The notes below the pieces were generated by a model. It saw only the letters and a list, made by a program, of their open reading frames with translations, was not told the DNA's origin and made no database searches. Both the position numbers and the translations under genes were made by a program. DNA of 64,000 bases from Alteraurantiacibacter aquimixticola (GTDB lineage: Bacteria; Pseudomonadota; Alphaproteobacteria; Sphingomonadales; Sphingomonadaceae), in contig NZ_SSHH01000004.1 in the NCBI RefSeq assembly GCF_004965515.1, forward strand, positions 154,599 to 218,598, in the 5' to 3' direction. How positions within the stretch are numbered: position 1 is the first letter of the stretch; each line of letters starts with the position of its first letter. Positions 1 to 64,000 of the stretch are shown in pieces.

Positions 1-24
1 AGGCCAAAGCGCGGCCTGCCAGCC

Positions 25-1599
25 CTACCGCATCAACCCCCCGATCAGGTTGCGCACGAAGCGTCCCGCCACGCCGCCGCCCAGTTCGGTGGCGATCGTT
101 CCGGCGGCAGAGGTTGCCGCGGTCCGCATCGGGTTGGCGCGGGACTTGCGCCCGGTCACGGCGGCAGCGGCGACCGAGGCCAGCGATCCGGCGGCGGCGC
201 CCATCGCGGCCTTGCTCGCCTTTTCCCACAGCGAGGTGTGCTTGCGGCTGCGCTTGCGCACTTCCTCCTCGCCTTCCTCCTCCACTTCTTTCGCCGTTTC
301 GGCAGCATCGGCGGCCTTGGCGAGGAGCACTTCCTCCGCGCTCTCGCGATCCACTGCCGTGTCATATTTGCCATCGACCGGGCTGACCGAGGAGATGATC
401 GCGCGCTCCTTCGCGGTCACCGGGCCGAGGCGGCTGCGCGGCGGCTTCACCAGCGTGCGCTCAACGATGGAAGGCGCGCCGTCCTCCATCAGGGTCGACA
501 CCAGCGCTTCGCCCACGCGCAATTCGGTGATCGCTTGCTCGACGTCGAGATCGGGATTGATGCGGAAGGTCTCGGCGGCCGCCTTGATCGCCCGCTTGTC
601 GCGCGGAGTGAAGGCGCGCAGCGCGTGCTGAATGCGGTTGCCCAGCTGTCCGGCAACTTCCTCGGGAATGTCGATCGGGTTCTGCGTCACGAAATAGACG
701 CCCACGCCCTTCGAGCGGATCAGGCGCACGACCTGCTCGATCTTGTCCTCCAGCGCCTTTGGAGCATCGTCGAAGAGGAGGTGCGCCTCGTCGAAGAAGA
801 AGACCAGCTTGGGCTTTTCCGGATCGCCCACTTCGGGCAGCGTTTCGAACAATTCGGCCAGTAGCCACAGCAGGAAGGTGGCATAGAGCTTGGGGCTGCG
901 CATCAGCTTGTCGGCGGCGAGCACGTTGATGTAGCCGCGCCCCTGCTCGTCGGTCTGGAGGAAGTCGTCGATCTCCAGCGCGGGCTCGCCGAAGAACAGG
1001 TCCGCGCCCTGGCTCTCGAAGCTCAGCAACTGGCGCTGGATCGCGCCGACGCTGGCCTTGGTGACATTGCCATATTCGCCCGACAGCTCCTTGGCGTTCT
1101 CCGACGCCCAGGCGAGCACCGACTGCAAATCGCCGAAATCGAGCAGCAGCAGGCCTTCGTCGTCGGCATGGCGGAAGATGATCTGCAGCACGCCTTCCTG
1201 CGTGTCGTTCAAATCGAGCAGGCGCGACAGCAGCAGCGGCCCCATTTCGGAAACGGTGGTGCGCACCGGATGGCCCTGCTCACCGTAAAGGTCCCAGAAG
1301 ATCGTCGGGTTATCGGAATAGGCATAATCGTCCATGCCCAGTTCCTTCGCCCGACCCTCCAGCTTGTCGGCATGCTTGAAGGTGGGGGAGCCCGGCATCG
1401 AAATGCCTGACAGGTCGCCTTTCACGTCGGCAACGAAGACCGGCACGCCATTGGCGGAGAAGCTCTCGGCAAGGCCCTGCAACGTCACCGTCTTGCCGGT
1501 ACCGGTTGCGCCCGCGATCAGCCCGTGGCGGTTGGCGCGCCCGAGGTTCAGGCTCAGCTTGTCGCCGTCGAGGTCGTTGCCGATGAAAATCTCACCCAT
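25..1599 (-). CDS. HerA-like/DUF853 family P-loop ATPase
   Basis: A 524-residue protein of the DUF853 (YjgR-type) branch of HerA/FtsK-like ATPases. Walker A GATGTGKT is at residues 30-37, preceded by an N-terminal strand-rich segment ([20 protein letters not shown]), and a Walker B-like stretch [13 protein letters not shown] lies near the middle. The last ~100 residues are charged, then glycine/alanine rich ([12 protein letters not shown]). Relatives are cytoplasmic ring ATPases thought to act on DNA or other polymers; the substrate of this subfamily is not established. It is transcribed divergently from the pabBC operon across a 109-base gap. Family assignment is firm, role unknown. Confidence 0.9.
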
Positions 1600-1708
1600 G
1601 GTGTTTTGCCTTGTCTTTGCTGCAATTCGTCTTGCCCCCTGCTTGGCGCAGGGCGGTGTTCGCGGTCAAGCAATAGACATGTGAGGATTTCCGGCTAGAG
1701 CGGGGCGG

Positions 1709-3508
1709 ATGGCCGCAAGCGAACCTTTCGTACTGCTGGACGATGCCCGCGCAGAAGGGGCTAGCGACGCGCAGCTCTATGAGAGCCCGCGCGCCATTTT
1801 CGTCGCCCATCGCCCGGCCGATGTCGATCGCGTGCTGGCCGAAGCGCAGGCGGCGCAGGAAGAATCCGGCGGCACGCTGGCGGGCTATCTCGCCTATGAG
1901 GCGGGGCTGGCGCTGGAGCCCAAGCTGCAAGTGCTGGCCGATGGCCGCAGCGGCGCGTCGGGCCCGCTGGTGTGGTTCGGCCTGTTCGACCAGGTGACGC
2001 GCATTCCCGCAGCGCAGGTTCCCGCATGGCTGGAAGCGCGCGGCGGCACCGGCCATGCCTCGATCGGGCCGATGGAGCCGCAAATCTCCACCGGCGCCTA
2101 TCTCCAGCAATTCGACCGGCTGCAGGAAGCGATCCGCGCGGGCGATATCTACCAGGCCAATTACACCATGATGCTGGCAGGCGCCGCCGATGGCGAGCCG
2201 CTGGCGATCTATCGCGCGATCCGCCCGGCTGGCGCTGCCGGATATGGCGGCGTGATCTTCGACGGGTCGCACTGGCTGCTCTCCTTCAGCCCCGAACTGT
2301 TCTTCACCCTCAACGGGCGCGAGGCCAAGGTGAAGCCGATGAAGGGCACGCGCCCGCGCGGCGCGACCGAGGCGGAGGACAAGGCGCTGGCCGCAGAGCT
2401 GGCCGCATCGGTCAAGGACAAGGCCGAAAACCTGATGATCGTCGACCTTATGCGCAACGACCTTTCCCGCGTGGCCGATGCGGGCACGGTGCGCGTCGAC
2501 CGGCCCTTTGCGATCGAAAGCTATCCCACGGTGCACCAGATGGTCTCCACCGTGCGCGCCACGCTGCAGCCGGGCAAGGGGGCGATGGACATGCTGCGCG
2601 CGCTGTTCCCCTGCGGATCGATCACCGGCGCACCCAAGATCCGTGCGATGGAACTGATCCACGAAGTCGAGCCCGATGCACGCGGCCCCTATTGCGGGGC
2701 GATCGGGCGGATCGGGGCCAATGGCGATGCGGCCTTCAACGTCGCCATCCGCACCGTGCGGCTGACGCCGGGCGAGAACAATCGCCACAAGGTGGTCGCT
2801 GGCGTCGGTGGCGCCATCGTCGCGGATAGCGAGGGCATGAGCGAATGGCGCGAATGCCTTGTGAAGGGCAGCTTCCTGCGCCGCGAAGCTTCCGGGGCGG
2901 ACCTCATCGAAAGCATGCTGTTCGATCCCGAGGACGGTATCCCGCTGCTCGAACTCCATCTCGAACGCATGAAGGCGAGCGCGGCGGAGCTGGGCTTTTC
3001 CTTCGACCGGCACGATACGAGGAACCGCATCCAGGCGCTGTGCTTCGAGCTGGAGGAGGCGGCGAAGCTGCGCATCCTGCTCGCCCGCAATGGCGATGTG
3101 ACCCTGCAGGCCGTTCCGCTGGGCGCTGGCGCTTTGGCAGAGCCGGTGACGTGTCTCGCCCTGCCGCTGCCCGTGGTGCCCGGCGACTGGCGCCTCAAGC
3201 ACAAAAGCACCGACCGCGCTTTCTATGACCGCGCCCGCGAAGCCGCGCAGGCCGCAGGCGCTGCGGAAGCGATTTTCGTGCGCGATGACGGATTGGTAAC
3301 CGAAGCGAGCCATTCCAGCATCTTCGTCGAGCGCGATGGCAAGCTGCTCACGCCGCCCCTGTCGCTGGGCCTTCTACCCGGCGTGCAGCGGCGGCATCTG
3401 ATCGAGGAGGGGCGCGCCACCGAAGCCAGGCTCACGCTGGAGGATCTGTCCGACGGCTTCCTGCTCGGCAATTCGGTGCGCGGATTGATGAAGGCGGTGC
3501 TCAAATGA
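1709..3508 (+). CDS. pabB: Aminodeoxychorismate synthase I fused to class IV aminotransferase/lyase
   Basis: A 599-residue fusion. Residues 1 to about 385 form the chorismate-binding PabB module, with PMKGTRPRG carrying the family lysine and CGSITGAPKIRAMELI as the C-terminal signature. Residues from about 395 form a fold-type IV PLP module resembling 4-amino-4-deoxychorismate lyase (PabC), with a likely PLP lysine in RLKHKS. Together they would convert chorismate plus ammonia to p-aminobenzoate for folate; the glutaminase PabA is not in the window. The stop overlaps the next start (ATGA), so it heads a four-gene operon. The start was chosen for the GGGGCGG just upstream and for agreement with family N-termini. 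Confidence 0.93.
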   Translation: MAASEPFVLLDDARAEGASDAQLYESPRAIFVAHRPADVDRVLAEAQAAQEESGGTLAGYLAYEAGLALEPKLQVLADGRSGASGPLVWFGLFDQVTRIPAAQVPAWLEARGGTGHASIGPMEPQISTGAYLQQFDRLQEAIRAGDIYQANYTMMLAGAADGEPLAIYRAIRPAGAAGYGGVIFDGSHWLLSFSPELFFTLNGREAKVKPMKGTRPRGATEAEDKALAAELAASVKDKAENLMIVDLMRNDLSRVADAGTVRVDRPFAIESYPTVHQMVSTVRATLQPGKGAMDMLRALFPCGSITGAPKIRAMELIHEVEPDARGPYCGAIGRIGANGDAAFNVAIRTVRLTPGENNRHKVVAGVGGAIVADSEGMSEWRECLVKGSFLRREASGADLIESMLFDPEDGIPLLELHLERMKASAAELGFSFDRHDTRNRIQALCFELEEAAKLRILLARNGDVTLQAVPLGAGALAEPVTCLALPLPVVPGDWRLKHKSTDRAFYDRAREAAQAAGAAEAIFVRDDGLVTEASHSSIFVERDGKLLTPPLSLGLLPGVQRRHLIEEGRATEARLTLEDLSDGFLLGNSVRGLMKAVLK

Positions 3509-4680
3509 CGGAATCGCTTAGTGAAATGCTCCAGCGGATCGAGGCTTCGCCGACCACGGCGATGACCGATCGCGCCACCGAATTGCGCGCCGAGGGCAAG
3601 GACATCATCTCGCTCTCCGTCGGCGAACCCGATTTCGCCACACCGCCGCATGTGATCGAGGCGGCCAAGGCCGCGCTCGATGCGGGCGATACGAAATATA
3701 CGCCGGTCACCGGCACCATGGCGCTGAAGAAGGCCGCCGCGCTCCATTTCCAGCGCGACCTCGGCATCGCCACCGATCCCTCGCAGGTGATCGTCACCGC
3801 CGGCGGCAAGCAGGCCCTGTTCGAAGCCATCGTCGCCACGGTCAGCCATGGGGACGAGGTGATCGTACCTTCGCCCTGGTGGGTCAGCTATCCGCAAATG
3901 GTGCGCTTTGCAGGTGGCACGGTGGTGCCGCTTCGCACCCATGCGCACCGCAATTTCCGCTTCGATCCGGGCGAGTTCGAGGCGCTGATCACGCCTTCGA
4001 CCAACTGGCTGATGCTCAATTCGCCGGGCAACCCGACAGGCGCCGTCTATCCGGCGGAAATGCTCAAGGGCATTGGCGAAGTGCTGCGTCACCACCCGCA
4101 GGTGATGGTGCTGTCAGACGATATCTACGCGCCGCTCAACTATACCGACGGGCCGCATGCCACGCTGGCGAATCTCTGCCCGGACCTCGCCGACCGCATC
4201 TGCACCGTTTCGGGCGTGTCGAAGAGCCATGCGATGACCGGCTTTCGCATCGGTGTTGCCACCGGGCCGAAATGGCTGATCGATGCGATGGGCAAGCTGC
4301 AGAGCAATTCCAGCGGCAACCCCGCCAGTATCAGCCAGGCCGCAGCCGTCGCCGCTTTCGAGGGACCCCAGGATTTCCTCGCGGACTGGCGCGAACGTTT
4401 CCGCGCCCGGCGCGACATGGTGGTGGCGGCAATCAATGCGATCCCCGGCCTTTCCACCCCCGTGCCCGATGGCGCCTTCTACTGCTTCATCGATGCCAGC
4501 GAACTCATGGACCGCTTCGGCGGGGACGACCGCAAGCTGGCGCTGCACCTGCTCGACCATGGCGTAGCGGTGGTCGCCGCCAGCGCATTCGGCGGCAAGA
4601 ACGGCTTCCGCATCTCCTTCGCCACCGACGAGGCGGTGCTGGAAGAAGCGATCCGGCGGATTGGCGCGGCTCTCGCATGA
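3505..4680 (+). CDS. Class I/II PLP aminotransferase (aspartate aminotransferase-like)
   Basis: A 391-residue fold-type I aminotransferase. Lys240 in SGVSKSHAMTGFRIG is the expected Schiff-base lysine. LNSPGNPTGAVY and the C-terminal NGFRISFAT, with its substrate-carboxylate arginine, fit the AAT family. It probably transfers an amino group between an amino acid and 2-oxoglutarate or oxaloacetate; the exact substrate cannot be read. It overlaps pabBC by four bases and the following pseudouridine synthase by four bases, so translation is probably coupled. Length is normal for the family. Confidence 0.9.
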   Translation: MTESLSEMLQRIEASPTTAMTDRATELRAEGKDIISLSVGEPDFATPPHVIEAAKAALDAGDTKYTPVTGTMALKKAAALHFQRDLGIATDPSQVIVTAGGKQALFEAIVATVSHGDEVIVPSPWWVSYPQMVRFAGGTVVPLRTHAHRNFRFDPGEFEALITPSTNWLMLNSPGNPTGAVYPAEMLKGIGEVLRHHPQVMVLSDDIYAPLNYTDGPHATLANLCPDLADRICTVSGVSKSHAMTGFRIGVATGPKWLIDAMGKLQSNSSGNPASISQAAAVAAFEGPQDFLADWRERFRARRDMVVAAINAIPGLSTPVPDGAFYCFIDASELMDRFGGDDRKLALHLLDHGVAVVAASAFGGKNGFRISFATDEAVLEEAIRRIGAALA

Positions 4681-5324
4681 CCGAAATCCCCATCCTCTTC
4701 GAAGACGGCGAAGCTCTGGTGATCGACAAGCCGGGCGGCCTGCCGATCGAGACGCCGCGCAAGGGCGGCCCCTCGCTGGAGGATCATTGGGAGCAATTGA
4801 AGCTCGGCTTCCAGCGCGCGCCCGCGCCCGTCCACCGGCTTGATACCGATACGTCGGGCTGCCTGCTGCTGGCGCGCAATCCCAAGGCGCTGAAGCGCTT
4901 CAACAAGGCGTTCGAGGAAAAGCTGGTCGGCAAGACCTATCTCGGCATCCTCGCCAGCATTCCGCAGGAGAAGGAAGGAACGGTCGACCTCGCCCTCACC
5001 AAGATCTCCAGCGCGGAGAAGGGCTGGCGGATGATCCCGGCGAAAAAGGGCAAGCCTTCGCAGACGCATTGGCGCGTCATCGCCGAGGAGAAGGGCCGCG
5101 CGCTGGTGGAATTCCGCCCGGAGACCGGCCGCACGCACCAGATCCGCGTCCATGCGGCCAGCGGCATCGGCATCCCGCTGCTGGGCGATCCGGTCTATGG
5201 CCAGCGCAATGCCTTTGCCCGCACCATGCTGCATGCCAGCGCGCTGGAACTGCCGCGCGAGGGCAAGCCGCCGATCGCCGCTTCCGCCCCGATGCCCGCC
5301 GATTTCACCGCGCTGGGTTTCTGA
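4677..5324 (+). CDS. RluA-family pseudouridine synthase
   Basis: A 215-residue RNA pseudouridine synthase of the RluA/RsuA superfamily. HRLDTDTSGCLLLARN contains the catalytic Asp56. LVGKTYLGIL and the C-terminal RPETGRTHQIRVH are further family motifs. It isomerises uridine in rRNA or tRNA; the target base cannot be assigned. There is no N-terminal S4 domain, which matches the short RluA/TruC-like type. The ATG at 4677 overlaps the upstream stop; longer readings only extend into an antisense-like reading of the aminotransferase gene and were rejected. Confidence 0.9.
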   Translation: MTEIPILFEDGEALVIDKPGGLPIETPRKGGPSLEDHWEQLKLGFQRAPAPVHRLDTDTSGCLLLARNPKALKRFNKAFEEKLVGKTYLGILASIPQEKEGTVDLALTKISSAEKGWRMIPAKKGKPSQTHWRVIAEEKGRALVEFRPETGRTHQIRVHAASGIGIPLLGDPVYGQRNAFARTMLHASALELPREGKPPIAASAPMPADFTALGF

Positions 5325-5328
5325 ACCG

Positions 5329-5733
5329 ATGGGCGCCATCCTCGATCGCGCGATGGCGCAAGCCGAGGAGAGCTTCATCGCCGCCTCCGGCCCCGGCGGG
5401 CAGAACGTCAACAAGGTGGCGACCGCGGTGCAGCTGCGGGTGAATATCTACGCGCTCGGCCTGCCACCGCAGATCTTCCACCGGCTGAAGGAGCTGGCAG
5501 GAAGCCGCCTCAACAATGCCGGCGACATCGTGATCGATGCGCGCAACCACCGCACGCAGGAAGCCAATAGGCGCGAAGCACGCGAACGACTGACGGCGCT
5601 GATCGACGAGGCGTGCAAGCCGCCCAAGCAGCGCAAGAAGGTGCGCGTAAACCGCGTGGGCAAGGTGAAGCGGCTGCAACACAAGAAGGAACACAGCCAG
5701 AAGAAGGCCAATCGCGGCAAGGTGGAGTGGTAG
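5329..5733 (+). CDS. arfB: Alternative ribosome-rescue factor / peptidyl-tRNA hydrolase ArfB
   Basis: A 134-residue class-I release-factor-like protein. The GGQ tripeptide is at residues 23-25 ([12 protein letters not shown]) and the C-terminus is a Lys/Arg-rich tail ([12 protein letters not shown], then a [13 protein letters not shown] segment). In ArfB this tail enters the empty mRNA channel while GGQ releases the nascent chain from stalled ribosomes. The start lies four bases after the pseudouridine synthase stop, making it the last gene of the pabBC operon. Length and domain order match ArfB (YaeJ), which lacks the codon-recognition domains of RF1/RF2. Confidence 0.92.
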
Positions 5734-5869
5734 GGCAATCCAGGCCCGCTCTTGCTTGACTTTTCCCCGATTCTCTCGCAAAGGCGCGCCCACGGGGCGG
5801 CGCTCAGTGCGTCGCCTGTTGTTTTTCAGGGCCGTGACGCCCTCAACCAGACCTTTTGGGAATAGAGAC

Positions 5870-6034
5870 ATGGCGAAGCCCGCAACCGTCAAAGTCCGGC
5901 TGAACTCGACCGAATCCGGCCACTTCTACGTGACGAAGAAGAACCCCCGGAACATCACCGAGAAGCTGTCCTTCCGCAAGTACGACCCGGTCGTGAAGAA
6001 GCACGTCGAGTACAAGGAAGGCAAGATCAAGTAA
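5870..6034 (+). CDS. rpmG: 50S ribosomal protein L33
   Basis: A 54-residue basic protein with the L33 signature ([18 protein letters not shown], then [19 protein letters not shown]). This is the cysteine-free form, lacking the zinc-binding CxxC pairs. It is monocistronic. Upstream are about 136 noncoding bases with a TTGACT -35-like hexamer at 5756-5761; no convincing -10 is seen at 16-18 bases spacing, so the promoter is not called separately. The start codon was chosen over an upstream in-frame extension that is not L33-like. Confidence 0.97.
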
Positions 6035-6120
6035 GCTGCCCCTCGCGGGAAGCGTATATGAATACCGGGAACGAACCGGGTTCAGTGACAGTTCAACGCT
6101 CCACCGCTAGGAATGGGAGC

Positions 6121-6786
6121 ATGAACGCCTTGTATCGCATCACGAAAAAGCCGCTGGGCGCCGCATTTGCCGGCGCCCTTGCCGTTGCCGTCCCCGTCGC
6201 GCTGGCCCTGCCCGCCGCGCCGGTGGCCGCACAAACCTCCAACCAGCTGAACAGGGCCGCCAGTGCCCTGCGCGCGATTACCACCATGCGCGCCAGCTTC
6301 ACGCAGAGCGACCGCTCCGGCCAGACGGTCGGCGGCACGCTGACCATGCGCAATCCCGGCCGCATCCGCTTCGAATATGGCGACGACGTGAACATGCTGA
6401 TCGTCTCCAACGGGCGCACGCTGTCGATCGCCGATTACGATGTGCAGCAGCTGGAACGCTATCCGATCAGCGATTCCCCGCTGGGCGCGCTGCTCGATCC
6501 GGAGCGTGACATCACCCGCTACGGCAGGGTTGTGGCGACCAATTCGCCCAATGTGGTGAGCATCGCCGTGGCCGATCCGAACAAGCCCGAATTCCCCGAG
6601 CTGACGCTGGTTTTCACGGAAAAGTCCTCCGCCCCCGGCGGGCTGGAACTGACCGCCTGGGTGGCCCGCGACACGCAGAATCAACGTACTACGGTGCGCC
6701 TTTCGAACCACCGATACGGCATCGACGTACCCGACAGCACTTTCCGCTATCGAGATCCGCGTTCTTCGTCCCGTCGCCCCGGCTAA
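6121..6786 (+). CDS. lolA: Outer-membrane lipoprotein carrier protein LolA-like
   Basis: A 221-residue periplasmic protein of the LolA/LolB fold. The N-terminus is a signal peptide with a hydrophobic core (AGALAVAVPVALALPAAPVAAQ) ending near an AxA-like site. The mature part has the alternating beta pattern of LolA (ALRAITTMRASFTQSDRSGQ, GTLTMRNPGRIRFEYGDD). It would shuttle lipoproteins from LolCDE to the outer membrane. The chosen ATG has AGGAATGGGAGC upstream; a reading from 6058 would add 21 residues without a better ribosome site. It follows rpmG and precedes a candidate small RNA. Confidence 0.88.
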   Translation: MNALYRITKKPLGAAFAGALAVAVPVALALPAAPVAAQTSNQLNRAASALRAITTMRASFTQSDRSGQTVGGTLTMRNPGRIRFEYGDDVNMLIVSNGRTLSIADYDVQQLERYPISDSPLGALLDPERDITRYGRVVATNSPNVVSIAVADPNKPEFPELTLVFTEKSSAPGGLELTAWVARDTQNQRTTVRLSNHRYGIDVPDSTFRYRDPRSSSRRPG

Positions 6787-6840
6787 ACGTTTGTCAGGCG
6801 AACGGTTGGAGAAACGCGACAAATTGCGGCCGTTCATTCA

Positions 6841-6869
6841 TTCACGTGACAGGCGAAAGCCCCTATATT
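6841..6869 (+). promoter_or_regulatory. Candidate sigma-70 promoter for a small RNA
   Basis: TTCACG (6841-6846) and TATATT (6864-6869) are separated by 17 bases. They match four of six and five of six consensus positions. Initiation would fall near 6876, at the first base of a structured segment that ends in a strong terminator. The assignment is by inspection only. Confidence 0.4.
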
Positions 6870-6874
6870 CATAA

Positions 6875-7001
6875 TTAGCGAAACGGCTGGTGGTTACGGG
6901 TTTCCCCCCTGTTGCCCGAACTTCCGCAAGGCCTGATCGCTAGGCGTGACGAACGCTAAAAAAGGAGCCCCCGTCCCTCTTGCCCCCGGGACGGGGGTTT
7001 T
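6875..7001 (+). ncRNA. Candidate structured small RNA (about 125 nt) ending in an intrinsic terminator
   Basis: The stretch between lolA and exonuclease III has no good ORF but contains ordered RNA structure. TTAGCG (6875-6880) pairs with CGCTAA (6954-6959) as a closing stem. Inside it GTTaCGGG pairs with CCCGAAC around a C-rich loop, and GCCT pairs with AGGC around a 7-base loop. The closing stem is followed by an A-run, then a 10-bp terminator hairpin with a T-tract. With the promoter-like pair at 6841-6869 this looks like a stand-alone sRNA. It did not match SRP RNA or tmRNA as I know them. The unpaired CCCCCC loop could contact purine-rich ribosome sites; that is inference. Confidence 0.45.
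6968..7001 (+). terminator. Rho-independent terminator
   Basis: A perfect 10-bp stem: CCCCCGTCCC (6968-6977) pairs with GGGACGGGGG (6988-6997) around a 10-base loop, followed by TTTT and a second T-run. It lies 82 bases before the exonuclease III start and would end the upstream small transcript or lolA readthrough. Confidence 0.85.
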
Positions 7002-7082
7002 CCTTTTCCTGCCATGTCCGTTCGGGGCCGATGCGCCCGCGCCGCTTGCCGCGCGTGCGCATCGCACCTAAGCAGCTTCCCC

Positions 7083-7877
<795 letters not shown>

Positions 7878-7879
7878 CC

Positions 7880-8944
7880 ATGGCCGCGTCCTCGCCTTCC
7901 CGCCGGGTGGCGCAGGCGGTGGACGCGCTGCGCCATGGATGGCCGATCAGGGTTGGTGAAGCGCCGGTCCTGCTGCCGGTCGAAACCGCGCTGGATGGCG
8001 GCGTAACGGCGGATCATGCGCTGATCTCTGCCGCGCGTGCGGCCACGCTCAAGCTCACCAACCAGCGTGAGGCGGCGGACGGGCATCATCCGGTGCTGAT
8101 CCGCGCCGCCGATCCGCTGGGGCTGGAGGAAGCGCGGCCGATCGCCGATCCCGCGCTCGACCTCGTCCATCCGTTGAAAGGCCCGTTCAAAGTCGAGAAG
8201 ATTACCTTCATGGCAGAGGCCGAGGCGGCGATGGAGCTGGCGCGCATTGCCGGAATCCTGCCCGCCTTCCTCTGTGATCCGCGCCCCGAAGGCGAGCCGG
8301 TGGCGCTGGAAGCGGCGGATCTTGCCGAATGGGCCGACCCTCAACGCCTCGCCATCGCCACCCGCGCGCGCCTGCCGATTTCCGCCAAGGAGGAGGCGGA
8401 ACTGGTCGCCTTCCGCAAGCCCGACGATATGCGCGAACATGTCGCGCTGGTGATCGGAGAGCCCGATTTCGACCGTGCGCCGCTGGTGCGCCTGCATTCC
8501 GAATGCCTGACGGGCGATATCTTCGGCAGCCTCAAATGCGATTGCGGCCCGCAGCTCGACGGTGCTTTGGCAGCCATGGCGGAAGAGGCGCAGCAGGGTG
8601 GCTGGGGCGTGCTGCTCTATATGCGGCAGGAGGGGCGCGGCATCGGTCTCATCAACAAGATGCGCGCCTATCGCCTGCAGGATGCAGGGTTCGACACGGT
8701 GGATGCCAATGCACGGCTGGGCCTGCCGGTGGAGGCTCGCGATTTCCCAACGGCCGCGCGTATGCTGGAACTGCTGGGAATCGACAGCGTGCGGCTGCTG
8801 ACCAACAACCCGGCCAAGGTCAATGCGCTTGTCGAAGCGGGCGTGACCGTCAGCGAACGCGTGGCGCACCAATTGCCCGCCAACCCCCACAATGAACGCT
8901 ATCTCGCCACCAAGCGCGACCGTTCGGGGCATTTGCTCGGCTAG
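7880..8944 (+). CDS. ribA: GTP cyclohydrolase II with N-terminal extension
   Basis: A 354-residue RibA. The catalytic domain occupies roughly residues 165-354. Zinc ligands Cys209, Cys220 and Cys222 lie in ECLTGDIFGSLKCDCG, and RQEGRGIGLINKMRAY is the GTP-binding motif. It opens GTP to the first riboflavin intermediate. The first ~160 residues form an extra domain common in alphaproteobacterial RibA; they are not a recognisable active DHBP synthase by eye. The gene starts two bases after xth and its stop overlaps the stop of the convergent DksA-like gene. Confidence 0.93.
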   Translation: MAASSPSRRVAQAVDALRHGWPIRVGEAPVLLPVETALDGGVTADHALISAARAATLKLTNQREAADGHHPVLIRAADPLGLEEARPIADPALDLVHPLKGPFKVEKITFMAEAEAAMELARIAGILPAFLCDPRPEGEPVALEAADLAEWADPQRLAIATRARLPISAKEEAELVAFRKPDDMREHVALVIGEPDFDRAPLVRLHSECLTGDIFGSLKCDCGPQLDGALAAMAEEAQQGGWGVLLYMRQEGRGIGLINKMRAYRLQDAGFDTVDANARLGLPVEARDFPTAARMLELLGIDSVRLLTNNPAKVNALVEAGVTVSERVAHQLPANPHNERYLATKRDRSGHLLG

Positions 8945-9204
8945 CGCAGCTGGCTGTCCTTGCTGCCGCGACGGTTGATCGCGCTGTGACGCACGGCGCT
9001 ATCCTGTCCGGACTGGCAAGCCACACAGCGACGCACGCCGGGGACAGCCTGCCTGCGCTTTTCAGGGATCGGTTCGCCGCACTCGTCGCAATATTTCGCG
9101 CTTTCGCCGCCTGACAGGCGCGCACGTGCTGCGGCTACCGCGTCCTTCACCGTATCGTCTATCTGGTCCTGTACCGCGCCATCGCGCGTCCATCCGCCTG
9201 CCAT
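8941..9204 (-). CDS. Small DksA/TraR-type C4 zinc-finger protein
   Basis: An 87-residue protein with the DksA/TraR zinc finger: Cys39, Cys42, Cys60 and Cys63 in YCDECGEPIPEKRR followed by CVACQ. It lacks the long coiled-coil of full DksA, as in short TraR/YbiI proteins. Relatives can bind the RNA polymerase secondary channel and alter initiation; that role here is inference. It is convergent with ribA and overlaps it by four bases (CTAG). Confidence 0.87.
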   Translation of the reverse strand: MAGGWTRDGAVQDQIDDTVKDAVAAARARLSGGESAKYCDECGEPIPEKRRQAVPGVRRCVACQSGQDSAVRHSAINRRGSKDSQLR

Positions 9205-9262
9205 GTGCTGTCTCCTGCCTTATCAACCCGTAGGAAACCGCAGGGTTCCGGCAGTTGGCAGG

Positions 9263-10246
9263 CTAGCGGATCTCGTAACGGTCCAGATTGGCGGCGAGCT
9301 GGTTGTCTTCGATCTGGCGCACCTCGCCCGACCAGTCCGCCACGAACACGCTGCGGCGGTCGACGCCGGGTGCGAAGCGGGCATTGTTGCCTGCCACCAC
9401 CAGCCCCGCGCTGGAATTCTCGCGGCTTTCGGCGGCGACGGCGATGAAGGCGGAGTAGTTTTCCTTGTCGCGCCCTTGCACGAACCAGTTGTTGGAGATC
9501 TGCCCGCTGGCGCCCGCCGGCAGGTCGATCATGTAATTGGTCGCGCGGCCAGCCGCATCGTCGAAGCTGGAGGCGGCGATATCGACACGTGGGGACCGGA
9601 CCTTGACGTAATGTCCGCCACGTCCCTGCTCGAAGCGGCTATTGGTGATCCGCACATGGCCGAGCGAGCCGGTATAGACCGAATGCGCGCAGCCGCCCGA
9701 ACCCTCGCACGTGCCCAGCCGGGTGAAGGTGGAGCGGTCGATGACGAGCGTCGCATTGGGATCGTTGGCGGTAAGGATGCCCTGCTGGCTGTCGCGGAAC
9801 CAGCTTTGCGCCACGGTGAGATCGCCCGCCTCCAGGCGAATGCCCGCGCCGTTGTAATCGCGCACATGCATGCTCTTGAACACCACGCCGGAGACATTCG
9901 CCGCGCGCCCGCGCAGCACCAGCGCCGCCTTGCCTTCGCAGGTCACCGCATCGAACACCGCCTGTCCGGGCATTTCGGAGAGATAGGAGACGTCGCCGGC
10001 GCCCTGCACAGCGCATTGGCGATAGGTGCCGGGCGCAATGGCGATGGTGCCGCGCGAATCGCCGATGGCATCGACCGCGTCCTGAAGCCGTGCAAACCCC
10101 TGCCCGGTCTCGACCACTGTGAATGGTGCGGCGCGCCCCTGCGCCAACAGCGCGGTCAGCGGAATCGCCGCGACCGCGATAGCACCAAGCAACAGCGCCC
10201 ATTTCACCGACGGGCGACGCAGGCGAGGGGGAGCATTCTGGCTCAT
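9263..10246 (-). CDS. Exported right-handed parallel beta-helix protein
   Basis: A 327-residue protein with an N-terminal membrane segment (about residues 16-36, WALLLGAIAVAAIPLTALLA) that is a signal peptide or anchor. A repetitive beta-helix follows, with rungs such as NVSGVVFKSMHVRDYNGAGI, LTVAQSWFRDSQQGI and VRITNSRFEQGRGGHYVKVR. Such folds are typical of polysaccharide lyases or hydrolases and of surface adhesins. No lyase-specific catalytic residues could be identified, so no enzyme function is assigned. The gene stands alone on the minus strand. Confidence 0.8.
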   Translation of the reverse strand: MSQNAPPRLRRPSVKWALLLGAIAVAAIPLTALLAQGRAAPFTVVETGQGFARLQDAVDAIGDSRGTIAIAPGTYRQCAVQGAGDVSYLSEMPGQAVFDAVTCEGKAALVLRGRAANVSGVVFKSMHVRDYNGAGIRLEAGDLTVAQSWFRDSQQGILTANDPNATLVIDRSTFTRLGTCEGSGGCAHSVYTGSLGHVRITNSRFEQGRGGHYVKVRSPRVDIAASSFDDAAGRATNYMIDLPAGASGQISNNWFVQGRDKENYSAFIAVAAESRENSSAGLVVAGNNARFAPGVDRRSVFVADWSGEVRQIEDNQLAANLDRYEIR

Positions 10247-10287
10247 CGTGCCCGCTTAGCAGGTAGTGGTTAATGCTCCGCAAAGGC

Positions 10288-11298
10288 TCAGCCGAAAGCC
10301 GGCATCACCTCGCTGCCGAAGATCTGCGCGGATCGGCGCACCTGCTCCACGCCCATGTCGCCGAAAGCCAATTGCGCCATGCAATAGGTGTAGCCGCCCT
10401 GTTCGGCGTCCTTCAGCAGGAAGTCGCGCACCGTGGCGGGCGATCCGGCACAGGCGGTGCCTGCCGCGGCCACTGCGTCCCAGTCCTTCGGGAAATTGGC
10501 GACGAAGGGATTGTCGGCCCCGCGTTGCTCCCACAAATGCACGAAGCTGGCGCGCCAGCGGGCGAATGCGGGGCGGGCGATGGCGAGCGCCTCCTCGTCG
10601 CTGTCCGCCACCACGATGTGCCGTCCTACGCCGACAAGCGGCATGTCTTCCGGCGCGCCTCCCGATGCGGCATAGGCCGCCTTGTAGCCTGCCACCATCT
10701 GGCGCATCGGTTCGCCTGCCAGCAGCGTGACCATGTTGAGCCGGTCCTGCGCGCAACGCTCCACCGATCCGGGCGAATTGGTACCATACCATAGCGGCGG
10801 GTGCGGCTGCTGCACGGGCCTTTGCATCATCGGCACATCGTCGAAAGTGAAGAAGCGGCCCTGGTGCGAAAGGCGATCCTGCGTCAGCCCTTTCCTGACC
10901 ACCTCCAGCACCTCCGCCGCGCGATCGGCCTGTTCGGCCCTGTCGACGCCGTAGAACCCCATCTCGATCGGCGAAATGCCGCGGCCATATCCGAATTCGA
11001 GCCGCCCGCCCGACAGCGCATCGAGCATGCCGATCTCCTCCACCAGCCGCAGCGGGTGGTAGAGCGGCAGGAGGTAGACCAGCGGGCCGAAGCGGATGCG
11101 GCTGGTGCGCTGGCTGACCGCGGCGAGCCAGAGGCCCGGGCTGGGCGCATGGCCCAGCGGCGTGCCGTGATGTTCGGCCACGTGATAGCGCGAAAAGCCC
11201 GCTTCCTCGTACGCCTCGACCATTTGCAGCCGTGCTTCGAAATGGTCGGAAAGCGGCAGGCCGCTATCGTCCACATGGTCGAAAATGCCGAATTGCAT
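10288..11298 (-). CDS. LLM-class flavin-dependent oxidoreductase (luciferase-like)
   Basis: A 336-residue bacterial-luciferase-like monooxygenase. The N-terminus MQFGIFDHVDDSG forms the first TIM-barrel strand, and SRYHVAEHHGTP, IRFGPLVYLLPLYHP and LEFGYGRGISPIEM are characteristic. It would use FMNH2 or F420H2 to oxidise an unknown substrate. The start at 11298 has GGGGAGAGGA upstream and begins at the conserved first strand; reading from 11349 adds 17 unrelated residues. Confidence 0.87.
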   Translation of the reverse strand: MQFGIFDHVDDSGLPLSDHFEARLQMVEAYEEAGFSRYHVAEHHGTPLGHAPSPGLWLAAVSQRTSRIRFGPLVYLLPLYHPLRLVEEIGMLDALSGGRLEFGYGRGISPIEMGFYGVDRAEQADRAAEVLEVVRKGLTQDRLSHQGRFFTFDDVPMMQRPVQQPHPPLWYGTNSPGSVERCAQDRLNMVTLLAGEPMRQMVAGYKAAYAASGGAPEDMPLVGVGRHIVVADSDEEALAIARPAFARWRASFVHLWEQRGADNPFVANFPKDWDAVAAAGTACAGSPATVRDFLLKDAEQGGYTYCMAQLAFGDMGVEQVRRSAQIFGSEVMPAFG

Positions 11299-11358
11299 GT
11301 GATGTCCTCTCCCCAAAGCGCAGATTAGCGCGGCGGAGCGGGAGGGCAATGCCGGCTA

Positions 11359-11559
11359 TCACTCCGCCTTGGGCGGACGCCCGCGCCGCGGCCTTTCGCT
11401 GACGGGCACCTCAACGCCGCGCCGCTTCAGGGCTTCGCGCAAGAGCATCTCGATCTCGGCATTCACCGAGCGAAGTTCGCTTGCGGCGAGGCGCTCCACC
11501 GCATCGTGGAGCGCCGGGTCGAGCCGCAGGGCGAAAGCTTTCTTCGATGCCTTGGGCAT
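11359..11559 (-). CDS. Arc-like ribbon-helix-helix DNA-binding protein
   Basis: A 66-residue protein. KAFALRLDPALHDAVERLAA followed by SVNAEIEMLLREALKRR is a ribbon-helix-helix fold: the strand FALRLD would contact DNA, and two helices would dimerise. The tail is basic (RPRRGRPPK). It starts six bases after the SPFH gene and its ribosome site (AGGACC) lies in the end of that gene, so the two form an operon. It may autoregulate the pair through the palindrome at 12507-12525; this is inference. No toxin partner is evident. Confidence 0.82.
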   Translation of the reverse strand: MPKASKKAFALRLDPALHDAVERLAASELRSVNAEIEMLLREALKRRGVEVPVSERPRRGRPPKAE

Positions 11560-11564
11560 GGGTC

Positions 11565-12482
11565 CTACTGGTAGAGCGTTCCGGCATTGACGACAGGCTG
11601 GGCCTCGCGATCGCCGCACAATACGACCATGAGGTTGGAGACCATCGCCGCACGGCGTTCGTCATCCAGTTCGACAACTCCGTCCTGCCCCAGCTTGGTC
11701 AGGGCGTCCTCGACCATGCTGACCGCGCCCATCACGATCTTGGTGCGCGCGGCGATGATCGCCTCGGCCTGCTGGCGGCGGAGCATGGCGCCGGCGATTT
11801 CCTGCGCATAGGCAAGGTGAGTCAGACCCGCCTCGTCCACCACGATGCCTGCCACCGCGAGGCGCTCGTTCAATTCGGCCTGCAACTCCGAATTGATCAC
11901 ATCGGCGCTGCCGCGCAGCGTGGTCTGGTCGTCCTCGCTCATGTCGTCATAGGGATGGCGCGCGCCAACGGTCCGCAGGCCGGCCTCGATCTGGATGTTC
12001 ACGAATTCGCGATAGTCGTCGACATCGAACACGGCCTGCGCCGTATCCTGCACGCGCCAGACGACATTGCAGGCGATATCGACCGGATTGCCGCGCAGAT
12101 CGTTGATCTTCACCCGTTCCGAATGAATGTTGTGCGCACGCACGGACACCTTGTTGCGCCCCATCCACGGCCAGCGCCAGCGCAGGCCCTCCTTGCGGTC
12201 GGTCCCGCGATATTCGCCGAACAGCGTAATCACCGCACCCTGGTTGGGCTGGATCATGTAGAATCCGATGGCAACCATCAGGGCAACGAACCCCGATCCG
12301 AAAATCTGCAGCACGAACAGGATCTTGGCCAGCTTGGACGACCCCGCAGGCGGGATGCCAGCAAAGATTCCCATCACCAGGACCGCGATGACGGCCAGCA
12401 GGACGAGCAGCATGGGATAGCCGCTGAACGTATTGGCTGGGTCTTCCCGACTGCGGGTCATCGAAGTGGCGATCTGGGTCAT
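11565..12482 (-). CDS. SPFH (band 7/stomatin-like) membrane protein
   Basis: A 305-residue protein with two N-terminal membrane segments (about residues 23-42, [19 protein letters not shown], and 53-75) and then an SPFH domain ([36 protein letters not shown]). The C-terminal helical part ([19 protein letters not shown]) is typical of oligomerising SPFH proteins. They form membrane-associated cages, often with proteases or in stress responses. The start at 12482 has AGGAGG eight bases upstream; an in-frame ATG at 12515 lies inside the upstream palindrome and was rejected. It is co-transcribed with the ribbon-helix-helix gene. Confidence 0.9.
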
Positions 12483-12506
12483 ATGGTCCTCCTGTTCGAA
12501 TAAATA

Positions 12507-12525
12507 TGATATCATAATTATATCA
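12507..12525. promoter_or_regulatory. 19-bp AT-rich palindrome, candidate operator of the SPFH-RHH operon
   Basis: TGATATCATAATTATATCA is a palindrome with one mismatched pair around a central base. It lies 25 bases upstream of the SPFH start in an otherwise GC-rich genome, where a promoter would be expected. It resembles sites of PadR-type repressors and could equally be bound by the ribbon-helix-helix protein encoded downstream. Confidence 0.55.
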
Positions 12526-12566
12526 AACAGGCTGGCCGGGCAAGAGAAACCGGACGCGCGTGGAGG

Positions 12567-14372
12567 TCAATGCTGGCGGATCACACCGAGAAAGGCGTCG
12601 CCATAGGCTTCGAGCTTCTTCGCCCCGATCCCGCCAATGCTGCCCAGTTCGGCAAGCGAGGAGGGGCGGGTCGCGGCCATCTCGCGCAGGGTCGCATCGT
12701 GGAAAATGACATAGGGCGGCACCTGCGCCTCGGTCGCCAGTTCGCGGCGGAGTTCGCGCAGCGCATCGAACAGCGGATCGCCGACCGGGTTGGGCGCGGA
12801 ATTGCGGCCCTTGCGGCCGCCGCGCCTTTGCTGGCGTTCGGGCGGGCGGGTGATCGTCACCTCGGCCTCGCCTTTCAGGATGTCGCGCGCATCGCCGCCC
12901 AGCGCCAGCCCGCCATGTTCGGTCTGCACCAGCGCGCCGCGGGCCTGCAAGGCGCGGGCGAGCGGCTGGAGGAGGCGCGCTTCCTCGCCCTCGACGATCC
13001 CGAAGACCGACAGCCGGTCATGCCCGCGCTGCTCCACCCGTTCGTCACTCGCGCCCGTCAGCACCTTCTGCACATGGCCGAAGCCGTAGGTCTGCCCGGT
13101 GCGGTAGACGGCGGAGAGCAACTTGCGGGCCAGCTCTGTCGCCTCCACCACTTGCGGCGGGTCGAGGCAATTGTCGCAATTGCCGCAGGTTTCGGGCGGA
13201 TCCTCGCCGAAATGCCTGAGCAGCACGGCACGGCGGCAGGTGGAGGTCTCGACCAATCCGGCCAGCGCATCGAGTCGCGCGCGCTCGCCCTGCTGGCGCG
13301 CTTCCTCTACTTCGCCCAGCCTCTGGCGGGCCTGCGCGAAATCGCCCGCGCTCCAGAACATCACCGCTTGGGCAGGATCACCGTCACGGCCCGCGCGGCC
13401 CGTCTCCTGATAATAGGCCTCGATCGATTTGGGGATGCCCGCATGGGCGACGAAGCGCACGTCCGGCTTGTCGATCCCCATGCCGAAAGCGATGGTGGCG
13501 ACCACCACCATGTCCTCGCTCGCCACGAAAGCGGACTGGTTGCCTGCGCGCCGTTCGGGCGGCAGGCCAGCGTGATAGGGCAGCACCGTGCGCCCGGTGG
13601 CGGCGGCGAGCTTCTCCGCCAGTTCCTCCACCTTGCGGCGCGTGGGAGCGTAGATGATACCTGGGCCGGGATGCTCCTCCAGCAGCCTTTCCAGCTGGCC
13701 CTGCAACCCCTGCCGGTGACGGATGGCATAGCGGATATTCGGCCGGTCGAAGCCGGCGACGACCATGCCCTCTTCCGGAATCCCGAGCTGGTGGAGGATA
13801 TCCTTGCGCGTATGTTCGTCCGCCGTGGCCGTCAGCGCCAGGCGCGGGACATCGGCAAAGGCATCCATCAGCGGGGCCAGCATGCGATAGTCGGGCCGGA
13901 AATCGTGGCCCCATTCGGAGACGCAATGCGCCTCATCCACCGCGAACAGCGCAATGCGCCCTTGCGAGAGCAGCTCGCGGAAATGCGGCTGGCTGGCGCG
14001 TTCGGGCGCGACATAGAGCAGGTCCAGCTCGCCCGCCCTGAAAGCGTCCTGCGTTTCGCGCCAGTCCTCGTCCACGCTGGTGAGTGTGGCGGCGCGAATG
14101 CCATTGGCGCGCGCAGAGCGCAGCTGGTCATGCATCAGCGCGATCAACGGGGAAATGACAACACAGGTCCCCTCCAGCAGCGTGGCGGGCAGCTGGTAGG
14201 TGAGCGACTTGCCCGCGCCTGTGGGCATGATCGCCAGCGTCGATTGCCCCGCCAGCACCCGCGCAACGACATTCGCCTGCCGCCCGCGAAACGCCTCGAA
14301 ACCAAAGACGCGGCGCAGCGCCTCTCGCGCACTCTCAAGCGCATCGGACATGGGGGCGGGGTGGGAGGCCAT
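12567..14372 (-). CDS. recQ: ATP-dependent DNA helicase RecQ
   Basis: A 601-residue RecQ. Motif I MPTGAGKSLTYQLP, the DEAH box with the RecQ-specific aromatic loop (FAVDEAHCVSEWGHDFRPDY), helicase motif VI (YYQETGRAGRDG), the zinc-binding cysteine cluster (CGNCDNCLDPP), winged helix and a C-terminal HRDC domain are present in order. It unwinds DNA 3'-5' in recombination and fork repair. The ATG at 14372 has GGCAGGT upstream; the longer reading from 14465 lacks support and a second ATG at 14351 lacks a ribosome site. Confidence 0.93.
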   Translation of the reverse strand: MASHPAPMSDALESAREALRRVFGFEAFRGRQANVVARVLAGQSTLAIMPTGAGKSLTYQLPATLLEGTCVVISPLIALMHDQLRSARANGIRAATLTSVDEDWRETQDAFRAGELDLLYVAPERASQPHFRELLSQGRIALFAVDEAHCVSEWGHDFRPDYRMLAPLMDAFADVPRLALTATADEHTRKDILHQLGIPEEGMVVAGFDRPNIRYAIRHRQGLQGQLERLLEEHPGPGIIYAPTRRKVEELAEKLAAATGRTVLPYHAGLPPERRAGNQSAFVASEDMVVVATIAFGMGIDKPDVRFVAHAGIPKSIEAYYQETGRAGRDGDPAQAVMFWSAGDFAQARQRLGEVEEARQQGERARLDALAGLVETSTCRRAVLLRHFGEDPPETCGNCDNCLDPPQVVEATELARKLLSAVYRTGQTYGFGHVQKVLTGASDERVEQRGHDRLSVFGIVEGEEARLLQPLARALQARGALVQTEHGGLALGGDARDILKGEAEVTITRPPERQQRRGGRKGRNSAPNPVGDPLFDALRELRRELATEAQVPPYVIFHDATLREMAATRPSSLAELGSIGGIGAKKLEAYGDAFLGVIRQH

Positions 14373-14494
14373 CTGCGCTGACCTGCCACAGGCGGGCGGC
14401 GGGCGGAACCGGCGCAGCGGCTTTTTGCGATTTTCTTCCCCGGCGCGCTGCGGTATTCGCCTCACCGGGACCCATTCACCGGAGAGACAAAGCC

Positions 14495-14773
14495 ATGAAG
14501 ACCACTGCCCGTATCGCCATTCTCACCGCCGCCACTCTGGCGCTGACCGCCTGTGGATCGACCACCGACGCGTCCGAGGATGCGATCGCCGACAATGTCG
14601 AAATGCCGGCCGACCAGGCGCTGACCGATACGCCCATGCCGGTCGAGGACGAGGCTGCACTCACCGAAGACGAGACCGCGCTGGCCGAGGAAGGCGAAGG
14701 CATGGATGCGATGGAAGCGGCCGAAACGGCTGAAGAGATCGTGGCCGAGGACGCCGAGGCGGCGGCCGAGTGA
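14495..14773 (+). CDS. Small acidic lipoprotein
   Basis: A 92-residue predicted lipoprotein. A short signal peptide ends in the lipobox LTAC, so Cys20 would be acylated. The mature part is almost entirely Ala, Glu, Asp, Met and Thr, with no recognised domain. GGAGAG precedes the ATG. The next lipoprotein gene starts with a GTG overlapping its stop (GTGA), so the two are translated as a unit. No function is known. Confidence 0.75.
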   Translation: MKTTARIAILTAATLALTACGSTTDASEDAIADNVEMPADQALTDTPMPVEDEAALTEDETALAEEGEGMDAMEAAETAEEIVAEDAEAAAE

Positions 14774-15000
14774 TCCTGCCGCGGGCCAGGGTGCTGGCCC
14801 CAGCCTTTGCCTGCGCTCTGCTGGCAGCCTGCGGCCCGGCGGACAACGCCCCCGGCCCGGGCGGCGTCAGCGTAGGCGAAGCGCGCGCGCTGGATGAAGC
14901 GGCGGAAATGCTCGATTCCCAGCGCCTGCCCGAGGAAGCACTGACCGAACCGGGTGAGCCTTCCGCCGAGCCGATACCTGCCAAGGCGGAAAGCGAATAG
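14770..15000 (+). CDS. Small lipoprotein
   Basis: A 76-residue predicted lipoprotein with a hydrophobic signal (LAPAFACALLAAC) and a lipobox LAAC. The mature chain is Pro/Glu/Ala rich, with VGEARALDEAAEMLD as its only helical-looking segment. The GTG start overlaps the stop of the preceding lipoprotein gene. A strong hairpin follows ten bases after the stop. Function unknown. Confidence 0.65.
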   Translation: MILPRARVLAPAFACALLAACGPADNAPGPGGVSVGEARALDEAAEMLDSQRLPEEALTEPGEPSAEPIPAKAESE

Positions 15001-15009
15001 GCATAAGAG

Positions 15010-15044
15010 AAAGGCCGGCCCCGCTCCGTGCGGGACCGGCCTTT
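15010..15044. terminator. Bidirectional terminator hairpin
   Basis: AAAGGCCGG (15010-15018) pairs with CCGGCCTTT (15036-15044), with an inner CCGC/GCGG pairing. It sits between two convergent lipoprotein transcription units and can end both, because each strand leaves a TTT run. Confidence 0.75.
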
Positions 15045-15071
15045 CACAAAAGCTCCAGATGGAGCCGCCGA

Positions 15072-15311
15072 TTACATTGCGTCGGCAGCTTCATCCATCG
15101 CGTCAGCTTCGGCGTCCATGGTTTCAGCTTCGGCTTCCATGCCGGCTTCGTCCATGGCGTCAGCGGATTCTTCCATCGCGTCCGCCGTCTCTTCCATCAC
15201 GTCTTCAGCCACTTCCTGCGACTCCTCGACGGCAGCTTCTTCTTCCGAAGCACAGGCAGCGAGGCCCAGGCCAAGGGCAGCAGCGGAAGCGGCAGCAATA
15301 ATCTTCTTCAT
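15072..15311 (-). CDS. Acidic repeat lipoprotein
   Basis: A 79-residue predicted lipoprotein: signal peptide KKIIAAASAAALGLGLAAC with lipobox LAAC, then a chain of Glu/Asp/Ala/Met only, with repeated units such as DAMEESADAMDEA. The spacing suggests one long acidic helix, perhaps a coiled coil or surface polyanion. AAGGGGAA precedes the ATG. It is convergent with the two other small lipoprotein genes and resembles the first in composition, so the three may be related. Function unknown. Confidence 0.75.
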   Translation of the reverse strand: MKKIIAAASAAALGLGLAACASEEEAAVEESQEVAEDVMEETADAMEESADAMDEAGMEAEAETMDAEADAMDEAADAM

Positions 15312-15386
15312 TTCAATTCCCCTTCAAAAAAGAGGCGACAAATGCCGCCCCGGACTGTTGGACACGAATGCCCATCGAAAAACGGT

Positions 15387-15656
15387 TCAGCGCATTTCGC
15401 TGCGCCGCAACAAATTGACAGATACCAGCAGCAAGAGCGAACCGACAAACGAAATGAGCAGCGCCTCCACGCTGTAGGTTCCGCGCAGCAGACTACCCAC
15501 GCCTATCAGCGGATTGATGACCAGTCCGGTCAGCAGCGAACCGCCCGTGCCGAGCAACACGTTGAGCTTCAATTCACGCATGCGGCCGCGGCTCACGACA
15601 ATTGTCACCAGCCAGCCAAGGACGGCCCCCAGCAGGATCAGGAATATCAGTCCCAT
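15387..15656 (-). CDS. GlsB/YeaQ/YmgE-type small membrane protein
   Basis: An 89-residue protein with three hydrophobic segments (about residues 2-20, 34-53 and 63-82) and Gly-rich helices (ILLGAVLGWLVTIVV, LLGTGGSLLTGLVI). This is the pattern of the transglycosylase-associated GlsB/YeaQ family. It acts in the inner membrane; family members are linked to stress responses, but the mechanism is unknown. It has its own 75-base upstream gap from the lipoprotein gene. Confidence 0.75.
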   Translation of the reverse strand: MGLIFLILLGAVLGWLVTIVVSRGRMRELKLNVLLGTGGSLLTGLVINPLIGVGSLLRGTYSVEALLISFVGSLLLLVSVNLLRRSEMR

Positions 15657-15728
15657 CGGTGAAACGCCTTGCTCATAACAAGGTCACAACGCGGGCCGGG
15701 CGGGCCGGTTCCACCGATGTCGGCTGTT

Positions 15729-16523
15729 TCAGAAGAACAGGAGCAATCCTGCGCCGAGCAGGACGCGATAGGCGACGAACACCATCATTGAGGCGCGTTT
15801 GAGGAAGTTCATCAGGAAGGCCATGGTGGCAAAGGCGGCGATGAAAGTGAACACGCCGGTGACCAGCGCATCCCACTGCATCTGCGCCGAGGCCTCCGCC
15901 AGATCGAGCACGGCCAGCAGGCCCGCACCCGCCACCGCCGGGATCGCCAGCAGGAAGGAAAAGCGCGCCGCTTCCACGCGCTTGTAGCCGAGTGCGCGCG
16001 CGGCGGTCATCGTCGCGCCCGAGCGGCTGGTGCCGGGGATCAGCGCCAGCGCCTGTGCCAATCCAACCAGGATGGCATCGCGCAAGGTCACGTCCTCGAA
16101 GCTCTTCTCCTGGCTTCCGAAACGGTCCGCAAGGCCCAGCAGCACGCCGTAGACGATGAGGTTCACCGCCACGAGATCGGTAATGCGAAAACTGTCGAGA
16201 TAGCCGCCGAGCTTGAGGAACAGTCCCAGCGCCACGGCGGGAATGGTGCCGATGACCACCCACCAGAACAGGCGCCGCTGCAACGGGTCCTTGCCGATGC
16301 CGACGGCGGCGAAACCGCCGCGCGCCAGCCCCATCACGTCGCGCCAGAAATAGATGATGATGGCGAGCAGCGATCCCACATGCACCGCCACGTCGATCAT
16401 CGGCCCCTGGTCGGGGAAATCGGTGAAATAGGGGATGAGGATCAGGTGTCCCGACGAGGAGATCGGCAGGAATTCGGTGATCCCCTGGACCACGGCGATC
16501 AGCAATTGCTGGAATAGGGTCAT
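15729..16523 (-). CDS. uppP: Undecaprenyl-diphosphate phosphatase
   Basis: A 264-residue polytopic membrane protein of the BacA/UppP family. QGITEFLPISSSGHL near the N-terminus and PGTSRSGATMTAA in the second half are the two catalytic motifs. It recycles undecaprenyl diphosphate to the monophosphate carrier used for peptidoglycan and surface polysaccharide; overproduction gives bacitracin resistance in relatives. The ATG at 16523 fits the family N-terminus better than the in-frame start at 16544. Confidence 0.95.
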   Translation of the reverse strand: MTLFQQLLIAVVQGITEFLPISSSGHLILIPYFTDFPDQGPMIDVAVHVGSLLAIIIYFWRDVMGLARGGFAAVGIGKDPLQRRLFWWVVIGTIPAVALGLFLKLGGYLDSFRITDLVAVNLIVYGVLLGLADRFGSQEKSFEDVTLRDAILVGLAQALALIPGTSRSGATMTAARALGYKRVEAARFSFLLAIPAVAGAGLLAVLDLAEASAQMQWDALVTGVFTFIAAFATMAFLMNFLKRASMMVFVAYRVLLGAGLLLFF

Positions 16524-16550
16524 GCGTTGGTGCAGCTCCGGCAAGCTAAG

Positions 16551-16573
16551 GGGCGGGCCACTACAGCCCGCCC
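16551..16573 (-). terminator. GC-rich hairpin between the M13 peptidase gene and uppP
   Basis: GGGCGGGC (16551-16558) and GCCCGCCC (16566-16573) form a perfect 8-bp stem with a 7-base loop. On the minus strand it follows the peptidase gene, but the trailing T-run is poor (CTTAGCTT), so termination may be partial. Confidence 0.45.
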
Positions 16574-16635
16574 TCCTTTGGCGACCTCCACAAGCGTGGC
16601 CGCGAAGTCAAGCGGCGAGCGTGCCGCCTGCCCAG

Positions 16636-18753
16636 TTACCAGATAGAAACGCGCTGTTCCGGCGGCAGGTAGAGCGCATCTTCCGGACCCACATCGAAGG
16701 CCGCATACCAGGCGTCAACGTGCCGTACGGCATTGTTGAGGCGGAAGTCGCTGGGCGGGTGGGTGCCCGAAATCATCTGCGCGCGCTTTGCCTCGGGACG
16801 CCACATGCCGCGCCAGACCTGCGCATAGCCCATGAAGAAGCGCTGGTCGGCGGTCAGCCCGTCGATCACCGGCGCCTCCTCGCCGTTGAGCGACAGGCGA
16901 TAGGCACGATAGGCCATCTGCAGGCCGACAACATCGCCCAGCGTCTCACCCATGCCGCGGCTGGTCAGGCACAGCTCGCCATCCTCGATGCAATAGCTCT
17001 CCAGCAGCGTCAGCAGCTTGCCGGTCTCGCCGCGGAAACCTTCGAGGTCCTCCGGCTGCCACCAGTTGCGCAGCGTGCCCGTGCCGTCATAGCGCGAGCC
17101 CTGGTCGTCGAAGCCATGGCCGATCTCGTGCCCGATCACCGCGCCGATGGCGCCGTAATTCACCGCCGGATCGACATCGGGGCCGAAGAAGGGCTGCTGC
17201 AGGATCGCGGCGGGGAAGACGATCTGGTTGAAGGGCGGCATGTAATAGGCATTCACCGTCTGCGGCAGCATCAGCCATTCCATGCGGTCGACCGGCTCGT
17301 TGAGCTCGGACAGCGAGTCCGCGATCGCCCAAGCGGTGCTGCTGATGCGGTTGGCGAGCGGGGTGCCGGGAGTGATTTGCAGCCCATCATAGGTCTCGAA
17401 TTCATCCGGATAGCCGATCTGGGTGGTAAAGCCTTCCAGCTTCGCCACCGCCTCGGCCACGGTCGCCTCCGTCATCCATTCGTTTTCCGCAAGGTCGGCC
17501 CGCATCGCGCGCATGAGGTTGGCGACCAGCTCCTCCATCTGCGCCTTGCTTTCGGGCGGGAAGTAGCGGGCCACGTAGAGCTCGCCCAGCCTCTCGCCCA
17601 GCAGGCCCTCGACCTCGCCGATGGCGCGCTTCCAGCGCGGACGCTGTTCGGTCTGGCCGCCCAGCACCTTGCCGAAGAATGCGAACTGCGCATCGTCGAT
17701 CTCGCTCGGCAGCACGGCGGCATTGCCGGAAAGGAAGCGCACCGCCATCCAGGCCTTGAGATTGGCGAGCGGGGTTTCGGTCACCAGCTCCATCATGGTC
17801 GGCAGGCCGCCGCCCATCAGGTCCATCTGTTCCTGCGTCAGGCCCAGCTCTTCCACCTCTTCGTCGGTGGGCAGGATCTGCGTTGCCAGGAAGCGTTCGA
17901 CATCGCCGAAGCCGCCGGTTTCCAGCAGCACGTCGACGGGGAATTCGGGGGCGAGCGCGCGCAGTTCGTCCAGCGTCAGCTCGTTATAGGTGATCTCCGG
18001 ATTGCGCAGCATCTGGCCATCCCATTCGAGCTCGGCCACCCGGTGCTCGAAGGCATAGACGTGGCGCGCAGCCTCCGCGGGATCTTCATAGCCGGCCTGG
18101 CCCAGCATGAAGGTGAGGTATTCCATATAGGCCGCGCGCACTTCCAAATTGCGCTCCGAATCGACCAGGTAATAGTCGCGATCGGGCAGGCCCATGCCGC
18201 CGAAGTTGACCCCAGCGGCGTGGCTGTCCGGATCCTTGTCGTCGATGGTCACACCGACCGAAACCAGCGCGGGATAGCCCGGCTTCTGGAACAGGCCGAC
18301 CAGCGAGGTGAGGTCGGGCGCGGCGAAGATGTCGGAGAGGTAGGGATAGGCCGGCGCCAGACCCGCAGCATTGATCGCATCGGTATCGAGGAAGGCGTTA
18401 TAGGCATCGACCACGCGGCGCGCCGTGGTGCCGGGCGCTGGATCGGAAGCGACGAGATCCGCCACCAGCTTCTCGACGTCTGACACCGATTGTTCGGCCA
18501 GCATGTCGAAGGCGCCGTAGCGCGAGCGGTCGGCCGGGATCTCGTTCGCTGCCACCCACTTGCCGTTGACATAAGCATTGAAGTCGGCGCCCGGATCGAC
18601 TGCCGGGTCGAGCTGGGTGGTGTCGACGCCCCAGGTGCCGAACTCCATCGTGGGTGTATCGGCGGCCTGTGCATCGTCTGCCTGTGCCTGCGCGGGAAGC
18701 GCAATGGTAAGAGCCAGCGCGGAAATGCCGGCGGCCAGTGTCTGTCGGATCAT
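16636..18753 (-). CDS. M13-family (neprilysin-like) zinc metallopeptidase
   Basis: A 705-residue exported peptidase. Residues 1-25 are a signal peptide ending AQAQA. The M13 signatures are NAYYMPP, the zinc site HEIGH at 542-546 (HEIGHGFDDQG), and ETLGD (603-607), which corresponds to the ENxAD motif supplying the third zinc ligand. The C-terminus EQRVSIW is typical. It would degrade short peptides in the periplasm. No membrane anchor follows the signal peptide. It is probably monocistronic, with 144 noncoding bases upstream. Confidence 0.93.
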   Translation of the reverse strand: MIRQTLAAGISALALTIALPAQAQADDAQAADTPTMEFGTWGVDTTQLDPAVDPGADFNAYVNGKWVAANEIPADRSRYGAFDMLAEQSVSDVEKLVADLVASDPAPGTTARRVVDAYNAFLDTDAINAAGLAPAYPYLSDIFAAPDLTSLVGLFQKPGYPALVSVGVTIDDKDPDSHAAGVNFGGMGLPDRDYYLVDSERNLEVRAAYMEYLTFMLGQAGYEDPAEAARHVYAFEHRVAELEWDGQMLRNPEITYNELTLDELRALAPEFPVDVLLETGGFGDVERFLATQILPTDEEVEELGLTQEQMDLMGGGLPTMMELVTETPLANLKAWMAVRFLSGNAAVLPSEIDDAQFAFFGKVLGGQTEQRPRWKRAIGEVEGLLGERLGELYVARYFPPESKAQMEELVANLMRAMRADLAENEWMTEATVAEAVAKLEGFTTQIGYPDEFETYDGLQITPGTPLANRISSTAWAIADSLSELNEPVDRMEWLMLPQTVNAYYMPPFNQIVFPAAILQQPFFGPDVDPAVNYGAIGAVIGHEIGHGFDDQGSRYDGTGTLRNWWQPEDLEGFRGETGKLLTLLESYCIEDGELCLTSRGMGETLGDVVGLQMAYRAYRLSLNGEEAPVIDGLTADQRFFMGYAQVWRGMWRPEAKRAQMISGTHPPSDFRLNNAVRHVDAWYAAFDVGPEDALYLPPEQRVSIW

Positions 18754-18897
18754 GTCTCAGCCTCGTAATAGTCCCGGTGCACGCGGATGGTGCGCGAGGT
18801 TGTATCTATGCGGTCCATAGCGCGTCTCTCCCGCCGCTGGATGCCGCTGGTCGGTTACATGTGATACTTCGTCGATTATCAGCCGTTGGCGGCTGTC

Positions 18898-20718
18898 TCA
18901 AGTAGGTCCGACGTCCGGGGTGGCAAGCATGCCATCGGCCGCAGCCCGATCGTCGAACTGCAGCGCGGCGAGGCGAGCATAGAGGCCGCCTTGCGCGACC
19001 AGCGATCCATGATCGCCTTCCTCGACGATGCGGCCGCCATCCATCACCACGATCCGGTCCGCCGCGCGCACGGTGGCGAGGCGGTGGGCGATGACCAACG
19101 TCGTGCGGTCCTGCATCAAATGCTCGAGCGCATCCTGCACCAGCCGCTCGCTTTCGGCATCGAGCGCGCTGGTCGCCTCGTCCAGCAGCAGGATCGGTGC
19201 ATCGCGCAGCAGCGCGCGGGCGATCGCCATGCGCTGGCGCTGGCCGCCGGAAAGCCGCGCCCCGCCTTCGCCGAGGAAGGTTTCGAGCCCGTCGGGCAGG
19301 GCACGCAGGAACTCTTCCGCATTGGCCGCGCGGGCAGCTTCCCAGATCGCCTCCTCATCCGCGTCCCATGCGCCGTAGCGCAAATTGTCGCGTGCGCTGG
19401 CAGCGAAGAGCGTGCCTTCCTGCGGGACCAGCGCCATGCGCTTGCGGATGGCGGCGGGATCGGCCTGCGTCAGCGCCACGCCGTCAATGCGGATGGTGCC
19501 CGCCTGCGGATCGTAGAAGCGCTCCGCCAGCTGGAAGATCGTCGATTTGCCCGCGCCGGAGGGGCCGACAATGGCGACGGTCTCGCCCGGCTCCACGGTC
19601 AGGTTGAAATCCTCGATGGCGTTCTCGCTGGGGCGCGTGGGATAGCTGAAAGTGACTTTCTGGAAGGCCAGGCTGCCGCGCGGCGGATCGGGCAGGGCGA
19701 CGGGGCGCGCGGGCGCCTCGATGCTCGGCTTTTCCTGCATCAGCTCGCTGAGGCGCGAGGCCGCGCCGGCGCCGCGCAGGAGGTCGCCGAACACCTCGGT
19801 CAACGCGCCGAATGCGCCCGCGACGATCACGCCGGCGAAGATGAAGGCGGCGATGGTGCCGCCGCTGATCGTGCCCTGCTGCACCATGAGCGCCCCGCGC
19901 CACAGCAGGATGGTAATCGCGCCGAAGATCAGCGTGATCAGCAGCGCCGTCATCACCGCGCGGATCAGGATGCGCACGCGCGCGGTATCGAAAGTACGCT
20001 CCACCGCCTCACCGAAACGGGCGCTCTCACGCCTTTCCTGGTTGAAGCCCTGGACGATCTTCATCGCCGAGAGCACTTCGGTCACAGTCGCGCCGACATC
20101 GGCCACGCGGTCCTGGCTGTCCTTGCTGATATCGCGCAGCTTGCGGCCGAACACGGCGATGGGGATGATCACCACGGGAATGCCCGCCAGCAGCCAGATC
20201 GCCAGTTGCGGGGCGAGCCAGAAGAGGTAGCCCGTGCCCAGCACCGCGATCACCACATTGCGCAATGCGACCGAGACGGTGGTGCCCACCACCTGCTCGA
20301 TAATCGCGGTATCGGCCGTCATGCGGCTGCTGATTTCCTTCGGGCTGTTCTCCTCGAAGAAGCCCGGCGAAAGGCGCAGCAGGTTGTCATAGACCTTGGC
20401 GCGGATATCGGCCACCACACGCTCACCCAGCCAGCTGACGAAATAGAAGCGCAGCGCCGTGCCCACGCCCAGCGCGCCGACCAGCATCAGCAGGTAACGA
20501 AACCAGCGCCCGATATCGCCATCGCCGGTAAAGCCGCGATCGACGATCAGCCGCAGCGCCGAGGGCACTGCCAGCGAGGTGACGACGGCGGTGATCATCA
20601 GCGCAATGGCGGCGAACACCAGCTGTGCAGGATAATTCATCGCCTCGCGCCAAATCATGCGCAGGGGTCCCAGGGTGCGAGCCGGAGGGGCATCGTCGCG
20701 ATCGGTCGAGGTCGCCAT
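18898..20718 (-). CDS. ABC exporter, fused membrane and ATPase domains
   Basis: A 606-residue half-transporter. Six transmembrane helices occupy residues ~30-310, followed by an ATPase domain with Walker A VGPSGAGKSTIFQL, signature LSGGQRQRMAIARALL and Walker B ILLLDEATSALD. It belongs to the MsbA/multidrug type-IV exporter group; the substrate is unknown. The start at 20718 omits 31 in-frame residues (Arg/Phe-rich) that look like noncoding sequence. No partner gene is adjacent. Confidence 0.88.
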   Translation of the reverse strand: MATSTDRDDAPPARTLGPLRMIWREAMNYPAQLVFAAIALMITAVVTSLAVPSALRLIVDRGFTGDGDIGRWFRYLLMLVGALGVGTALRFYFVSWLGERVVADIRAKVYDNLLRLSPGFFEENSPKEISSRMTADTAIIEQVVGTTVSVALRNVVIAVLGTGYLFWLAPQLAIWLLAGIPVVIIPIAVFGRKLRDISKDSQDRVADVGATVTEVLSAMKIVQGFNQERRESARFGEAVERTFDTARVRILIRAVMTALLITLIFGAITILLWRGALMVQQGTISGGTIAAFIFAGVIVAGAFGALTEVFGDLLRGAGAASRLSELMQEKPSIEAPARPVALPDPPRGSLAFQKVTFSYPTRPSENAIEDFNLTVEPGETVAIVGPSGAGKSTIFQLAERFYDPQAGTIRIDGVALTQADPAAIRKRMALVPQEGTLFAASARDNLRYGAWDADEEAIWEAARAANAEEFLRALPDGLETFLGEGGARLSGGQRQRMAIARALLRDAPILLLDEATSALDAESERLVQDALEHLMQDRTTLVIAHRLATVRAADRIVVMDGGRIVEEGDHGSLVAQGGLYARLAALQFDDRAAADGMLATPDVGPT

Positions 20719-20803
20719 GGCGCAAGCGCCTAGCCCATTCGTTCGCGAGAGAGAAAGGCCAATTTCGCGACGGAAGAAGAAAAAGCGGGCACAAGACCCC
20801 TTT

Positions 20804-20817
20804 TGCTGCATTGCAAC
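20804..20817. promoter_or_regulatory. PhaR-like TGCTGCATTGCAAC motif upstream of phaZ
   Basis: TGCTGCATTGCAAC contains CTGC-N3-GCA, one base off the CTGC-N3-4-GCAG site described for the PHA regulator PhaR. It lies 155 bases before the PHA depolymerase start. A near copy (TGCTGCAATGCAAC) occurs upstream of rmlA at 51431. Confidence 0.4.
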
Positions 20818-20972
20818 ATAGCCTATCTTAACGGTGATGCCCTATTTGAGGGCAAAGTCTGATTCTGGGCAGGCCGGACAAGAGCGGGACCACTCGCCGC
20901 CAGCCAGGCCAGCAAGGGCCGCGCTACCCGCGCGTCTTGACGAATGGGTCGCACCGCCCGCAGGGGACATGA

Positions 20973-22196
20973 ATGCTTTATTCCGCCTATGAAATGCACC
21001 GCACCATGATGCACACGGCCAGCAGCTGGGCATCGGTGGGCGCACAGATGCTGTCCAACCCGGCGCTGCCGATCGGCTATTTCGGGATGGGCCCGGCCAT
21101 GGCCAGTGCGCTCGAAGTGTTCGCCCATGTCTATGAGGAGCGCGGCAAGCCCGATTTCGGCATCGAAACCGTCAGCTATGACGGGGTGGACCACCCGGTG
21201 ATCGAGGAGGTGGTGCTGCAAAAGCCCTTTGCCTCGCTACGGCATTTCAAGCGGCAGGACCTGCCCAAGGATGCGCCCAAGCTGCTGATCGTCGCGCCGA
21301 TGAGCGGGCACTATGCCTCGCTGCTGCGCGGCACGGTGGCGCGCATGGTGGAAAACCAGGAAGTCTGGATCACCGACTGGGCCGATGCGAAGCTGGTGCC
21401 GGTCTCCGCCGGGCATTTCGACCTCGACGACTATATCGATTACCTGATCGATTTCCTGCGCTTCATCGGTGAGGACACGCATATGCTGGCCGTGTGCCAG
21501 CCTTCGGTCCCCGCCTTTGCCGCCGCGGCGGTGATGGGGGCGGACAAGGATCCGTGCCGCCCTTCAAGCCTCACCATGATGGGCGGGCCGATCGATACGC
21601 GCGCCAGCCCGACCAGCGTGAACGACGTGGCGATGGAACGGCCGCTGAGCTGGTTCCGCAACAATGTGATCGCCACCGTGCCGCTCAACTATCCGGGCGC
21701 GGGCCGCAAGGTCTATCCCGGCTTCCTGCAGCTGGCGGGCTTCATCTCGATGAACCTCGAAAGCCACATGATGAGCCACTACGAAATGTACAAGCATCTC
21801 ACCGTGGGCGACCAGGAAAGCGCCGACGCGACCAAGAAGTTCTATGACGAATATCTCTCGGTCTGCGACATGACTTCCGAATTCTACCTGCAGACGATCG
21901 AGCATGTGTTCCAGGAACACTCGCTGCCCAAGGGCGAGTTCGTCCATCGCGGCAAGGCGATCGATCCCGATGCCATTCGCGACACCGCGCTGCTGGCGAT
22001 CGAAGGGGAGCGGGACGATATCTCGGGCATCGGCCAGACGCGCGCCGCACTGGACCTGGCCCCGCACCTGTCCACGGAGAAGAAGAAATACCACCTCGCC
22101 CCCGCAGTCGGGCATTACGGCATCTTCAACGGCTCCAAGTGGCGCAAGCAGATCGCGCCTGTGGTTGAGGACTGGATGCGCGCCCACGCGCGCTGA
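20973..22196 (+). CDS. phaZ: Intracellular polyhydroxyalkanoate depolymerase
   Basis: A 407-residue alpha/beta-hydrolase of the intracellular PHB depolymerase family (DUF3141-free PhaZ type). Diagnostic segments are LLIVAPMSGHYASLLRGTV, the nucleophile region MLAVCQPSVPAFAAA (Cys or Ser in place of a classic GxSxG box) and the terminal PAVGHYGIFNGSKWR with the catalytic His. It hydrolyses stored native polyhydroxybutyrate granules. No signal peptide is present. It has a 254-base upstream region with a PhaR-like motif, and it converges with the DUF4126 gene with no gap. Confidence 0.92.
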   Translation: MLYSAYEMHRTMMHTASSWASVGAQMLSNPALPIGYFGMGPAMASALEVFAHVYEERGKPDFGIETVSYDGVDHPVIEEVVLQKPFASLRHFKRQDLPKDAPKLLIVAPMSGHYASLLRGTVARMVENQEVWITDWADAKLVPVSAGHFDLDDYIDYLIDFLRFIGEDTHMLAVCQPSVPAFAAAAVMGADKDPCRPSSLTMMGGPIDTRASPTSVNDVAMERPLSWFRNNVIATVPLNYPGAGRKVYPGFLQLAGFISMNLESHMMSHYEMYKHLTVGDQESADATKKFYDEYLSVCDMTSEFYLQTIEHVFQEHSLPKGEFVHRGKAIDPDAIRDTALLAIEGERDDISGIGQTRAALDLAPHLSTEKKKYHLAPAVGHYGIFNGSKWRKQIAPVVEDWMRAHAR

Positions 22197-22841
22197 TCAG
22201 CCGTCCGCAGTTTCGCTCAGAGGGTGCTGCGTCTGCTCGCCCGTGCGCCAGAACAGCCGGTGCAATATGCGCCGGGCCAGCACCAGCAGGTAGATGCAAG
22301 CCGCCAGCACCAGTACGGCAACCCCGGCCGCGACCCAGGGATATTCGTAGGCGAGCCAGAGCAGGCCCACGGTCGCCACATCCTCCGCGGTAGAGACCAC
22401 GGCATTGCTGACCGGCTCGGGGCTCGTATTGACCACGGCACGCGCGCTGGCCTTGCCGCCATGCGCAATCAGCGCCCCGCCTCCGCCCAGCAGGAAGGCG
22501 ACCACCTGTAGCGCCGGATCGGCCGGGTCGACGATCGCCAACGCCAGCAACGCACCACCCACCGGGCGCACCAGCGTGTGCACCGTGTCCCAGATCGAAT
22601 CGAGCCACATGATCTTGTCGGCGAAGAATTCGCACAGCGCGCCGATGGCGGCGAAGCCCATCACCCAGGGATTGGCGAGCACCTGCAAGCTCTGCAAATG
22701 GTCGGGCAGCGGCACCACGCCACTGTTCATCGCGATCCCCGTGGCAAGCACCACAAGGTAGAGCCGCCAGCCCGCCAGCAGGCTGGCGCTGGTGGCAATG
22801 CCGAGAATCTCGACGATACCGAGCGAAGCAGGGGCGTCCAT
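22197..22841 (-). CDS. DUF4126 membrane protein
   Basis: A 214-residue polytopic membrane protein of the DUF4126 type. ATSASLLAGWRLYLVVLATG, a conserved central KIMWLDSIWDTVHTLVRPVGG segment and at least four hydrophobic helices support this. Function is unknown. It ends directly at the phaZ stop on the opposite strand. Confidence 0.85.
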   Translation of the reverse strand: MDAPASLGIVEILGIATSASLLAGWRLYLVVLATGIAMNSGVVPLPDHLQSLQVLANPWVMGFAAIGALCEFFADKIMWLDSIWDTVHTLVRPVGGALLALAIVDPADPALQVVAFLLGGGGALIAHGGKASARAVVNTSPEPVSNAVVSTAEDVATVGLLWLAYEYPWVAAGVAVLVLAACIYLLVLARRILHRLFWRTGEQTQHPLSETADG

Positions 22842-22888
22842 CCCGCCAGACTAGGCGCGAGCAGGCCATCCTGTCGATAGGGGGCGCC

Positions 22889-24259
22889 TCAGGCGGCCGG
22901 AGCGGGCGCTTCAGGCTTGGGTTCGCAGGGCTTGAACTTCGCGCGGCTCGCTGGTTCCTCGGTGCGCCGGACGTAGCTCCACAGCCCGCATTGCAGCCCC
23001 ACGAGCATGAAGAGGAAGGGCTGGTAGGCGATACCGACGAACAGCGCGCCGACAAGGAAGACGATATGCGCCTGCTGCAATGCCGTGGCGAGGCCCCATT
23101 GCCAGCTTCGCTTGCCGCCCTCCAGCTTGCCGAGACGCCAGCGCAGCCGCTCCATGTGCCACAGCCCCAGCGCCTGCAGCCACAGCCACAGGCCTAGGCC
23201 GATCCAGCCCTGCTCGCCCAGCAGCTCGAAATAGGAGGAGTGATAGGCGCGGCCTTCCTCGGTCACCGTATTGTAGGTGACCTGGCGGCTGGCGCCCTCG
23301 CCCGAAACGGTGCGCGTCTGGTAGGTGAAGGAGTTGGCGCGATAGGCATCGAAGCCGCCGCCCAATGGGTTGGCCTTGGCATAGCCGATCGTCCATTCCC
23401 ACACGGCAAGGCGGGTGGAGGCGGACTGGTCGCTCTCATACCCCGCGATCGTGCCCATCCGTTCGAGGTAGCTTTGCGGCAGGAAGGGGATCGCCGCCAT
23501 CATCGCCAGCGCGGCAGCTCCCGCATAGACGAAGCGATAGCGCACTGAGCGCAGCAGCAGCACGCCCAGCACGGCAATGCAGACGAGGCCCGTGCGCGCG
23601 CCCGTGCCCACCGGGATCAGCAGGCAGGCGAAGATGAGGCCGGCGGTGAAGCCCCACACTTTCCAGTCGGGCTTGAAGATGGTGCCGTGCCGCGCCAGCC
23701 ACAGTGCCAGCGGGATGATGCAGATCGCCACGGTGGAGATGATCGAACCTTCGTAGAGGCCGGCATTCTCGTCCACCAGCAGGCTCAGCGTGCCGTAGCC
23801 GCCGCCGCCGAAGATCGTCTTGATCCCGCCATTGATGGCGATCGTACCCACGGCGAGCACGATGAACAGCACCGCCGCCTCCAGCCGCAGCTTGGTGCGC
23901 AGGGTCAGCGGCAGGAAGATGGCAAAGAGCAGCGCCTTCCACACCCAGTCCCACTTGTCCCACGCGCTGTCGGGGAAAGCGGCGGTCAGCGTCGTCATCC
24001 CGCAATAGAGCAGCAGGGCGAGCATCAGCCCCTGGCGGAAGGTGAAGCGGCTGCCCTTCTTCCCGTCGAGCAGCACCCAGCCGGCGAAGGCGGCCAGAAA
24101 GGCGATTAGCGAGACCGGGATCGCCTGGATGATCGACCAGCCGATCTTCTGCGGCGCAACGATGTCGATGTAGATATAGGCGAGCACCCAGATGAAGGGC
24201 CGCTTCAGCCCGCAGGCGAGCAGCAGGCCGATAAAGCCGAGCAGGAACAGGTCGAGCAT
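22889..24259 (-). CDS. Exosortase-A-associated O-glycosylation ligase (Wzy/WaaL-like)
   Basis: A 456-residue membrane protein with about ten helices. The N-terminus (LKRPFIWVLAYIYIDIVAPQKIGW) is characteristic of the putative O-glycosylation ligase found in exosortase A (XrtA) loci. The periplasmic loop (NPLGGGFDAYRANSF, GRAYHSSYFELLGEQGWIGL) is the Wzy/ligase signature. It is expected to transfer polymerised glycan to acceptor proteins at the inner membrane. It follows a 48-residue membrane protein gene by four bases and is divergent from an XrtA-associated glycosyltransferase. XrtA itself is not in the window. Confidence 0.9.
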   Translation of the reverse strand: MLDLFLLGFIGLLLACGLKRPFIWVLAYIYIDIVAPQKIGWSIIQAIPVSLIAFLAAFAGWVLLDGKKGSRFTFRQGLMLALLLYCGMTTLTAAFPDSAWDKWDWVWKALLFAIFLPLTLRTKLRLEAAVLFIVLAVGTIAINGGIKTIFGGGGYGTLSLLVDENAGLYEGSIISTVAICIIPLALWLARHGTIFKPDWKVWGFTAGLIFACLLIPVGTGARTGLVCIAVLGVLLLRSVRYRFVYAGAAALAMMAAIPFLPQSYLERMGTIAGYESDQSASTRLAVWEWTIGYAKANPLGGGFDAYRANSFTYQTRTVSGEGASRQVTYNTVTEEGRAYHSSYFELLGEQGWIGLGLWLWLQALGLWHMERLRWRLGKLEGGKRSWQWGLATALQQAHIVFLVGALFVGIAYQPFLFMLVGLQCGLWSYVRRTEEPASRAKFKPCEPKPEAPAPAA

Positions 24260-24263
24260 CGCC

Positions 24264-24410
24264 CTATTCCCCCTTGGCCCGCTGCCAGGGCTTGCGCCTG
24301 GGCTTGTCGTCCGCCTCGCCCTCCTCATCCAGCTCATCGCGCGACAGCAGCATGATGGCGGCGAGCGCCATCAGCCCATGCGTGAGGATGAGGGTGATGA
24401 AATTGACCAA
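24264..24410 (-). CDS. 48-residue single-helix membrane protein of the exosortase-A locus
   Basis: A short gene starting at TTG (GGAAAG lies upstream). It has a membrane helix (VNFITLILTHGLMALAAIML), then SRDELDEE and a charged tail (KPRRKPWQRAKGE). It ends four bases before the ligase ATG, so the pair is probably translationally coupled. The clean helix-plus-charged-tail structure and tight spacing support it as a real gene. I recall similar short proteins beside this ligase in sphingomonads but could not check. A role as a ligase subunit is inference. Confidence 0.65.
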   Translation of the reverse strand: MVNFITLILTHGLMALAAIMLLSRDELDEEGEADDKPRRKPWQRAKGE

Positions 24411-24509
24411 GATCGGCTTTCCGAGATGCTTTTCCGCCAGCGTTCTGCGCGATCCTACCGGCGAGGAATTGACGCGCCGTTAAGCTTGTACCCGTATGGA
24501 TTTCCGCCA

Positions 24510-25751
24510 ATGACGCGCGTTCTCCACATCCTCGATCACTCGCTTCCGCTGCATAGCGGCTATGCCTTCCGCACCCGTGCAATCATGCATGCGCAGATGA
24601 AGCTGGGGCTGGATGTGCGCGGGATTACCGGATTGCGCCATACCAAGGACGGCCCGGACCGGGAGGAGGCGGACGGCCTCACCTTCCATCGCACGCGCGG
24701 CGAGATATCGGGGCCGGCAGGCCTGCGCGAATGGCGCGAGATATCGGCGCTTGCCGATGCCATCTGCGCGCTGGCGCAGGAATGGCGTCCCGACGTGCTG
24801 CATGCCCATTCGCCCGCCATGGACGGCATGGCCGCCCTGCGCGCCGGGCAGCGGCTGGGCATTCCTGTCGTCTACGAAATCCGCGCCTTCTGGGAAGATG
24901 CGGCGGTCGGCAATGGCACGGGCAGCGCCGGATCGCTCAAATACCGCCTGACCCGCGCTCTGGAGAACCATGTCGTCGGACAGGCCGATCACGTGGTGAC
25001 GATTTGCGAGGGCCTGCGCACCGACCTCCTCGCACGCGGCTTTGATGCCGGGAAAATCACCATCATGCCCAATGGCGTCGACCTCTCCCTCTTCGGCAAT
25101 CCGGTGGAGCGCGGGGACGCGCTCGCCCGCGCGCTGGCGGACGAGTTGTCGCTCGGCACCGGGCCGGTGATCGGCTTCATCGGCAGCTTCTACGACTATG
25201 AGGGGCTGGACGACCTCGTCTCTTCCATGCCGCGCCTGCTGGAACGCCACCCGGAAGCGCGGCTGCTGCTGGTGGGCGGCGGGCCGATGGCAGAGGCTGT
25301 GGAAGCGCAGGCGCTCGCCTCCTCCGCCCGCCACGCCATCCGCTTCACCGGCCGCGTGCCGCATGAGCATGTCGATCGCTATTACGCGCTCACCGACATC
25401 ATGGCCTATCCGCGCAAGAAGTCGCGCCTGACCGACCTCGTGACGCCATTGAAGCCGCTCGAGGCCATGGCGCAGGGCAAGCTGGTCGCGGCAAGCGATG
25501 TGGGCGGCCATCGCGAGCTTGTCACTCACGCCAGGACCGGCGTGCTTTTCACGCCCGATGATCCTGCCGCCTGCGCCGCTGCGCTGGCCGACCTGCTCGA
25601 CCGGCGCGGCGAGTGGGAGGCTATCCGCGGCGCCGCGCGCGAGTATGTGGCCGAGCATCGCGACTGGGCACGCAATGCCGAGCGTTATCAAGCCGTTTAC
25701 CAACGGGTGATAGGGCCAGTCCCTACGCGCCATGCAGGCGCAGCCGCGTGA
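24510..25751 (+). CDS. Exosortase-A-associated glycosyltransferase (GT4)
   Basis: A 413-residue GT-B enzyme of the XrtA-associated Daro_2409-like family. The N-terminus VLHILDHSLPLHSGYAFRTR is diagnostic. The donor half has VIGFIGSFYDYEGLDDLV, LLLVGGGPM and KPLEAMAQGKLVAASDVGGH. It acts in the cytoplasm on a nucleotide-sugar donor, presumably adding to the glycan that the neighbouring ligase transfers. The ATG at 24510 fits the family start; the in-frame extension to 24192 is antisense to the ligase gene. It is divergent from the ligase unit over about 100 bases. Confidence 0.9.
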   Translation: MTRVLHILDHSLPLHSGYAFRTRAIMHAQMKLGLDVRGITGLRHTKDGPDREEADGLTFHRTRGEISGPAGLREWREISALADAICALAQEWRPDVLHAHSPAMDGMAALRAGQRLGIPVVYEIRAFWEDAAVGNGTGSAGSLKYRLTRALENHVVGQADHVVTICEGLRTDLLARGFDAGKITIMPNGVDLSLFGNPVERGDALARALADELSLGTGPVIGFIGSFYDYEGLDDLVSSMPRLLERHPEARLLLVGGGPMAEAVEAQALASSARHAIRFTGRVPHEHVDRYYALTDIMAYPRKKSRLTDLVTPLKPLEAMAQGKLVAASDVGGHRELVTHARTGVLFTPDDPAACAAALADLLDRRGEWEAIRGAAREYVAEHRDWARNAERYQAVYQRVIGPVPTRHAGAAA

Positions 25752-25784
25752 GTCGCAGGCAGAGGCACAGGACAGGACACGACA

Positions 25785-27527
25785 GTGGCGACTTTTGCCG
25801 AGGATGACATGATGGAAGACGCGCCGCGCAAGGCGCCTGTCAGCACGCATCCCGCCTTCCCCTTCATCGTGGCGCTCTGGTTCGCCGCGCTGCTGGGCCT
25901 CGGCAGCCTGGTGGTTCCCGTCGCCCTGGTCGAGATGCTGGTGGTGAAGACCGGCATTTCCTCGATTGTCTCCGCCGCCGCGCCGCCGCTGGGCTTCACC
26001 GCCCGCGCGATGATCGCCATCGCTTTCACCGTGCTCGGCGGCCTGGCCGGCCTCACCATCGCCCGCCGTATCGGCCAGATCCACGGCCAGCGCGCCATTT
26101 CCCATGCGCGCGCCCCGATCTCCGCCCATGAAGAACTGGGTGACGAAGGGTTCGACGGTCCCGCACCGCGCAGCCGCCGTCGCGCACTGGCGCTCGATGC
26201 CGGAACCCAGTCCCGCGATTTCGACGAAGCCGCGCCACTGCCCGCCGTTCCGGTCGAGGCGGAGGAGAGTGTGGAAATGATCGCGGAGCCCGGCCCTGCC
26301 GAGAGCGAGCTACCGGAAGAGTTGGCCGAGCCCGAGGCAGAGGCATTTGCCCCGCCGGAACCGGAGCCGATTGAGGAAGTGGCTTTCGATGACGCGTCCG
26401 AAGCGGTCGACATCGCGGAGGAGGACACCTTCCTCGAACCGTACGGCCTTCCTGTTGCGGACCACACCTTCACCGAAGAGCCCGCTGACGAGGCAGCATT
26501 CGACAGCGCCTGGGTCGAGCCGGAAACGGCGAAACCTGAACTGGAAGACCTTGGCCTGGTCCAGCTGGCCCAGCGCCTGGGCGATTCCATCCGCAAGCGC
26601 CGCGCAATGATCGCCGCACAGGCCGAAGCCGACGTGCCCACCCCGCAATTCGCTCCGCCACCCCCGGAAACCGCGGCAGAACCCGCGCCGGAGCCCTTTG
26701 GCAGTGCCGAACCCAATGCCGCGGCCCCCGACGAGGCTGCGGCTGCGATGGCCGCCTATTTCGCCAATGGCGGGATCATGACGGAAGAGCCGGTAGCCTT
26801 CGAGGAACCCGCCGAAGACGCCTGGCTCGAGGCCGAGGAAGAGGTCCAGCCCGAGACCGAAGAGGAAGCCGCCGCCCCGCCGCTGGCCGTCCCCTCCTTC
26901 GAGGCTTTCGAGGACGAGCCCACCGGACCCGTCACCTACCAAGAGCCCGTCAGTGCTGCCGAACCTGCTCCGGCCGAGGAAAACACCGAAGAGTTCGGCT
27001 TCCGCCCGCTCAACGGCTTCGTCCCCTTCGCTTTCGATTCGCTCGATGTCGGGGATGACGAGGACGAGGACGAGGATGAGGAGATGGCGGATATCGCCGC
27101 GTCCTTCACCCTGCCGCGCTTGAAACCGGAAGAGGAACCCGCCGCCCCGGCGCGCAGCTTCGATCCGCCTGCGGATTTCGACCCTGACGAAAGGGACGAG
27201 GACGTTTCGGAAGACGACAAGTTCGGTTCGCTGCTCGCCCCGCGCAATCCCTTTGCCGGCCGCACCGAGGAAGTCGTGCGCATCGAGGACGAGCCCGGCG
27301 ACGAGGAGGGCCTGACCGAGGCGGCGGTGGTATTTCCCTCCCAACGCGAAAAGCAGGCAGCCGAAAGCGAGCCCGTCGAACAGCCCATGCGCCCGTTCGA
27401 TCCGCCCATGCCGGTGGAAGAGGACGAAGGCGCAGCCCCTGCCCCGTCCCCGCGCGACACCGAGGAAAACGAGCGGGCCCTGCGTGAAGCCCTGCTCAAC
27501 CTGCAACGGATGAGCCGCAGTGCCTGA
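25785..27527 (+). CDS. Acidic, largely disordered membrane-anchored protein
   Basis: A 580-residue protein from a GTG start. Two hydrophobic segments (about residues 25-50 and 68-92) make a membrane hairpin. The remaining ~480 residues are Glu/Asp/Pro/Ala-rich and low in complexity, with runs such as DDEDEDEDEE. Small islands look ordered: LVQLAQRLGDSIRKRRAMIAA, AAMAAYFANGGIM, and the C-terminal ENERALREALLNLQRMSR. It resembles no enzyme. It lies 33 bases after the XrtA-type glycosyltransferase and before gltB. Large antisense readings here (up to 1310 codons) are composition artefacts. Confidence 0.75.
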   Translation: MATFAEDDMMEDAPRKAPVSTHPAFPFIVALWFAALLGLGSLVVPVALVEMLVVKTGISSIVSAAAPPLGFTARAMIAIAFTVLGGLAGLTIARRIGQIHGQRAISHARAPISAHEELGDEGFDGPAPRSRRRALALDAGTQSRDFDEAAPLPAVPVEAEESVEMIAEPGPAESELPEELAEPEAEAFAPPEPEPIEEVAFDDASEAVDIAEEDTFLEPYGLPVADHTFTEEPADEAAFDSAWVEPETAKPELEDLGLVQLAQRLGDSIRKRRAMIAAQAEADVPTPQFAPPPPETAAEPAPEPFGSAEPNAAAPDEAAAAMAAYFANGGIMTEEPVAFEEPAEDAWLEAEEEVQPETEEEAAAPPLAVPSFEAFEDEPTGPVTYQEPVSAAEPAPAEENTEEFGFRPLNGFVPFAFDSLDVGDDEDEDEDEEMADIAASFTLPRLKPEEEPAAPARSFDPPADFDPDERDEDVSEDDKFGSLLAPRNPFAGRTEEVVRIEDEPGDEEGLTEAAVVFPSQREKQAAESEPVEQPMRPFDPPMPVEEDEGAAPAPSPRDTEENERALREALLNLQRMSRSA

Positions 27528-27641
27528 CGCCGGGCCTCCCATTTCAGGATACATGCCCTATATGGTCTCGATACGGGACTTGAGGCAGGCCGCAGGCGGC
27601 TAAAGCCCCAAAAACCCTGCCGATTCCCCCCTTGGCGGTCA

Positions 27642-27668
27642 TTTTGCAGTGCCAGCCACCTTGCAAAA
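27642..27668. promoter_or_regulatory. Inverted repeat upstream of gltB
   Basis: TTTTGCA (27642-27648) and TGCAAAA (27662-27668) are a perfect 7-bp inverted repeat spaced by 13 bases, inside the ~280-base region before gltB. No ORF is supported in 27528-27805. It could be an operator for gltBD or a weak hairpin; no regulator is assigned. Confidence 0.3.
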
Positions 27669-27805
27669 ACACTTTCGTGTCGCCATGGGGGGGCATTCGC
27701 GACATTTTCGCCATGCACCCATGCCGGGTGAGTCGCGTTTCGCTGCCCGCAACAGAGGGCGTCGAAGCGCCCCCTCACCATCGGCCTGAGACAGGACCAG
27801 ATACG

Positions 27806-30800
27806 TTGACCGAGCTGCCAGCCCGCCAGGGCCTCTACGATCCGCGCAATGAGCACGATAACTGCGGTGTGGGCTTTGTTGCCCATATCAAGGGCCTCAA
27901 ATCGCACGAAATCGTGAGCCAGGCGCTGCAAATTCTGGAGAATATCGACCATCGCGGCGCGGTGGGCGCTGATCCGCTGCTGGGTGACGGCGCCGGCCTG
28001 CTGATGCAGATCCCGGACAAGCTCTATCGCAAATGGGCCGCTGGCGAAGGCCTGACCCTGCCGCCGGCGGGCGATTATGCGGTGGCCATGTGCTTCCTGC
28101 CGCAGGACGATGCGGCGCGCGATTTCATCACCGCGCAGTTCGAAAAGTTCATCAAGAAAGAAGGCCAGCAGCTGATCGGCTGGCGCGACGTGCCCGTCAC
28201 GCTGGAAGGTCTGGGCAAGGCCGTGCTCGATTCCATGCCGGTGATCCGCCAGTGCTTCATCGCACGCGGCGCAAATTGCGAGGACCAGGACGCGTTCGAG
28301 CGCAAGCTGATCGTGATCCGCAAGCAGACGCAGAACCCGCTGAAGGAACTGGCCGTCAAGCACGACATGCCGGGCCTGCTGAAGCTCTACATGCCCAGCT
28401 TCTCCAGCCGCACCGTGGTCTATAAGGGCCTGCTGCTGGCGAACCAGGTGAAGAGCTTTTACGACGATTTGCGCGATCCCGATTGCGAGAGCGCGCTCGG
28501 CCTCGTCCACCAGCGCTTCTCCACCAACACCTTCCCCAGCTGGCGGCTGGCGCAGCCCTTCCGGCTGATCGCCCATAATGGCGAAATCAACACGGTTCGC
28601 GGCAATGTGAACTGGATGAATGCGCGCCGCCGCACGATGGAAAGCGACCTGCTTGGCGCGGACCTCGACAAGCTGTGGCCGATCGTGCCGCATGGCCAGT
28701 CGGACACAGCGTGTCTCGACAATGCGCTCGAACTGCTGCTGCTGGGCGGCTTCAGCCTCGCCCATGCGATGATGATGCTGATCCCCGAAGCCTGGGCGCG
28801 CAACCCGCTGATGGATCCGGCGCGCCGGGCTTTCTACGAATATCACGCCGCGCTGATGGAGCCGTGGGACGGCCCCGCAGCCGTCGCCTTTACCGATGGC
28901 CGCCAGATCGCCGCCACGCTGGACCGCAACGGCCTGCGCCCTGCGCGTTTCTGCGTGACGAAGGACGATATCGTCTGTCTCGCTTCCGAAAGCGGCGTGC
29001 TGCCGTTCAAGGAAGAGGACATCACCCGCAAGTGGCGCCTGCAGCCGGGCAAGATGCTGTTGATCGACCTCGAGGAAGGCCGCATCATCGAGGATGAGGA
29101 GCTGAAGGCCCAGCTCGCCGCCGCGCAGCCCTATGACAAGTGGCTGAAGCAGGCGCAGTACAAGCTCAAGGATATCGAGGCGATCGAGACCGACAAGGAT
29201 GCGGTTCGCGATCCCGAGGATACGCTGCTCAAGCGCCAGCAGGCCTTCGGCTACACGCAGGAAGATATCGGCAAGTTCCTCGAGCCGATGGCGGTGAATG
29301 GCGACGATCCGATCGGATCGATGGGCACCGATACGCCCATCGCCGTGCTGTCGAACCGCAGCCGCCTGCTCTACGACTATTTCAAGCAGAACTTCGCCCA
29401 GGTCACCAACCCGCCGATCGACCCGATCCGCGAGGAGCTGGTGATGAGCCTGCTGTCGATGATCGGCCCGCGCCCCAACCTGCTGGGCCACGATGCCGGC
29501 ACGCACAAGCGCCTGGAAGTCGACCAGCCGATCCTCACCAACAAGGATGTCGAGAAGATCCGCTCGGTCGAGGAGAATCTCGACGGCGCCTTCCGGACCG
29601 AGACGGTGGACATGACCTGGGATGCCAGCACCGGGGCCGAGGGCCTGGAGATGGCGATCAAGGAAATGTGCTGGGCCGCGACCGAGGCGGTGCTGCAGGA
29701 CAAGAACATCCTGATCCTGTCCGACCGCGCGGCCTCCAAGGACCGCATCCCCATGCCCGCTTTGCTGGCGACGGCGGCGGTGCACCATCACCTCGTCCGC
29801 CAGGGCCTGCGCATGCAGACGGGCCTGGTGGTCGAAACCGGCGAAGCGCGCGAAGTGCACCACTTCTGCGCGCTGGCGGGATATGGCGCGGAAGCGATCA
29901 ACCCCTATCTCGCCTTCGAGACACTGGAGCATATCCGCGCCACCAAGCACCCTGAGCTGGCCAGCGAACAGGTGCAGAAGAACTATATCAAGGCGGTCGG
30001 CAAGGGCATCCAGAAGGTCATGTCCAAGATGGGCATTTCGACCTACCAGTCCTATTGCGGCGCGCAGATCTTCGATGCGGTGGGCCTGTCCTCCGACTTC
30101 ATCGAGAAGTACTTCACCGGCACCGCCACCACGATCGAAGGCATCGGCCTGGAACAGGTCGCCGCCGAAGTGGTGCGCCGCCATGCGCTCACCTATTCGG
30201 ACAACCCGATCTACAAGAACATGCTCGATGTCGGCGGTATCTACCAGTACCGCCTGCGCGGCGAGGATCACGCCTGGACGCCGGCCAATGTCGCCAGCCT
30301 GCAGCACGCGGTGCGCGGCAACAGCTTCGAGAATTACGAGGCTTTCGCCAAGTCGATCAACGAGCAGTCCGAACGCCTGCTGACGATCCGCGGCCTGATG
30401 GAACTGAAGAAGGCGGATGAGCCGCTCGACATCAGCGAAGTCGAACCGGTCGAGGAAATCGTCAAGCGCTTCGCCACCGGGGCGATGAGCTATGGTTCGA
30501 TCAGCTGGGAAGCGCATACCACGCTGGCGCTCGCCATGAACCGCATCGGCGGCAAGTCGAATACGGGCGAAGGCGGCGAGGATCCCAAGCGTTTCCTGCC
30601 CATGGCCAATGGCGATTCCATGCGCTCTGCCATCAAGCAGGTCGCCTCCGGCCGCTTCGGCGTGACGACCGAATATCTCGTCAATGCGGACGACATCCAG
30701 ATCAAGATGGCGCAGGGCGCAAAGCCCGGCGAGGGCGGCCAGCTGCCCGGCCACAAGGTCGACAAGGTCATCGGCGCGACGCGTCACTCGACGCCGGGCG

Positions 30801-32449
30801 TCGGCCTGATCTCGCCGCCGCCGCATCATGACATCTATTCGATCGAGGATCTGGCGCAGCTGATCCACGACCTCAAGAACACCAACCCGTCATCGCGTAT
30901 CTCGGTGAAGCTGGTGTCCGAAGTGGGCGTGGGAACGGTGGCCGCGGGCGTTTCCAAGGCGCGTGCCGACCATGTGACCATTTCCGGTTACGAAGGCGGC
31001 ACCGGCGCTTCGCCGCTGACCTCGCTCACCCATGCCGGTTCCCCGTGGGAGATCGGCCTCGCGGAAACGCAGCAGACGCTGCTGCTCAACGACCTGCGGA
31101 GCCGCATCGCGGTGCAGGTCGATGGCGGCCTTCGCACCGGACGCGACGTGGCCGTGGGCGCGTTGCTGGGCGCGGACGAATTCGGCTTCGCCACCGCCCC
31201 GCTGATCGCGGCGGGCTGCATCATGATGCGCAAGTGTCACCTGAACACCTGCCCGGTCGGCGTCGCCACGCAGAACCCGGAGCTGCGCAAGCGCTTCGTC
31301 GGCACGCCCGAGCATGTGATCAACTACTTCTTCTTCGTTGCCGAGGAACTGCGCCAGATCATGGCGGAGATGGGCTTCCGCACGATGGACGAGATGATCG
31401 GCCGCGTCGATCGCATCGACATGCGCCGGGTGGACCGTCACTGGAAGGCGGCGGGCATCGACCTGTCGCGCCTGCTGACGAAGATCGAAGTGCCCGAAGG
31501 CAAGCAGCTCTATCACACCGAAGGGCAGGATCACGGCCTCGAAGCCGCGCTCGACAACGAGCTGATCCAGGCTGCGCGTCCGGCGATCGATCATGGCGAG
31601 ACGCTGGTGCTCGACTTCCCCGTGCGCAATGTGAACCGCACCGTCGGCACGATGCTGTCGGGTGAGATCGCCCGCAAGTTCGGCCATGCCGGCTTGCAGG
31701 CCGACCAGCTGCGCATCAACCTGACCGGCGTTGCCGGGCAGAGCTTCGGCGCATGGCTGGCGCATGGTGTCACGCTGGACCTCGTCGGCGATGCCAATGA
31801 CTATGTCGGCAAGGGCCTGTCGGGCGGCCGCATCATCGTGCGCCAGCCGACAAGCGTCGATCGCGAGGCGGCGGGCAATATCATCGTCGGCAACACCGTG
31901 CTGTTTGGCGCCATTGCGGGCGAGGCCTATTTCAGCGGCGTGGGCGGTGAACGCTTCGCCGTCCGCAACTCCGGCGCCATTGCGGTGGTCGAGGGCGCGG
32001 GCGACCATTGCTGCGAATACATGACCGGCGGCACCGTCGTCGTGCTGGGCAGCACCGGCCGCAACTTCGCCGCGGGCATGAGCGGCGGCATCGCCTATGT
32101 CTATGACGAGGACGGTTCGTTCGAGGACCGCTGCAACATGGCACAGGTGAAGCTGGTGAAGATCGATGCCAATGCGCAGGATCCCGAAGGGCTGGGCTTC
32201 CCCGCCCAGCGTCCCAGCAATGTCACCGACTTCGGCGTGGGCGATCCGCTCTATCACGATGCGCAGCGCCTCAGGATCCTGGTCGAGCGGCACAAGCTGC
32301 ACACCGGCTCCGCCCGGGCCGCGGCGCTGCTGGACGATTGGGACAATGCGCTGGCGAAATTCGTCAAGGTCATGCCGCTCGATTACGAGCGTGCGCTGAA
32401 GCAGCTCGAAGGCGAGCGCGAAGAAGCCGCCTCGGTAGCGGCTGAGTAG
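27806..32449 (+). CDS. gltB: Glutamate synthase (NADPH) large subunit
   Basis: About 1547 residues. The class II glutaminase domain begins at Cys20 ([14 protein letters not shown]), which becomes the N-terminal nucleophile after propeptide removal. The FMN-binding synthase domain and a 3Fe-4S cluster motif ([15 protein letters not shown]) follow, and the C-terminal GXXGXXXG beta-helix ([20 protein letters not shown]) ends the protein. It makes glutamate from glutamine and 2-oxoglutarate with GltD. The start is uncertain: the TTG at 27806 has AGGACC upstream, while an ATG at 27713 and a TTG at 27632 are in frame and give longer propeptides. gltD follows 12 bases later. Confidence 0.95.
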
Positions 32450-32461
32450 GGTTTAGATACG

Positions 32462-33898
32462 ATGGGTAAAGAGACGGGCTTTCTGGAACTGGACCGGCAG
32501 GATCGCACCTATGACGATCCCAAGGAACGGCTGAAGCATTACAAGGAATTCGTGGTTCCGCACAGCGAGGATGCGCTGAAGGCGCAGGCTTCGCGCTGCA
32601 TGAATTGCGGCATTCCCTATTGTCACAATGGCTGTCCGGTGAACAACATCATCCCGGACTGGAACCACTTGGTCTATGAGGGCGACTGGCAGAATGCGCT
32701 GGAAGTGCTGCATTCGACCAACAACTTCCCCGAATTCACCGGCCGCATCTGCCCCGCCCCGTGCGAGGCGAGCTGCACGCTCAACATCACCGACCAGCCG
32801 GTGACCATCAAGAGCATCGAATGCGCCATCGTCGATCGCGGCTGGAAGGAAGGCTGGATCGAACCGCAGGTGCCGGAAAAGAAGACCGGCAAGAGCGTGG
32901 CCGTGGTCGGCTCCGGCCCGGCGGGCATGGCCTGCGCCCAGCAGTTGGCACGCGCCGGCCATTCGGTGACGCTGTTCGAGAAGAGCGACCGGATCGGCGG
33001 GCTGATGCGCTACGGCATTCCCGACTTCAAGATGGAAAAGCACCTGATCAACCGCCGCGCGGTGCAGATGGAAGCCGAAGGCGTGTCGCTCAAGACCTCC
33101 ACCGAAGTGGGCGTGGACGTTTCGATCAAGAGCCTGAAGGAAAACTTCGATGCCATCGTGATGGCGGGCGGATCCGAAGATGCCCGTCAGCTGCAGATCC
33201 CCGGCGCGGAACTTCCCGGCGTGCGCCTGGCGATGGAGTTCCTGACCCAGCAGAACAAGCGCAATGCCGGCGATAGCGAGGAACGCGCCGCGCCGCGCGG
33301 AACGCTGACCGCCACCGGCAAGGACGTGATCGTGATCGGCGGTGGCGACACCGGCAGCGACTGTGTGGGCACCTCCAACCGCCAGGGCGCGAAGAGCGTG
33401 ACGCAAATCGAGATCATGCCGCAACCGCCCGAGCATGAGAACAAGCTGCTGACCTGGCCCGACTGGCCGATGAAGCTGCGCACCTCCTCCAGCCACGAGG
33501 AAGGCGTGACCCGCGACTGGGCCGTGCTGACCAAGGAAGTGGTGGGCGAAGACGGCAAGGTCACCGGCCTCAAATGCGTCCGCGCCGACTGGTCCGAAGG
33601 CAAGCTGACCGAAGTGCCCGACAGCGAATTCACCCTGCCCGCAGACCTGATCCTGCTCGCCATGGGCTTTGTCGGCCCGAAGAAGGCCGGCATGATCGAC
33701 CAGTCGGGCGTGGAGCTGGACGAACGCGGCAATGTGAAGGCGAATACGGAGGACTATCACACCTCCGATCCGCAGATCTGGGCCTGCGGCGACATGCGCC
33801 GTGGCCAGAGCCTCGTCGTCTGGGCCATCCGCGAAGGCCGCCAGGCCGCCCGCGCGGTGGACGAAGCGCTAATGGGGGCGACCGACCTGCCGCGGTGA
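32462..33898 (+). CDS. gltD: Glutamate synthase small subunit
   Basis: A 478-residue GltD. N-terminal cysteine motifs [15 protein letters not shown] and CPAPCEASC bind the 4Fe-4S clusters. An FAD-binding [19 protein letters not shown] and an NADPH-binding [15 protein letters not shown] follow. It passes electrons from NADPH to GltB. It lies 12 bases downstream of gltB, so the two are one operon. Confidence 0.96.
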
Positions 33899-33963
33899 GC
33901 GGCGGTTTGGTGATCTTCTGAATCAAGAGTATCCTGCGCCTTCCTTCACAGGAGGAACGGCGC

Positions 33964-34326
33964 ATGGATGATGGCGAGCGTATTCCGATCGATCTCGGTC
34001 CGGCGACCGAGGTTGTGGCGAATGCGCCCGGCGAGACGCTGCGTAACGATGGCACCTTGGTGATCGACCTCAATGCACAGGCTGATTGCCAGCCGGAACA
34101 GGCCGAGGAGGTCGAGAATGCCGCAGGAAACGACGAAATCGTGATCTGCGCCAATGCCGAACGCATGGCCGAGATCGCAGCCGAGGCTGCGGCGCTAGGA
34201 CTGCCTCGCGCCATCAAGGTCAAGCTGGGCGAGCATGGAGATGCAACCGCGCTCGGCGGCGCCGTCGAGGGACCGCTTGGCGGCAGCGGGGTAGAGGCCA
34301 AGGTCCGCCTGAGGTGGGGTTTCTGA
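33964..34326 (+). CDS. Hypothetical protein
   Basis: A 120-residue acidic protein of unknown function. AGGAGG lies seven bases before the ATG, supporting translation. The middle (GNDEIVICANAERM) resembles a short motif (DEIVVCA) seen in small exported sphingomonad proteins, but no signal peptide is visible. The C-terminus is Gly-rich (GGAVEGPLGGSGVEAKVRLRWGF). It lies 65 bases after gltD and stops 14 bases before a REP palindrome. Confidence 0.55.
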   Translation: MDDGERIPIDLGPATEVVANAPGETLRNDGTLVIDLNAQADCQPEQAEEVENAAGNDEIVICANAERMAEIAAEAAALGLPRAIKVKLGEHGDATALGGAVEGPLGGSGVEAKVRLRWGF

Positions 34327-34339
34327 CCGATGACTCTTC

Positions 34340-34359
34340 ATCCCAGCAAAAGCTGGGAT
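34340..34359. repeat. REP-like palindrome, left copy
   Basis: ATCCCAGC-AAAA-GCTGGGAT, a perfect 8-bp inverted repeat with a 4-base loop, in the forward orientation of the common sphingomonad extragenic palindrome. It lies just after the 3' end of the GIY-YIG gene. Confidence 0.8.
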
Positions 34360-34368
34360 CGCCTGCGG

Positions 34369-34653
34369 CTAGACCAATGTGTCGAAGAGATCATCCCATC
34401 CGGGATTGGTCTTTTCGATCAGCTCGATCTTCCAAGCGCGCTTCCAGGCTTTCATCGCCTTCTCGCGGGCGATCGCATCCTCGATGCGGTCATGACGTTC
34501 AGCATAGACAAGTGTCTTGAGGCCATACTTGCGGCAGAATGCCGAGCCGGTGCCCGCTCGATGCTGCATCATGCGCGCGGCAAGGCCCGAGGTTACGCCG
34601 ATATAGAGCACGCCATCGCGCTTGTTCGTGAGGATGTAGACCCAGCCGCCCAT
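34369..34653 (-). CDS. GIY-YIG nuclease-domain protein
   Basis: A 94-residue single-domain GIY-YIG protein of the UPF0213/YhbQ-like type: GWVYILTNKRDGVLYIGVTS holds the two strand motifs, followed by RMMQHRAG and the catalytic-helix region EDAIAREKAMKAWKRAWKIELI. No DNA-binding domain is attached. It is flanked by two inverted REP palindromes, and the right one abuts a truncated dksA/traR-like gene, so it looks like a REP-bounded cassette. No clear Shine-Dalgarno precedes the ATG at 34653. Confidence 0.85.
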   Translation of the reverse strand: MGGWVYILTNKRDGVLYIGVTSGLAARMMQHRAGTGSAFCRKYGLKTLVYAERHDRIEDAIAREKAMKAWKRAWKIELIEKTNPGWDDLFDTLV

Positions 34654-34683
34654 TTGGCTGGGCGTTAGCGCAAGTGGAGGGAG

Positions 34684-34703
34684 ATGCCAGCTTTCGCTGG
34701 CAT
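34684..34703. repeat. REP-like palindrome, right copy (inverted)
   Basis: ATGCCAGC-TTTC-GCTGGCAT, a perfect 8-bp inverted repeat. With its flanks it is the reverse complement of the left element type (CATGCCAGCGAAAGCTGGCATCTC). It directly interrupts the reading of the dksA/traR-like fragment. Confidence 0.8.
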
Positions 34704-34714
34704 GACGGAATTGG

Positions 34715-34852
34715 GGCGTCCATTCGGGAGAGGCGGCCGACCGCATCCTGCTGCAGCGTCACCGGCGCGCGACCCTCGGCGCTGATCGCGTCGAGCCGGT
34801 CCAGCTCCCCAAGCCTTGCGGCGAGCGCCGTGCGAGCATCCTCCTCGGTCAT
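34715..34852 (-). pseudogene. Truncated DksA/TraR-like gene (N-terminal fragment)
   Basis: The first 46 codons encode a recognisable N-terminus of a TraR/DksA zinc-finger protein (RAPVTLQQDAVGRLSRMDA; the family has RAPVxLDQxxVGRLSRMDALQ). Immediately after MDA the frame enters the REP element and reads PIPSCQRKLAS. The expected remainder with the CxxC zinc-finger pairs is not found in any frame nearby, so the 3' half has been lost. The open frame continues to 34499 only by running through the GIY-YIG cassette. Confidence 0.75.
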
Positions 34853-34935
34853 GCAAGGCATGCTGTCCTACACGTAGCGCGGCTGTCAAAGGGCAAATGG
34901 CTCTTTGAAATTGGTTATGCGCGTTTCCGTCCGTG

Positions 34936-35021
34936 GAAGTGTCAACTTCGCGATATCGGCGGTTTCTGCTTAGATTCAATGGTTTGTGACAGTCCGGCAG
35001 GGTAGCGAAGTGTCAACTTCG
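34936..35021. repeat. Two copies of GAAGTGTCAACTTCG
   Basis: GAAGTGTCAACTTCG occurs at 34936-34950 and 35007-35021, 71 bases apart. Each contains the inverted repeat GAAGT-GTCA-ACTTC. They lie in the 175-base intergenic region between the dksA/traR fragment and the 3' end of the dioxygenase gene, which holds no ORF. Confidence 0.6.
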
Positions 35022-35027
35022 TCACTT

Positions 35028-35963
35028 TCATTCCTGCGTGGCAGGCTCCGCCTTGCGCTTGGACGCTGCAAACATGGTGGTGAAGTGATCGTCCGCCGCC
35101 TCGACGCCAGCCTCGCGAATGGTCGTGCGGCGCATGTCGCGGGCATAGGCGGTATCGTCGAAGTCGCCTGCGCGGTGATAGCAGCAGAGATTGTCCCAGA
35201 TGCTCATGTCGCCGGGCTGGTAGTCGACTTCGATCACATAGCGGTCCTGCGTGACCCAGTCGTTCAGCTCCTCGATCAGCGCGCGGCCCTCCTCGCGGTC
35301 CATGCCCACAATGTCGCGCGCATGGTTGCCAAGATAGAGCGACTTGCGAACGCTCGCCACGTGGTCGAGCACCACCGGCTGGGTCGCATGCGGCATGGTA
35401 TCGAGCTCTTCCTCCGTGGTCGGATAGCCCGCCTTCATCCGCGAGTAGAAGTAGCAGTGACGCGCCTGCAGCCCGTCGATCCGGTCCTTCATCGCCTGCG
35501 GCAAGTCGTCATAGGCGCTGCGCGCATCGGCGAACTGGGTGGGCGCCTTCACCGGCGGCGAGGAATGGCACAGCAGCAGCGCCTGGGCGGAGCGAACGTC
35601 CATATAGGAACTGTCGATATGCCACAGCCGGTTGCCCGCATTGATGAAGCGGCGCATCGGATTGTCGATGATCTTGCCCTCTGCATCGACATTGCTGGCA
35701 TCGAACAGCTCGGGTTCGGAAAAACGCGGGGCCTTGCCCTTGTGCACGGGAGCCAGCTCGACCTTGCCGAAGATGCGGCTGAAGGCGACGTGGCTGGCAT
35801 CGTCTAGGCCCGTATTGCGCCAGAAGGTTACGCCCCACTTGTCCTGCGCCGCGCGAATCTCCGCCTGTGTCGCTTCGTCGAGCGGCTGCGTGATGTCGAC
35901 GCCGGAGATCTCGGCTCCGAAACGCTCGCTGAGCGGGGTGACGGTAATGGGCATGGCAGGCAT
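35028..35963 (-). CDS. TauD/TfdA-family 2-oxoglutarate-dependent dioxygenase
   Basis: A 311-residue Fe(II)/2-oxoglutarate oxygenase. The iron ligands are the HxD of LWHIDSSYMD and the distal His of NLCCYHRAGDF; RDMRRTTI supplies the 2-oxoglutarate-binding Arg. It is closer to TfdA-like aryloxyalkanoate dioxygenases than to sulfonate TauD by general pattern, but the substrate is unknown and no sulfur or aromatic genes are adjacent. ATGs at 35963 and 35954 both use the GGAGAGGAG ribosome site. A MarR/TetR-style palindrome overlaps its promoter. Confidence 0.9.
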   Translation of the reverse strand: MPAMPITVTPLSERFGAEISGVDITQPLDEATQAEIRAAQDKWGVTFWRNTGLDDASHVAFSRIFGKVELAPVHKGKAPRFSEPELFDASNVDAEGKIIDNPMRRFINAGNRLWHIDSSYMDVRSAQALLLCHSSPPVKAPTQFADARSAYDDLPQAMKDRIDGLQARHCYFYSRMKAGYPTTEEELDTMPHATQPVVLDHVASVRKSLYLGNHARDIVGMDREEGRALIEELNDWVTQDRYVIEVDYQPGDMSIWDNLCCYHRAGDFDDTAYARDMRRTTIREAGVEAADDHFTTMFAASKRKAEPATQE

Positions 35964-35989
35964 CTCCTCTCCTGGAGAAACCCTTATAT

Positions 35990-36005
35990 CGTTAGCATTC
36001 TAACG
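35990..36005. promoter_or_regulatory. Palindromic operator candidate upstream of the dioxygenase gene
   Basis: CGTTAG-CATT-CTAACG is a perfect inverted repeat. On the minus strand it is followed directly by a -10-like TATAAG (35983-35988) and then by the gene start, so a bound repressor would block the promoter. The form is typical of MarR-family sites; no such regulator is adjacent. Confidence 0.5.
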
Positions 36006-36026
36006 AATCCAGCCCTGTTGCGCGAG

Positions 36027-36707
36027 TCAAAGGCTCCAGTCGACCGCGCCGCGCCCCTGCGCTTCGAGGAAGGTGTTGGCCTTGCTGAAGGGTTTCGACC
36101 CGAAGAAGCCGCGGTGGGCGGACAGCGGGCTGGGATGCGGGGAGGTGATGACGAGGTGCCTGCCATTGTGGAGTGCGGGAACATTCCGCGCCTTCTTCTG
36201 CGCATGGCTGCCCCAGAGGATGAAGACCGAAGGTTCAGCCCGCTCCGCCACGGCCCGCACCGCAGCATCGGTGATCGCCTCCCACCCGCGCATCTGGTGC
36301 GATCCCGCCTGCCCGGCTTCAACGGTCAGCGCGTTGTTCAGGAGCAGCACGCCCTGCTTGGCCCAGCTTTCGAGATTGCCGTGATCGGGGCGGGTGATGC
36401 CGAGATCGGCCTCCAGCTCCTTGAGGATGTTCACCAGCGAGGGTGGCTGGCGCACGCCGGGCGGCACGGAGAAGGACAGGCCATGCGCCTGCCCCGGGCC
36501 GTGATAGGGGTCCTGCCCCAGGATCACGACTTTCACCTGGTCGAGCGGGGTCAGCTCCAGCGCGCGCAGGCGGCTGCCGCGCGGCGGGTAGATCTGCTTG
36601 CCCGCTTCCTCCTCCGCACGCAGCCAGCCGCCCAGCCGGCGCGCTTCGGGCGCGGCAAGGGCGGGATCGAGCGCGCCGCGCCAGCTATCGGGAACGCTAT
36701 CTGCCAT
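36027..36707 (-). CDS. ung: Uracil-DNA glycosylase
   Basis: A 226-residue family-1 UDG. The water-activating motif is GQDPYHGPGQAHGLSFSV and the DNA-intercalation motif is HPSPLSAHRGFFGS. It removes uracil from DNA in base-excision repair. Length and motif order are normal. It is divergent from nrnC and convergent with nothing close by; the dioxygenase promoter lies 22 bases past its stop. Confidence 0.97.
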   Translation of the reverse strand: MADSVPDSWRGALDPALAAPEARRLGGWLRAEEEAGKQIYPPRGSRLRALELTPLDQVKVVILGQDPYHGPGQAHGLSFSVPPGVRQPPSLVNILKELEADLGITRPDHGNLESWAKQGVLLLNNALTVEAGQAGSHQMRGWEAITDAAVRAVAERAEPSVFILWGSHAQKKARNVPALHNGRHLVITSPHPSPLSAHRGFFGSKPFSKANTFLEAQGRGAVDWSL

Positions 36708-36789
36708 GCCGGCTTTCCTACCGCCTTGCGCGCGGGGCAGCCAGCATCCCCTTTCCCTCTTTCCCCAATGCGCCTAAGGCGTTCCGCAT

Positions 36790-37407
36790 ATGGCTGTACA
36801 TTTCCACGAAGAAGACCTGCCGGCTGATGTGCTGGCTCCCGGCCCCATCGCGGTCGATACCGAGACCATGGGCCTCGTCACCCATCGCGACCGCCTGTGC
36901 GTGGTGCAGATCAGTGACGGCAATGGCGATGAACACCTCGTGCGTTTCGCCAATGGCAGCAGCTACGATGCGCCGAACCTGAAGGCGGTGCTGGCCGATC
37001 CGGCGCGGCTGAAGCTCTATCACTATGCCCGCTTCGACCTCGCAGCGATCGAGTACTATCTCGGCGTCGTGGCGGCCCCGGTGTTCTGCACCAAGATCGC
37101 CAGCAAGCTGACCCGCACCTATACCGATCGCCACGGCCTCAAGAACCTCGTCAGCGAGCTTCTGGGCGAGGAGATGTCCAAGCAGCAGCAGTCGAGCGAC
37201 TGGGGCGCGGACCAGCTCACCGATGCGCAGCGCGAATATGCCGCATCCGATGTCCGCTTCCTCCACCGCATGCGCGAGATCCTGATCACCCGTCTCGAAC
37301 GCGAAGGACGGCTGGAGATCGCGCAGGCCTGTTTCGACTTCCTGCCCACGCGCGCGAAGCTCGACATGGCCGGATGGATCGACAAGGACATCTTCAGCCA
37401 CGAGTAA
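36790..37407 (+). CDS. nrnC: Alphaproteobacterial nanoRNase C (RNase D-like)
   Basis: A 205-residue DEDDy 3'-5' exonuclease. The catalytic residues lie in IAVDTETMGL (DxE), YHYARFDLAAI (Asp) and the final YAASDVRFL (Tyr...Asp). It lacks the HRDC domains of full RNase D, which matches NrnC, the enzyme that degrades dinucleotides and short RNAs in alphaproteobacteria lacking Orn. It is followed by the lptC-lptA pair 27 bases downstream. Confidence 0.92.
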   Translation: MAVHFHEEDLPADVLAPGPIAVDTETMGLVTHRDRLCVVQISDGNGDEHLVRFANGSSYDAPNLKAVLADPARLKLYHYARFDLAAIEYYLGVVAAPVFCTKIASKLTRTYTDRHGLKNLVSELLGEEMSKQQQSSDWGADQLTDAQREYAASDVRFLHRMREILITRLEREGRLEIAQACFDFLPTRAKLDMAGWIDKDIFSHE

Positions 37408-37434
37408 GCCGCCAGTGCGCATCACCATTTTGCC

Positions 37435-38091
37435 ATGACCGCTCAAGCCGACCAGATCCGCAATCGCCGCCAGGCCTTCGCCGCACCGGGCAGCCCGCTC
37501 GACCGGATCGTCCGCGTGCTGGCCGTGGGCCTGCCCGCAGCGGTAGGCGTAGTGGCGGCGATGATGCTGATCACGCCGCTGAGCCCGACGGCGGAGATCA
37601 GCTTCCTGCTCGATCGCAACAAGGTGGAAATCACCGATACCCGCCTGCGCGTCGACAATGCCATGTATCGCGGCGAGGATTCGCGCGGCCGTCCTTTCTC
37701 GATCGCGGCGGGCGATGCGCTGCAATCCTCTGACAGCGTGCCGATCGTCGAAATGCATGAGCTGGTCGCCCGCATCGTGCTTCCCGAAGGCCCGGCAGTG
37801 CTGAGCTCTGCGACCGGAACCTACAATATCGACGAGGAGCAGGTGGCGATTCCCGGCATGGTCGAATTCACCGCTGCCGACGGCTATCGCATGACGGCGC
37901 GCAACGTGCAGATCGACCTGCCGACGCGCACGATCCACAGCAACGGCCCGGTGGAAGGGACCGTCCCGGCGGGCAGCTTCTCGGCCGACCAGCTGCATGC
38001 CGACCTGCATGAACGCACGCTTTCGCTGGATGGCAATGCGAAACTGCGCATGGTGCCCGCTCGCCTTCGCATGCCGGCGGGGGTGCAATGA
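37435..38091 (+). CDS. lptC: LPS export system protein LptC
   Basis: A 218-residue bitopic protein with an N-terminal membrane helix (about residues 24-48, RIVRVLAVGLPAAVGVVAAM) and a periplasmic beta-jellyroll (SATGTYNIDEEQVAIPGMVE, GPVEGTVPAGSFSADQL). It links the LptBFG ATPase to periplasmic LptA in LPS transport. The stop overlaps the lptA start (ATGATG), which supports the assignment. Confidence 0.9.
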   Translation: MTAQADQIRNRRQAFAAPGSPLDRIVRVLAVGLPAAVGVVAAMMLITPLSPTAEISFLLDRNKVEITDTRLRVDNAMYRGEDSRGRPFSIAAGDALQSSDSVPIVEMHELVARIVLPEGPAVLSSATGTYNIDEEQVAIPGMVEFTAADGYRMTARNVQIDLPTRTIHSNGPVEGTVPAGSFSADQLHADLHERTLSLDGNAKLRMVPARLRMPAGVQ

Positions 38092-38684
38092 TGCGCTTGC
38101 CTCGCCGCCCGGATCGTCTATCGCATGGCGCGATGAGCGCGACGCGTCCCACTCTTGGCAAGCTGGCCCTGCGCGGCCTCGTGGCTGGCTCCCTTGCGGG
38201 CAGCATTGCCGCGCTGTCCTTCGGATCGGTGGCAGGCGCGCAGAACATCGCAGGCTTCGATTCCAACCAGCCGGTGAGCTACGATGCCGGCCATATCGAC
38301 ATCCTCGACCGGCAGAACCGCGTCGTCCTGTCGGGCGGTGTGGTGATCCAGCAGGGCAACCTGCAGCTGCGCGCCGACCGTACCACCGTATCCTACACCA
38401 GCAATGGCGGCCTGACGATCCAGCGCCTCGACGCCACAGGCAATGTCGTGGTTTCGCGCGGGAACGAACGGGCGAGCGGGGCGGCGGGCGTCTATGACTT
38501 CAACCGCCGCGTCATCATCCTGTCGGGCGGCGTGGCGCTGCGCCGGGGCAATGATTCGCTCAATGGCGGGCGTCTGGTGATCGACCTCAATTCGGGCATT
38601 TCCAGTGTCGATGGCAATGCAGCCGGCAGCCGCGGCGAAGGCGGCCGCGTGTCGGGCACCTTCACCGTTCCCGACCAGAACTGA
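38088..38684 (+). CDS. lptA: LPS transport periplasmic protein LptA
   Basis: A 198-residue OstA-like protein. After a signal segment ending near VAGAQ, the beta-jellyroll repeats (VVLSGGVVIQQGNLQLRADR, VIILSGGVALRRGNDSLNGG) form the LPS-binding groove. The C-terminus VSGTFTVPDQN is typical. It overlaps lptC by four bases. An inner ATG (MSATRPT) at codon 16 is an alternative start and gives a more normal signal peptide. Confidence 0.9.
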   Translation: MMRLPRRPDRLSHGAMSATRPTLGKLALRGLVAGSLAGSIAALSFGSVAGAQNIAGFDSNQPVSYDAGHIDILDRQNRVVLSGGVVIQQGNLQLRADRTTVSYTSNGGLTIQRLDATGNVVVSRGNERASGAAGVYDFNRRVIILSGGVALRRGNDSLNGGRLVIDLNSGISSVDGNAAGSRGEGGRVSGTFTVPDQN

Positions 38685-38696
38685 GGCAGGCCTGGC

Positions 38697-39407
38697 CTAA
38701 CGGCAGCCCGCCTGCCGGAGTGAGGCAGCCGCCCCTTCCTCCCCCTGATTGGCGAAACGCCGGGCAATCCGTCCCAACGTACTGCATGGCAGCTCACGGC
38801 CTTGTTCACGGACGCTTGCGACCATTGCGGCAAACTGCGGCGGCGTCATCGCGAACGAGGCCCGGAGCAAGAGTTCGCGGTGCCAATAGCCGTCAATGGC
38901 CAGCACGCCTGCCAGTGCCTCGCGCCCCTCGGCCTCGGCGGCCAGCCTGCCCACCAGCTGCGCCAGCTGCGCACGGTCGGCCTCCCGCACCGCGATCAGC
39001 GCGGCGATGCGCTGGGCGGCCACGGGATAGTTCCGGCTGGCGAGCGCCGCCTCGACCATGGCCAGCTGCGAAACCGGCTCGCGCCAGCCTCGCCCGCCAG
39101 CGGCTTCCAGCGCGGCAAGCCCGTTATCGGGATTTTCGGCGAGCAGCTCCGCGCGGGCCAGCAGGGCCAGGTGTTCCGCCGGCATGGGCCGGACCCGCAC
39201 AAGCTGGCGGGATTCTGCCAGGGCGCTTTCGGCATTACCGGCAACGATCTGGACGCGGGCCCGCTCATATTGCGCGAAGCCGCGAAACGGGGCGGGAACC
39301 GCGGCGGCCCAGCCGGGAGAGAAGCGCGCGGCACGATCGATCTGTGCGAAAACCGCAACCAGCGCGACACCCGCAATCGCGGCGGTCCAGATGGCGCGCC
39401 CGATCAT
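38697..39407 (-). CDS. Membrane-anchored TPR-like protein beside the polymerase
   Basis: A 236-residue protein with an N-terminal membrane helix (about residues 5-22) and an Ala/Leu/Arg-rich helical repeat region suggestive of TPR-like hairpins (AESALAESRQLVRVR, AEHLALLARAELLAENPDNG). Two Cys occur near the C-terminus (LPCSTLGRI, AGCR). It overlaps the upstream O-antigen-ligase gene by four bases, so it probably supports the same glycan step. Function is inference. Confidence 0.7.
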   Translation of the reverse strand: MIGRAIWTAAIAGVALVAVFAQIDRAARFSPGWAAAVPAPFRGFAQYERARVQIVAGNAESALAESRQLVRVRPMPAEHLALLARAELLAENPDNGLAALEAAGGRGWREPVSQLAMVEAALASRNYPVAAQRIAALIAVREADRAQLAQLVGRLAAEAEGREALAGVLAIDGYWHRELLLRASFAMTPPQFAAMVASVREQGRELPCSTLGRIARRFANQGEEGAAASLRQAGCR

Positions 39408-40780
39408 CGCCGCGCCTCCCGCTTGGCCGCCAGCAGCACGATCATCAGTCCGGCGACGCAGAGCATGGTCTGGTTCCGCAGCGGATAATCGAGGAGCGAT
39501 TGCAGCGCGATGCAACCGGCCACCAGTCCACCCGCAACGCCCGGCCATTCGGGACCATGGCGGAACTGGCGAAGTGTGTTCGCGGCCACCCACAGCAGCC
39601 AGAGGCCGAGCAGGACGGCGCCGGCAAGGCCCGCCTCCAGCGCCAGTTCGAGATAATCATTATGTGCCCGCCCAGCCCGCCTTGCCGAGACATATTCGAG
39701 CGATTCGTGGACCTGGAACACTTCGTCGAAAGTCCCCATCCCGCTGCCAACGGGGAAATAGCGGGTCGCGGCGTAAGCGGTATCGTCCCACATCTCCGGC
39801 CGGTCCGTTTCCATCGCGGCGAAGCGCGCGAAGCTGTCGGCCGCACGGCCGCCATATAGTGCCGAGGCAAGGATGGCGCCCAGCACCACCAGCAATGCGA
39901 TGACCGCGATCACCCCTCCCTTGCGCTGCCTGTCCGGCGATGCCTTCCCGGCGAAGGACGCCCAGCCAAGGCGCAGGAGCAGGAATGCAGGCGCCACCAG
40001 CAGCAACACCATGCTGGAGCGCGACTGCGTCAATACCACCCCTATCGCCAGCAGCGCGGCCACCGCCGCCGTCAGTGCCAGCCTGCCCTGCCCCTGGCGC
40101 CCGCCGGCGGGCAATCCGATCGCCAGAATAACGCCGGTCACCAGCAACAGCCCGGTGGAGTTACGATTGGCGAATGTGGCGTAGAGAATATCGGGACTGG
40201 CGGAGACCGGGTAGAACAGGCCGAAGCTGTTGGCCGATGCCAGTTGCACCACGCCGATAGTCAGGGCGAGGGCGATACAACCCAAGAGCGTGACGGCCAG
40301 CCTGCGCTGCTCCTGCGCTTGCAGGCCGTGCCCGAGCACGATGATCGTGGCCGGGGCGACAAGGCCGCAAAAGGCCACCAGCGTCCGCGCCCGGTCGAGG
40401 CTGACCGGTGCCCAGCTTCCCGCGTCGATACCGGCCAGCGCACGCGATTGCTCCACCAGCTCGCGACCGGGCAGGGCCGTCCAGATTGCGGGAGGAAGCG
40501 GCAGAAGCTGCAGCAGCGGCAATGCCAGCGTTGCCCCGACCAGCAACAGCTGTGGGCGTGACGCTTCGGCGAGAAAGCGCCGTGCAAGCCGGTAATGGAC
40601 CGCAAGCAGCAGCAGGGCGAAGAGCTGGATCGCGAGATTGTTGAAGGCATAGGCGAGGCCGCCTCCACCCAGCATCACCGCAAGCAGCAGCAGGAGCTGT
40701 AAATGGACCACCGGCTCCCGCAACAGGGCTGACCCGGATGGGACTATCCTTGACGGGCCGGTCGAGGACCTGGCTAGCAT
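39404..40780 (-). CDS. O-antigen polymerase/ligase-type membrane protein
   Basis: A 458-residue protein with about twelve hydrophobic helices and the Wzy_C domain signature: YFPVGSGMGTFDEVFQVHE followed by RAGRAHNDYLELALEAGLAG in a large periplasmic loop. Such proteins polymerise surface polysaccharide or transfer it to an acceptor. It begins the surface-glycan region of this window and is co-transcribed with the TPR-like gene. Wzy and WaaL roles cannot be separated from sequence alone. Confidence 0.87.
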   Translation of the reverse strand: MLARSSTGPSRIVPSGSALLREPVVHLQLLLLLAVMLGGGGLAYAFNNLAIQLFALLLLAVHYRLARRFLAEASRPQLLLVGATLALPLLQLLPLPPAIWTALPGRELVEQSRALAGIDAGSWAPVSLDRARTLVAFCGLVAPATIIVLGHGLQAQEQRRLAVTLLGCIALALTIGVVQLASANSFGLFYPVSASPDILYATFANRNSTGLLLVTGVILAIGLPAGGRQGQGRLALTAAVAALLAIGVVLTQSRSSMVLLLVAPAFLLLRLGWASFAGKASPDRQRKGGVIAVIALLVVLGAILASALYGGRAADSFARFAAMETDRPEMWDDTAYAATRYFPVGSGMGTFDEVFQVHESLEYVSARRAGRAHNDYLELALEAGLAGAVLLGLWLLWVAANTLRQFRHGPEWPGVAGGLVAGCIALQSLLDYPLRNQTMLCVAGLMIVLLAAKREARR

Positions 40781-40849
40781 CTCGGCCTCATTCGATGGCG
40801 GTTAGCGGCTGCAGGCCGGCTTGCCCCAGCCGTAAAAGAATAGAGCCGC

Positions 40850-40881
40850 AAAAGAAAAGGGCCGCAACTGATATGCGGCCC
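40850..40881 (-). terminator. Rho-independent terminator of the 94-residue protein gene
   Basis: GGGCCGCA (40859-40866) pairs with TGCGGCCC (40874-40881) around a 7-base loop. On the minus strand the stem is followed by TTTTCTTTT. It lies about 50 bases past the stop of the small membrane protein gene. Confidence 0.85.
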
Positions 40882-40930
40882 TATCTTCGATGTCACGTAA
40901 TGCGTGATGTCACGATGATTTCGTGTGCCT

Positions 40931-41215
40931 TCAGCTGCCGGTTCCCGGCGATGCACCGTTCTCGACCTCTTTTTCGCCATCTTCGATCAGCAGGACGATT
41001 GCGGCAGCAAGCCCGCCGAAGAGCAGGACGAGCAGCCATTCCGACTTGCCCTTGAGATTCTCGGACTCGCCAATGGGTGAAGCCGAACGGTCCATGCCCT
41101 GCGCGATGGAAGCGAGCGAGACGGCATTGTCGGCCGCGCGCGTATTGGCGGATGCGGCAACCGGGGCCAGAACCAGTCCTGCGGCTGCGACGCAGGCAAG
41201 TGCAGACTTGAACAT
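40931..41215 (-). CDS. Small exported single-helix membrane protein
   Basis: A 94-residue protein with a signal peptide (LACVAAAGLVLAPVAASA), a short periplasmic part, ESENLKGKSEWLLVLLFGG leading into one C-terminal membrane helix (to about residue 77), and an acidic tail. GGAGAAG precedes the ATG at 41215. I recall similar small proteins near sphingomonad polysaccharide genes but could not check. It is monocistronic, with its own terminator and a promoter region carrying two GCAATGCA repeats. Confidence 0.7.
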   Translation of the reverse strand: MFKSALACVAAAGLVLAPVAASANTRAADNAVSLASIAQGMDRSASPIGESENLKGKSEWLLVLLFGGLAAAIVLLIEDGEKEVENGASPGTGS

Positions 41216-41255
41216 GATGGCTTCTCCGTAAAGCGGATACGTAAATCCTTGTACC

Positions 41256-41275
41256 GCAATGCACAAAGCAATGCA
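41256..41275. repeat. Direct repeat GCAATGCA upstream of the small membrane protein gene
   Basis: GCAATGCA occurs at 41256-41263 and 41268-41275, start-to-start spacing 12 bases, 41 bases before the start codon at 41215. The octamer is shared with the motifs upstream of phaZ and rmlA. The rest of 41216-41407 is AT-richer noncoding sequence. Confidence 0.45.
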
Positions 41276-41407
41276 ACGAAACCTACGAAGAAACACTTAA
41301 GTTGAGGCAAATTTGCGTCAGACGGTGCGGCGACCGCGCAGGCACTCATTGTACAAGGCGAGGGCAGCCAGACATCGCGGAATGCAGAGAAATGACAAAT
41401 TTGCTTG

Positions 41408-42220
41408 TTATTCAGTAGGGTACCCAAGGGAAACGAGCAAATCTCCGGCATGATCGACAAAGATCCTGTTCTGCTCCTCCGTCATCCTGCTGCGCCAGCC
41501 CTTTTTACCACCGCCACTCGCGCCGCCGGAAAACTGCGTGCCCTGCGCGCCGTTCCAGCTTCTGAGCGTGGCATGGACCTTCTCGACCGAACTGGCATCC
41601 ACCGCCGCCCGGATGTCCTCATCGCTCACTTCAAGTTCGCAAAAAGCGAATACGCTCGCAGCGGTAGCGACCGGCTCCCGCCGCATGTCCTCATAGCGGA
41701 TCAGCAACATGTTGGGATGGTCGCGATACTTCAGCCAGGAACCGACATTGTCGCGCCAGCTGCCATAGCGCATCCACCCGGTCGTCGCCTTTTTCATGAA
41801 TTCGTCGAAACTGCCGGGATAGGAATGGATGTGCCGGAAGTAATCGTAATAAGAGAGCGTCACATCCCGCCCGTCGCGGACAATATAGACCACCTTCCCT
41901 TCCAGGAAATAGGGCGCTGCGGGCAGGTGCGACTTGAAGAAACGCGGGCCATCACCCATCCGCGCCAGCCGTTCGCCGAATTCGAGCGCATCGATCGTCG
42001 GCTGCGCATCCTCTAACGCATCCATCGCATCGACATTGCCGCCATGCGTGACATGGTGAACGACGTGGCGCAGCCAGGTGTTGCCCGAACGGGGATAGGA
42101 AAAGAGGAAGCGGTCGCGCGGCTCGACCTGCATCCACGGAAGCCCGAGAAGCCTGTGTTTCAGGTCACGCCTGACCTTGCGGACATTCCGCCAGCCGCGC
42201 CCCAATCGCCCCAGCACCAT
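41408..42220 (-). CDS. PAPS-dependent sulfotransferase
   Basis: A 270-residue sulfotransferase. The 5'-phosphosulfate-binding loop is FSYPRSGNTWLRHVV and the 3'-phosphate-binding region is VYIVRDGRDVTLSYYDYF. The C-terminal KKGWRSRMTEEQ resembles the RKGxxGDWK PAPS motif of cytosolic sulfotransferases. It would sulfate a sugar or small molecule in the cytoplasm. It starts five bases after a GT2 gene, so the acceptor is probably the exopolysaccharide repeat unit; a lasso-peptide target is possible but less likely. Confidence 0.88.
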   Translation of the reverse strand: MVLGRLGRGWRNVRKVRRDLKHRLLGLPWMQVEPRDRFLFSYPRSGNTWLRHVVHHVTHGGNVDAMDALEDAQPTIDALEFGERLARMGDGPRFFKSHLPAAPYFLEGKVVYIVRDGRDVTLSYYDYFRHIHSYPGSFDEFMKKATTGWMRYGSWRDNVGSWLKYRDHPNMLLIRYEDMRREPVATAASVFAFCELEVSDEDIRAAVDASSVEKVHATLRSWNGAQGTQFSGGASGGGKKGWRSRMTEEQNRIFVDHAGDLLVSLGYPTE

Positions 42221-42225
42221 CGTCG

Positions 42226-43179
42226 CTAACCCTCGCCCCTGGGAATCGGCCCCGAGCGGATAGCGGGAAGATTGGCCCGGATCTCGCGCCAATAGCCGCG
42301 CAGTTCCCGTTTCGCTTCACCGCCCATGAGCGACCATGCAAAGCGCAGGTGGATGCGCAATGCGATCAGCTGCCTCACCAGCCAGCCTTCCACTTTCGGC
42401 AAATGCCGGCGGGCAATGGCCATGCGCGCGGCATAGACATAGGTTGCACGCATGGCGCGCAACTGAACGCTCTTGCCGCCATAATGGATGATGGTCGCCT
42501 CGGGCGTTATGCGCGGCCGCGCGCCAAGGTCCGCCGCCCGCAGGCACAGGTCCGTCTCCTCGCCAAACATGAAGAAAGCGGGGTCGAACCCACCCAGCTC
42601 GTTCCAGAAATCGCGCTCGATCAGGAAGAAGCAGCCGGAGACGATATCCACCTGCCTTTCGCTGTCCCGCTTCCAGCCGGCAATGCGCTCCGGATTGAAG
42701 AAGGTACTGTTGCGGAAGAGTTCGCTGATGCCCAGCGTCGAGAACAATACGCTGCGCAAGGTCATCCGGTCGGCGCAGGATGTCTCGTTCAGGGTGCGAT
42801 CGCCGAACAGGGTGCGCCCGCCCCAGATACGCGCCTCAGGAGTCCGGCGGGCAAAGGAAAGCAGCTTGTCGATGGCACCGTCGAGCGTGACCGTATCGCT
42901 GTTGAGCAGCAGGAGGTAGCGCCCCTGCGCAATCTCCGCCGCCTGGTTGTTGGCCATGGCAAAGCCGAGGTTGTCGCGGTTGGCCAGGATGCGAACCTGA
43001 GGAAAGCGCCGCCCGACTTCCTCGACCGTGCCGTCGTCCGAGGCGTTGTCGACCAGAATGATTTCGTAGCTGCTCACCGTCTCGCGGATCGCCGTTTCGA
43101 TGGCCGCGCAGGTCAACTCGCGTGTCTTGTAGTTGACCACAATGATGCTGACGTCCGGCGCATGCGGCTGTTCTGTCAT
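42226..43179 (-). CDS. Family 2 glycosyltransferase (rhamnosyltransferase-like)
   Basis: A 317-residue GT-A enzyme. VSIIVVNYKTRELTCAAIET begins the fold, ILVDNASDDGT and LLLLNSDTVTLDGA hold the nucleotide and metal-binding residues, and GGFDPAFFMFGEETDLCLRA carries the catalytic-base region. The pattern resembles dTDP-rhamnosyl transferases, which fits the rmlACDB genes 8 kb away; this is inference. It is co-transcribed with the sulfotransferase. Confidence 0.88.
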   Translation of the reverse strand: MTEQPHAPDVSIIVVNYKTRELTCAAIETAIRETVSSYEIILVDNASDDGTVEEVGRRFPQVRILANRDNLGFAMANNQAAEIAQGRYLLLLNSDTVTLDGAIDKLLSFARRTPEARIWGGRTLFGDRTLNETSCADRMTLRSVLFSTLGISELFRNSTFFNPERIAGWKRDSERQVDIVSGCFFLIERDFWNELGGFDPAFFMFGEETDLCLRAADLGARPRITPEATIIHYGGKSVQLRAMRATYVYAARMAIARRHLPKVEGWLVRQLIALRIHLRFAWSLMGGEAKRELRGYWREIRANLPAIRSGPIPRGEG

Positions 43180-43269
43180 CGAAATGGAAGGCCCTTGCCG
43201 AAATCTTCGCCGTTTGGGAGACACTATGGCCCGCAAGGCCGTGGTGCAAGTGCAGCAAATGGCAGAAGT

Positions 43270-43749
43270 TCAGTCTTTATGCCGGTCCGGGTCGAGCAGC
43301 ACCTCGAAATGCCCGATCTCGCCGCCCGTCACGGTGCGTTCGCCATAGCGCAGCCAGGCATGTGGTATGAAACCGGCATCCGGCCTGCCGTCGGCGCCGA
43401 TAACGATCTCGCTGGCGATCCCGCGCCGGAGAAGCATTTGCTGGCCTGCCAGCGCCTGCACAAGGCAGTCCGCCCGCCAGGGCACACGCTTGGCAACCCT
43501 TGGCACCAGCCAGGCCACTCTCGCCACCGCCTCGGCATCGCCTGACCTTGCTTCGCGGCAGTTTCGCCCGCGAGTTACGGCTTGCCCGTTCGCCTCGACC
43601 AAATCGCGCCCCACAAGGCCGCGCAGGCGCCATCGCGCGAAGGCGATCTCCAGCAAGGCCGCGCCCGTTCCCGTCGCCACCCAAGCGAACTTGGCCAGCG
43701 TCCATCCCTTCTCGGCCTGGGTCGTTTGCGGGGAGTTCCAGCGCGGCAT
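43270..43749 (-). CDS. Lasso peptide leader peptidase, B2 protein
   Basis: A 159-residue transglutaminase-like cysteine protease of the lasso B2 family (PF13471). Cys95 in WRADCLVQALAGQQML and His130 in GFIPHAWLRYG are the expected catalytic pair; the third acidic residue is not obvious (Glu144 is nearest). It cuts the leader from the precursor with help from the B1 protein. Here B1 and B2 are separate genes on opposite strands. The start is uncertain: a GTG at 43821 adds 24 residues that look unrelated. It is divergent from the cyclase unit. Confidence 0.9.
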   Translation of the reverse strand: MPRWNSPQTTQAEKGWTLAKFAWVATGTGAALLEIAFARWRLRGLVGRDLVEANGQAVTRGRNCREARSGDAEAVARVAWLVPRVAKRVPWRADCLVQALAGQQMLLRRGIASEIVIGADGRPDAGFIPHAWLRYGERTVTGGEIGHFEVLLDPDRHKD

Positions 43750-43893
43750 GCCCGCCCGACTGCCACTTTTGCTTCCGGCGGCCAAGGACCAATGGCGATA
43801 TGGGCCTGCGCGGGATGACACAGGCCGGAAAGCTCATTACCCATGCTAACAGCTGACCGACCGCATCGCTCGCGCGTCGCACGGAGGTAGACC

Positions 43894-44037
43894 ATGTTCC
43901 CGCCCGCCCTGAAGGAGCGCCTAAGCGACCCGGTCTTCCAGCAGAGGCACCTGCTGGCCGTTGCGATCGGCCTCGAGATGGAACCCTTTTGCAGCCTGTT
44001 CAAGCCATCTGTCGAAGCGGGCCCGAAGTTCAATTGA
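43894..44037 (+). CDS. 47-residue ORF upstream of the lasso cyclase
   Basis: A short reading frame from ATG with a strong GGAGG eight bases upstream, stopping 25 bases before the cyclase start. The protein is mixed, with a helical LKERLSDPVFQQRHLLAVAI followed by GLEMEPFCSLFKP. It has no lasso leader motif, no signal peptide and no recognised domain. The strong ribosome site and operon position argue for translation; it could be a small cluster protein or a leader that couples expression of the cyclase. Confidence 0.45.
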   Translation: MFPPALKERLSDPVFQQRHLLAVAIGLEMEPFCSLFKPSVEAGPKFN

Positions 44038-44062
44038 CCGATCGGCAGGGCAGGACAGCGCG

Positions 44063-45976
44063 TTGAGCGGCATCGTCGCCATCTTCGAGACATGCGGCGG
44101 CGAGGCGGAAGCCGGCGCCGTCGAGCAGATGGCCCGTGCGATGGAATATCGCGGGCTCGACGGCATGTCCTGCTGGACCCAGGGTCCGGTCGCGCTCGGC
44201 CATTGCGCGACATATTCGACTGCGGAAGAGCGCGAGGCCATCCAGCCGCATGCAAGCGAAGACGGGCGCGTCCGGCTCGTCCTCGACGGCTACCTGACCA
44301 ATATCGACGCGTTGCGGCGCGAACTCCGCGACCGGAAGATCGTGCTGCGCAATTCCTCCGATGCCGAAATTGTCCTGCGCGCCTGGGAATTGTGGGGCAG
44401 GGACTGTCCGCAAAGGCTGGAGGGAGAGTATGCCTTCATCCTCTGGGATGGTCGGTCCGGTGAGCTTTTCTGCGCCCGCGACCATCAGGGCCTGCGCCCC
44501 CTGCTCTACCATTTCGACGGCCGGCGGCTGCTGCTGGGCACCGATGCCGTGGCAATCCTGGCCGCCCTGCCGCATCGCCCCGCGCCCAATGCCGGATTTC
44601 TCACCGAGGTTCTCACCTTTCAGTGGTACAGCAGGGACGAGACTGTCTGGTCGGGCATCATGCGGCTGCCTCAGGCGCACAGCCTGCAAGCAAGCGGCAG
44701 CGGCCTGCGGATCGGGCAATACTGGCAGCTCGATACGTCCCGGCGCCTGACCTATGCGCGTGAGGACGATTATGCCGAGCACTATCGCGAACTGCTGGCC
44801 GAAGCCGTGCGCAGCTGCGCCCGCACCGACCGGCCGCTCGCCGTCGAGGCCAGCGGGGGGCTGGATTCCACCGCCTTGTTCTGCATGGCCCACCGATTGC
44901 AGGATAGCGGGACGCTGCCCGCACCGGAGGTTCGCGGCTACACCATGGCCGGCCCTCCTGGAACGCCTGCGGACGAGATCGAATATGTCCATGCCGTGGT
45001 CGAGGAACTGGGCGTGCCGGTTGCGGAGCATCCCTATTTCCTGCCCGATCTTGAATGGTTTGCAGCCAATGCCCGCCAGTCCTGCGACCTGCCATTGCCG
45101 CCCAACGGTGCCATTTCACTGACCGAGGAGAGGGCGATCGCCGCTGACGGCTGCCGGGCTTGCATGAACGGGCTTGGCGGCGACCAGTGGCTTGACGGAT
45201 CGGCCTATTACTATCTCGAATTCCTGCGCGCAGGAGACTGGCGCAAGCTGGCGCGCACCGTACGCGGAGACATCGCTGCACGCGGCTGGCACTGGACGGC
45301 GCGCGCGCTGACCCATTTCGGCGTCAGCCCAATGCTCTCACCCGGCCTTCGGTCCGCCGCGCGCCGGATCAAGGCCCTTGTGCCTCATCGCGCCAGGCCC
45401 AGCCAGGCACTGGAACTGACCGCGCCGGCCGCTGCCGAATTGCGCGATCGCCGGCAGCGTTATCTCGACAGCCTGCCCAGCGACCGCCAGGCGCGGTTGA
45501 AGCTGGAAAAGCTCGCCCACCCCTATTGGTCGAGCATGTATGACATGAATTCCCGGCAGGCCGCGCTCAATGGCCTGTCGCAAAGGCATCCCATGCTCAG
45601 CAGGCCCTATATCGAATTCATGGCCGCCGTGCCCGAACACCTGCTGCTGCGACGCGGCGTGCGCAAATGCCTGCACCGGGATGCCCTTGCCGGAATCCTG
45701 CCTGAAAAGGTGCGTCTGCGGACCAGCGAGGGAACCACCGACCAGGTGTTCCATCGCCTTTCCGAACCCATGATAGCGCAGCTGCGATCGCCGGAAGGCC
45801 AAAGCCTGGCGAGGCTCATCGTACCACAGGAACTGGAACGGACGATCGGGGAGTATTGCAGCGCAGCAATTGACAATAGGTCGCTGCTGGCACTATGGCC
45901 CATCTACGTGATCTTCACGATTTTGGGGATATCCGGGGGCGCTTCATTTTTTCAGGAAGGTGACAATGGCCAATAA
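44063..45976 (+). CDS. Lasso peptide macrocyclase (asparagine-synthetase-like, C protein)
   Basis: A 637-residue asparagine synthetase B homologue. The N-terminal glutaminase-like domain starts MSGIVAIFE, with Ser in place of the catalytic Cys2, so it cannot hydrolyse glutamine. The C-terminal domain has the ATP-pyrophosphatase motif SGGLDS at 264-269 and NGLGGDQWLDGSAYYY. In lasso biosynthesis this enzyme adenylates the ring Asp/Glu side chain and closes the macrolactam. The start is a TTG with AGGA upstream, matching the family N-terminus. Its last 11 bases overlap the precursor gene. Confidence 0.92.
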   Translation: MSGIVAIFETCGGEAEAGAVEQMARAMEYRGLDGMSCWTQGPVALGHCATYSTAEEREAIQPHASEDGRVRLVLDGYLTNIDALRRELRDRKIVLRNSSDAEIVLRAWELWGRDCPQRLEGEYAFILWDGRSGELFCARDHQGLRPLLYHFDGRRLLLGTDAVAILAALPHRPAPNAGFLTEVLTFQWYSRDETVWSGIMRLPQAHSLQASGSGLRIGQYWQLDTSRRLTYAREDDYAEHYRELLAEAVRSCARTDRPLAVEASGGLDSTALFCMAHRLQDSGTLPAPEVRGYTMAGPPGTPADEIEYVHAVVEELGVPVAEHPYFLPDLEWFAANARQSCDLPLPPNGAISLTEERAIAADGCRACMNGLGGDQWLDGSAYYYLEFLRAGDWRKLARTVRGDIAARGWHWTARALTHFGVSPMLSPGLRSAARRIKALVPHRARPSQALELTAPAAAELRDRRQRYLDSLPSDRQARLKLEKLAHPYWSSMYDMNSRQAALNGLSQRHPMLSRPYIEFMAAVPEHLLLRRGVRKCLHRDALAGILPEKVRLRTSEGTTDQVFHRLSEPMIAQLRSPEGQSLARLIVPQELERTIGEYCSAAIDNRSLLALWPIYVIFTILGISGGASFFQEGDNGQ

Positions 45977-46115
45977 CACCCATTCTGCATCGGCTTCTGC
46001 CCGCCGGGAATACAGGCAGCCCAAACTCACCGTGTTCGGATCGGTCCGCAACCTTACGGGTGGCAGTGCCGGACCGAACGGGGATGTGATGGGCACCTTC
46101 ATGGCGATGCCCTGA
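45966..46115 (+). CDS. Lasso peptide precursor (A)
   Basis: A 49-residue precursor. The leader has YRQPKLTVFGSVRNLTG, the YxxPxLxxxG recognition motif, with Thr31 at the -2 position. Cleavage after Gly32 would release the core GSAGPNGDVMGTFMAMP (17 residues). Asp8 can form an 8-residue macrolactam with Gly1, leaving a 9-residue tail with three Met and a Phe that could act as steric locks. AGGAAGGTG precedes the ATG. It overlaps the cyclase stop. The core has no Arg, Lys, Cys or terminal Ser. Confidence 0.9.
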   Translation: MANNTHSASASARREYRQPKLTVFGSVRNLTGGSAGPNGDVMGTFMAMP

Positions 46116-46152
46116 TCGGCGCCTTCACCCCGGCGGGGAATAGCCACGCATC

Positions 46153-47280
46153 ATGGTTTCCCCGCTTGACGAACATCACGGATATCTCAGCCTCGCTGGC
46201 CGGTCGGAGCTATATGACCGCGCTATCGGGGCTGTCTTGCGCCCGGGCGATACGGTCGCGGACCTGGGCTGCGGCGTCGGCGTTCTTGGCCTGCAATGCC
46301 TCGATGCAGGTGCTGCGCATGTCTATGGCATAGACTATTCGGACGCGATCGAACTGACGCGGGAAACCGTCGCCCGGGCCGGGCTGGAAGATCGCTATAG
46401 CTGCCTGCGTGAATCGACTTTCCGGGTGGAATTGCCCGAAAGGGTCGACGTCGTCATCTGCGACCATATCGGCTATTTCGGCTTCGATTACGGTATTGGC
46501 GAGATGATGGCCGATGCCAGGCGAAGGCTGCTCAAGCCGGGCGGCGCCATGATCCCGCGCAGCATCGATCTCATCATGGCGGGCGTATCTTCCGATGGCT
46601 GCCGGAAGCTGGCGCAAGGATGGACGGGCGAGACTTTCCGCGAGGAATATCACTGGCTTAACTCCTATGCGCGCAATGCCAAGCACCCTTGGCTCTTCAA
46701 GCCCGAGGAACTGTGCTCGCAGCCCGTGCGGATGGGAACGATCCGCCTGGACAGCGACAATAGCGACCACTTCGCCATGACTGCGACGCTGGAAGTCGAG
46801 CGCGATTGCCGCTTCGACGGGCTGGCCGGCTGGTTCGACTGCGAGCTGGCCGAAGGCGTGCGCATGACCAACTCGCCTCTTTCCCCCGAAGCGATCGAGC
46901 GCAACAATGTGTTCCTCCCATGCAACGAACCGTTCGATGCCGCCGCCGGGGACCTGATCGAGGTGGACTTGCGGTTTCGCGACGACGGCGAAATGATCGC
47001 GTGGTCGGTCACGCCTGCCAATGGCGGCGCGAAGCAGAGCATGTCGACCTGGAAGAGCAAGATCCTCACCCAGGCGGACATGGTTGCCGATTCCGCAAAG
47101 CCGTTATCGCTCAATCGCATTGGCGAGGCGCGCAAGGCCGTTCTCAAGCTGGTCGATGGCAAGCGGACGGCAGCGGAAATAGAGGAAGCGGTCCTTGCCG
47201 ATCACGCGGACCTGTTCCCAACCGCAGAGGAATGGCGCCGGTTCCTGCGGCACGAACTGGGCAATTGCGTGAAATGGTGA
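46153..47280 (+). CDS. PRMT-like SAM-dependent methyltransferase in the lasso cluster
   Basis: A 375-residue class I methyltransferase with a protein-arginine-methyltransferase-like architecture. YLSLAGRSELYDRAI matches the PRMT N-terminal helix, VADLGCGVGVLGL is motif I, and a beta-barrel-like region follows LLKPGGAMIPRS. The double-E loop is altered: Asp104 in CDHIGYFGFDYG replaces the first Glu and Tyr113 the second. The last ~75 residues (AVLKLVDGKRTAAEIEEAVL) resemble a PqqD/winged-helix module that could bind the leader. It starts 37 bases after the precursor. The target is unknown. Confidence 0.8.
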   Translation: MVSPLDEHHGYLSLAGRSELYDRAIGAVLRPGDTVADLGCGVGVLGLQCLDAGAAHVYGIDYSDAIELTRETVARAGLEDRYSCLRESTFRVELPERVDVVICDHIGYFGFDYGIGEMMADARRRLLKPGGAMIPRSIDLIMAGVSSDGCRKLAQGWTGETFREEYHWLNSYARNAKHPWLFKPEELCSQPVRMGTIRLDSDNSDHFAMTATLEVERDCRFDGLAGWFDCELAEGVRMTNSPLSPEAIERNNVFLPCNEPFDAAAGDLIEVDLRFRDDGEMIAWSVTPANGGAKQSMSTWKSKILTQADMVADSAKPLSLNRIGEARKAVLKLVDGKRTAAEIEEAVLADHADLFPTAEEWRRFLRHELGNCVKW

Positions 47281-48143
47281 TCGAGCAGCCGACGATCTCC
47301 ATTCGCCCGCAGCATGCCATCGCAAGCGCGCCTTTCGATCGCTGGCGCTCGCCCGATGGCGATACGATCGCGGAATTCTATCGCCTCGACGGCCGCTATC
47401 TCATCCGCTTCCCGGGGCGGGCGGATTTCGAGGTGGAAGCGGCAAGTCTTGCGGTCAGCTGTTTCGCGGCTGCGGAGGACATGGAGGGAGCTGCCATGGC
47501 CCTGCTCCACAATGCGGTGGAACCGATGATCGGCAACCATTCGGGACGCCTGCACCTGCATGGAAGCGCGGTCGCGGTCGATGGCACTGGGATTGCGTTT
47601 GCGGGCCTTTCGCGCCGGGGCAAGACCACGCTCGCCGCATCCTTCGCACGCGCCGGATACCCCTTCCTGACCGAGGACGTCATCGCCCTCACCAAGCGGG
47701 AGGATGGCACATATCTCGTCGCGCCGGCCCGGCCATCGCTCCGCCTCTTCTCCGACAGCGAGGAACAGCTCTTCGGCGAGGCCGCGGCTTGCGCCGGGAC
47801 GGATGCCAAGCGGGAAATCGATGCGAGCCGCCTTCTGCCTTTCGCGAATGCTCCCGTGCCGCTGGGCGGGATCTACATCCTTGGCCCCGGGGAATGCGAG
47901 GCGCTGACGATCGAGCCCGTGAGCAGCCAGGACGCGCTGGCGGAACTGATGCAGCATGCATTCATCCTCGATGTGGAAGACAAGCCACGATTGCAGGCGC
48001 ATTTCAGCCGCTGCAGCGACCTTGCCCTGCATACAAGGTGCTACAGGCTGGATTACCCGCGCGACTACGATGCGCTGCCGCAGATCATCGACGGGCTGGC
48101 GCGACATGCCCGGGAAGAACGGACAGGCGATGAAAGCGAGTGA
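47274..48143 (+). CDS. HPr-kinase-like enzyme of the lasso cluster
   Basis: A 289-residue homologue of the HPrK C-terminal kinase domain. LHLHGSAVAVDGTGIAFAG leads into a P-loop GLSRRGKT at 111-118, and FLTEDVIAL carries the acidic catalytic region. Related lasso-cluster kinases (paeninodin PadeK type) phosphorylate the hydroxyl of a C-terminal serine in the precursor. No regulatory HPrK N-terminal domain is present. The ATG overlaps the methyltransferase stop, and the 3' end overlaps the B1 gene by 14 bases, so three genes are tightly coupled. Confidence 0.85.
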   Translation: MVIEQPTISIRPQHAIASAPFDRWRSPDGDTIAEFYRLDGRYLIRFPGRADFEVEAASLAVSCFAAAEDMEGAAMALLHNAVEPMIGNHSGRLHLHGSAVAVDGTGIAFAGLSRRGKTTLAASFARAGYPFLTEDVIALTKREDGTYLVAPARPSLRLFSDSEEQLFGEAAACAGTDAKREIDASRLLPFANAPVPLGGIYILGPGECEALTIEPVSSQDALAELMQHAFILDVEDKPRLQAHFSRCSDLALHTRCYRLDYPRDYDALPQIIDGLARHAREERTGDESE

Positions 48144-48414
48144 CATCCTGACAGCTTCCGAAGACGCGATCGCCCGCGAGGTCGGCGGCGAGCTGGTGCT
48201 GATGCATCTCGCCAGCGGGACCTATTTCGGGTTGAATGCCGTCGGCGCACGCATCTGGCAGCTGCTGGAAGCAGGCGAGCAGTCGCTGGCAGGTCTCTGC
48301 AGGACAATCGTCACCGAATTCGATGCCCCCGCCGATGTTATCGAGCACGACATTGCCGCCCTCGCCGGGGATCTGGAAGAGCACGAACTGGTGACGCGCC
48401 GAGCTGGCAGCTGA
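48130..48414 (+). CDS. Lasso peptide RRE protein B1 (PqqD-like)
   Basis: A 94-residue PqqD-family protein. A small winged-helix module is indicated by LVLMHLASGTYFGLNAVGAR IWQ and LAGDLEEHELV at the C-terminus. As a stand-alone RRE it binds the leader and presents the precursor to B2, and possibly to the tailoring enzymes. The start lies inside the 3' end of the kinase gene. It is convergent with the exporter gene over a 12-base gap. Confidence 0.88.
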   Translation: MKASDILTASEDAIAREVGGELVLMHLASGTYFGLNAVGARIWQLLEAGEQSLAGLCRTIVTEFDAPADVIEHDIAALAGDLEEHELVTRRAGS

Positions 48415-48426
48415 CTACAGGGAAAG

Positions 48427-50088
48427 CTATGACCGGGCCTGCCCACCCGGTCGATCATCGACTACCCGGCCATGCTCCATGCGGATAATCCGATGGGCCA
48501 GGGCGAGGCTGGCGGGACGATGGGTGATCAGGATGACCGTCCGGCCGGCAAGCGCGTCCCGGCATTGCTGCACGAATGCCTGCTCGGCCTCGGAATCGAA
48601 CATCGCGGTTGCCTCATCGAAGACCAGGACCGGCGGATCGGCAAGCAGTGCGCGGGCGAGCGCGATACGCTGGCGCTGACCGCCCGAGAGGCGCACACCG
48701 TGATCGCCGATCCGTGTATCCAGCCCTTGCGGCAGGGCCGTGACGAAGTCCGTCGCCTGTGCAAGCCGCAAGGCACGCTCGAGGACTTTTGCCCCCGCAT
48801 CGGGATGGCCGAAGCAGATATTCTCGCGCACCGATCCAGCGAACAGCAGCGCCCTTTGCGGGACGACCCCGACAGACTGACGCAGCGCCTGCACCTGAAA
48901 GCTGGCGACATCCCGCCCGTCCAGCGCGATCCGGCCTGCGTCGGGCCTGTAGAACTGCAACAGCAGGCTGATGAGGGTCGATTTGCCCGCGCCGTTCTCC
49001 CCGGTAATCGCAATCACCTGGCCCCGCGGAATAGTCAGGCTGAAATCGGTGAGGACTTCCGGGCGACCGGGATAGGCAAAGGACACCGCGTCGAACACGA
49101 TATCGCCCCGCGGGATCGCAGTCTCGCCGCTGGCATATCCAGGCTCTTCCTCCTCATGCAGGACCGCCTCGAGCTTCTCCAGCGTTCCGCCGGCAAAGCG
49201 GTAGCGTCCGTAAAGGTCGGCAAGGGCGCCGACAGGACGCGTGAGCAGGGCCGCATAGAGCAGAAAGCTGAACAGCTCGGCGGGGCTGCGCTGCGGATCC
49301 ATGGCCACTCCCGCGAGGAGGATCACCGCGATCGCGGCGAGCGCGGCGAGAAGCGCAATGAGCGGGCCCAGCAAGGCGCTGAGCCTGGCCTGTTGCAGGT
49401 TCAGCTGCCGCGAGCTTTCCGCGTGTTGCGCGAAGCGCGCGACCATCTGCTCCTCCATCGCGAAGGACTTGGTCGCAGGCACCAGTTCAAGCTGAGTCTC
49501 GGCAAATGAGATCAGGGTGGCATCGGCATCGCGTGCCTGACCGCCAAGCAGGCGCAGCCTGCGTCCGATCAATCGCAGCGCGATATAGAATACCGGCACC
49601 ACCAGCGGTACGAACAGTGCAACTCTCGGCTCGATGGCAAACAGCAGGATCACGGCCCCGATAGCCGTCAGTACCTGCGATGGCGCCTTCGCCATCGTGG
49701 CCGAGAGAAACTCGCTGAGATTGACGACTTCCCAGGTGGTAACCGACAGCAGGTCGCCGGCGTGACTGCGATGATGGTAACCCATCGGCAGGCGCTGGAC
49801 ATGTTCGATCGCTTCGGTGCGCAACGCCGCCAGCGCGCGGCCCGATGCGGCGGCGGACAGGATCGATACGGCAATGGTGAGCGCCGTCATGACGACGAGA
49901 GCCACCACCAGCAGCACTATGGCCCATGTCTGGTCGGTTGTCGCGCCCTCCACCACGCCGCCCAGGACGCTACCCGCCAGCCAGGGGATGGCGAGCGTCG
50001 TTACGGACGACAGCACGGTCAGCAAGCTGATGGCCAGCAGCTGGCCGCGATAGGGCGCAGCCCGGCGCAGGAGTGAGCGCAGCTTCAT
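48427..50088 (-). CDS. ABC exporter of the lasso cluster (D)
   Basis: A 553-residue half-transporter with six membrane helices in the first ~310 residues and an ATPase domain (Walker A TGENGAGKSTLISLLL, signature RLSGGQRQRIALARALL, Walker B VLVFDEATAMFD). There is no N-terminal C39 peptidase domain, consistent with processing by B1/B2. It would export the mature lasso peptide and give self-immunity. It overlaps the nucleotidyltransferase gene by four bases (ATGA), so the two form one unit. Confidence 0.9.
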   Translation of the reverse strand: MKLRSLLRRAAPYRGQLLAISLLTVLSSVTTLAIPWLAGSVLGGVVEGATTDQTWAIVLLVVALVVMTALTIAVSILSAAASGRALAALRTEAIEHVQRLPMGYHHRSHAGDLLSVTTWEVVNLSEFLSATMAKAPSQVLTAIGAVILLFAIEPRVALFVPLVVPVFYIALRLIGRRLRLLGGQARDADATLISFAETQLELVPATKSFAMEEQMVARFAQHAESSRQLNLQQARLSALLGPLIALLAALAAIAVILLAGVAMDPQRSPAELFSFLLYAALLTRPVGALADLYGRYRFAGGTLEKLEAVLHEEEEPGYASGETAIPRGDIVFDAVSFAYPGRPEVLTDFSLTIPRGQVIAITGENGAGKSTLISLLLQFYRPDAGRIALDGRDVASFQVQALRQSVGVVPQRALLFAGSVRENICFGHPDAGAKVLERALRLAQATDFVTALPQGLDTRIGDHGVRLSGGQRQRIALARALLADPPVLVFDEATAMFDSEAEQAFVQQCRDALAGRTVILITHRPASLALAHRIIRMEHGRVVDDRPGGQARS

Positions 50089-51290
50089 CGGCCCCGCCTT
50101 CCCGTGAACAGCCGCAGCCCGGCGGAAAGCAGTCTGTATAGATGCTGCAACGGCATCGGCCAGCCGCTCGCTTCCGGATATCTGCGCTCTATCTGCGACC
50201 GCGACGGGAATACCCGCACCCTGAACAGTTCCAGTTTTTCTTCGGGCGTTTCCAGGGCCGCCAGATCGGCCCGCAATCGCGCGAGCGCATTGGTTTCGGC
50301 AAGATGGTCGGCGATCGGGTTGGCCCCCTGTGCCGCCTCGAGATCCGCGACGGCAGACTCGCAAAGGGTCGTGCCGAAAGACGCCTGCGCGCCGCGCAAC
50401 GACGTCAGAATCGCGCCGGCCAGGCCCCGCTCGCAGGCGAGGCGACCCAGTTCCCGCCATTGCCCCTCGGTCAGCGAGGGGGCCAGCAGATGCGTGTCCA
50501 TCCGCCAGATCAGCCGGTCGCCCTCATGATGCCTCTGCGCACCTGCGATGTAACCATGGACGATGTGCAGCTCCCGATTGATGGCTCCCCTGAGGAGCTG
50601 CAATACCGGATCCAGCGTGCGGGCGTGTCCCGCAAGGCGCTCAAGCGGAATGGCATGCGCGAAACACTCGTCATGGCCGATCAGGCGGCGCAGGGACGGG
50701 GAACCGATGACCTCCCAATGCAGGTCGATGGCATGGACAAAGCCGATCCCGGTGTCGCGGACCCAGACCTCCTGCCCGAAATGGGCATCGCTTATGCGCT
50801 CCAGTCCGGCGGCGGCCATCACCTGTCGCGCCTTGCGCAGATCGCTCCGCGCCACCAGCAGGTCGGTATCGCCACGCCGCCTGGTCGCTGGCCTGTCATA
50901 GACAGAATAGGCGAGCGCGGTTCCCTTCATCACCAGCGCGGGGATTCCCTGCTCGTCGAGCCGGTCGAGAAGCGCGATGACGACCTCGCGATGCGATTCC
51001 TCCCACAAGACCTGGTGCCGCGCTTCTTCGAGGACACTTTCGCGCAGGTCTTCGGGCCATGAGCGCAACCCCGCATCCGCGTCGCACAGTGCAAGGGCAA
51101 TGCCGTGAAACTCGATCCGTTGCCACACGCTATCGGCAGCAACATCGAGGTCGAAGGCAGGCGATGCGGTGCTTTCGGGTGCGGCCAGTGCTTGCGCAAG
51201 GAAGGCATCGATATTCGCTATCGCCACCGGTGGTGTGCGGGAGCCTTCCGGCAATTGGCCTGTTTGCCTGTCGTCACGACTGGCCTGCAT
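50085..51290 (-). CDS. Nucleotidyltransferase-family protein (PF14907-type)
   Basis: A 401-residue protein of the uncharacterised nucleotidyltransferase family NTP_transf_5. Key segments are ALVMKGTALAYSVYD and RRRGDTDLLVARSDLRKA (the metal-binding DxD). Relatives occur in exopolysaccharide and lasso clusters; one, from the pseudomycoidin cluster, modifies a C-terminal serine hydroxyl with phosphate units. The ATG at 51290 has GGGGA upstream; an in-frame 51500 start adds 70 unlikely residues. It is divergent from rmlA. Confidence 0.82.
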   Translation of the reverse strand: MQASRDDRQTGQLPEGSRTPPVAIANIDAFLAQALAAPESTASPAFDLDVAADSVWQRIEFHGIALALCDADAGLRSWPEDLRESVLEEARHQVLWEESHREVVIALLDRLDEQGIPALVMKGTALAYSVYDRPATRRRGDTDLLVARSDLRKARQVMAAAGLERISDAHFGQEVWVRDTGIGFVHAIDLHWEVIGSPSLRRLIGHDECFAHAIPLERLAGHARTLDPVLQLLRGAINRELHIVHGYIAGAQRHHEGDRLIWRMDTHLLAPSLTEGQWRELGRLACERGLAGAILTSLRGAQASFGTTLCESAVADLEAAQGANPIADHLAETNALARLRADLAALETPEEKLELFRVRVFPSRSQIERRYPEASGWPMPLQHLYRLLSAGLRLFTGRRGR

Positions 51291-51430
51291 CGCAAACGGT
51301 CCCCGCCTTTTCCTGACCCTCCGCGCCCGTACATGAATCGCCAGCAGGTCGAGGGGCAAAATGCGCCGCGACGACGCGGATGTCCAACCCCAAGCGCCAG
51401 CCGGGCAAGACCGTTGACCCGGTTCCGGAT

Positions 51431-51444
51431 TGCTGCAATGCAAC
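51431..51444. promoter_or_regulatory. PhaR-like TGCTGCAATGCAAC motif upstream of rmlA
   Basis: TGCTGCAATGCAAC differs at one base from the motif upstream of phaZ. It lies 41 bases before the rmlA start, in the 194-base divergent region with the nucleotidyltransferase gene. A TTGACC hexamer at 51414 is the only -35-like element nearby. Confidence 0.35.
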
Positions 51445-51484
51445 CATCGGTCATGAGAAACTGTCTGCAAAAAGGGAATAATCC

Positions 51485-52378
51485 GTGAAGCAGACCGCAC
51501 GCAAAGGCATCATCCTGGCTGGGGGAACGGGAACGCGGCTCTATCCGCTGACCAAGGGCGTTTCAAAACAGCTGATGCCCGTCTTCGACAAGCCGATGAT
51601 CTATTACCCGCTGAGCACGCTCATGCTCGCCGGAATCCGCGAAATACTCGTCATCACCACACCCGAGGACGAGGAGGCCTTTCGCCGGGTGCTGGGTGAC
51701 GGATCGTCCTTCGGCGTGGAGCTGTCCTACGCCGTCCAGCCGAGCCCGGACGGGCTTGCACAAGCCTTTCACATCGGGGCGGATTTCCTTGCCGGACATC
51801 CCAGCGCACTGATCCTGGGCGACAATATCTTTTACGGCCACGGCCTGCCCGAATTGCTCGCAAGCGCCAACCGGCAGGAGAGCGGCGCGAGCGTCTTCGC
51901 CTATCGCGTGAACGATCCCTGCGCCTATGGCGTGGTCGAATTCGGTCCGGACGGCAGGGCAATCTCGATCGAGGAAAAGCCGGTCCGGCCCAAGTCCAAT
52001 TATGCGGTGACGGGCCTCTATTTCTATGACGGCACAGTCGTCGATCGCGCACGGGACCTGACGCCTTCGGCTCGCGGCGAACTCGAGATTACCGACCTCA
52101 ACCGCCTCTACCTCGAAGAGGGACAGCTGGCTGTGGAAATCATGGGCCGCGGATTTGCCTGGCTCGATACCGGTACGCACCAGTCGCTGCTCGATGCGGC
52201 AAGCTATGTCCGCATTACCGAGGAGCGGCAGGGGCTGAAGATCTGCTGCCCAGAGGAAATCGCCTGGCGGCAGGGCTTCATCGATGACGCTCAGCTGGAA
52301 AGTATCGCCGCGCCGCTGATCAAGTCGGGCTATGGCGAATACCTGATGCAACTCCTGCACAGTAAGGGCTACGCATGA
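51485..52378 (+). CDS. rfbA: Glucose-1-phosphate thymidylyltransferase
   Basis: A 297-residue Rml[21 protein letters not shown] is the nucleotide-binding signature, [18 protein letters not shown] the next conserved segment, and LGDNIFYG binds metal. It makes dTDP-glucose, the first step to dTDP-L-rhamnose. A GTG start has AAGGGAAT upstream. It heads the rmlACDB operon, in which every gene overlaps the next. Confidence 0.97.
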
Positions 52379-52920
52379 AGGTCGAGCCTTGCGCGATCCC
52401 CGGCCCGCTGGTGATCGAACCGGATGTCTATGGCGACGATCGCGGCTTCTTCATGGAAAGCTGGAACCGCGCCGCATTCGCCGCAGCCGGCCTCGACGTG
52501 GATTTCGTGCAGGACAATCACAGCCGCTCGCAAAAGGGCGTCTTGCGCGGCCTCCATTTCCAGGACCCCGGCGCGCAGGGCAAGCTGGTGCGAGTGGTTC
52601 ACGGCGCGGTGTTCGATGTCGCGGTGGATCTGCGCAAGGGTTCACCCACTTTCGGCAAATGGGTGGGCGTCGAACTGTCGGCAACGAACAAGCGCCTGTT
52701 CTGGGTTCCGCGCGGCTTTGCGCACGGCTTCCTGACGCTGGAGGACGGGACCGACTTCCTCTACAAATGCGATGCGCCCTACGCGCCGCAGCACGAACAC
52801 ACGCTGGCCTGGGACGATCCCGAAATCGGCATAGAGTGGCCTCTCGACGGCCTCTCGCCAATCCTTTCCGGCAAGGACCGTGACGGTCAGGCATTGGCCG
52901 ATGTGACGGCCTTCCTGTGA
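52375..52920 (+). CDS. rfbC: dTDP-4-dehydrorhamnose 3,5-epimerase
   Basis: A 181-residue cupin epimerase. [18 protein letters not shown] carries the catalytic His pair region, [20 protein letters not shown] the barrel core and [16 protein letters not shown] the second half. It converts dTDP-4-keto-6-deoxyglucose to the L-lyxo form. It overlaps rfbA and rfbD by four bases each. Confidence 0.97.
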
Positions 52921-53765
52921 ACATCCTGATCACCGGAGCCGCTGGCCAGCTGGGCCGGGCGCTGCTCGCCACCGCGCCGGAAGGGGTTCACGTTTCATAC
53001 GTCGACCGGACCGATTGCGATCTGACCGATCCGCGCGCCGTGCGTGAGCTGGTCAGGCATGTTTCGCCGGACATCGTCATCAATGCGGCCGCCTTCACCG
53101 CGGTCGACGCCGCGGAAAGCGACGAAGCAGCCGCCAGCGCCGTCAATACCGAAGCCGTCGCCACGCTCGTGGCCGAACATCAGGGCAAGCTCGTCCATGT
53201 CTCGACCGATTTCGTGTTCGACGGGACCTCCAGCCGCGCCTATCGCCCGGACGATCCGCGCAACCCCCTGTCAGCCTATGGCCGCACCAAGGCCGCGGGC
53301 GAGGACGCCTTGCGCCCGGGTGACCTGCTGGTCCGTACCAGCTGGATCCATTCCGCCGGAGGCGCGAATTTCGTGCGCACCATGCTGCGGCTGATGCGCG
53401 AAAGGGAAGAGCTCGCCGTGGTCGCCGACCAGATCGGCGCGCCAACCTGGGCGCCCGGCCTTGCCCGCACGATCTGGGGCCTGCTGGACAAGAATGCCTG
53501 CGGCACCTTCCATCACAGCGATGCAGGCGTGGCCAGCTGGTATGATTTTGCCGTTGCGATCCAGGAGGAGGCGCTGGCGCTTGGCTTGCTCAAGCGGGCC
53601 ATCGCCATCCGCCCCATCGCCACGGCAGACTATCCCACGCCGGCCACCCGCCCAGCCTTTTCTCTACTCGATTGCAGCGCTACGCGTGCCCTGCTGCAGG
53701 ATGGCGACGTACACTGGCGCGTCAACCTGCGCAGGATGTTGGAAGAGGAAGCACAGTTTGGCTAA
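52917..53765 (+). CDS. rfbD: dTDP-4-dehydrorhamnose reductase
   Basis: A 282-residue SDR enzyme. [19 protein letters not shown] binds NAD(P)H, VHVSTDFVFDG supplies the Ser/Thr, and YGRTKAAGE holds the Tyr-Lys pair. It performs the last step to dTDP-L-rhamnose. The GTG start overlaps the rfbC stop, and the stop is inside the first codons of rfbB. Confidence 0.96.
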   Translation: MNILITGAAGQLGRALLATAPEGVHVSYVDRTDCDLTDPRAVRELVRHVSPDIVINAAAFTAVDAAESDEAAASAVNTEAVATLVAEHQGKLVHVSTDFVFDGTSSRAYRPDDPRNPLSAYGRTKAAGEDALRPGDLLVRTSWIHSAGGANFVRTMLRLMREREELAVVADQIGAPTWAPGLARTIWGLLDKNACGTFHHSDAGVASWYDFAVAIQEEALALGLLKRAIAIRPIATADYPTPATRPAFSLLDCSATRALLQDGDVHWRVNLRRMLEEEAQFG

Positions 53766-54813
53766 TCTGCTCGTCACTGGGGGTGCCGGTTTTATCGGCG
53801 GGAACTTCGTCCATTACTGGGCGGACCGTCACCCCGGCGATGCGCTTATCGTGCTCGATTGCCTGACCTATGCCGGCAACAGGTCTACGATTGCCGGGGT
53901 CGAGCAGGCCGAACTGGTCGTCGGCGATATCCGCGATACCGCCCTGGTCGAAGAGCTGCTTCGAACGCGCGACATCGCAACCATCGTGCACTTCGCCGCC
54001 GAAAGCCATGTGGACCGGTCGATCAGCGGGCCCGATGCCTTTATCGACACCAATATCCTGGGCACCAACAGCCTGCTGAAGGCTGCCCGTTCCGTCTGGC
54101 TGGACGATGGCAGCGGCAAGCCGCACCGCTTCCACCATATCTCCACCGACGAGGTCTACGGATCGCTCGGCCCCGAGGATCCCGCCTTCAGCGAGACTAC
54201 TCCCTACGCGCCCAATTCGCCCTATTCGGCGTCAAAGGCCTCTTCCGACCATCTGGTGCGTGCCTATCACCACACCTTCGGCCTGGATGTCACGACCAGC
54301 AATTGCTCGAACAATTACGGGCCCTATCAATATCCGGAAAAGCTGATCCCCCTCTTCCTGCTGAACGCGCTGCATGGCCGCCACCTGCCCATTTACGGCG
54401 ACGGAATGAATGTGCGCGACTGGCTTTATGTCGAGGATCACTGCCGCGGGATCGATGCATGCCTCAACCGGGGCAAGCCCGGTGAGACCTATAATATCGG
54501 CGGCGGCGAGGAATTGCCCAACATGGCTGTGATCGACCGCATCTGCGCCGAAGTAGACCGCGCCTTCGCGACGATCGACGGGCTTGCAGCACGCTTTCCC
54601 GATGCCCCGGCCGCCAGCGGGAAGCCGACCGCCGGGCTCAAGACATTCGTCGAGGACCGCAAGGGCCACGATCGGCGCTATGCGATCGACGAGACGAAAG
54701 CGCGCGACGAACTGGGCTATGTGCCGCAGCACGATTTCGAACAGGGCCTGGCCGATACCTTGCGATGGTATCTGAACAATGAGGACTGGTGGCGGCCCCT
54801 GCAATCGCGGTAA
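53758..54813 (+). CDS. rfbB: dTDP-glucose 4,6-dehydratase
   Basis: A 351-residue RmlB. LLVTGGAGFIGGNFVHYW binds NAD, HISTDEVYGSL and YSASKASSDHLV contain the Ser/Thr-Asp-Glu and Tyr-Lys catalytic residues, and NNYGPYQYPEKLIPLFL is diagnostic. It makes dTDP-4-keto-6-deoxyglucose. The TTG start (GGAAGAGGAA upstream) overlaps the rfbD end by eight bases. It converges on the flippase gene with an 18-base gap. Confidence 0.96.
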   Translation: MANLLVTGGAGFIGGNFVHYWADRHPGDALIVLDCLTYAGNRSTIAGVEQAELVVGDIRDTALVEELLRTRDIATIVHFAAESHVDRSISGPDAFIDTNILGTNSLLKAARSVWLDDGSGKPHRFHHISTDEVYGSLGPEDPAFSETTPYAPNSPYSASKASSDHLVRAYHHTFGLDVTTSNCSNNYGPYQYPEKLIPLFLLNALHGRHLPIYGDGMNVRDWLYVEDHCRGIDACLNRGKPGETYNIGGGEELPNMAVIDRICAEVDRAFATIDGLAARFPDAPAASGKPTAGLKTFVEDRKGHDRRYAIDETKARDELGYVPQHDFEQGLADTLRWYLNNEDWWRPLQSR

Positions 54814-54831
54814 GCCTAAGCGCGAATTGCA

Positions 54832-56250
54832 TCACCTCCGCTTGATAAGCGTGCGGATTTCATCCGCCAGCGGATGCTTCAACAAGAAAAGGCTCGCCAG
54901 CGAAGTGCCTGACATGACGGCGGCAATTGCACCGAGCAGTGCCCAGCCTTCCGTTCCCAAACGCGCCAGGGCCAGCTTCGCGACGAAGGTGATCAACACC
55001 GGTATCGCGCCGGTCAAGAACGGCCGGATGAGAGCCCGCAGCAGCTTCGCGACATCGGTATCGCAATAGCGCTTTAACGCGTAGATCAGTTGCCCGGCAT
55101 TGAAGTAGCCCGACGCCATGATTGCCAGACACGCAGCCTCCAGGCCGTATGGCACCAGCACGATCAGCAAAACGACCCGCAAGGCCAGATTGAAGATCCG
55201 GTTGCGCAAGACGACGTCCAGCCGATCGCACGCCGTGAGATAGGCCGTGGCAGGGCTGGTGATCGGCCAGAAGATGAGCCCAAGCGCGATGATCGTCATC
55301 GCTGGCGCCGCCGGGGCCCACTGCTCGCCATAGACCAGGGGGACGATCAAATCCGATGCCACGGCCAGGAAACCGAAGAACGCGGTCGATACGGTCAGCA
55401 TGACCATGCTGGAATTGAGCACCGTCTCGAGGCCATTCAGCCCATCGCGCTGCTGGGCGCCAATACGTGCGCGAATCAGCGGATCGATCGCTCTGGGTAT
55501 GGTCTGGTTATAAAGCCGCGAAACCGTGCCGGCGCGCGCGAAGAGCGCTGCCTGCGACACGTTGGCCATGGCCCCGATGATCATTTGACCGGCCTGGCTT
55601 GTCATGGTCTGCAACAGGTTGGATCCGATCATCATCGAACCGAAACTGGCGATCTTCCTCATGTTCGCGAAAGATGGCCGAAGCAGCACATGCTCGGGCG
55701 CGACAAAAATCAGGAACAGGAGCTGCGCGAAGGCTGCCGCCACGGTGGCATAGGCGAGGCCCATATAGCTAAAACCGAGCCAGACCAGGCCCACCTGCAA
55801 TGCCGACATGACAATGGTGGAAATGGCCGTCGCCACGTTGATGATGACGAAGCGTTCCTCGCGGGCCAGCATGTTGGTGATCGGCATGGTGAACAAGATG
55901 ACCACCATCGCCAGCGGCAGAACCATCGTGATGTCGGCGACGCCGGGGCTTTCATAGATTTCGAGCAACAGCGGACGGCTGGCGAAAATCGCCACTACAC
56001 CGATCAGCGTTCCCAGAAACGCGAAGCCGAAAACACTGCGCCTTGTCTCAATCAGGTCATCCTTGGCATAAAGCAGATATTCGCCGACGCCGCGCTGCAG
56101 AACGCCGACGAGCGTGATGACGGCGAGGCCGATGGAAAAGACGCCAAACTCTGCCGGCTGCATCATGCGCGCCACGGCAATCGATGCCGCAAGGCTGACA
56201 ACAGCCACGACGGATTGGGCGGTCAACGCAGAATAGATGTTTCTACGCAT
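54832..56250 (-). CDS. Polysaccharide flippase (Wzx-like, MATE/PST family)
   Basis: A 472-residue membrane protein with about twelve to fourteen helices. The N-terminus (SVVAVVSLAASIAVARMMQP, EFGVFSIGLAVITL) is typical of O-antigen/exopolysaccharide transporters of the polysaccharide-synthesis type. It would flip the undecaprenyl-linked repeat unit. It is the last gene of the minus-strand glycan operon that begins at 60413. Confidence 0.87.
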   Translation of the reverse strand: MRRNIYSALTAQSVVAVVSLAASIAVARMMQPAEFGVFSIGLAVITLVGVLQRGVGEYLLYAKDDLIETRRSVFGFAFLGTLIGVVAIFASRPLLLEIYESPGVADITMVLPLAMVVILFTMPITNMLAREERFVIINVATAISTIVMSALQVGLVWLGFSYMGLAYATVAAAFAQLLFLIFVAPEHVLLRPSFANMRKIASFGSMMIGSNLLQTMTSQAGQMIIGAMANVSQAALFARAGTVSRLYNQTIPRAIDPLIRARIGAQQRDGLNGLETVLNSSMVMLTVSTAFFGFLAVASDLIVPLVYGEQWAPAAPAMTIIALGLIFWPITSPATAYLTACDRLDVVLRNRIFNLALRVVLLIVLVPYGLEAACLAIMASGYFNAGQLIYALKRYCDTDVAKLLRALIRPFLTGAIPVLITFVAKLALARLGTEGWALLGAIAAVMSGTSLASLFLLKHPLADEIRTLIKRR

Positions 56251-56280
56251 GGCTTTGCTGATGGCTGCCGGGCGATGGTC

Positions 56281-57333
56281 TCATTTCGATGCGATACGCT
56301 TGCCGCTATCGACCCGCGCGTTGCGGACGAGATCCTCCACTTCCGCAACCGCTTCCTTCATCGCTTGCAATTTCGCGGCGAAGACCTTCGGATCGCTGAG
56401 GAATGTCGGGCCGACGGCGACCTTTTTCAGATCGGCTATCGCCCTGCTTTCGGCAAGGCGGCGCGCAGGGAACAGGAGCTTCGCGAAGACACGCCGTGCG
56501 CGGCTTGGGCGGCACTGCAAGAGCGCCCTTTTTAATGAAGGATCGAAGCGCTTCTTCAGATATTCGACCAGCGCATCCTGCGCGATCGCCTCATTCAGCG
56601 TTCGCTCTGGAACGATGCCGTGCCGCGAGAGGATCGTCTGCATCCGGGCATAGACCCATTCGTCCGTTCCGTGTCCGGCCGAAATGGTCGCGGGCCGCAG
56701 GGGAACTTCCATCGACGAGGTCCAGTCCCGCCACTTGAACTCGTCGAATGCGGGTGAGATCATGACCGGAACCCACGGTATCCGCATCGTATCGGCGACG
56801 ATCGCCCCGTGCATCGCCTCGGTGACGACAAGCTTCGCCCCGGCAAAGGCTTGCAGAACATCATCCACCGGCTGCTGCGGGGAAACGAAGCGCATTCCCG
56901 CTCGATCGGCAATATGTTCCCACCGCGCGCTTCTGATGCTGCGATGATGCGGCATGAAGACCACGTCCCCGCCATCGCTGCGATCAGGCAGCAATCCGGG
57001 CTTGGCAGCCAGGAGGATTGCTCCGTCGGTAATAGCAGCTTCGGGCATGCCGATGACTTTCGCTGTCAGAGGTCCCCTGACGGCTTTCACAAGCCATTTC
57101 GAAACCGCTTTCGGAGGCAAGTCATAAGACGTGCCTGCCCCAAGAATGACTACGGTCTTCCCCGAACCCTCAAATTTCCCGATCCACTCTTCCGAAAGTA
57201 TGCTGCCAATGCCTACAATGACCAAATCATCGATCTCGAATACGCCGGAAGAGAGGATCGCAGGCCACACCAGCTCATTCAGATCGTCGCCAAAATTTGG
57301 CTTGGTACCTCTGTAATAAAATAGCTCCACCAA
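56281..57333 (-). CDS. Polysaccharide pyruvyl transferase-family protein
   Basis: A 350-residue protein of the PF04230 family. FYYRGTKPNFGDDLNELVWP at the N-terminus and VVTEAMHGAIVADTMRIPWVPV in the second half are family motifs. It would add a pyruvate ketal from phosphoenolpyruvate to a sugar residue of the repeat unit. The start is a TTG one base after the GT2 stop, with AAAGGATAAA upstream. The C-terminal ~80 residues are basic and extended relative to the core domain. Confidence 0.85.
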   Translation of the reverse strand: MVELFYYRGTKPNFGDDLNELVWPAILSSGVFEIDDLVIVGIGSILSEEWIGKFEGSGKTVVILGAGTSYDLPPKAVSKWLVKAVRGPLTAKVIGMPEAAITDGAILLAAKPGLLPDRSDGGDVVFMPHHRSIRSARWEHIADRAGMRFVSPQQPVDDVLQAFAGAKLVVTEAMHGAIVADTMRIPWVPVMISPAFDEFKWRDWTSSMEVPLRPATISAGHGTDEWVYARMQTILSRHGIVPERTLNEAIAQDALVEYLKKRFDPSLKRALLQCRPSRARRVFAKLLFPARRLAESRAIADLKKVAVGPTFLSDPKVFAAKLQAMKEAVAEVEDLVRNARVDSGKRIASK

Positions 57334-57334
57334 T

Positions 57335-58282
57335 TTATCCTTTGTTAAATAGGTTAGCTATCAGATTTTTGCGGAGAAATGGGTGCTTTATTAGAGACCT
57401 GATCGCTCTTAAGTACCGGCGTTGCTGAAGACTTGCCTTGAACCCCCTTTGAGCGCTGGCATAGAAAAAATCCGAGAGAGCTTCTGCCCGTTCTTCGAGC
57501 AGTTTTTCATAATCTGCATTGCCACTTATACCTGCCGCATTCTTTAGCGCTCGGGAGTCCCGCGCCATGCCAAGGTAGTCGGTTTTTGTCTGGCTAAATC
57601 CGGAATTTCGCGACGTCCAGCGATAGCCTGGCTCGGGCAAGAGCAGGAAACGCCCTCCTGCGACCAGGCAGCGGACATAGAACTGGAAATCCTCGCCATG
57701 CCTGACTGCGGTGGGATAAAGCTCCGGAAGGCTCGCAACAAACTGGCTTCGGAAACAAGGTTTAAGCAAACCGTAATCGAGCTGGCCAGTATCCGGTCGC
57801 GACTGCCGAAGAAGTGCAGGTAAGTCGATCCACTCTGGCTGGTTTATGCTGGTTATTTTCCGGCCACTCAATTTTTCAGCCACGGCATCGTAGACTCGCA
57901 CATTATCCGCAACCAGATCTGCGTGGAATTCACGACCCGCCCTCACCAACCGCGCCAATCTTCCGAGATCGAAGGTGTCATCGGCATCGAGCACGGCGAT
58001 CCACTCTCCTTTTGCCTCACGAAATCCGGCATTTCTCGCACCCGCCGGGCCTTGGTTGCGATCAAGCCGAATAGCGCGCACTCGCGTGTCGCCCTCGTAA
58101 GTTGAAGTCACCTTGTCAGCGGTTCTCTCCGGGCACTCATCGTCGACCACAATGACTTCATAGCTCACACCCTCTTGAGCCAAGACAGAATCGATGGCGT
58201 TGGAGATGAAGCGCGCTGCCCGATATGCCGGGATGACAACGCTCACCTCTGGTGCCGGAGCGTTCGCGCTATGCGACTTCAT
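57335..58282 (-). CDS. Family 2 glycosyltransferase
   Basis: A 315-residue GT-A enzyme: VSVVIPAYRAARFISNAIDS, VIVVDDECPERT and AVLDADDTFDLGRLA (DxD) are clear. The C-terminal part is Arg/Lys rich (QQRRYLRAIRSLIKHPFLRK), suggesting membrane-surface contact. The donor sugar is unknown. It overlaps the upstream GT4 gene by four bases and continues into the pyruvyl transferase gene. Confidence 0.9.
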   Translation of the reverse strand: MKSHSANAPAPEVSVVIPAYRAARFISNAIDSVLAQEGVSYEVIVVDDECPERTADKVTSTYEGDTRVRAIRLDRNQGPAGARNAGFREAKGEWIAVLDADDTFDLGRLARLVRAGREFHADLVADNVRVYDAVAEKLSGRKITSINQPEWIDLPALLRQSRPDTGQLDYGLLKPCFRSQFVASLPELYPTAVRHGEDFQFYVRCLVAGGRFLLLPEPGYRWTSRNSGFSQTKTDYLGMARDSRALKNAAGISGNADYEKLLEERAEALSDFFYASAQRGFKASLQQRRYLRAIRSLIKHPFLRKNLIANLFNKG

Positions 58283-59484
58283 CGCTCGTCTTCCATGTTT
58301 GGATCATGGCCAATCAGAAGTGATCTTAGGAGCATATTCGCCCGCTTCATCTCGTACCGCTCCGCAACGGACCGCCTTCCCTGCTGGCCCATCTTGCGAG
58401 CAAGCTCCTTGTCCTGAAGCAGGAGGGCGATTTTTTGCCCCATTGCATCGACATCGCGTTCATCTACGAGGAAGCCCGTCTCCCCGTCCAGTACGGTTTC
58501 GCGAAACGATCCGTGACGGGTGACGACGACTGGCTTGGCATAGGCCATCGCTTCGAGCACGGAAAGGCCCAGCGTTTCGACGCCGCTCTTCGGGATCGAG
58601 ACATTATGCTGGATCAGCATGTCGGATTTCGCGATGGCAGAGAGCGTATCCGCGTGGGAAAGTCCGCCCCTGAACAGGACGTTGTCTCCGATCTCCAGAT
58701 CACGGACCAATTGACGCAAATCCGGTTCCAGCGGCCCTTCGCCTATGATCTCGAGCGTCGCGCCTGGCACCAACGCCAGCGCTTTCGCGAAACTTCTTAT
58801 CGCAAGATCGGGGCCTTTCCACGGTATCATCCGCGAAACCATCACTGCCCGGCCTCCGCGCTGCCCGGGCATGTCTTCGATCGGAGGAATTCGCACCCCG
58901 CAAGGAATCTTGCTGATTTTACCGGGGTCGCAGCCGAGCTCGATCAGCCGGCACCGCATCATCTCGGACCCGATAATCGCTCCGTCGATGCGCTGCAGCA
59001 GCTTGCGCAATTCGCTTTCATAGCGCGCCGTCCAGGTGAGGATGAAGATGTCGAAGCCATGGAAGTAGACATAGGCCCGCGCACCGGCGGCCAGGACGGC
59101 GGGAAGTACGTCCATCGCAAAGTCCCCGAATTCGACCAGGACGGTCCCGACATCCTGTCGCCTCAGGAACGATTCGATTGCGGCGCGGTTTTGCTGCGTC
59201 AGTCGCTGAGGATAGGCGAAGGCCCGCAACCGAAGCCGCTTCTTGAGCTGCATGCGCAAGCGCGATGATCGATCGTATACGGGATCGGCCAGCATGAGAT
59301 GGGGAATATCCGCGAACTCCGGCGGTGGAGACGCGGTTGAGACGAGTGCCAGCACTTCTGCCGGAAACGCCCGCACGTGATCGCGTACGAAGGTCTGCGA
59401 AAGGATGTCGAAACGCCGCGTAATGATCGCCACGCGCGGCGAATGCGGCGGAGGATCCGCGACAGTAGCCGTCGCAGCATTCAT
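58279..59484 (-). CDS. Family 4 glycosyltransferase
   Basis: A 401-residue GT-B enzyme. The N-domain begins VAIITRRFDILSQTFVRDHV; the donor domain has VMVSRMIPWKGPDLAIRSFA, LEIIGEGPLEPDL, SIPKSGVETLGLSVLEAMAY (the E-x7-E motif) and KPVVVTRHGSFRE. It overlaps genes on both sides by four bases. The ATG at 59484 is preferred over the in-frame 59547 start because it overlaps the preceding stop. Confidence 0.9.
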   Translation of the reverse strand: MNAATATVADPPPHSPRVAIITRRFDILSQTFVRDHVRAFPAEVLALVSTASPPPEFADIPHLMLADPVYDRSSRLRMQLKKRLRLRAFAYPQRLTQQNRAAIESFLRRQDVGTVLVEFGDFAMDVLPAVLAAGARAYVYFHGFDIFILTWTARYESELRKLLQRIDGAIIGSEMMRCRLIELGCDPGKISKIPCGVRIPPIEDMPGQRGGRAVMVSRMIPWKGPDLAIRSFAKALALVPGATLEIIGEGPLEPDLRQLVRDLEIGDNVLFRGGLSHADTLSAIAKSDMLIQHNVSIPKSGVETLGLSVLEAMAYAKPVVVTRHGSFRETVLDGETGFLVDERDVDAMGQKIALLLQDKELARKMGQQGRRSVAERYEMKRANMLLRSLLIGHDPNMEDER

Positions 59485-60413
59485 GATCGGCCCAGCTCTC
59501 GCTTCACCTTGTCCACCAGCCGCCGCGCGAGTGCTTGCGCATCCCAATGCGCCTGGCGCAACGATGCGAGCGGTCCAGGTTCAAGCAGCATATCCTGCAT
59601 GCGAACCGTACCGAAATTGTGCGTCTTGGATACGGTATAGTTGTTGGCCGAATGCCAGACCATGCATTCCGGCAGCGGCGCGAGCTCCTGGTCCACCGGC
59701 ACTACGTAACGCGAAGGCAGGCCGCGCGGGACATTTTCAAACGTAAGCGCCCAGGCGGATTGCACACGGCAGGAGTGGTTGCGCGATTGGGGCAGGGTGT
59801 CCGCCTCGTCGATATCCGACCATGGCGAGGCGAAATATTCCGCGCAGAGTTCCCGGTCGAGCACGAAGCCCGCCCAATAAGAAAATTGCGGGGCGACGAA
59901 GGCTTGTCCGTCGACTGTCAGCTTCTCGCGATCCTGTACCGGCTGGTAGCCGCGGCTGTCGGGCGACATGCGCGTTCCGTCCGGCAGCACCTCGTAACGC
60001 AGGAAGCCCGGGATACAGCCAGCCGCCTTGGCGCCCGGAAGGAAGCGCTCGAAATAGGCGATATTGTCCGCATCGACGACGATATCGTCTTCGATATACA
60101 TGAACAGGTCTTGTGCGGTCCCGGACCTGTCGAACCATTCGCGAAGATGTCGCTTGTGCCACCAGGTCAGATGCCAGGGATGGTCCATGCCGTGGGCCCG
60201 GTCGAATTTCAGGGCGAAGCCGGCAGCTTCCAACTTGCGTTTGGCTTGCCCGATCAGATCCTCGTCAGCGATGGCAAGGTCGTTGGTGACGACCGTGACT
60301 GTGACCTGTTCGCGCCGCCAGCCGGCAATCGCTTCAAGCACCTTTGCAAGATATGGGATACGTGCGGGTACGTAATGCGCCGCAATCGAAACGTCGAATG
60401 TCGGCACCGGCAT
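59481..60413 (-). CDS. Putative glycosyltransferase (GT-A-like)
   Basis: A 310-residue protein. FDVSIAAHYVPARIPYLAKV and QVTVTVVTNDLAI suggest a Rossmann-like sugar-nucleotide fold, and LFMYIEDDIVVDADNIAYFE supplies a DxD-like metal site. HGMDHPWHLTWWHKRHLREW is a conserved-looking aromatic segment. I do not recognise the exact family. CAGGAG precedes the ATG. It heads a five-gene glycan operon ending with the flippase. Confidence 0.7.
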   Translation of the reverse strand: MPVPTFDVSIAAHYVPARIPYLAKVLEAIAGWRREQVTVTVVTNDLAIADEDLIGQAKRKLEAAGFALKFDRAHGMDHPWHLTWWHKRHLREWFDRSGTAQDLFMYIEDDIVVDADNIAYFERFLPGAKAAGCIPGFLRYEVLPDGTRMSPDSRGYQPVQDREKLTVDGQAFVAPQFSYWAGFVLDRELCAEYFASPWSDIDEADTLPQSRNHSCRVQSAWALTFENVPRGLPSRYVVPVDQELAPLPECMVWHSANNYTVSKTHNFGTVRMQDMLLEPGPLASLRQAHWDAQALARRLVDKVKRELGRS

Positions 60414-60661
60414 TTCAACTCCTGGACGGGACCCTCTGATACATCCCCGCTAGCATGCCGGGCCGCATTTCCCAAAGTCATTGTGCGATTGCAAAGGGGA
60501 TTCCGCGCTTGGCACATTATGCCGGAAAATCCACGAAATCCGTGCCTTTTTCCTCGCAAACTCCTGCGTTATCATTATCACTTGGTGCACCCATCGGGTA
60601 TTCAGGATTGTGATTGGCGCGGCGCTTGTTGCACCGCAACAGAGGCGAGGACCAAAGTCGG

Positions 60662-61273
60662 GTGCCGAAACAAAAGGTATTTTGCATCGGGTTCCAGAAG
60701 ACCGGGACCACGAGCCTGGAACATGCTCTGCAATCTGTGGGATACCGGGTCAAAAGCGTTTTCGGTCGCGACCTGACCTATGACGAACTCAAGGCAACCT
60801 ATGTCGATCGCGGCCTGGAAATTGCCCGGGAATACGACGCGCTGGAAGACATGCCCTGGCCGCTGATGTTTCGGGAGCTCGACGCAGCCTTCCCAGGCTC
60901 GAAGTTCATTCTGACCTTGCGCGATGCGGACGCATGGATCCGTTCTATCGTCGGCCATTTTCGCGACAATGCCCATGTTATGCAGCAATTGACTTATGGT
61001 GAGGATGCCGGGGCGCCCGTAGGCAATGAAGACCGCTATCGAGCGGTCTATGAAGCGCATAATGCTGCGGTGCTCGATTATTTCGCTGACCGCCCAGATG
61101 ATTTGCTGGTGATGCGCCTGGAGGCAGGCGATGGATGGGAGAAGCTCGCGCCATTCCTGGGCATCGAGGGTGCACCAACCGGGCCGTTCGTGCACACGAA
61201 TACGCGCAAGGCGCGCAATTCGGTCTTCCGGCGGATCAGGGGCAGGATGAGGCGCGCCGGGATCCTGTCATAG
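60662..61273 (+). CDS. Sulfotransferase-domain protein
   Basis: A 203-residue protein of the Sulfotransfer_4-like group. The PAPS-loop equivalent is FCIGFQKTGTTSLEHALQSV, and FILTLRDADAWIRSIVGHF is the second binding segment. It is the second sulfotransferase of the window and is divergent from the glycan operon (248-base gap without ORF). The GTG start has GAGGACC upstream; an earlier in-frame start at 60614 adds 16 residues. Confidence 0.82.
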   Translation: MPKQKVFCIGFQKTGTTSLEHALQSVGYRVKSVFGRDLTYDELKATYVDRGLEIAREYDALEDMPWPLMFRELDAAFPGSKFILTLRDADAWIRSIVGHFRDNAHVMQQLTYGEDAGAPVGNEDRYRAVYEAHNAAVLDYFADRPDDLLVMRLEAGDGWEKLAPFLGIEGAPTGPFVHTNTRKARNSVFRRIRGRMRRAGILS

Positions 61274-61340
61274 CGTCGAGCGAACGGCAGAAGGGCAGGG
61301 TTCTGCTTGCGTTTGCCCAGCGCCGCGAAGATGAAGGGTT

Positions 61341-61931
61341 ATGGATCAGATGAGCGAAGAGCCTCTCCCATACAAGAAAAGCCTCGATCTCCGCTCGCGC
61401 CTGATGCGCCTTGTCGGCTCCGCTTTCGATCCTCGCGCCTGGATGCATCTTTTCAAGATCATCAATTATTACAATTACTCGCACGTGTCGCAGCTGCGGG
61501 TAATGAAAATAGGGGCCGAACCGAGCATCAGCCCCGACGCGGTCTTTGCCAATGGCGAGCGGATAGTCCTTGGCGATCGCGTGCGCATCGGTTCGCGGTG
61601 CCATTTATGGGCAGGCCCCGCAAAAGGGCGGATCATTGTCGGCGACGATGTGCTGTTCGGGCCCGATGTCATGCTGACCGCCGCAAGCTACAACTACAAC
61701 CGGGGTTCGCCGGTCACCGAACAGCCGATGAGCGAAGGCGACATCGTGATCGGCAACGATGTGTGGCTGGCAACGCGGTGCGTGGTGTTGCCGGGCGCCA
61801 GGATCGGCGATGGCGCCATTATAGCCGCCGGCGCTGTTGTGAAGGGCGAGATACCCGCGATGGCTATCGCTGCGGGCTCGCCTGCTCGCGTCGTCAGTCA
61901 ACGCGAGGTCACACACAGGCCGGCGGACTAA
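61341..61931 (+). CDS. Hexapeptide-repeat O-acetyltransferase
   Basis: A 196-residue left-handed beta-helix acyltransferase. The repeats include IVLGDRVRIGSRCHLWAG, IIVGDDVLFGPDVMLTA and IVIGNDVWLATRCVVLPGA, and the C-terminal AIAAGSPARVV cap is typical of WcaF/NodL enzymes. It would acetylate a glycan with acetyl-CoA. ATGs at 61341 and 61350 are both possible; GAAGGG lies upstream. It follows the sulfotransferase gene by 67 bases and is probably co-transcribed. Confidence 0.88.
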   Translation: MDQMSEEPLPYKKSLDLRSRLMRLVGSAFDPRAWMHLFKIINYYNYSHVSQLRVMKIGAEPSISPDAVFANGERIVLGDRVRIGSRCHLWAGPAKGRIIVGDDVLFGPDVMLTAASYNYNRGSPVTEQPMSEGDIVIGNDVWLATRCVVLPGARIGDGAIIAAGAVVKGEIPAMAIAAGSPARVVSQREVTHRPAD

Positions 61932-61967
61932 GTGGCGATTATGTTGCGAGATCGCCGATAGGGCTGG

Positions 61968-64000
61968 CTACAATCCCAACACCGCGATCTGCCGCAGCGC
62001 CTCGGTGCCGGTGGCATAGGCCAGCGCATCGGCGTAATCGGGCGCGTCCTTGTTCAGCATGGCGACAAGCCAATATTGCGCGGAGGTGCGATAGGCACTG
62101 GTATTGCCACCAACATTCATACCGCCCCAACTGCCCATGTTCACCCCGTCGATCACGATGACGTTGGCGGTGTTCGTGCTGATCGCTGTCGATAGATTGC
62201 CGCGAGTGGCCTGCACCACACCATTCACTGATGTGGGCGGGGATACCGCAGCGCTGTTTCCAGACTGCGCGCGGACCCTGGTCGAACTGGCGAAGTTCAC
62301 GAACAGGTCGGTATCAGCGCGGCCACTCTTCTGCACAAATACCAGCGTCGCATTGCCGGGCTTCGAGGTGGACAACGGCATGGTAAGGCGGTCCGTCAAT
62401 ACCGGATCATGATAGATACCTTTGTCATAGATCGGGCGCAGCGCCGGGTCGGTCTGCTCCAGATCGAACAAGCCGCCCGGCATCTGGTTGGGAACCAGCG
62501 CAACAGTGTCGCTGTCCCCCTGAACTACGGCACCGCCGTCGCCTGCCGTCATGTCCTGCGGCCTGGTGTAATCCCACCAGCCCAGCGTGGCGGCATAGCT
62601 CGTCATTTGGTTGGCGACGAACTTCGTGGTTACAGTGAAGTCCTCGCTCACCGTGCCGACAGTCAGCCTTGCAGTCACCGTTGCCTCGCTCGCGTCGCTC
62701 GATGTCACTCGCAATTCCACGGTATCGCCATTGTCCGCGGTGGTGTTGGCCGAGGACCATGCTCCGCCATTGACGCGGTATTCGCCGCCGGTCACGAACA
62801 GCTGGCCTGGCGCGACCATGCCCGCAAGCGTCACGGCGTTGCTGACATAGACGGTATCCAGTTCGGCATCTGCCGCGGCGGCAAATGCAAACGCGCCCGG
62901 CGTGACGATCACACCCTTGAGCGCGCCTACGGCGTCTACTTCCGCACGCAGCTGTCGGTTACGATCCCAGGCGAAGCGGGGGGCCTTGGGGCTAGCCTCC
63001 AATTGCGCCGCAGGGGTGAAATCGCCTGCCGTAACGTCGGCGAACAAGGTCGCTTCATCGCCGCCACTGGTGGTTTCCAAACCGCCTGGGATGGCACCCG
63101 CTCCATGCACGTGGTTGTCGCGCGGCACCATGTCAGGATCGGGGCCAGCACCGGCATAGCCGAGGCCTGGCAAGGCATTGTTGGCAAAGGCGCAATAGCT
63201 GTCGAGGTCCATGTTGACGCTGTCCATGCGGATCGACACGGACTGATTGGTCCATGTGTTGTGCATCGCGACGACATGGGAGAATTGGCAATTGGCCTTG
63301 CCCCACTGGCTCTTCTTATCGCCAGCGGCCACGGTATGGTAAATATCATTGATGAAGAAGCAGTCGGCTATCAGCCCGCCACCGGCAGGCCCCAAGAATA
63401 CTGACTGCACATTGGCTCCATTGACAAGGTTGCCGGTGAAGACCCCGTTCTGGAAGCCATTGCTGGCAATCTGGTAGAAATCCGAATGACGCGACCACTG
63501 GATGTAAAACTGGTGCGTCACATCTTTCATATCGACTGCGGCAAAGCCCTGTGATCCTGCACCTGTAGTGGCCGACACGCGACCGGCGACATAATCGGCT
63601 ACCGTGGAGTTGTTGCTCGCTGCGCTCCAGCCCGGCAAGGTGTTGAGCCAGTCCACCACGTCCTGAACGCTGTAGCCGTCCCCGACATTGCCGTTGTAAT
63701 AATCAGTGCTGCCACCGGTGTGGAACACCGCCTCATTGGCGCCCCAGTTCGCATAGTAATAGATGTCGTCGCCGCCAGCACCGCCGTTCCGGCGCAAGGT
63801 CGCAGTGGCCTCCGCGCCGGTATAGCTGGCGGTGAATACCGCATGATTGGTGCCCCAGAACGTATCGGCGTGGTCGTTCACCACGTTATCGATCACGCAT
63901 TTCGCACCCGAAACGATATCATAAGTGATCGCTTCGAAGGTACAGCCGCGCACCAGCGTGCAATCGCCACCTGCCCCGGCGAGGTTGGACACGGTGCATT
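61968..64000 (-). CDS. Large repeat protein with beta-helix and Ig-like regions (5' end beyond window)
   Basis: At least 677 codons; the frame stays open past base 64000 (reading CTVSNLAGAGGDCTLVRGC), so the N-terminus is missing. The first ~270 visible residues have irregular beta-helix repeats (GGLIADCFFINDIYHTVAA, HNTWTNQSVSIRMDSVNMDL). An Ig-like module follows (DNGDTVELRVTSSD, EATVTARLTVGTVS), then a ~200-residue C-terminal domain (LGWWDYTRPQDMTAGDG to ATGTEALRQIAVLGL). It is probably a secreted or phage-tail-like carbohydrate-active protein. It is convergent with the acetyltransferase gene. Confidence 0.75.
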   Translation of the reverse strand, partial: CTVSNLAGAGGDCTLVRGCTFEAITYDIVSGAKCVIDNVVNDHADTFWGTNHAVFTASYTGAEATATLRRNGGAGGDDIYYYANWGANEAVFHTGGSTDYYNGNVGDGYSVQDVVDWLNTLPGWSAASNNSTVADYVAGRVSATTGAGSQGFAAVDMKDVTHQFYIQWSRHSDFYQIASNGFQNGVFTGNLVNGANVQSVFLGPAGGGLIADCFFINDIYHTVAAGDKKSQWGKANCQFSHVVAMHNTWTNQSVSIRMDSVNMDLDSYCAFANNALPGLGYAGAGPDPDMVPRDNHVHGAGAIPGGLETTSGGDEATLFADVTAGDFTPAAQLEASPKAPRFAWDRNRQLRAEVDAVGALKGVIVTPGAFAFAAAADAELDTVYVSNAVTLAGMVAPGQLFVTGGEYRVNGGAWSSANTTADNGDTVELRVTSSDASEATVTARLTVGTVSEDFTVTTKFVANQMTSYAATLGWWDYTRPQDMTAGDGGAVVQGDSDTVALVPNQMPGGLFDLEQTDPALRPIYDKGIYHDPVLTDRLTMPLSTSKPGNATLVFVQKSGRADTDLFVNFASSTRVRAQSGNSAAVSPPTSVNGVVQATRGNLSTAISTNTANVIVIDGVNMGSWGGMNVGGNTSAYRTSAQYWLVAMLNKDAPDYADALAYATGTEALRQIAVLGL

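What the first reader, a model, noticed from the sequence alone, without database searches (positions are those of the whole stretch)
43270..51290. Complete lasso-peptide cluster with an unusual set of tailoring enzymes
B2, cyclase, precursor, B1 and exporter are all recognisable, and between them lie a PRMT-like methyltransferase, an HPr-kinase-like enzyme and a PF14907-type nucleotidyltransferase. Kinase and nucleotidyltransferase each occur in characterised lasso clusters (paeninodin and pseudomycoidin types), but I know of no characterised product that combines both with such a methyltransferase. B1 and B2 are split and on opposite strands, and there is no isopeptidase/TonB receptor pair as in many sphingomonad clusters.
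Basis: partly seen in the sequence, partly recalled or inferred. Interest (0 to 1): 0.9.

Follow-up and report, generated by a model that had tools for sequence, protein, structure and literature searches.

The report
Lasso peptide cluster with methionine-linked methyltransferase
A bacterium carries a complete gene set for a knotted 'lasso' peptide with three tailoring enzymes, one of which, a methyltransferase shaped like those that methylate arginine in animals, goes in related bacteria almost always with methionine in the peptide's tail, which points to a chemical mark not yet known on such peptides.

Summary
Confirmed: 43270-51290 is a complete lasso-peptide cluster: B2(-); cyclase C, precursor A, methyltransferase M, HPr-kinase-like K and PqqD-type B1 (+, overlapping); exporter D and PF14907 protein N (-). 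Predicted core GSAGPNGD-VMGTFMAMP, ring Gly1-Asp8 (inferred). M is a PRMT by fold and profile but lacks the second acid of the double-Glu loop and the THW motif; most cores lack Arg, so it is probably no arginine methyltransferase. M recurs in 54 non-redundant loci, M-K-B1 in order in 48, mainly Sphingomonadales, also other Proteobacteria and one Cyanobium contig. All 55 cores found there contain Met, 54 in the tail; sister clusters of the same architecture without M have 10 unique cores, none with tail Met, all with Arg/Lys in the tail. On the cyclase tree M and tail Met each change four times, never against each other, but supported events are too few for significance. Best reading: M methylates tail methionine (S-methyl sulfonium); K phosphorylates a ring Ser/Thr instead of the C-terminal Ser of paeninodin-type peptides. 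Unexpected: 16 related precursors are fused after the core to a Peptidase_S74 domain, the self-cleaving phage tail-spike chaperone. New variant of a known kind; chemistry untested.

The parts
43270..43821 (-). B2, leader peptidase (transglutaminase-like), GTG start
   Evidence: NF033537 64.5 bits (cut-off 33), PF13471
44063..45976 (+). C, lasso cyclase (asparagine-synthetase-like), TTG start
   Evidence: PF00733, PF13537 over cut-off; NF033535 288 bits, under its cut-off of 525
45966..46115 (+). A, precursor, 49 aa: leader MANNTHSASASARREYRQPKLTVFGSVRNLTG, core GSAGPNGDVMGTFMAMP (Tyr at -17, Thr at -2, ring acid Asp8; boundary inferred)
   Evidence: NF033521 19.1 (cut-off 19); leader YxxPxL..GSVRNLTG shared with relatives
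46153..47280 (+). M, PRMT-fold SAM methyltransferase with a three-helix C-terminal extension
   Evidence: Profile vs PDB: PRMT3 3.1e-33; AlphaFold2 pLDDT 89; Foldseek PRMT6/PRMT3; loop CDHxGxxGxDYG instead of the PRMT double-Glu loop
47274..48143 (+). K, HPr-kinase-like precursor kinase; start overlaps end of M
   Evidence: PF07475 4.6e-4 and TIGR04352 1.2e-9, both under cut-off; His, P-loop GKT and E-D motif
48130..48414 (+). B1, PqqD-type leader-binding protein; start overlaps end of K
   Evidence: PF05402 62.3 bits; NF033536 under cut-off
48427..50088 (-). D, ABC exporter (membrane + ATPase)
   Evidence: PF00664, PF00005
50085..51290 (-). N, PF14907 nucleotidyltransferase-like protein
   Evidence: PF14907 79.9 bits, cut-off 31.2
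51485..54813 (+). rmlA, rmlC, rmlD and rmlB-type dTDP-rhamnose genes beside N; role in the product unknown
   Evidence: TIGR01207, TIGR01221, TIGR01214, TIGR01181 over cut-off; an rfbA-like gene in 24 of the 44 M loci that hold N

Best explanation
The cluster makes a three-fold tailored lasso peptide. B1 binds the leader and presents the precursor to the tailoring enzymes and to B2; B2 cuts after Gly(-1); C closes Gly1 to Asp8; D exports. K phosphorylates a ring hydroxyl near the N-terminus (here Ser2), N extends the phosphate (sugar or nucleotide), and M transfers methyl from SAM to the thioether of tail methionine(s) (Met10, Met14, Met16), giving S-methylmethionine sulfonium and so a permanent positive charge where M-less sisters carry Arg or Lys. 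Shown here: the genes, the PRMT fold of M (model), loss of arginine-type hallmarks, recurrence of A-M-K-B1, association of M with tail Met. Inferred: lasso topology and core boundary, phosphosite, what N adds, and that Met sulfur is the methyl acceptor.
For: Met in 55 of 55 cores of M loci and in 54 of 55 tails; 24.6% of tail residues are Met; only Gly is as universal. Sister clusters of the same architecture without M: 0 of 10 unique tails with Met, 10 of 10 with K/R. G276 and G391: the main cluster has no M and a core without tail Met (GSGTMFRDGAVNNSRF), while M sits elsewhere with a second, Met-tailed precursor. Careful cyclase tree: 4 changes of M and 4 of tail Met; in 200 random pairings tail Met never goes against M. 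Arg in only 17 of 55 cores. For K: C-terminal Ser in 1 of 55 cores of M loci against 14 of 15 far control cores; Ser/Thr at core position 2-3 in 48 of 55. Precedent: BsfK phosphorylates Ser3 of a core without C-terminal Ser (PMC10368454; abstract, passages, sections 10, 22, 26). PsmN puts hexoses on the phospho-Ser (PMC9266682, passages).
Against: No chemistry. Few independent events: 2 supported pairs in the careful tree, 3 in the quick one, sign test p 0.5 and 0.25. L072 has Met in the ring only. A distant PRMT-like relative (M2) has Met in 3 of 4 cores and none in L164. L165 holds a PRMT-like gene (86 bits to my M model) beside a kinase, and the one core candidate of that locus, 9 kb away, has no Met. 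Two doubtful far-control candidates with tail Met (L160, L162) were left out of the 15 counted. L047 has a short M with no precursor found. Met-rich tails could be kept for another reason: two long tails carry 9 and 10 Met, more than methylation would ask for.
Confidence: 0.5

Rival explanations
1. M methylates the C-terminal carboxylate, as StspM does and LasF is thought to do in lassomycin-type clusters; the Met-rich tail is only a recognition or membrane feature.
For: C-terminal carboxyl methylation is the known lasso O-methylation (PMC9266682, PMC8498205, passages); in S74-fused relatives a new C-terminus would arise exactly after the tail.
Against: StspM was modelled on a mitomycin O-methyltransferase (PMC9266682, passages), M is a PRMT by profile and fold; the C-terminal residue varies widely in the cores listed (P, I, G, L, M, V, F, N, A, K and others) while Met is constant.
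Confidence: 0.2
2. The Met-rich tails serve another purpose (Cu(I) binding, redox sensing, membrane contact), and M methylates something else: phosphate, backbone amide or a ring residue.
For: 35 of 55 tails have MM or MxM, a motif known from copper proteins (recalled); K is present in 51 of 54 M loci, so a phosphate methyl ester is conceivable.
Against: Sister clusters keep K and N but lack M and tail Met together; A and M can stand without K, C or B1 within the 19 kb fetched (L033, L035).
Confidence: 0.25
3. M is a true arginine methyltransferase.
For: Fold and profile.
Against: Second Glu of the double-Glu loop and THW motif absent; no K/R at all in 30 of 55 cores; tail K/R in 22 of 55 with M against 10 of 10 sisters without. 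The leader Arg (GSVRNLT) remains possible but is there in the M-less sisters too.
Confidence: 0.04
4. The cluster is decayed or silent and yields no tailored product.
For: K and C score under their family cut-offs; the bsf cluster gave no product in the hosts tried (PMC10368454, section 22).
Against: All frames open, overlapping starts, motifs of K kept; the nearest relative found, L051 (M 66% identical), keeps the design and a parallel core GSTGPNGDTMSTFMQMP.
Confidence: 0.06

Closest known systems
bsf lasso cluster, Bradymonas sediminis (BsfA, B1, B2, C, D, K, N)
   Same: Same set except M; Gly1-Asp8 ring; kinase acts near the core N-terminus (Ser3), not at a C-terminal Ser
   Different: No methyltransferase; Ile(-2) instead of Thr(-2); core GTSGNEVDGSTPADRGNNPGD has no Met
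Pseudomycoidin cluster (PsmK, PsmN)
   Same: Kinase plus nucleotidyltransferase-type N
   Different: C-terminal Ser is the phosphosite; no methyltransferase mentioned in the passages seen
Paeninodin / SyanA-type phosphorylated lasso peptides
   Same: HPr-kinase-like tailoring kinase; SyanK is from a sphingomonad
   Different: Phosphorylated at a conserved C-terminal Ser; here the core ends in Pro
Lassomycin / StspM C-terminal O-methylated lasso peptides; PIMT-type lasso methyltransferases (cellulonodin-2, lihuanodin)
   Same: Methyltransferase in a lasso cluster
   Different: Other enzyme families (by description in reviews) and other target groups
Type I PRMTs (PRMT1, 3, 6, CARM1)
   Same: Profile match over residues 8-288, same fold by model
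   Different: Second Glu of the double-Glu loop and THW lost; three-helix C-terminal extension
Intramolecular chaperone auto-cleavage (ICA, Peptidase_S74) domains of phage tail spikes and MYRF
   Same: Fused C-terminally to relatives' precursors with Ser and Lys(+5) kept
   Different: There they mature large trimeric proteins; here they follow a lasso core of about 17 aa; absent in the window's own precursor

Membership tests
Lasso peptide cluster | B2 leader peptidase | tested here: met
   NF033537 64.5 bits, cut-off 33
Lasso peptide cluster | Asparagine-synthetase-like cyclase | tested here: inconclusive
   PF00733 over cut-off; lasso model NF033535 288 bits against a cut-off of 525; homologues lie in the same gene context
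Lasso peptide cluster | RRE / PqqD-type B1 | tested here: met
   PF05402 62.3 bits, cut-off 23.4; lasso-specific PqqD models under cut-off
Lasso peptide cluster | Precursor: YxxPxL leader, Thr(-2), Gly/Ala1, acid at 7-9 | tested here: met
   NF033521 19.1, cut-off 19; sequence: Y-17, P-14, L-12, T-2, G1, D8
Lasso peptide cluster | Threaded lariat product | not testable with these tools
   Needs NMR or MS of the product
Protein arginine methyltransferase (PRMT) | PRMT fold | tested here: met
   PRMT3 3.1e-33; the 50 listed Foldseek matches are all PRMTs
Protein arginine methyltransferase (PRMT) | Double-Glu loop (SEWMGYxxxxESM) | tested here: not met
   CDHIGYFGFDYGI: first Glu is Asp, second is Tyr; both invariant in the 14 aligned members; motif role recalled
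Protein arginine methyltransferase (PRMT) | THW loop | tested here: not met
   PRMT3 KTHWKQTVF aligns with consensus ESIKRSQAF; motif name recalled
Paeninodin-type lasso kinase | C-terminal Ser in the core | tested here: not met
   Core ends in Pro; 1 of 55 cores of M loci ends in Ser
Lasso precursor kinase (PadeK/BsfK kind) | His, G(x4)GK[S/T], D-D motif | tested here: met
   HGS...GLSRRGKT...ED, with the first Asp replaced by Glu
PF14907 NTP_transf_5 (PsmN/BsfN kind) | Curated model | tested here: met
   79.9 bits, cut-off 31.2; no direct comparison with PsmN or BsfN was made
Peptidase_S74-fused lasso precursor (relatives) | PF13884 over cut-off after the core | tested here: not met
   Met in 10 of 10 fused relatives scanned, but absent from the window's precursor and from its whole genome
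RRE domain in the M C-terminus | Similarity to B1/PqqD | tested here: inconclusive
   hhalign probability 5%, 21 columns

The most novel reading that the evidence does not exclude
M founds a family of PRMT-fold peptidyl-methionine S-methyltransferases that make sulfonium-bearing lasso peptides, with S-methylmethionine standing in for arginine; and in a branch of the family the core's C-terminus is set by a fused self-cleaving phage-type S74 chaperone, a follower protease of a kind not known to me in any lasso precursor.
Probability: 0.38. Interest if true: 0.87.

Novelty: new variant of a known kind. Interest (0 to 1): 0.72.

Why it matters
If M acts on methionine, lasso peptides gain a modification that puts a fixed charge and a reactive sulfonium in a knotted scaffold, and the PRMT fold gains a new acceptor. 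The family-wide link between enzyme and residue makes the substrate question directly testable. The S74 fusion in relatives would link a phage/MYRF self-cleaving trimerisation domain to peptide maturation and explain how those cores get their C-terminus.

Tried and rejected
Arginine methylation: rejected on hallmark loss, Arg-poor cores and K/R-rich tails where M is absent. Paeninodin-type C-terminal phosphorylation: rejected, core ends in Pro. PqqD/RRE nature of the three-helix end of M: suggested by eye, hhalign gave 5%, dropped. rfbA adjacency as a functional sign: in 24 of 44 N-bearing M loci, but not seen in the Beta- and Gammaproteobacterial loci, so perhaps location only; left open. Structure of the S74-fused precursor: mean pLDDT 69, blocks from residue 51 on 74-89; Foldseek best MYRF ICA 7dc3, prob 0.99 but E only 0.014; the sequence profile hit 7dc3 at 1.8e-6. 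First genome-contig scan with M alone found nothing; the alignment scan worked. Literature (open-licence full texts only): 'lasso peptide' with 'Peptidase S74' 0 papers; with 'arginine methyltransferase' 1 paper, seen in the listing, not read; in the S-methylmethionine/sulfonium search none of the 10 listed of 55 contains 'lasso peptide'.

Of the 15 far control cores 14 come from these and one from L165, which holds a distant PRMT-like gene, so it is not a clean control (without it: 1 of 14 with tail Met, 13 of 14 ending in Ser). Candidates in L137, L157, L160 and L162 were left out as doubtful; those of L160 and L162 have a tail Met (with these two: 3 of 17). Of 54 M loci L037 and L047 gave no precursor; 10 duplicates between genome search and genome contigs were removed, none left at 97% identity. 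L196 (isolated C + precursor ending in Met, in an M+ genome) and L198 (orphan fused precursor with Met-bearing tail, in an M+ genome) are outside the counts. Seven M loci without a usable C (L033, L035, L044, L077, L079, L087, L088) are not in the quick tree; L055, L075, L083, L085, L091 and the far controls were left out of the careful one. Cores were picked by eye from the pattern searches.
Full report
What is there. Between 43270 and 51290 lie eight genes: B2 (43270-43821, -), cyclase C (44063-45976, +), precursor A (45966-46115, +), methyltransferase M (46153-47280, +), kinase K (47274-48143, +), B1 (48130-48414, +), exporter D (48427-50088, -) and N (50085-51290, -). C/A, M/K, K/B1 and N/D overlap, as in coupled operons. 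B2, B1, N and D pass curated models; C passes general models but not the lasso-cyclase one, K stays under its cut-offs, and A just reaches the lasso-leader model. Beside N lie rmlA, C, D, B-type genes, and upstream a GT2 and a sulfotransferase gene. Apart from the ORFs of C and D none of 550 aa or more is listed from 32450 to 61967, so there is no full-length TonB receptor next to it.

Precursor. Tyr, Pro and Leu of YxxPxL at -17, -14, -12 (positions as described in PMC10368454, section 22) put Thr at -2 and give the core GSAGPNGDVMGTFMAMP with Asp8 as ring acid. Relatives fit: ring acid at 8 in 46, at 9 in 8 and at 7 in 1 of 55 cores.

How widespread. M orthologues (E under 1e-80) occur in 17 of the other 395 genomes of the order sample. 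An alignment scan of genome contigs gave 53 loci, of which L097-L103 are weak. Together 54 non-redundant loci carry M: K in 51, B1 in 50, C in 49, N in 44, B2 in 33 (E 1e-5, counted anywhere in the locus; some loci are short). M, K and B1 stand in this order on one strand in 48 of 54. Record titles name mostly Erythrobacter, Porphyrobacter, Aurantiacibacter and Novosphingobium, further Beta-, Gamma- and other Alphaproteobacteria, many of them MAGs, and one Cyanobium contig.

What M is. Its profile matches PRMT3 at 3.1e-33 over residues 8-288; the model has pLDDT 89 and the 50 Foldseek matches listed are all PRMTs. But the loop that in PRMTs holds two Glu reads CDH(I/V)GxxGxDYG, with Asp for the first Glu and Tyr for the second, and the THW stretch reads SIxRSQA in the consensus (motif roles recalled). 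The acids that hold guanidinium are thus not kept. A three-helix C-terminal extension looked PqqD-like by eye, but profile comparison gives no support.

What goes with M. I collected 55 cores from 52 of the 54 M loci (counted in 61, 96). All 55 contain Met and 54 have it in the tail; Met makes up 24.6% of tail residues. Apart from Gly (and the ring acid, Asp or Glu, by selection) no other residue is universal (S 51, D 50, T 44, A 38, R 17, K 13). Thirty cores have no Lys or Arg at all.

Controls. Far controls: 15 cores from loci with a kinase and without M proper; 1 has a tail Met and 14 end in Ser, against 1 of 55 cores of M loci ending in Ser. One of the 15, L165, holds a distant PRMT-like gene (86 bits), and two doubtful candidates with tail Met (L160, L162) were left out. 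Near controls are better: a cyclase search and fetch gave clusters of the same architecture and leader (GSVRNLTG) but without M: L186-L195, with L183 and L184. Their 10 unique cores have no tail Met, and all 10 tails have Lys or Arg. Fisher's exact p is 6e-11 for 54 of 55 against 0 of 10, but the rows are related. On the careful cyclase tree (57 rows) M and tail Met change 4 times each; on supported branches there are 2 independent pairs (3 in the quick tree), in which tail Met goes with M or does not differ, never against it; that is too few for significance. In G276 and G391 the main cluster lacks M and has a core without tail Met, while M stands elsewhere in the genome with a second, Met-tailed precursor and no cyclase, kinase or B1 in the 19 kb fetched. 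This split ties M to A rather than to K. Against it, L047 has a short M and no precursor was found.

A looser relative. L048-L050 and L164 hold a second PRMT-like methyltransferase, M2 (matches to M of 26-31% identity). Its loop has Asp for the first Glu in all four, while the second is Glu in L050 and L164 and Gln in L048 and L049. Three of its four cores have Met; L164 (SGTQPPTENGGQPQKHP) has none. The Met rule therefore holds for M, not for every PRMT-like enzyme in lasso clusters.

Mechanism. The acceptor must be something nearly all cores have: Met sulfur, the C-terminus, the backbone, or a Ser/Thr (55 of 55 have one). Only Met also tracks M. S-methylation gives a fixed positive charge, which would replace the Arg/Lys of the M-less sisters (inference). 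K stays where M is absent, and C-terminal Ser is rare in both sets (1 of 55, 1 of 10); Ser or Thr at position 2-3 is present in 48 of 55 cores, and Ser2 in 10 of 10 sisters, so I expect a ring phosphosite as for BsfK Ser3 (PMC10368454, abstract and passages). N would act on the phosphate by analogy with PsmN (PMC9266682, passages); untested. Rough odds: lasso cluster 0.97; M acts on the core 0.85; on Met sulfur 0.5; K on a ring Ser/Thr 0.6; N on the phosphate 0.5.

A second surprise in relatives. In 16 loci the precursor runs on in frame after the core into some 75 residues of a Peptidase_S74 (chaperone of endosialidase) domain: 14 M loci, the M-less cluster L195 and the orphan L198. Pfam PF13884 is over cut-off in 10 of the 10 that I scanned; the other six rest on my own S74 or precursor profile. 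The profile of the fused precursors hits the MYRF ICA domain (7dc3, 1.8e-6) and a phage tail fibre (6f45, 3.6e-5). In MYRF and phage endosialidases Ser and the Lys five residues on are the self-cleavage dyad, with an Arg that stabilises the oxyanion (PMC3742443, passages). Here Lys(+5) is invariant in 13 aligned members and Ser is kept in 12, Cys standing in L075; the Arg of (G)RQFG is invariant too (that it is the oxyanion Arg is not shown). Cutting before that Ser leaves 14 cores of median length 17, the same median as the short precursors. In L062 a TAG stop stands exactly at the Ser position, with the S74 frame still open behind it. So self-cleavage, or a stop at the same place, probably sets the core's end. 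The window's own precursor has no such domain, and its genome has no PF13884 match.

Known and new. Kinase + N without M is known (psm, bsf); lasso methylation at the C-terminus and by PIMTs is known (PMC9266682, PMC8498205, passages). A PRMT-fold methyltransferase in lasso clusters, its tie to tail Met, and S74-fused precursors I did not find in print with searches (open-licence texts only, mostly listings; the paeninodin and pseudomycoidin originals are not held). I file it as a new variant of a known kind.

Noticed in passing
L032:8404-8787, L036:10410-10790, L040, L052, L058, L075, L076, L077, L083, L084, L090, L091, L093, L096, L195, L198: Lasso precursors fused in frame after the core to a Peptidase_S74 self-cleaving chaperone domain; in L062 a stop codon stands exactly at the S74 Ser position.
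   Followed up: yes
L033 and L035 against L184 and L183 (genomes G391, G276): A-M pair with a Met-tailed core far from the M-less main cluster, whose own core has no tail Met.
   Followed up: partly
L198 (G012), L196 (G345): Orphan precursors with Met-bearing tails in genomes that carry M elsewhere; in the M cluster of G345 (L037) I found no local precursor, so processing in trans is possible.
   Followed up: no
51485-54813; L183, L184, L186-L191, L194, L195: N stands near an rfbA/rmlA gene in 24 of 44 N-bearing M loci and in 10 of 12 M-less sister loci; here a whole rmlACDB set. May supply a dTDP-sugar to N or be mere location.
   Followed up: partly
L048, L049, L050, L164: Second PRMT-like methyltransferase (M2) in lasso clusters with Ala/Ser1-Glu8 cores; first Glu of the double-Glu loop is Asp in all four, second kept in L050 and L164; Met in 3 of 4 cores.
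   Followed up: partly
L165:7699-14000: Distant PRMT-like gene (86 bits to the M model) with two kinase-like genes and a PqqD-like gene; nature of the system unknown.
   Followed up: no
L040/L068, L044/L080, L072, L047: M match ends early (residues 305-321) by stop, frame change or end of homology, so the C-terminal helical extension is missing; L072 is also the one M locus without tail Met.
   Followed up: no
L109, L141: B2-like gene next to rfbA without other lasso genes found, perhaps cluster remnants.
   Followed up: no
41408-43236 (-): Sulfotransferase (PF00685) and GT2 genes directly upstream of B2; probably polysaccharide genes, but sulfotransferase genes are reported beside some lasso clusters (PMC8498205, passages).
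   Followed up: no
L054:9722-9967, L086:2095-2358: Very Met-rich long tails (10 and 9 Met in 26 and 25 residues), possibly metal-binding.
   Followed up: no
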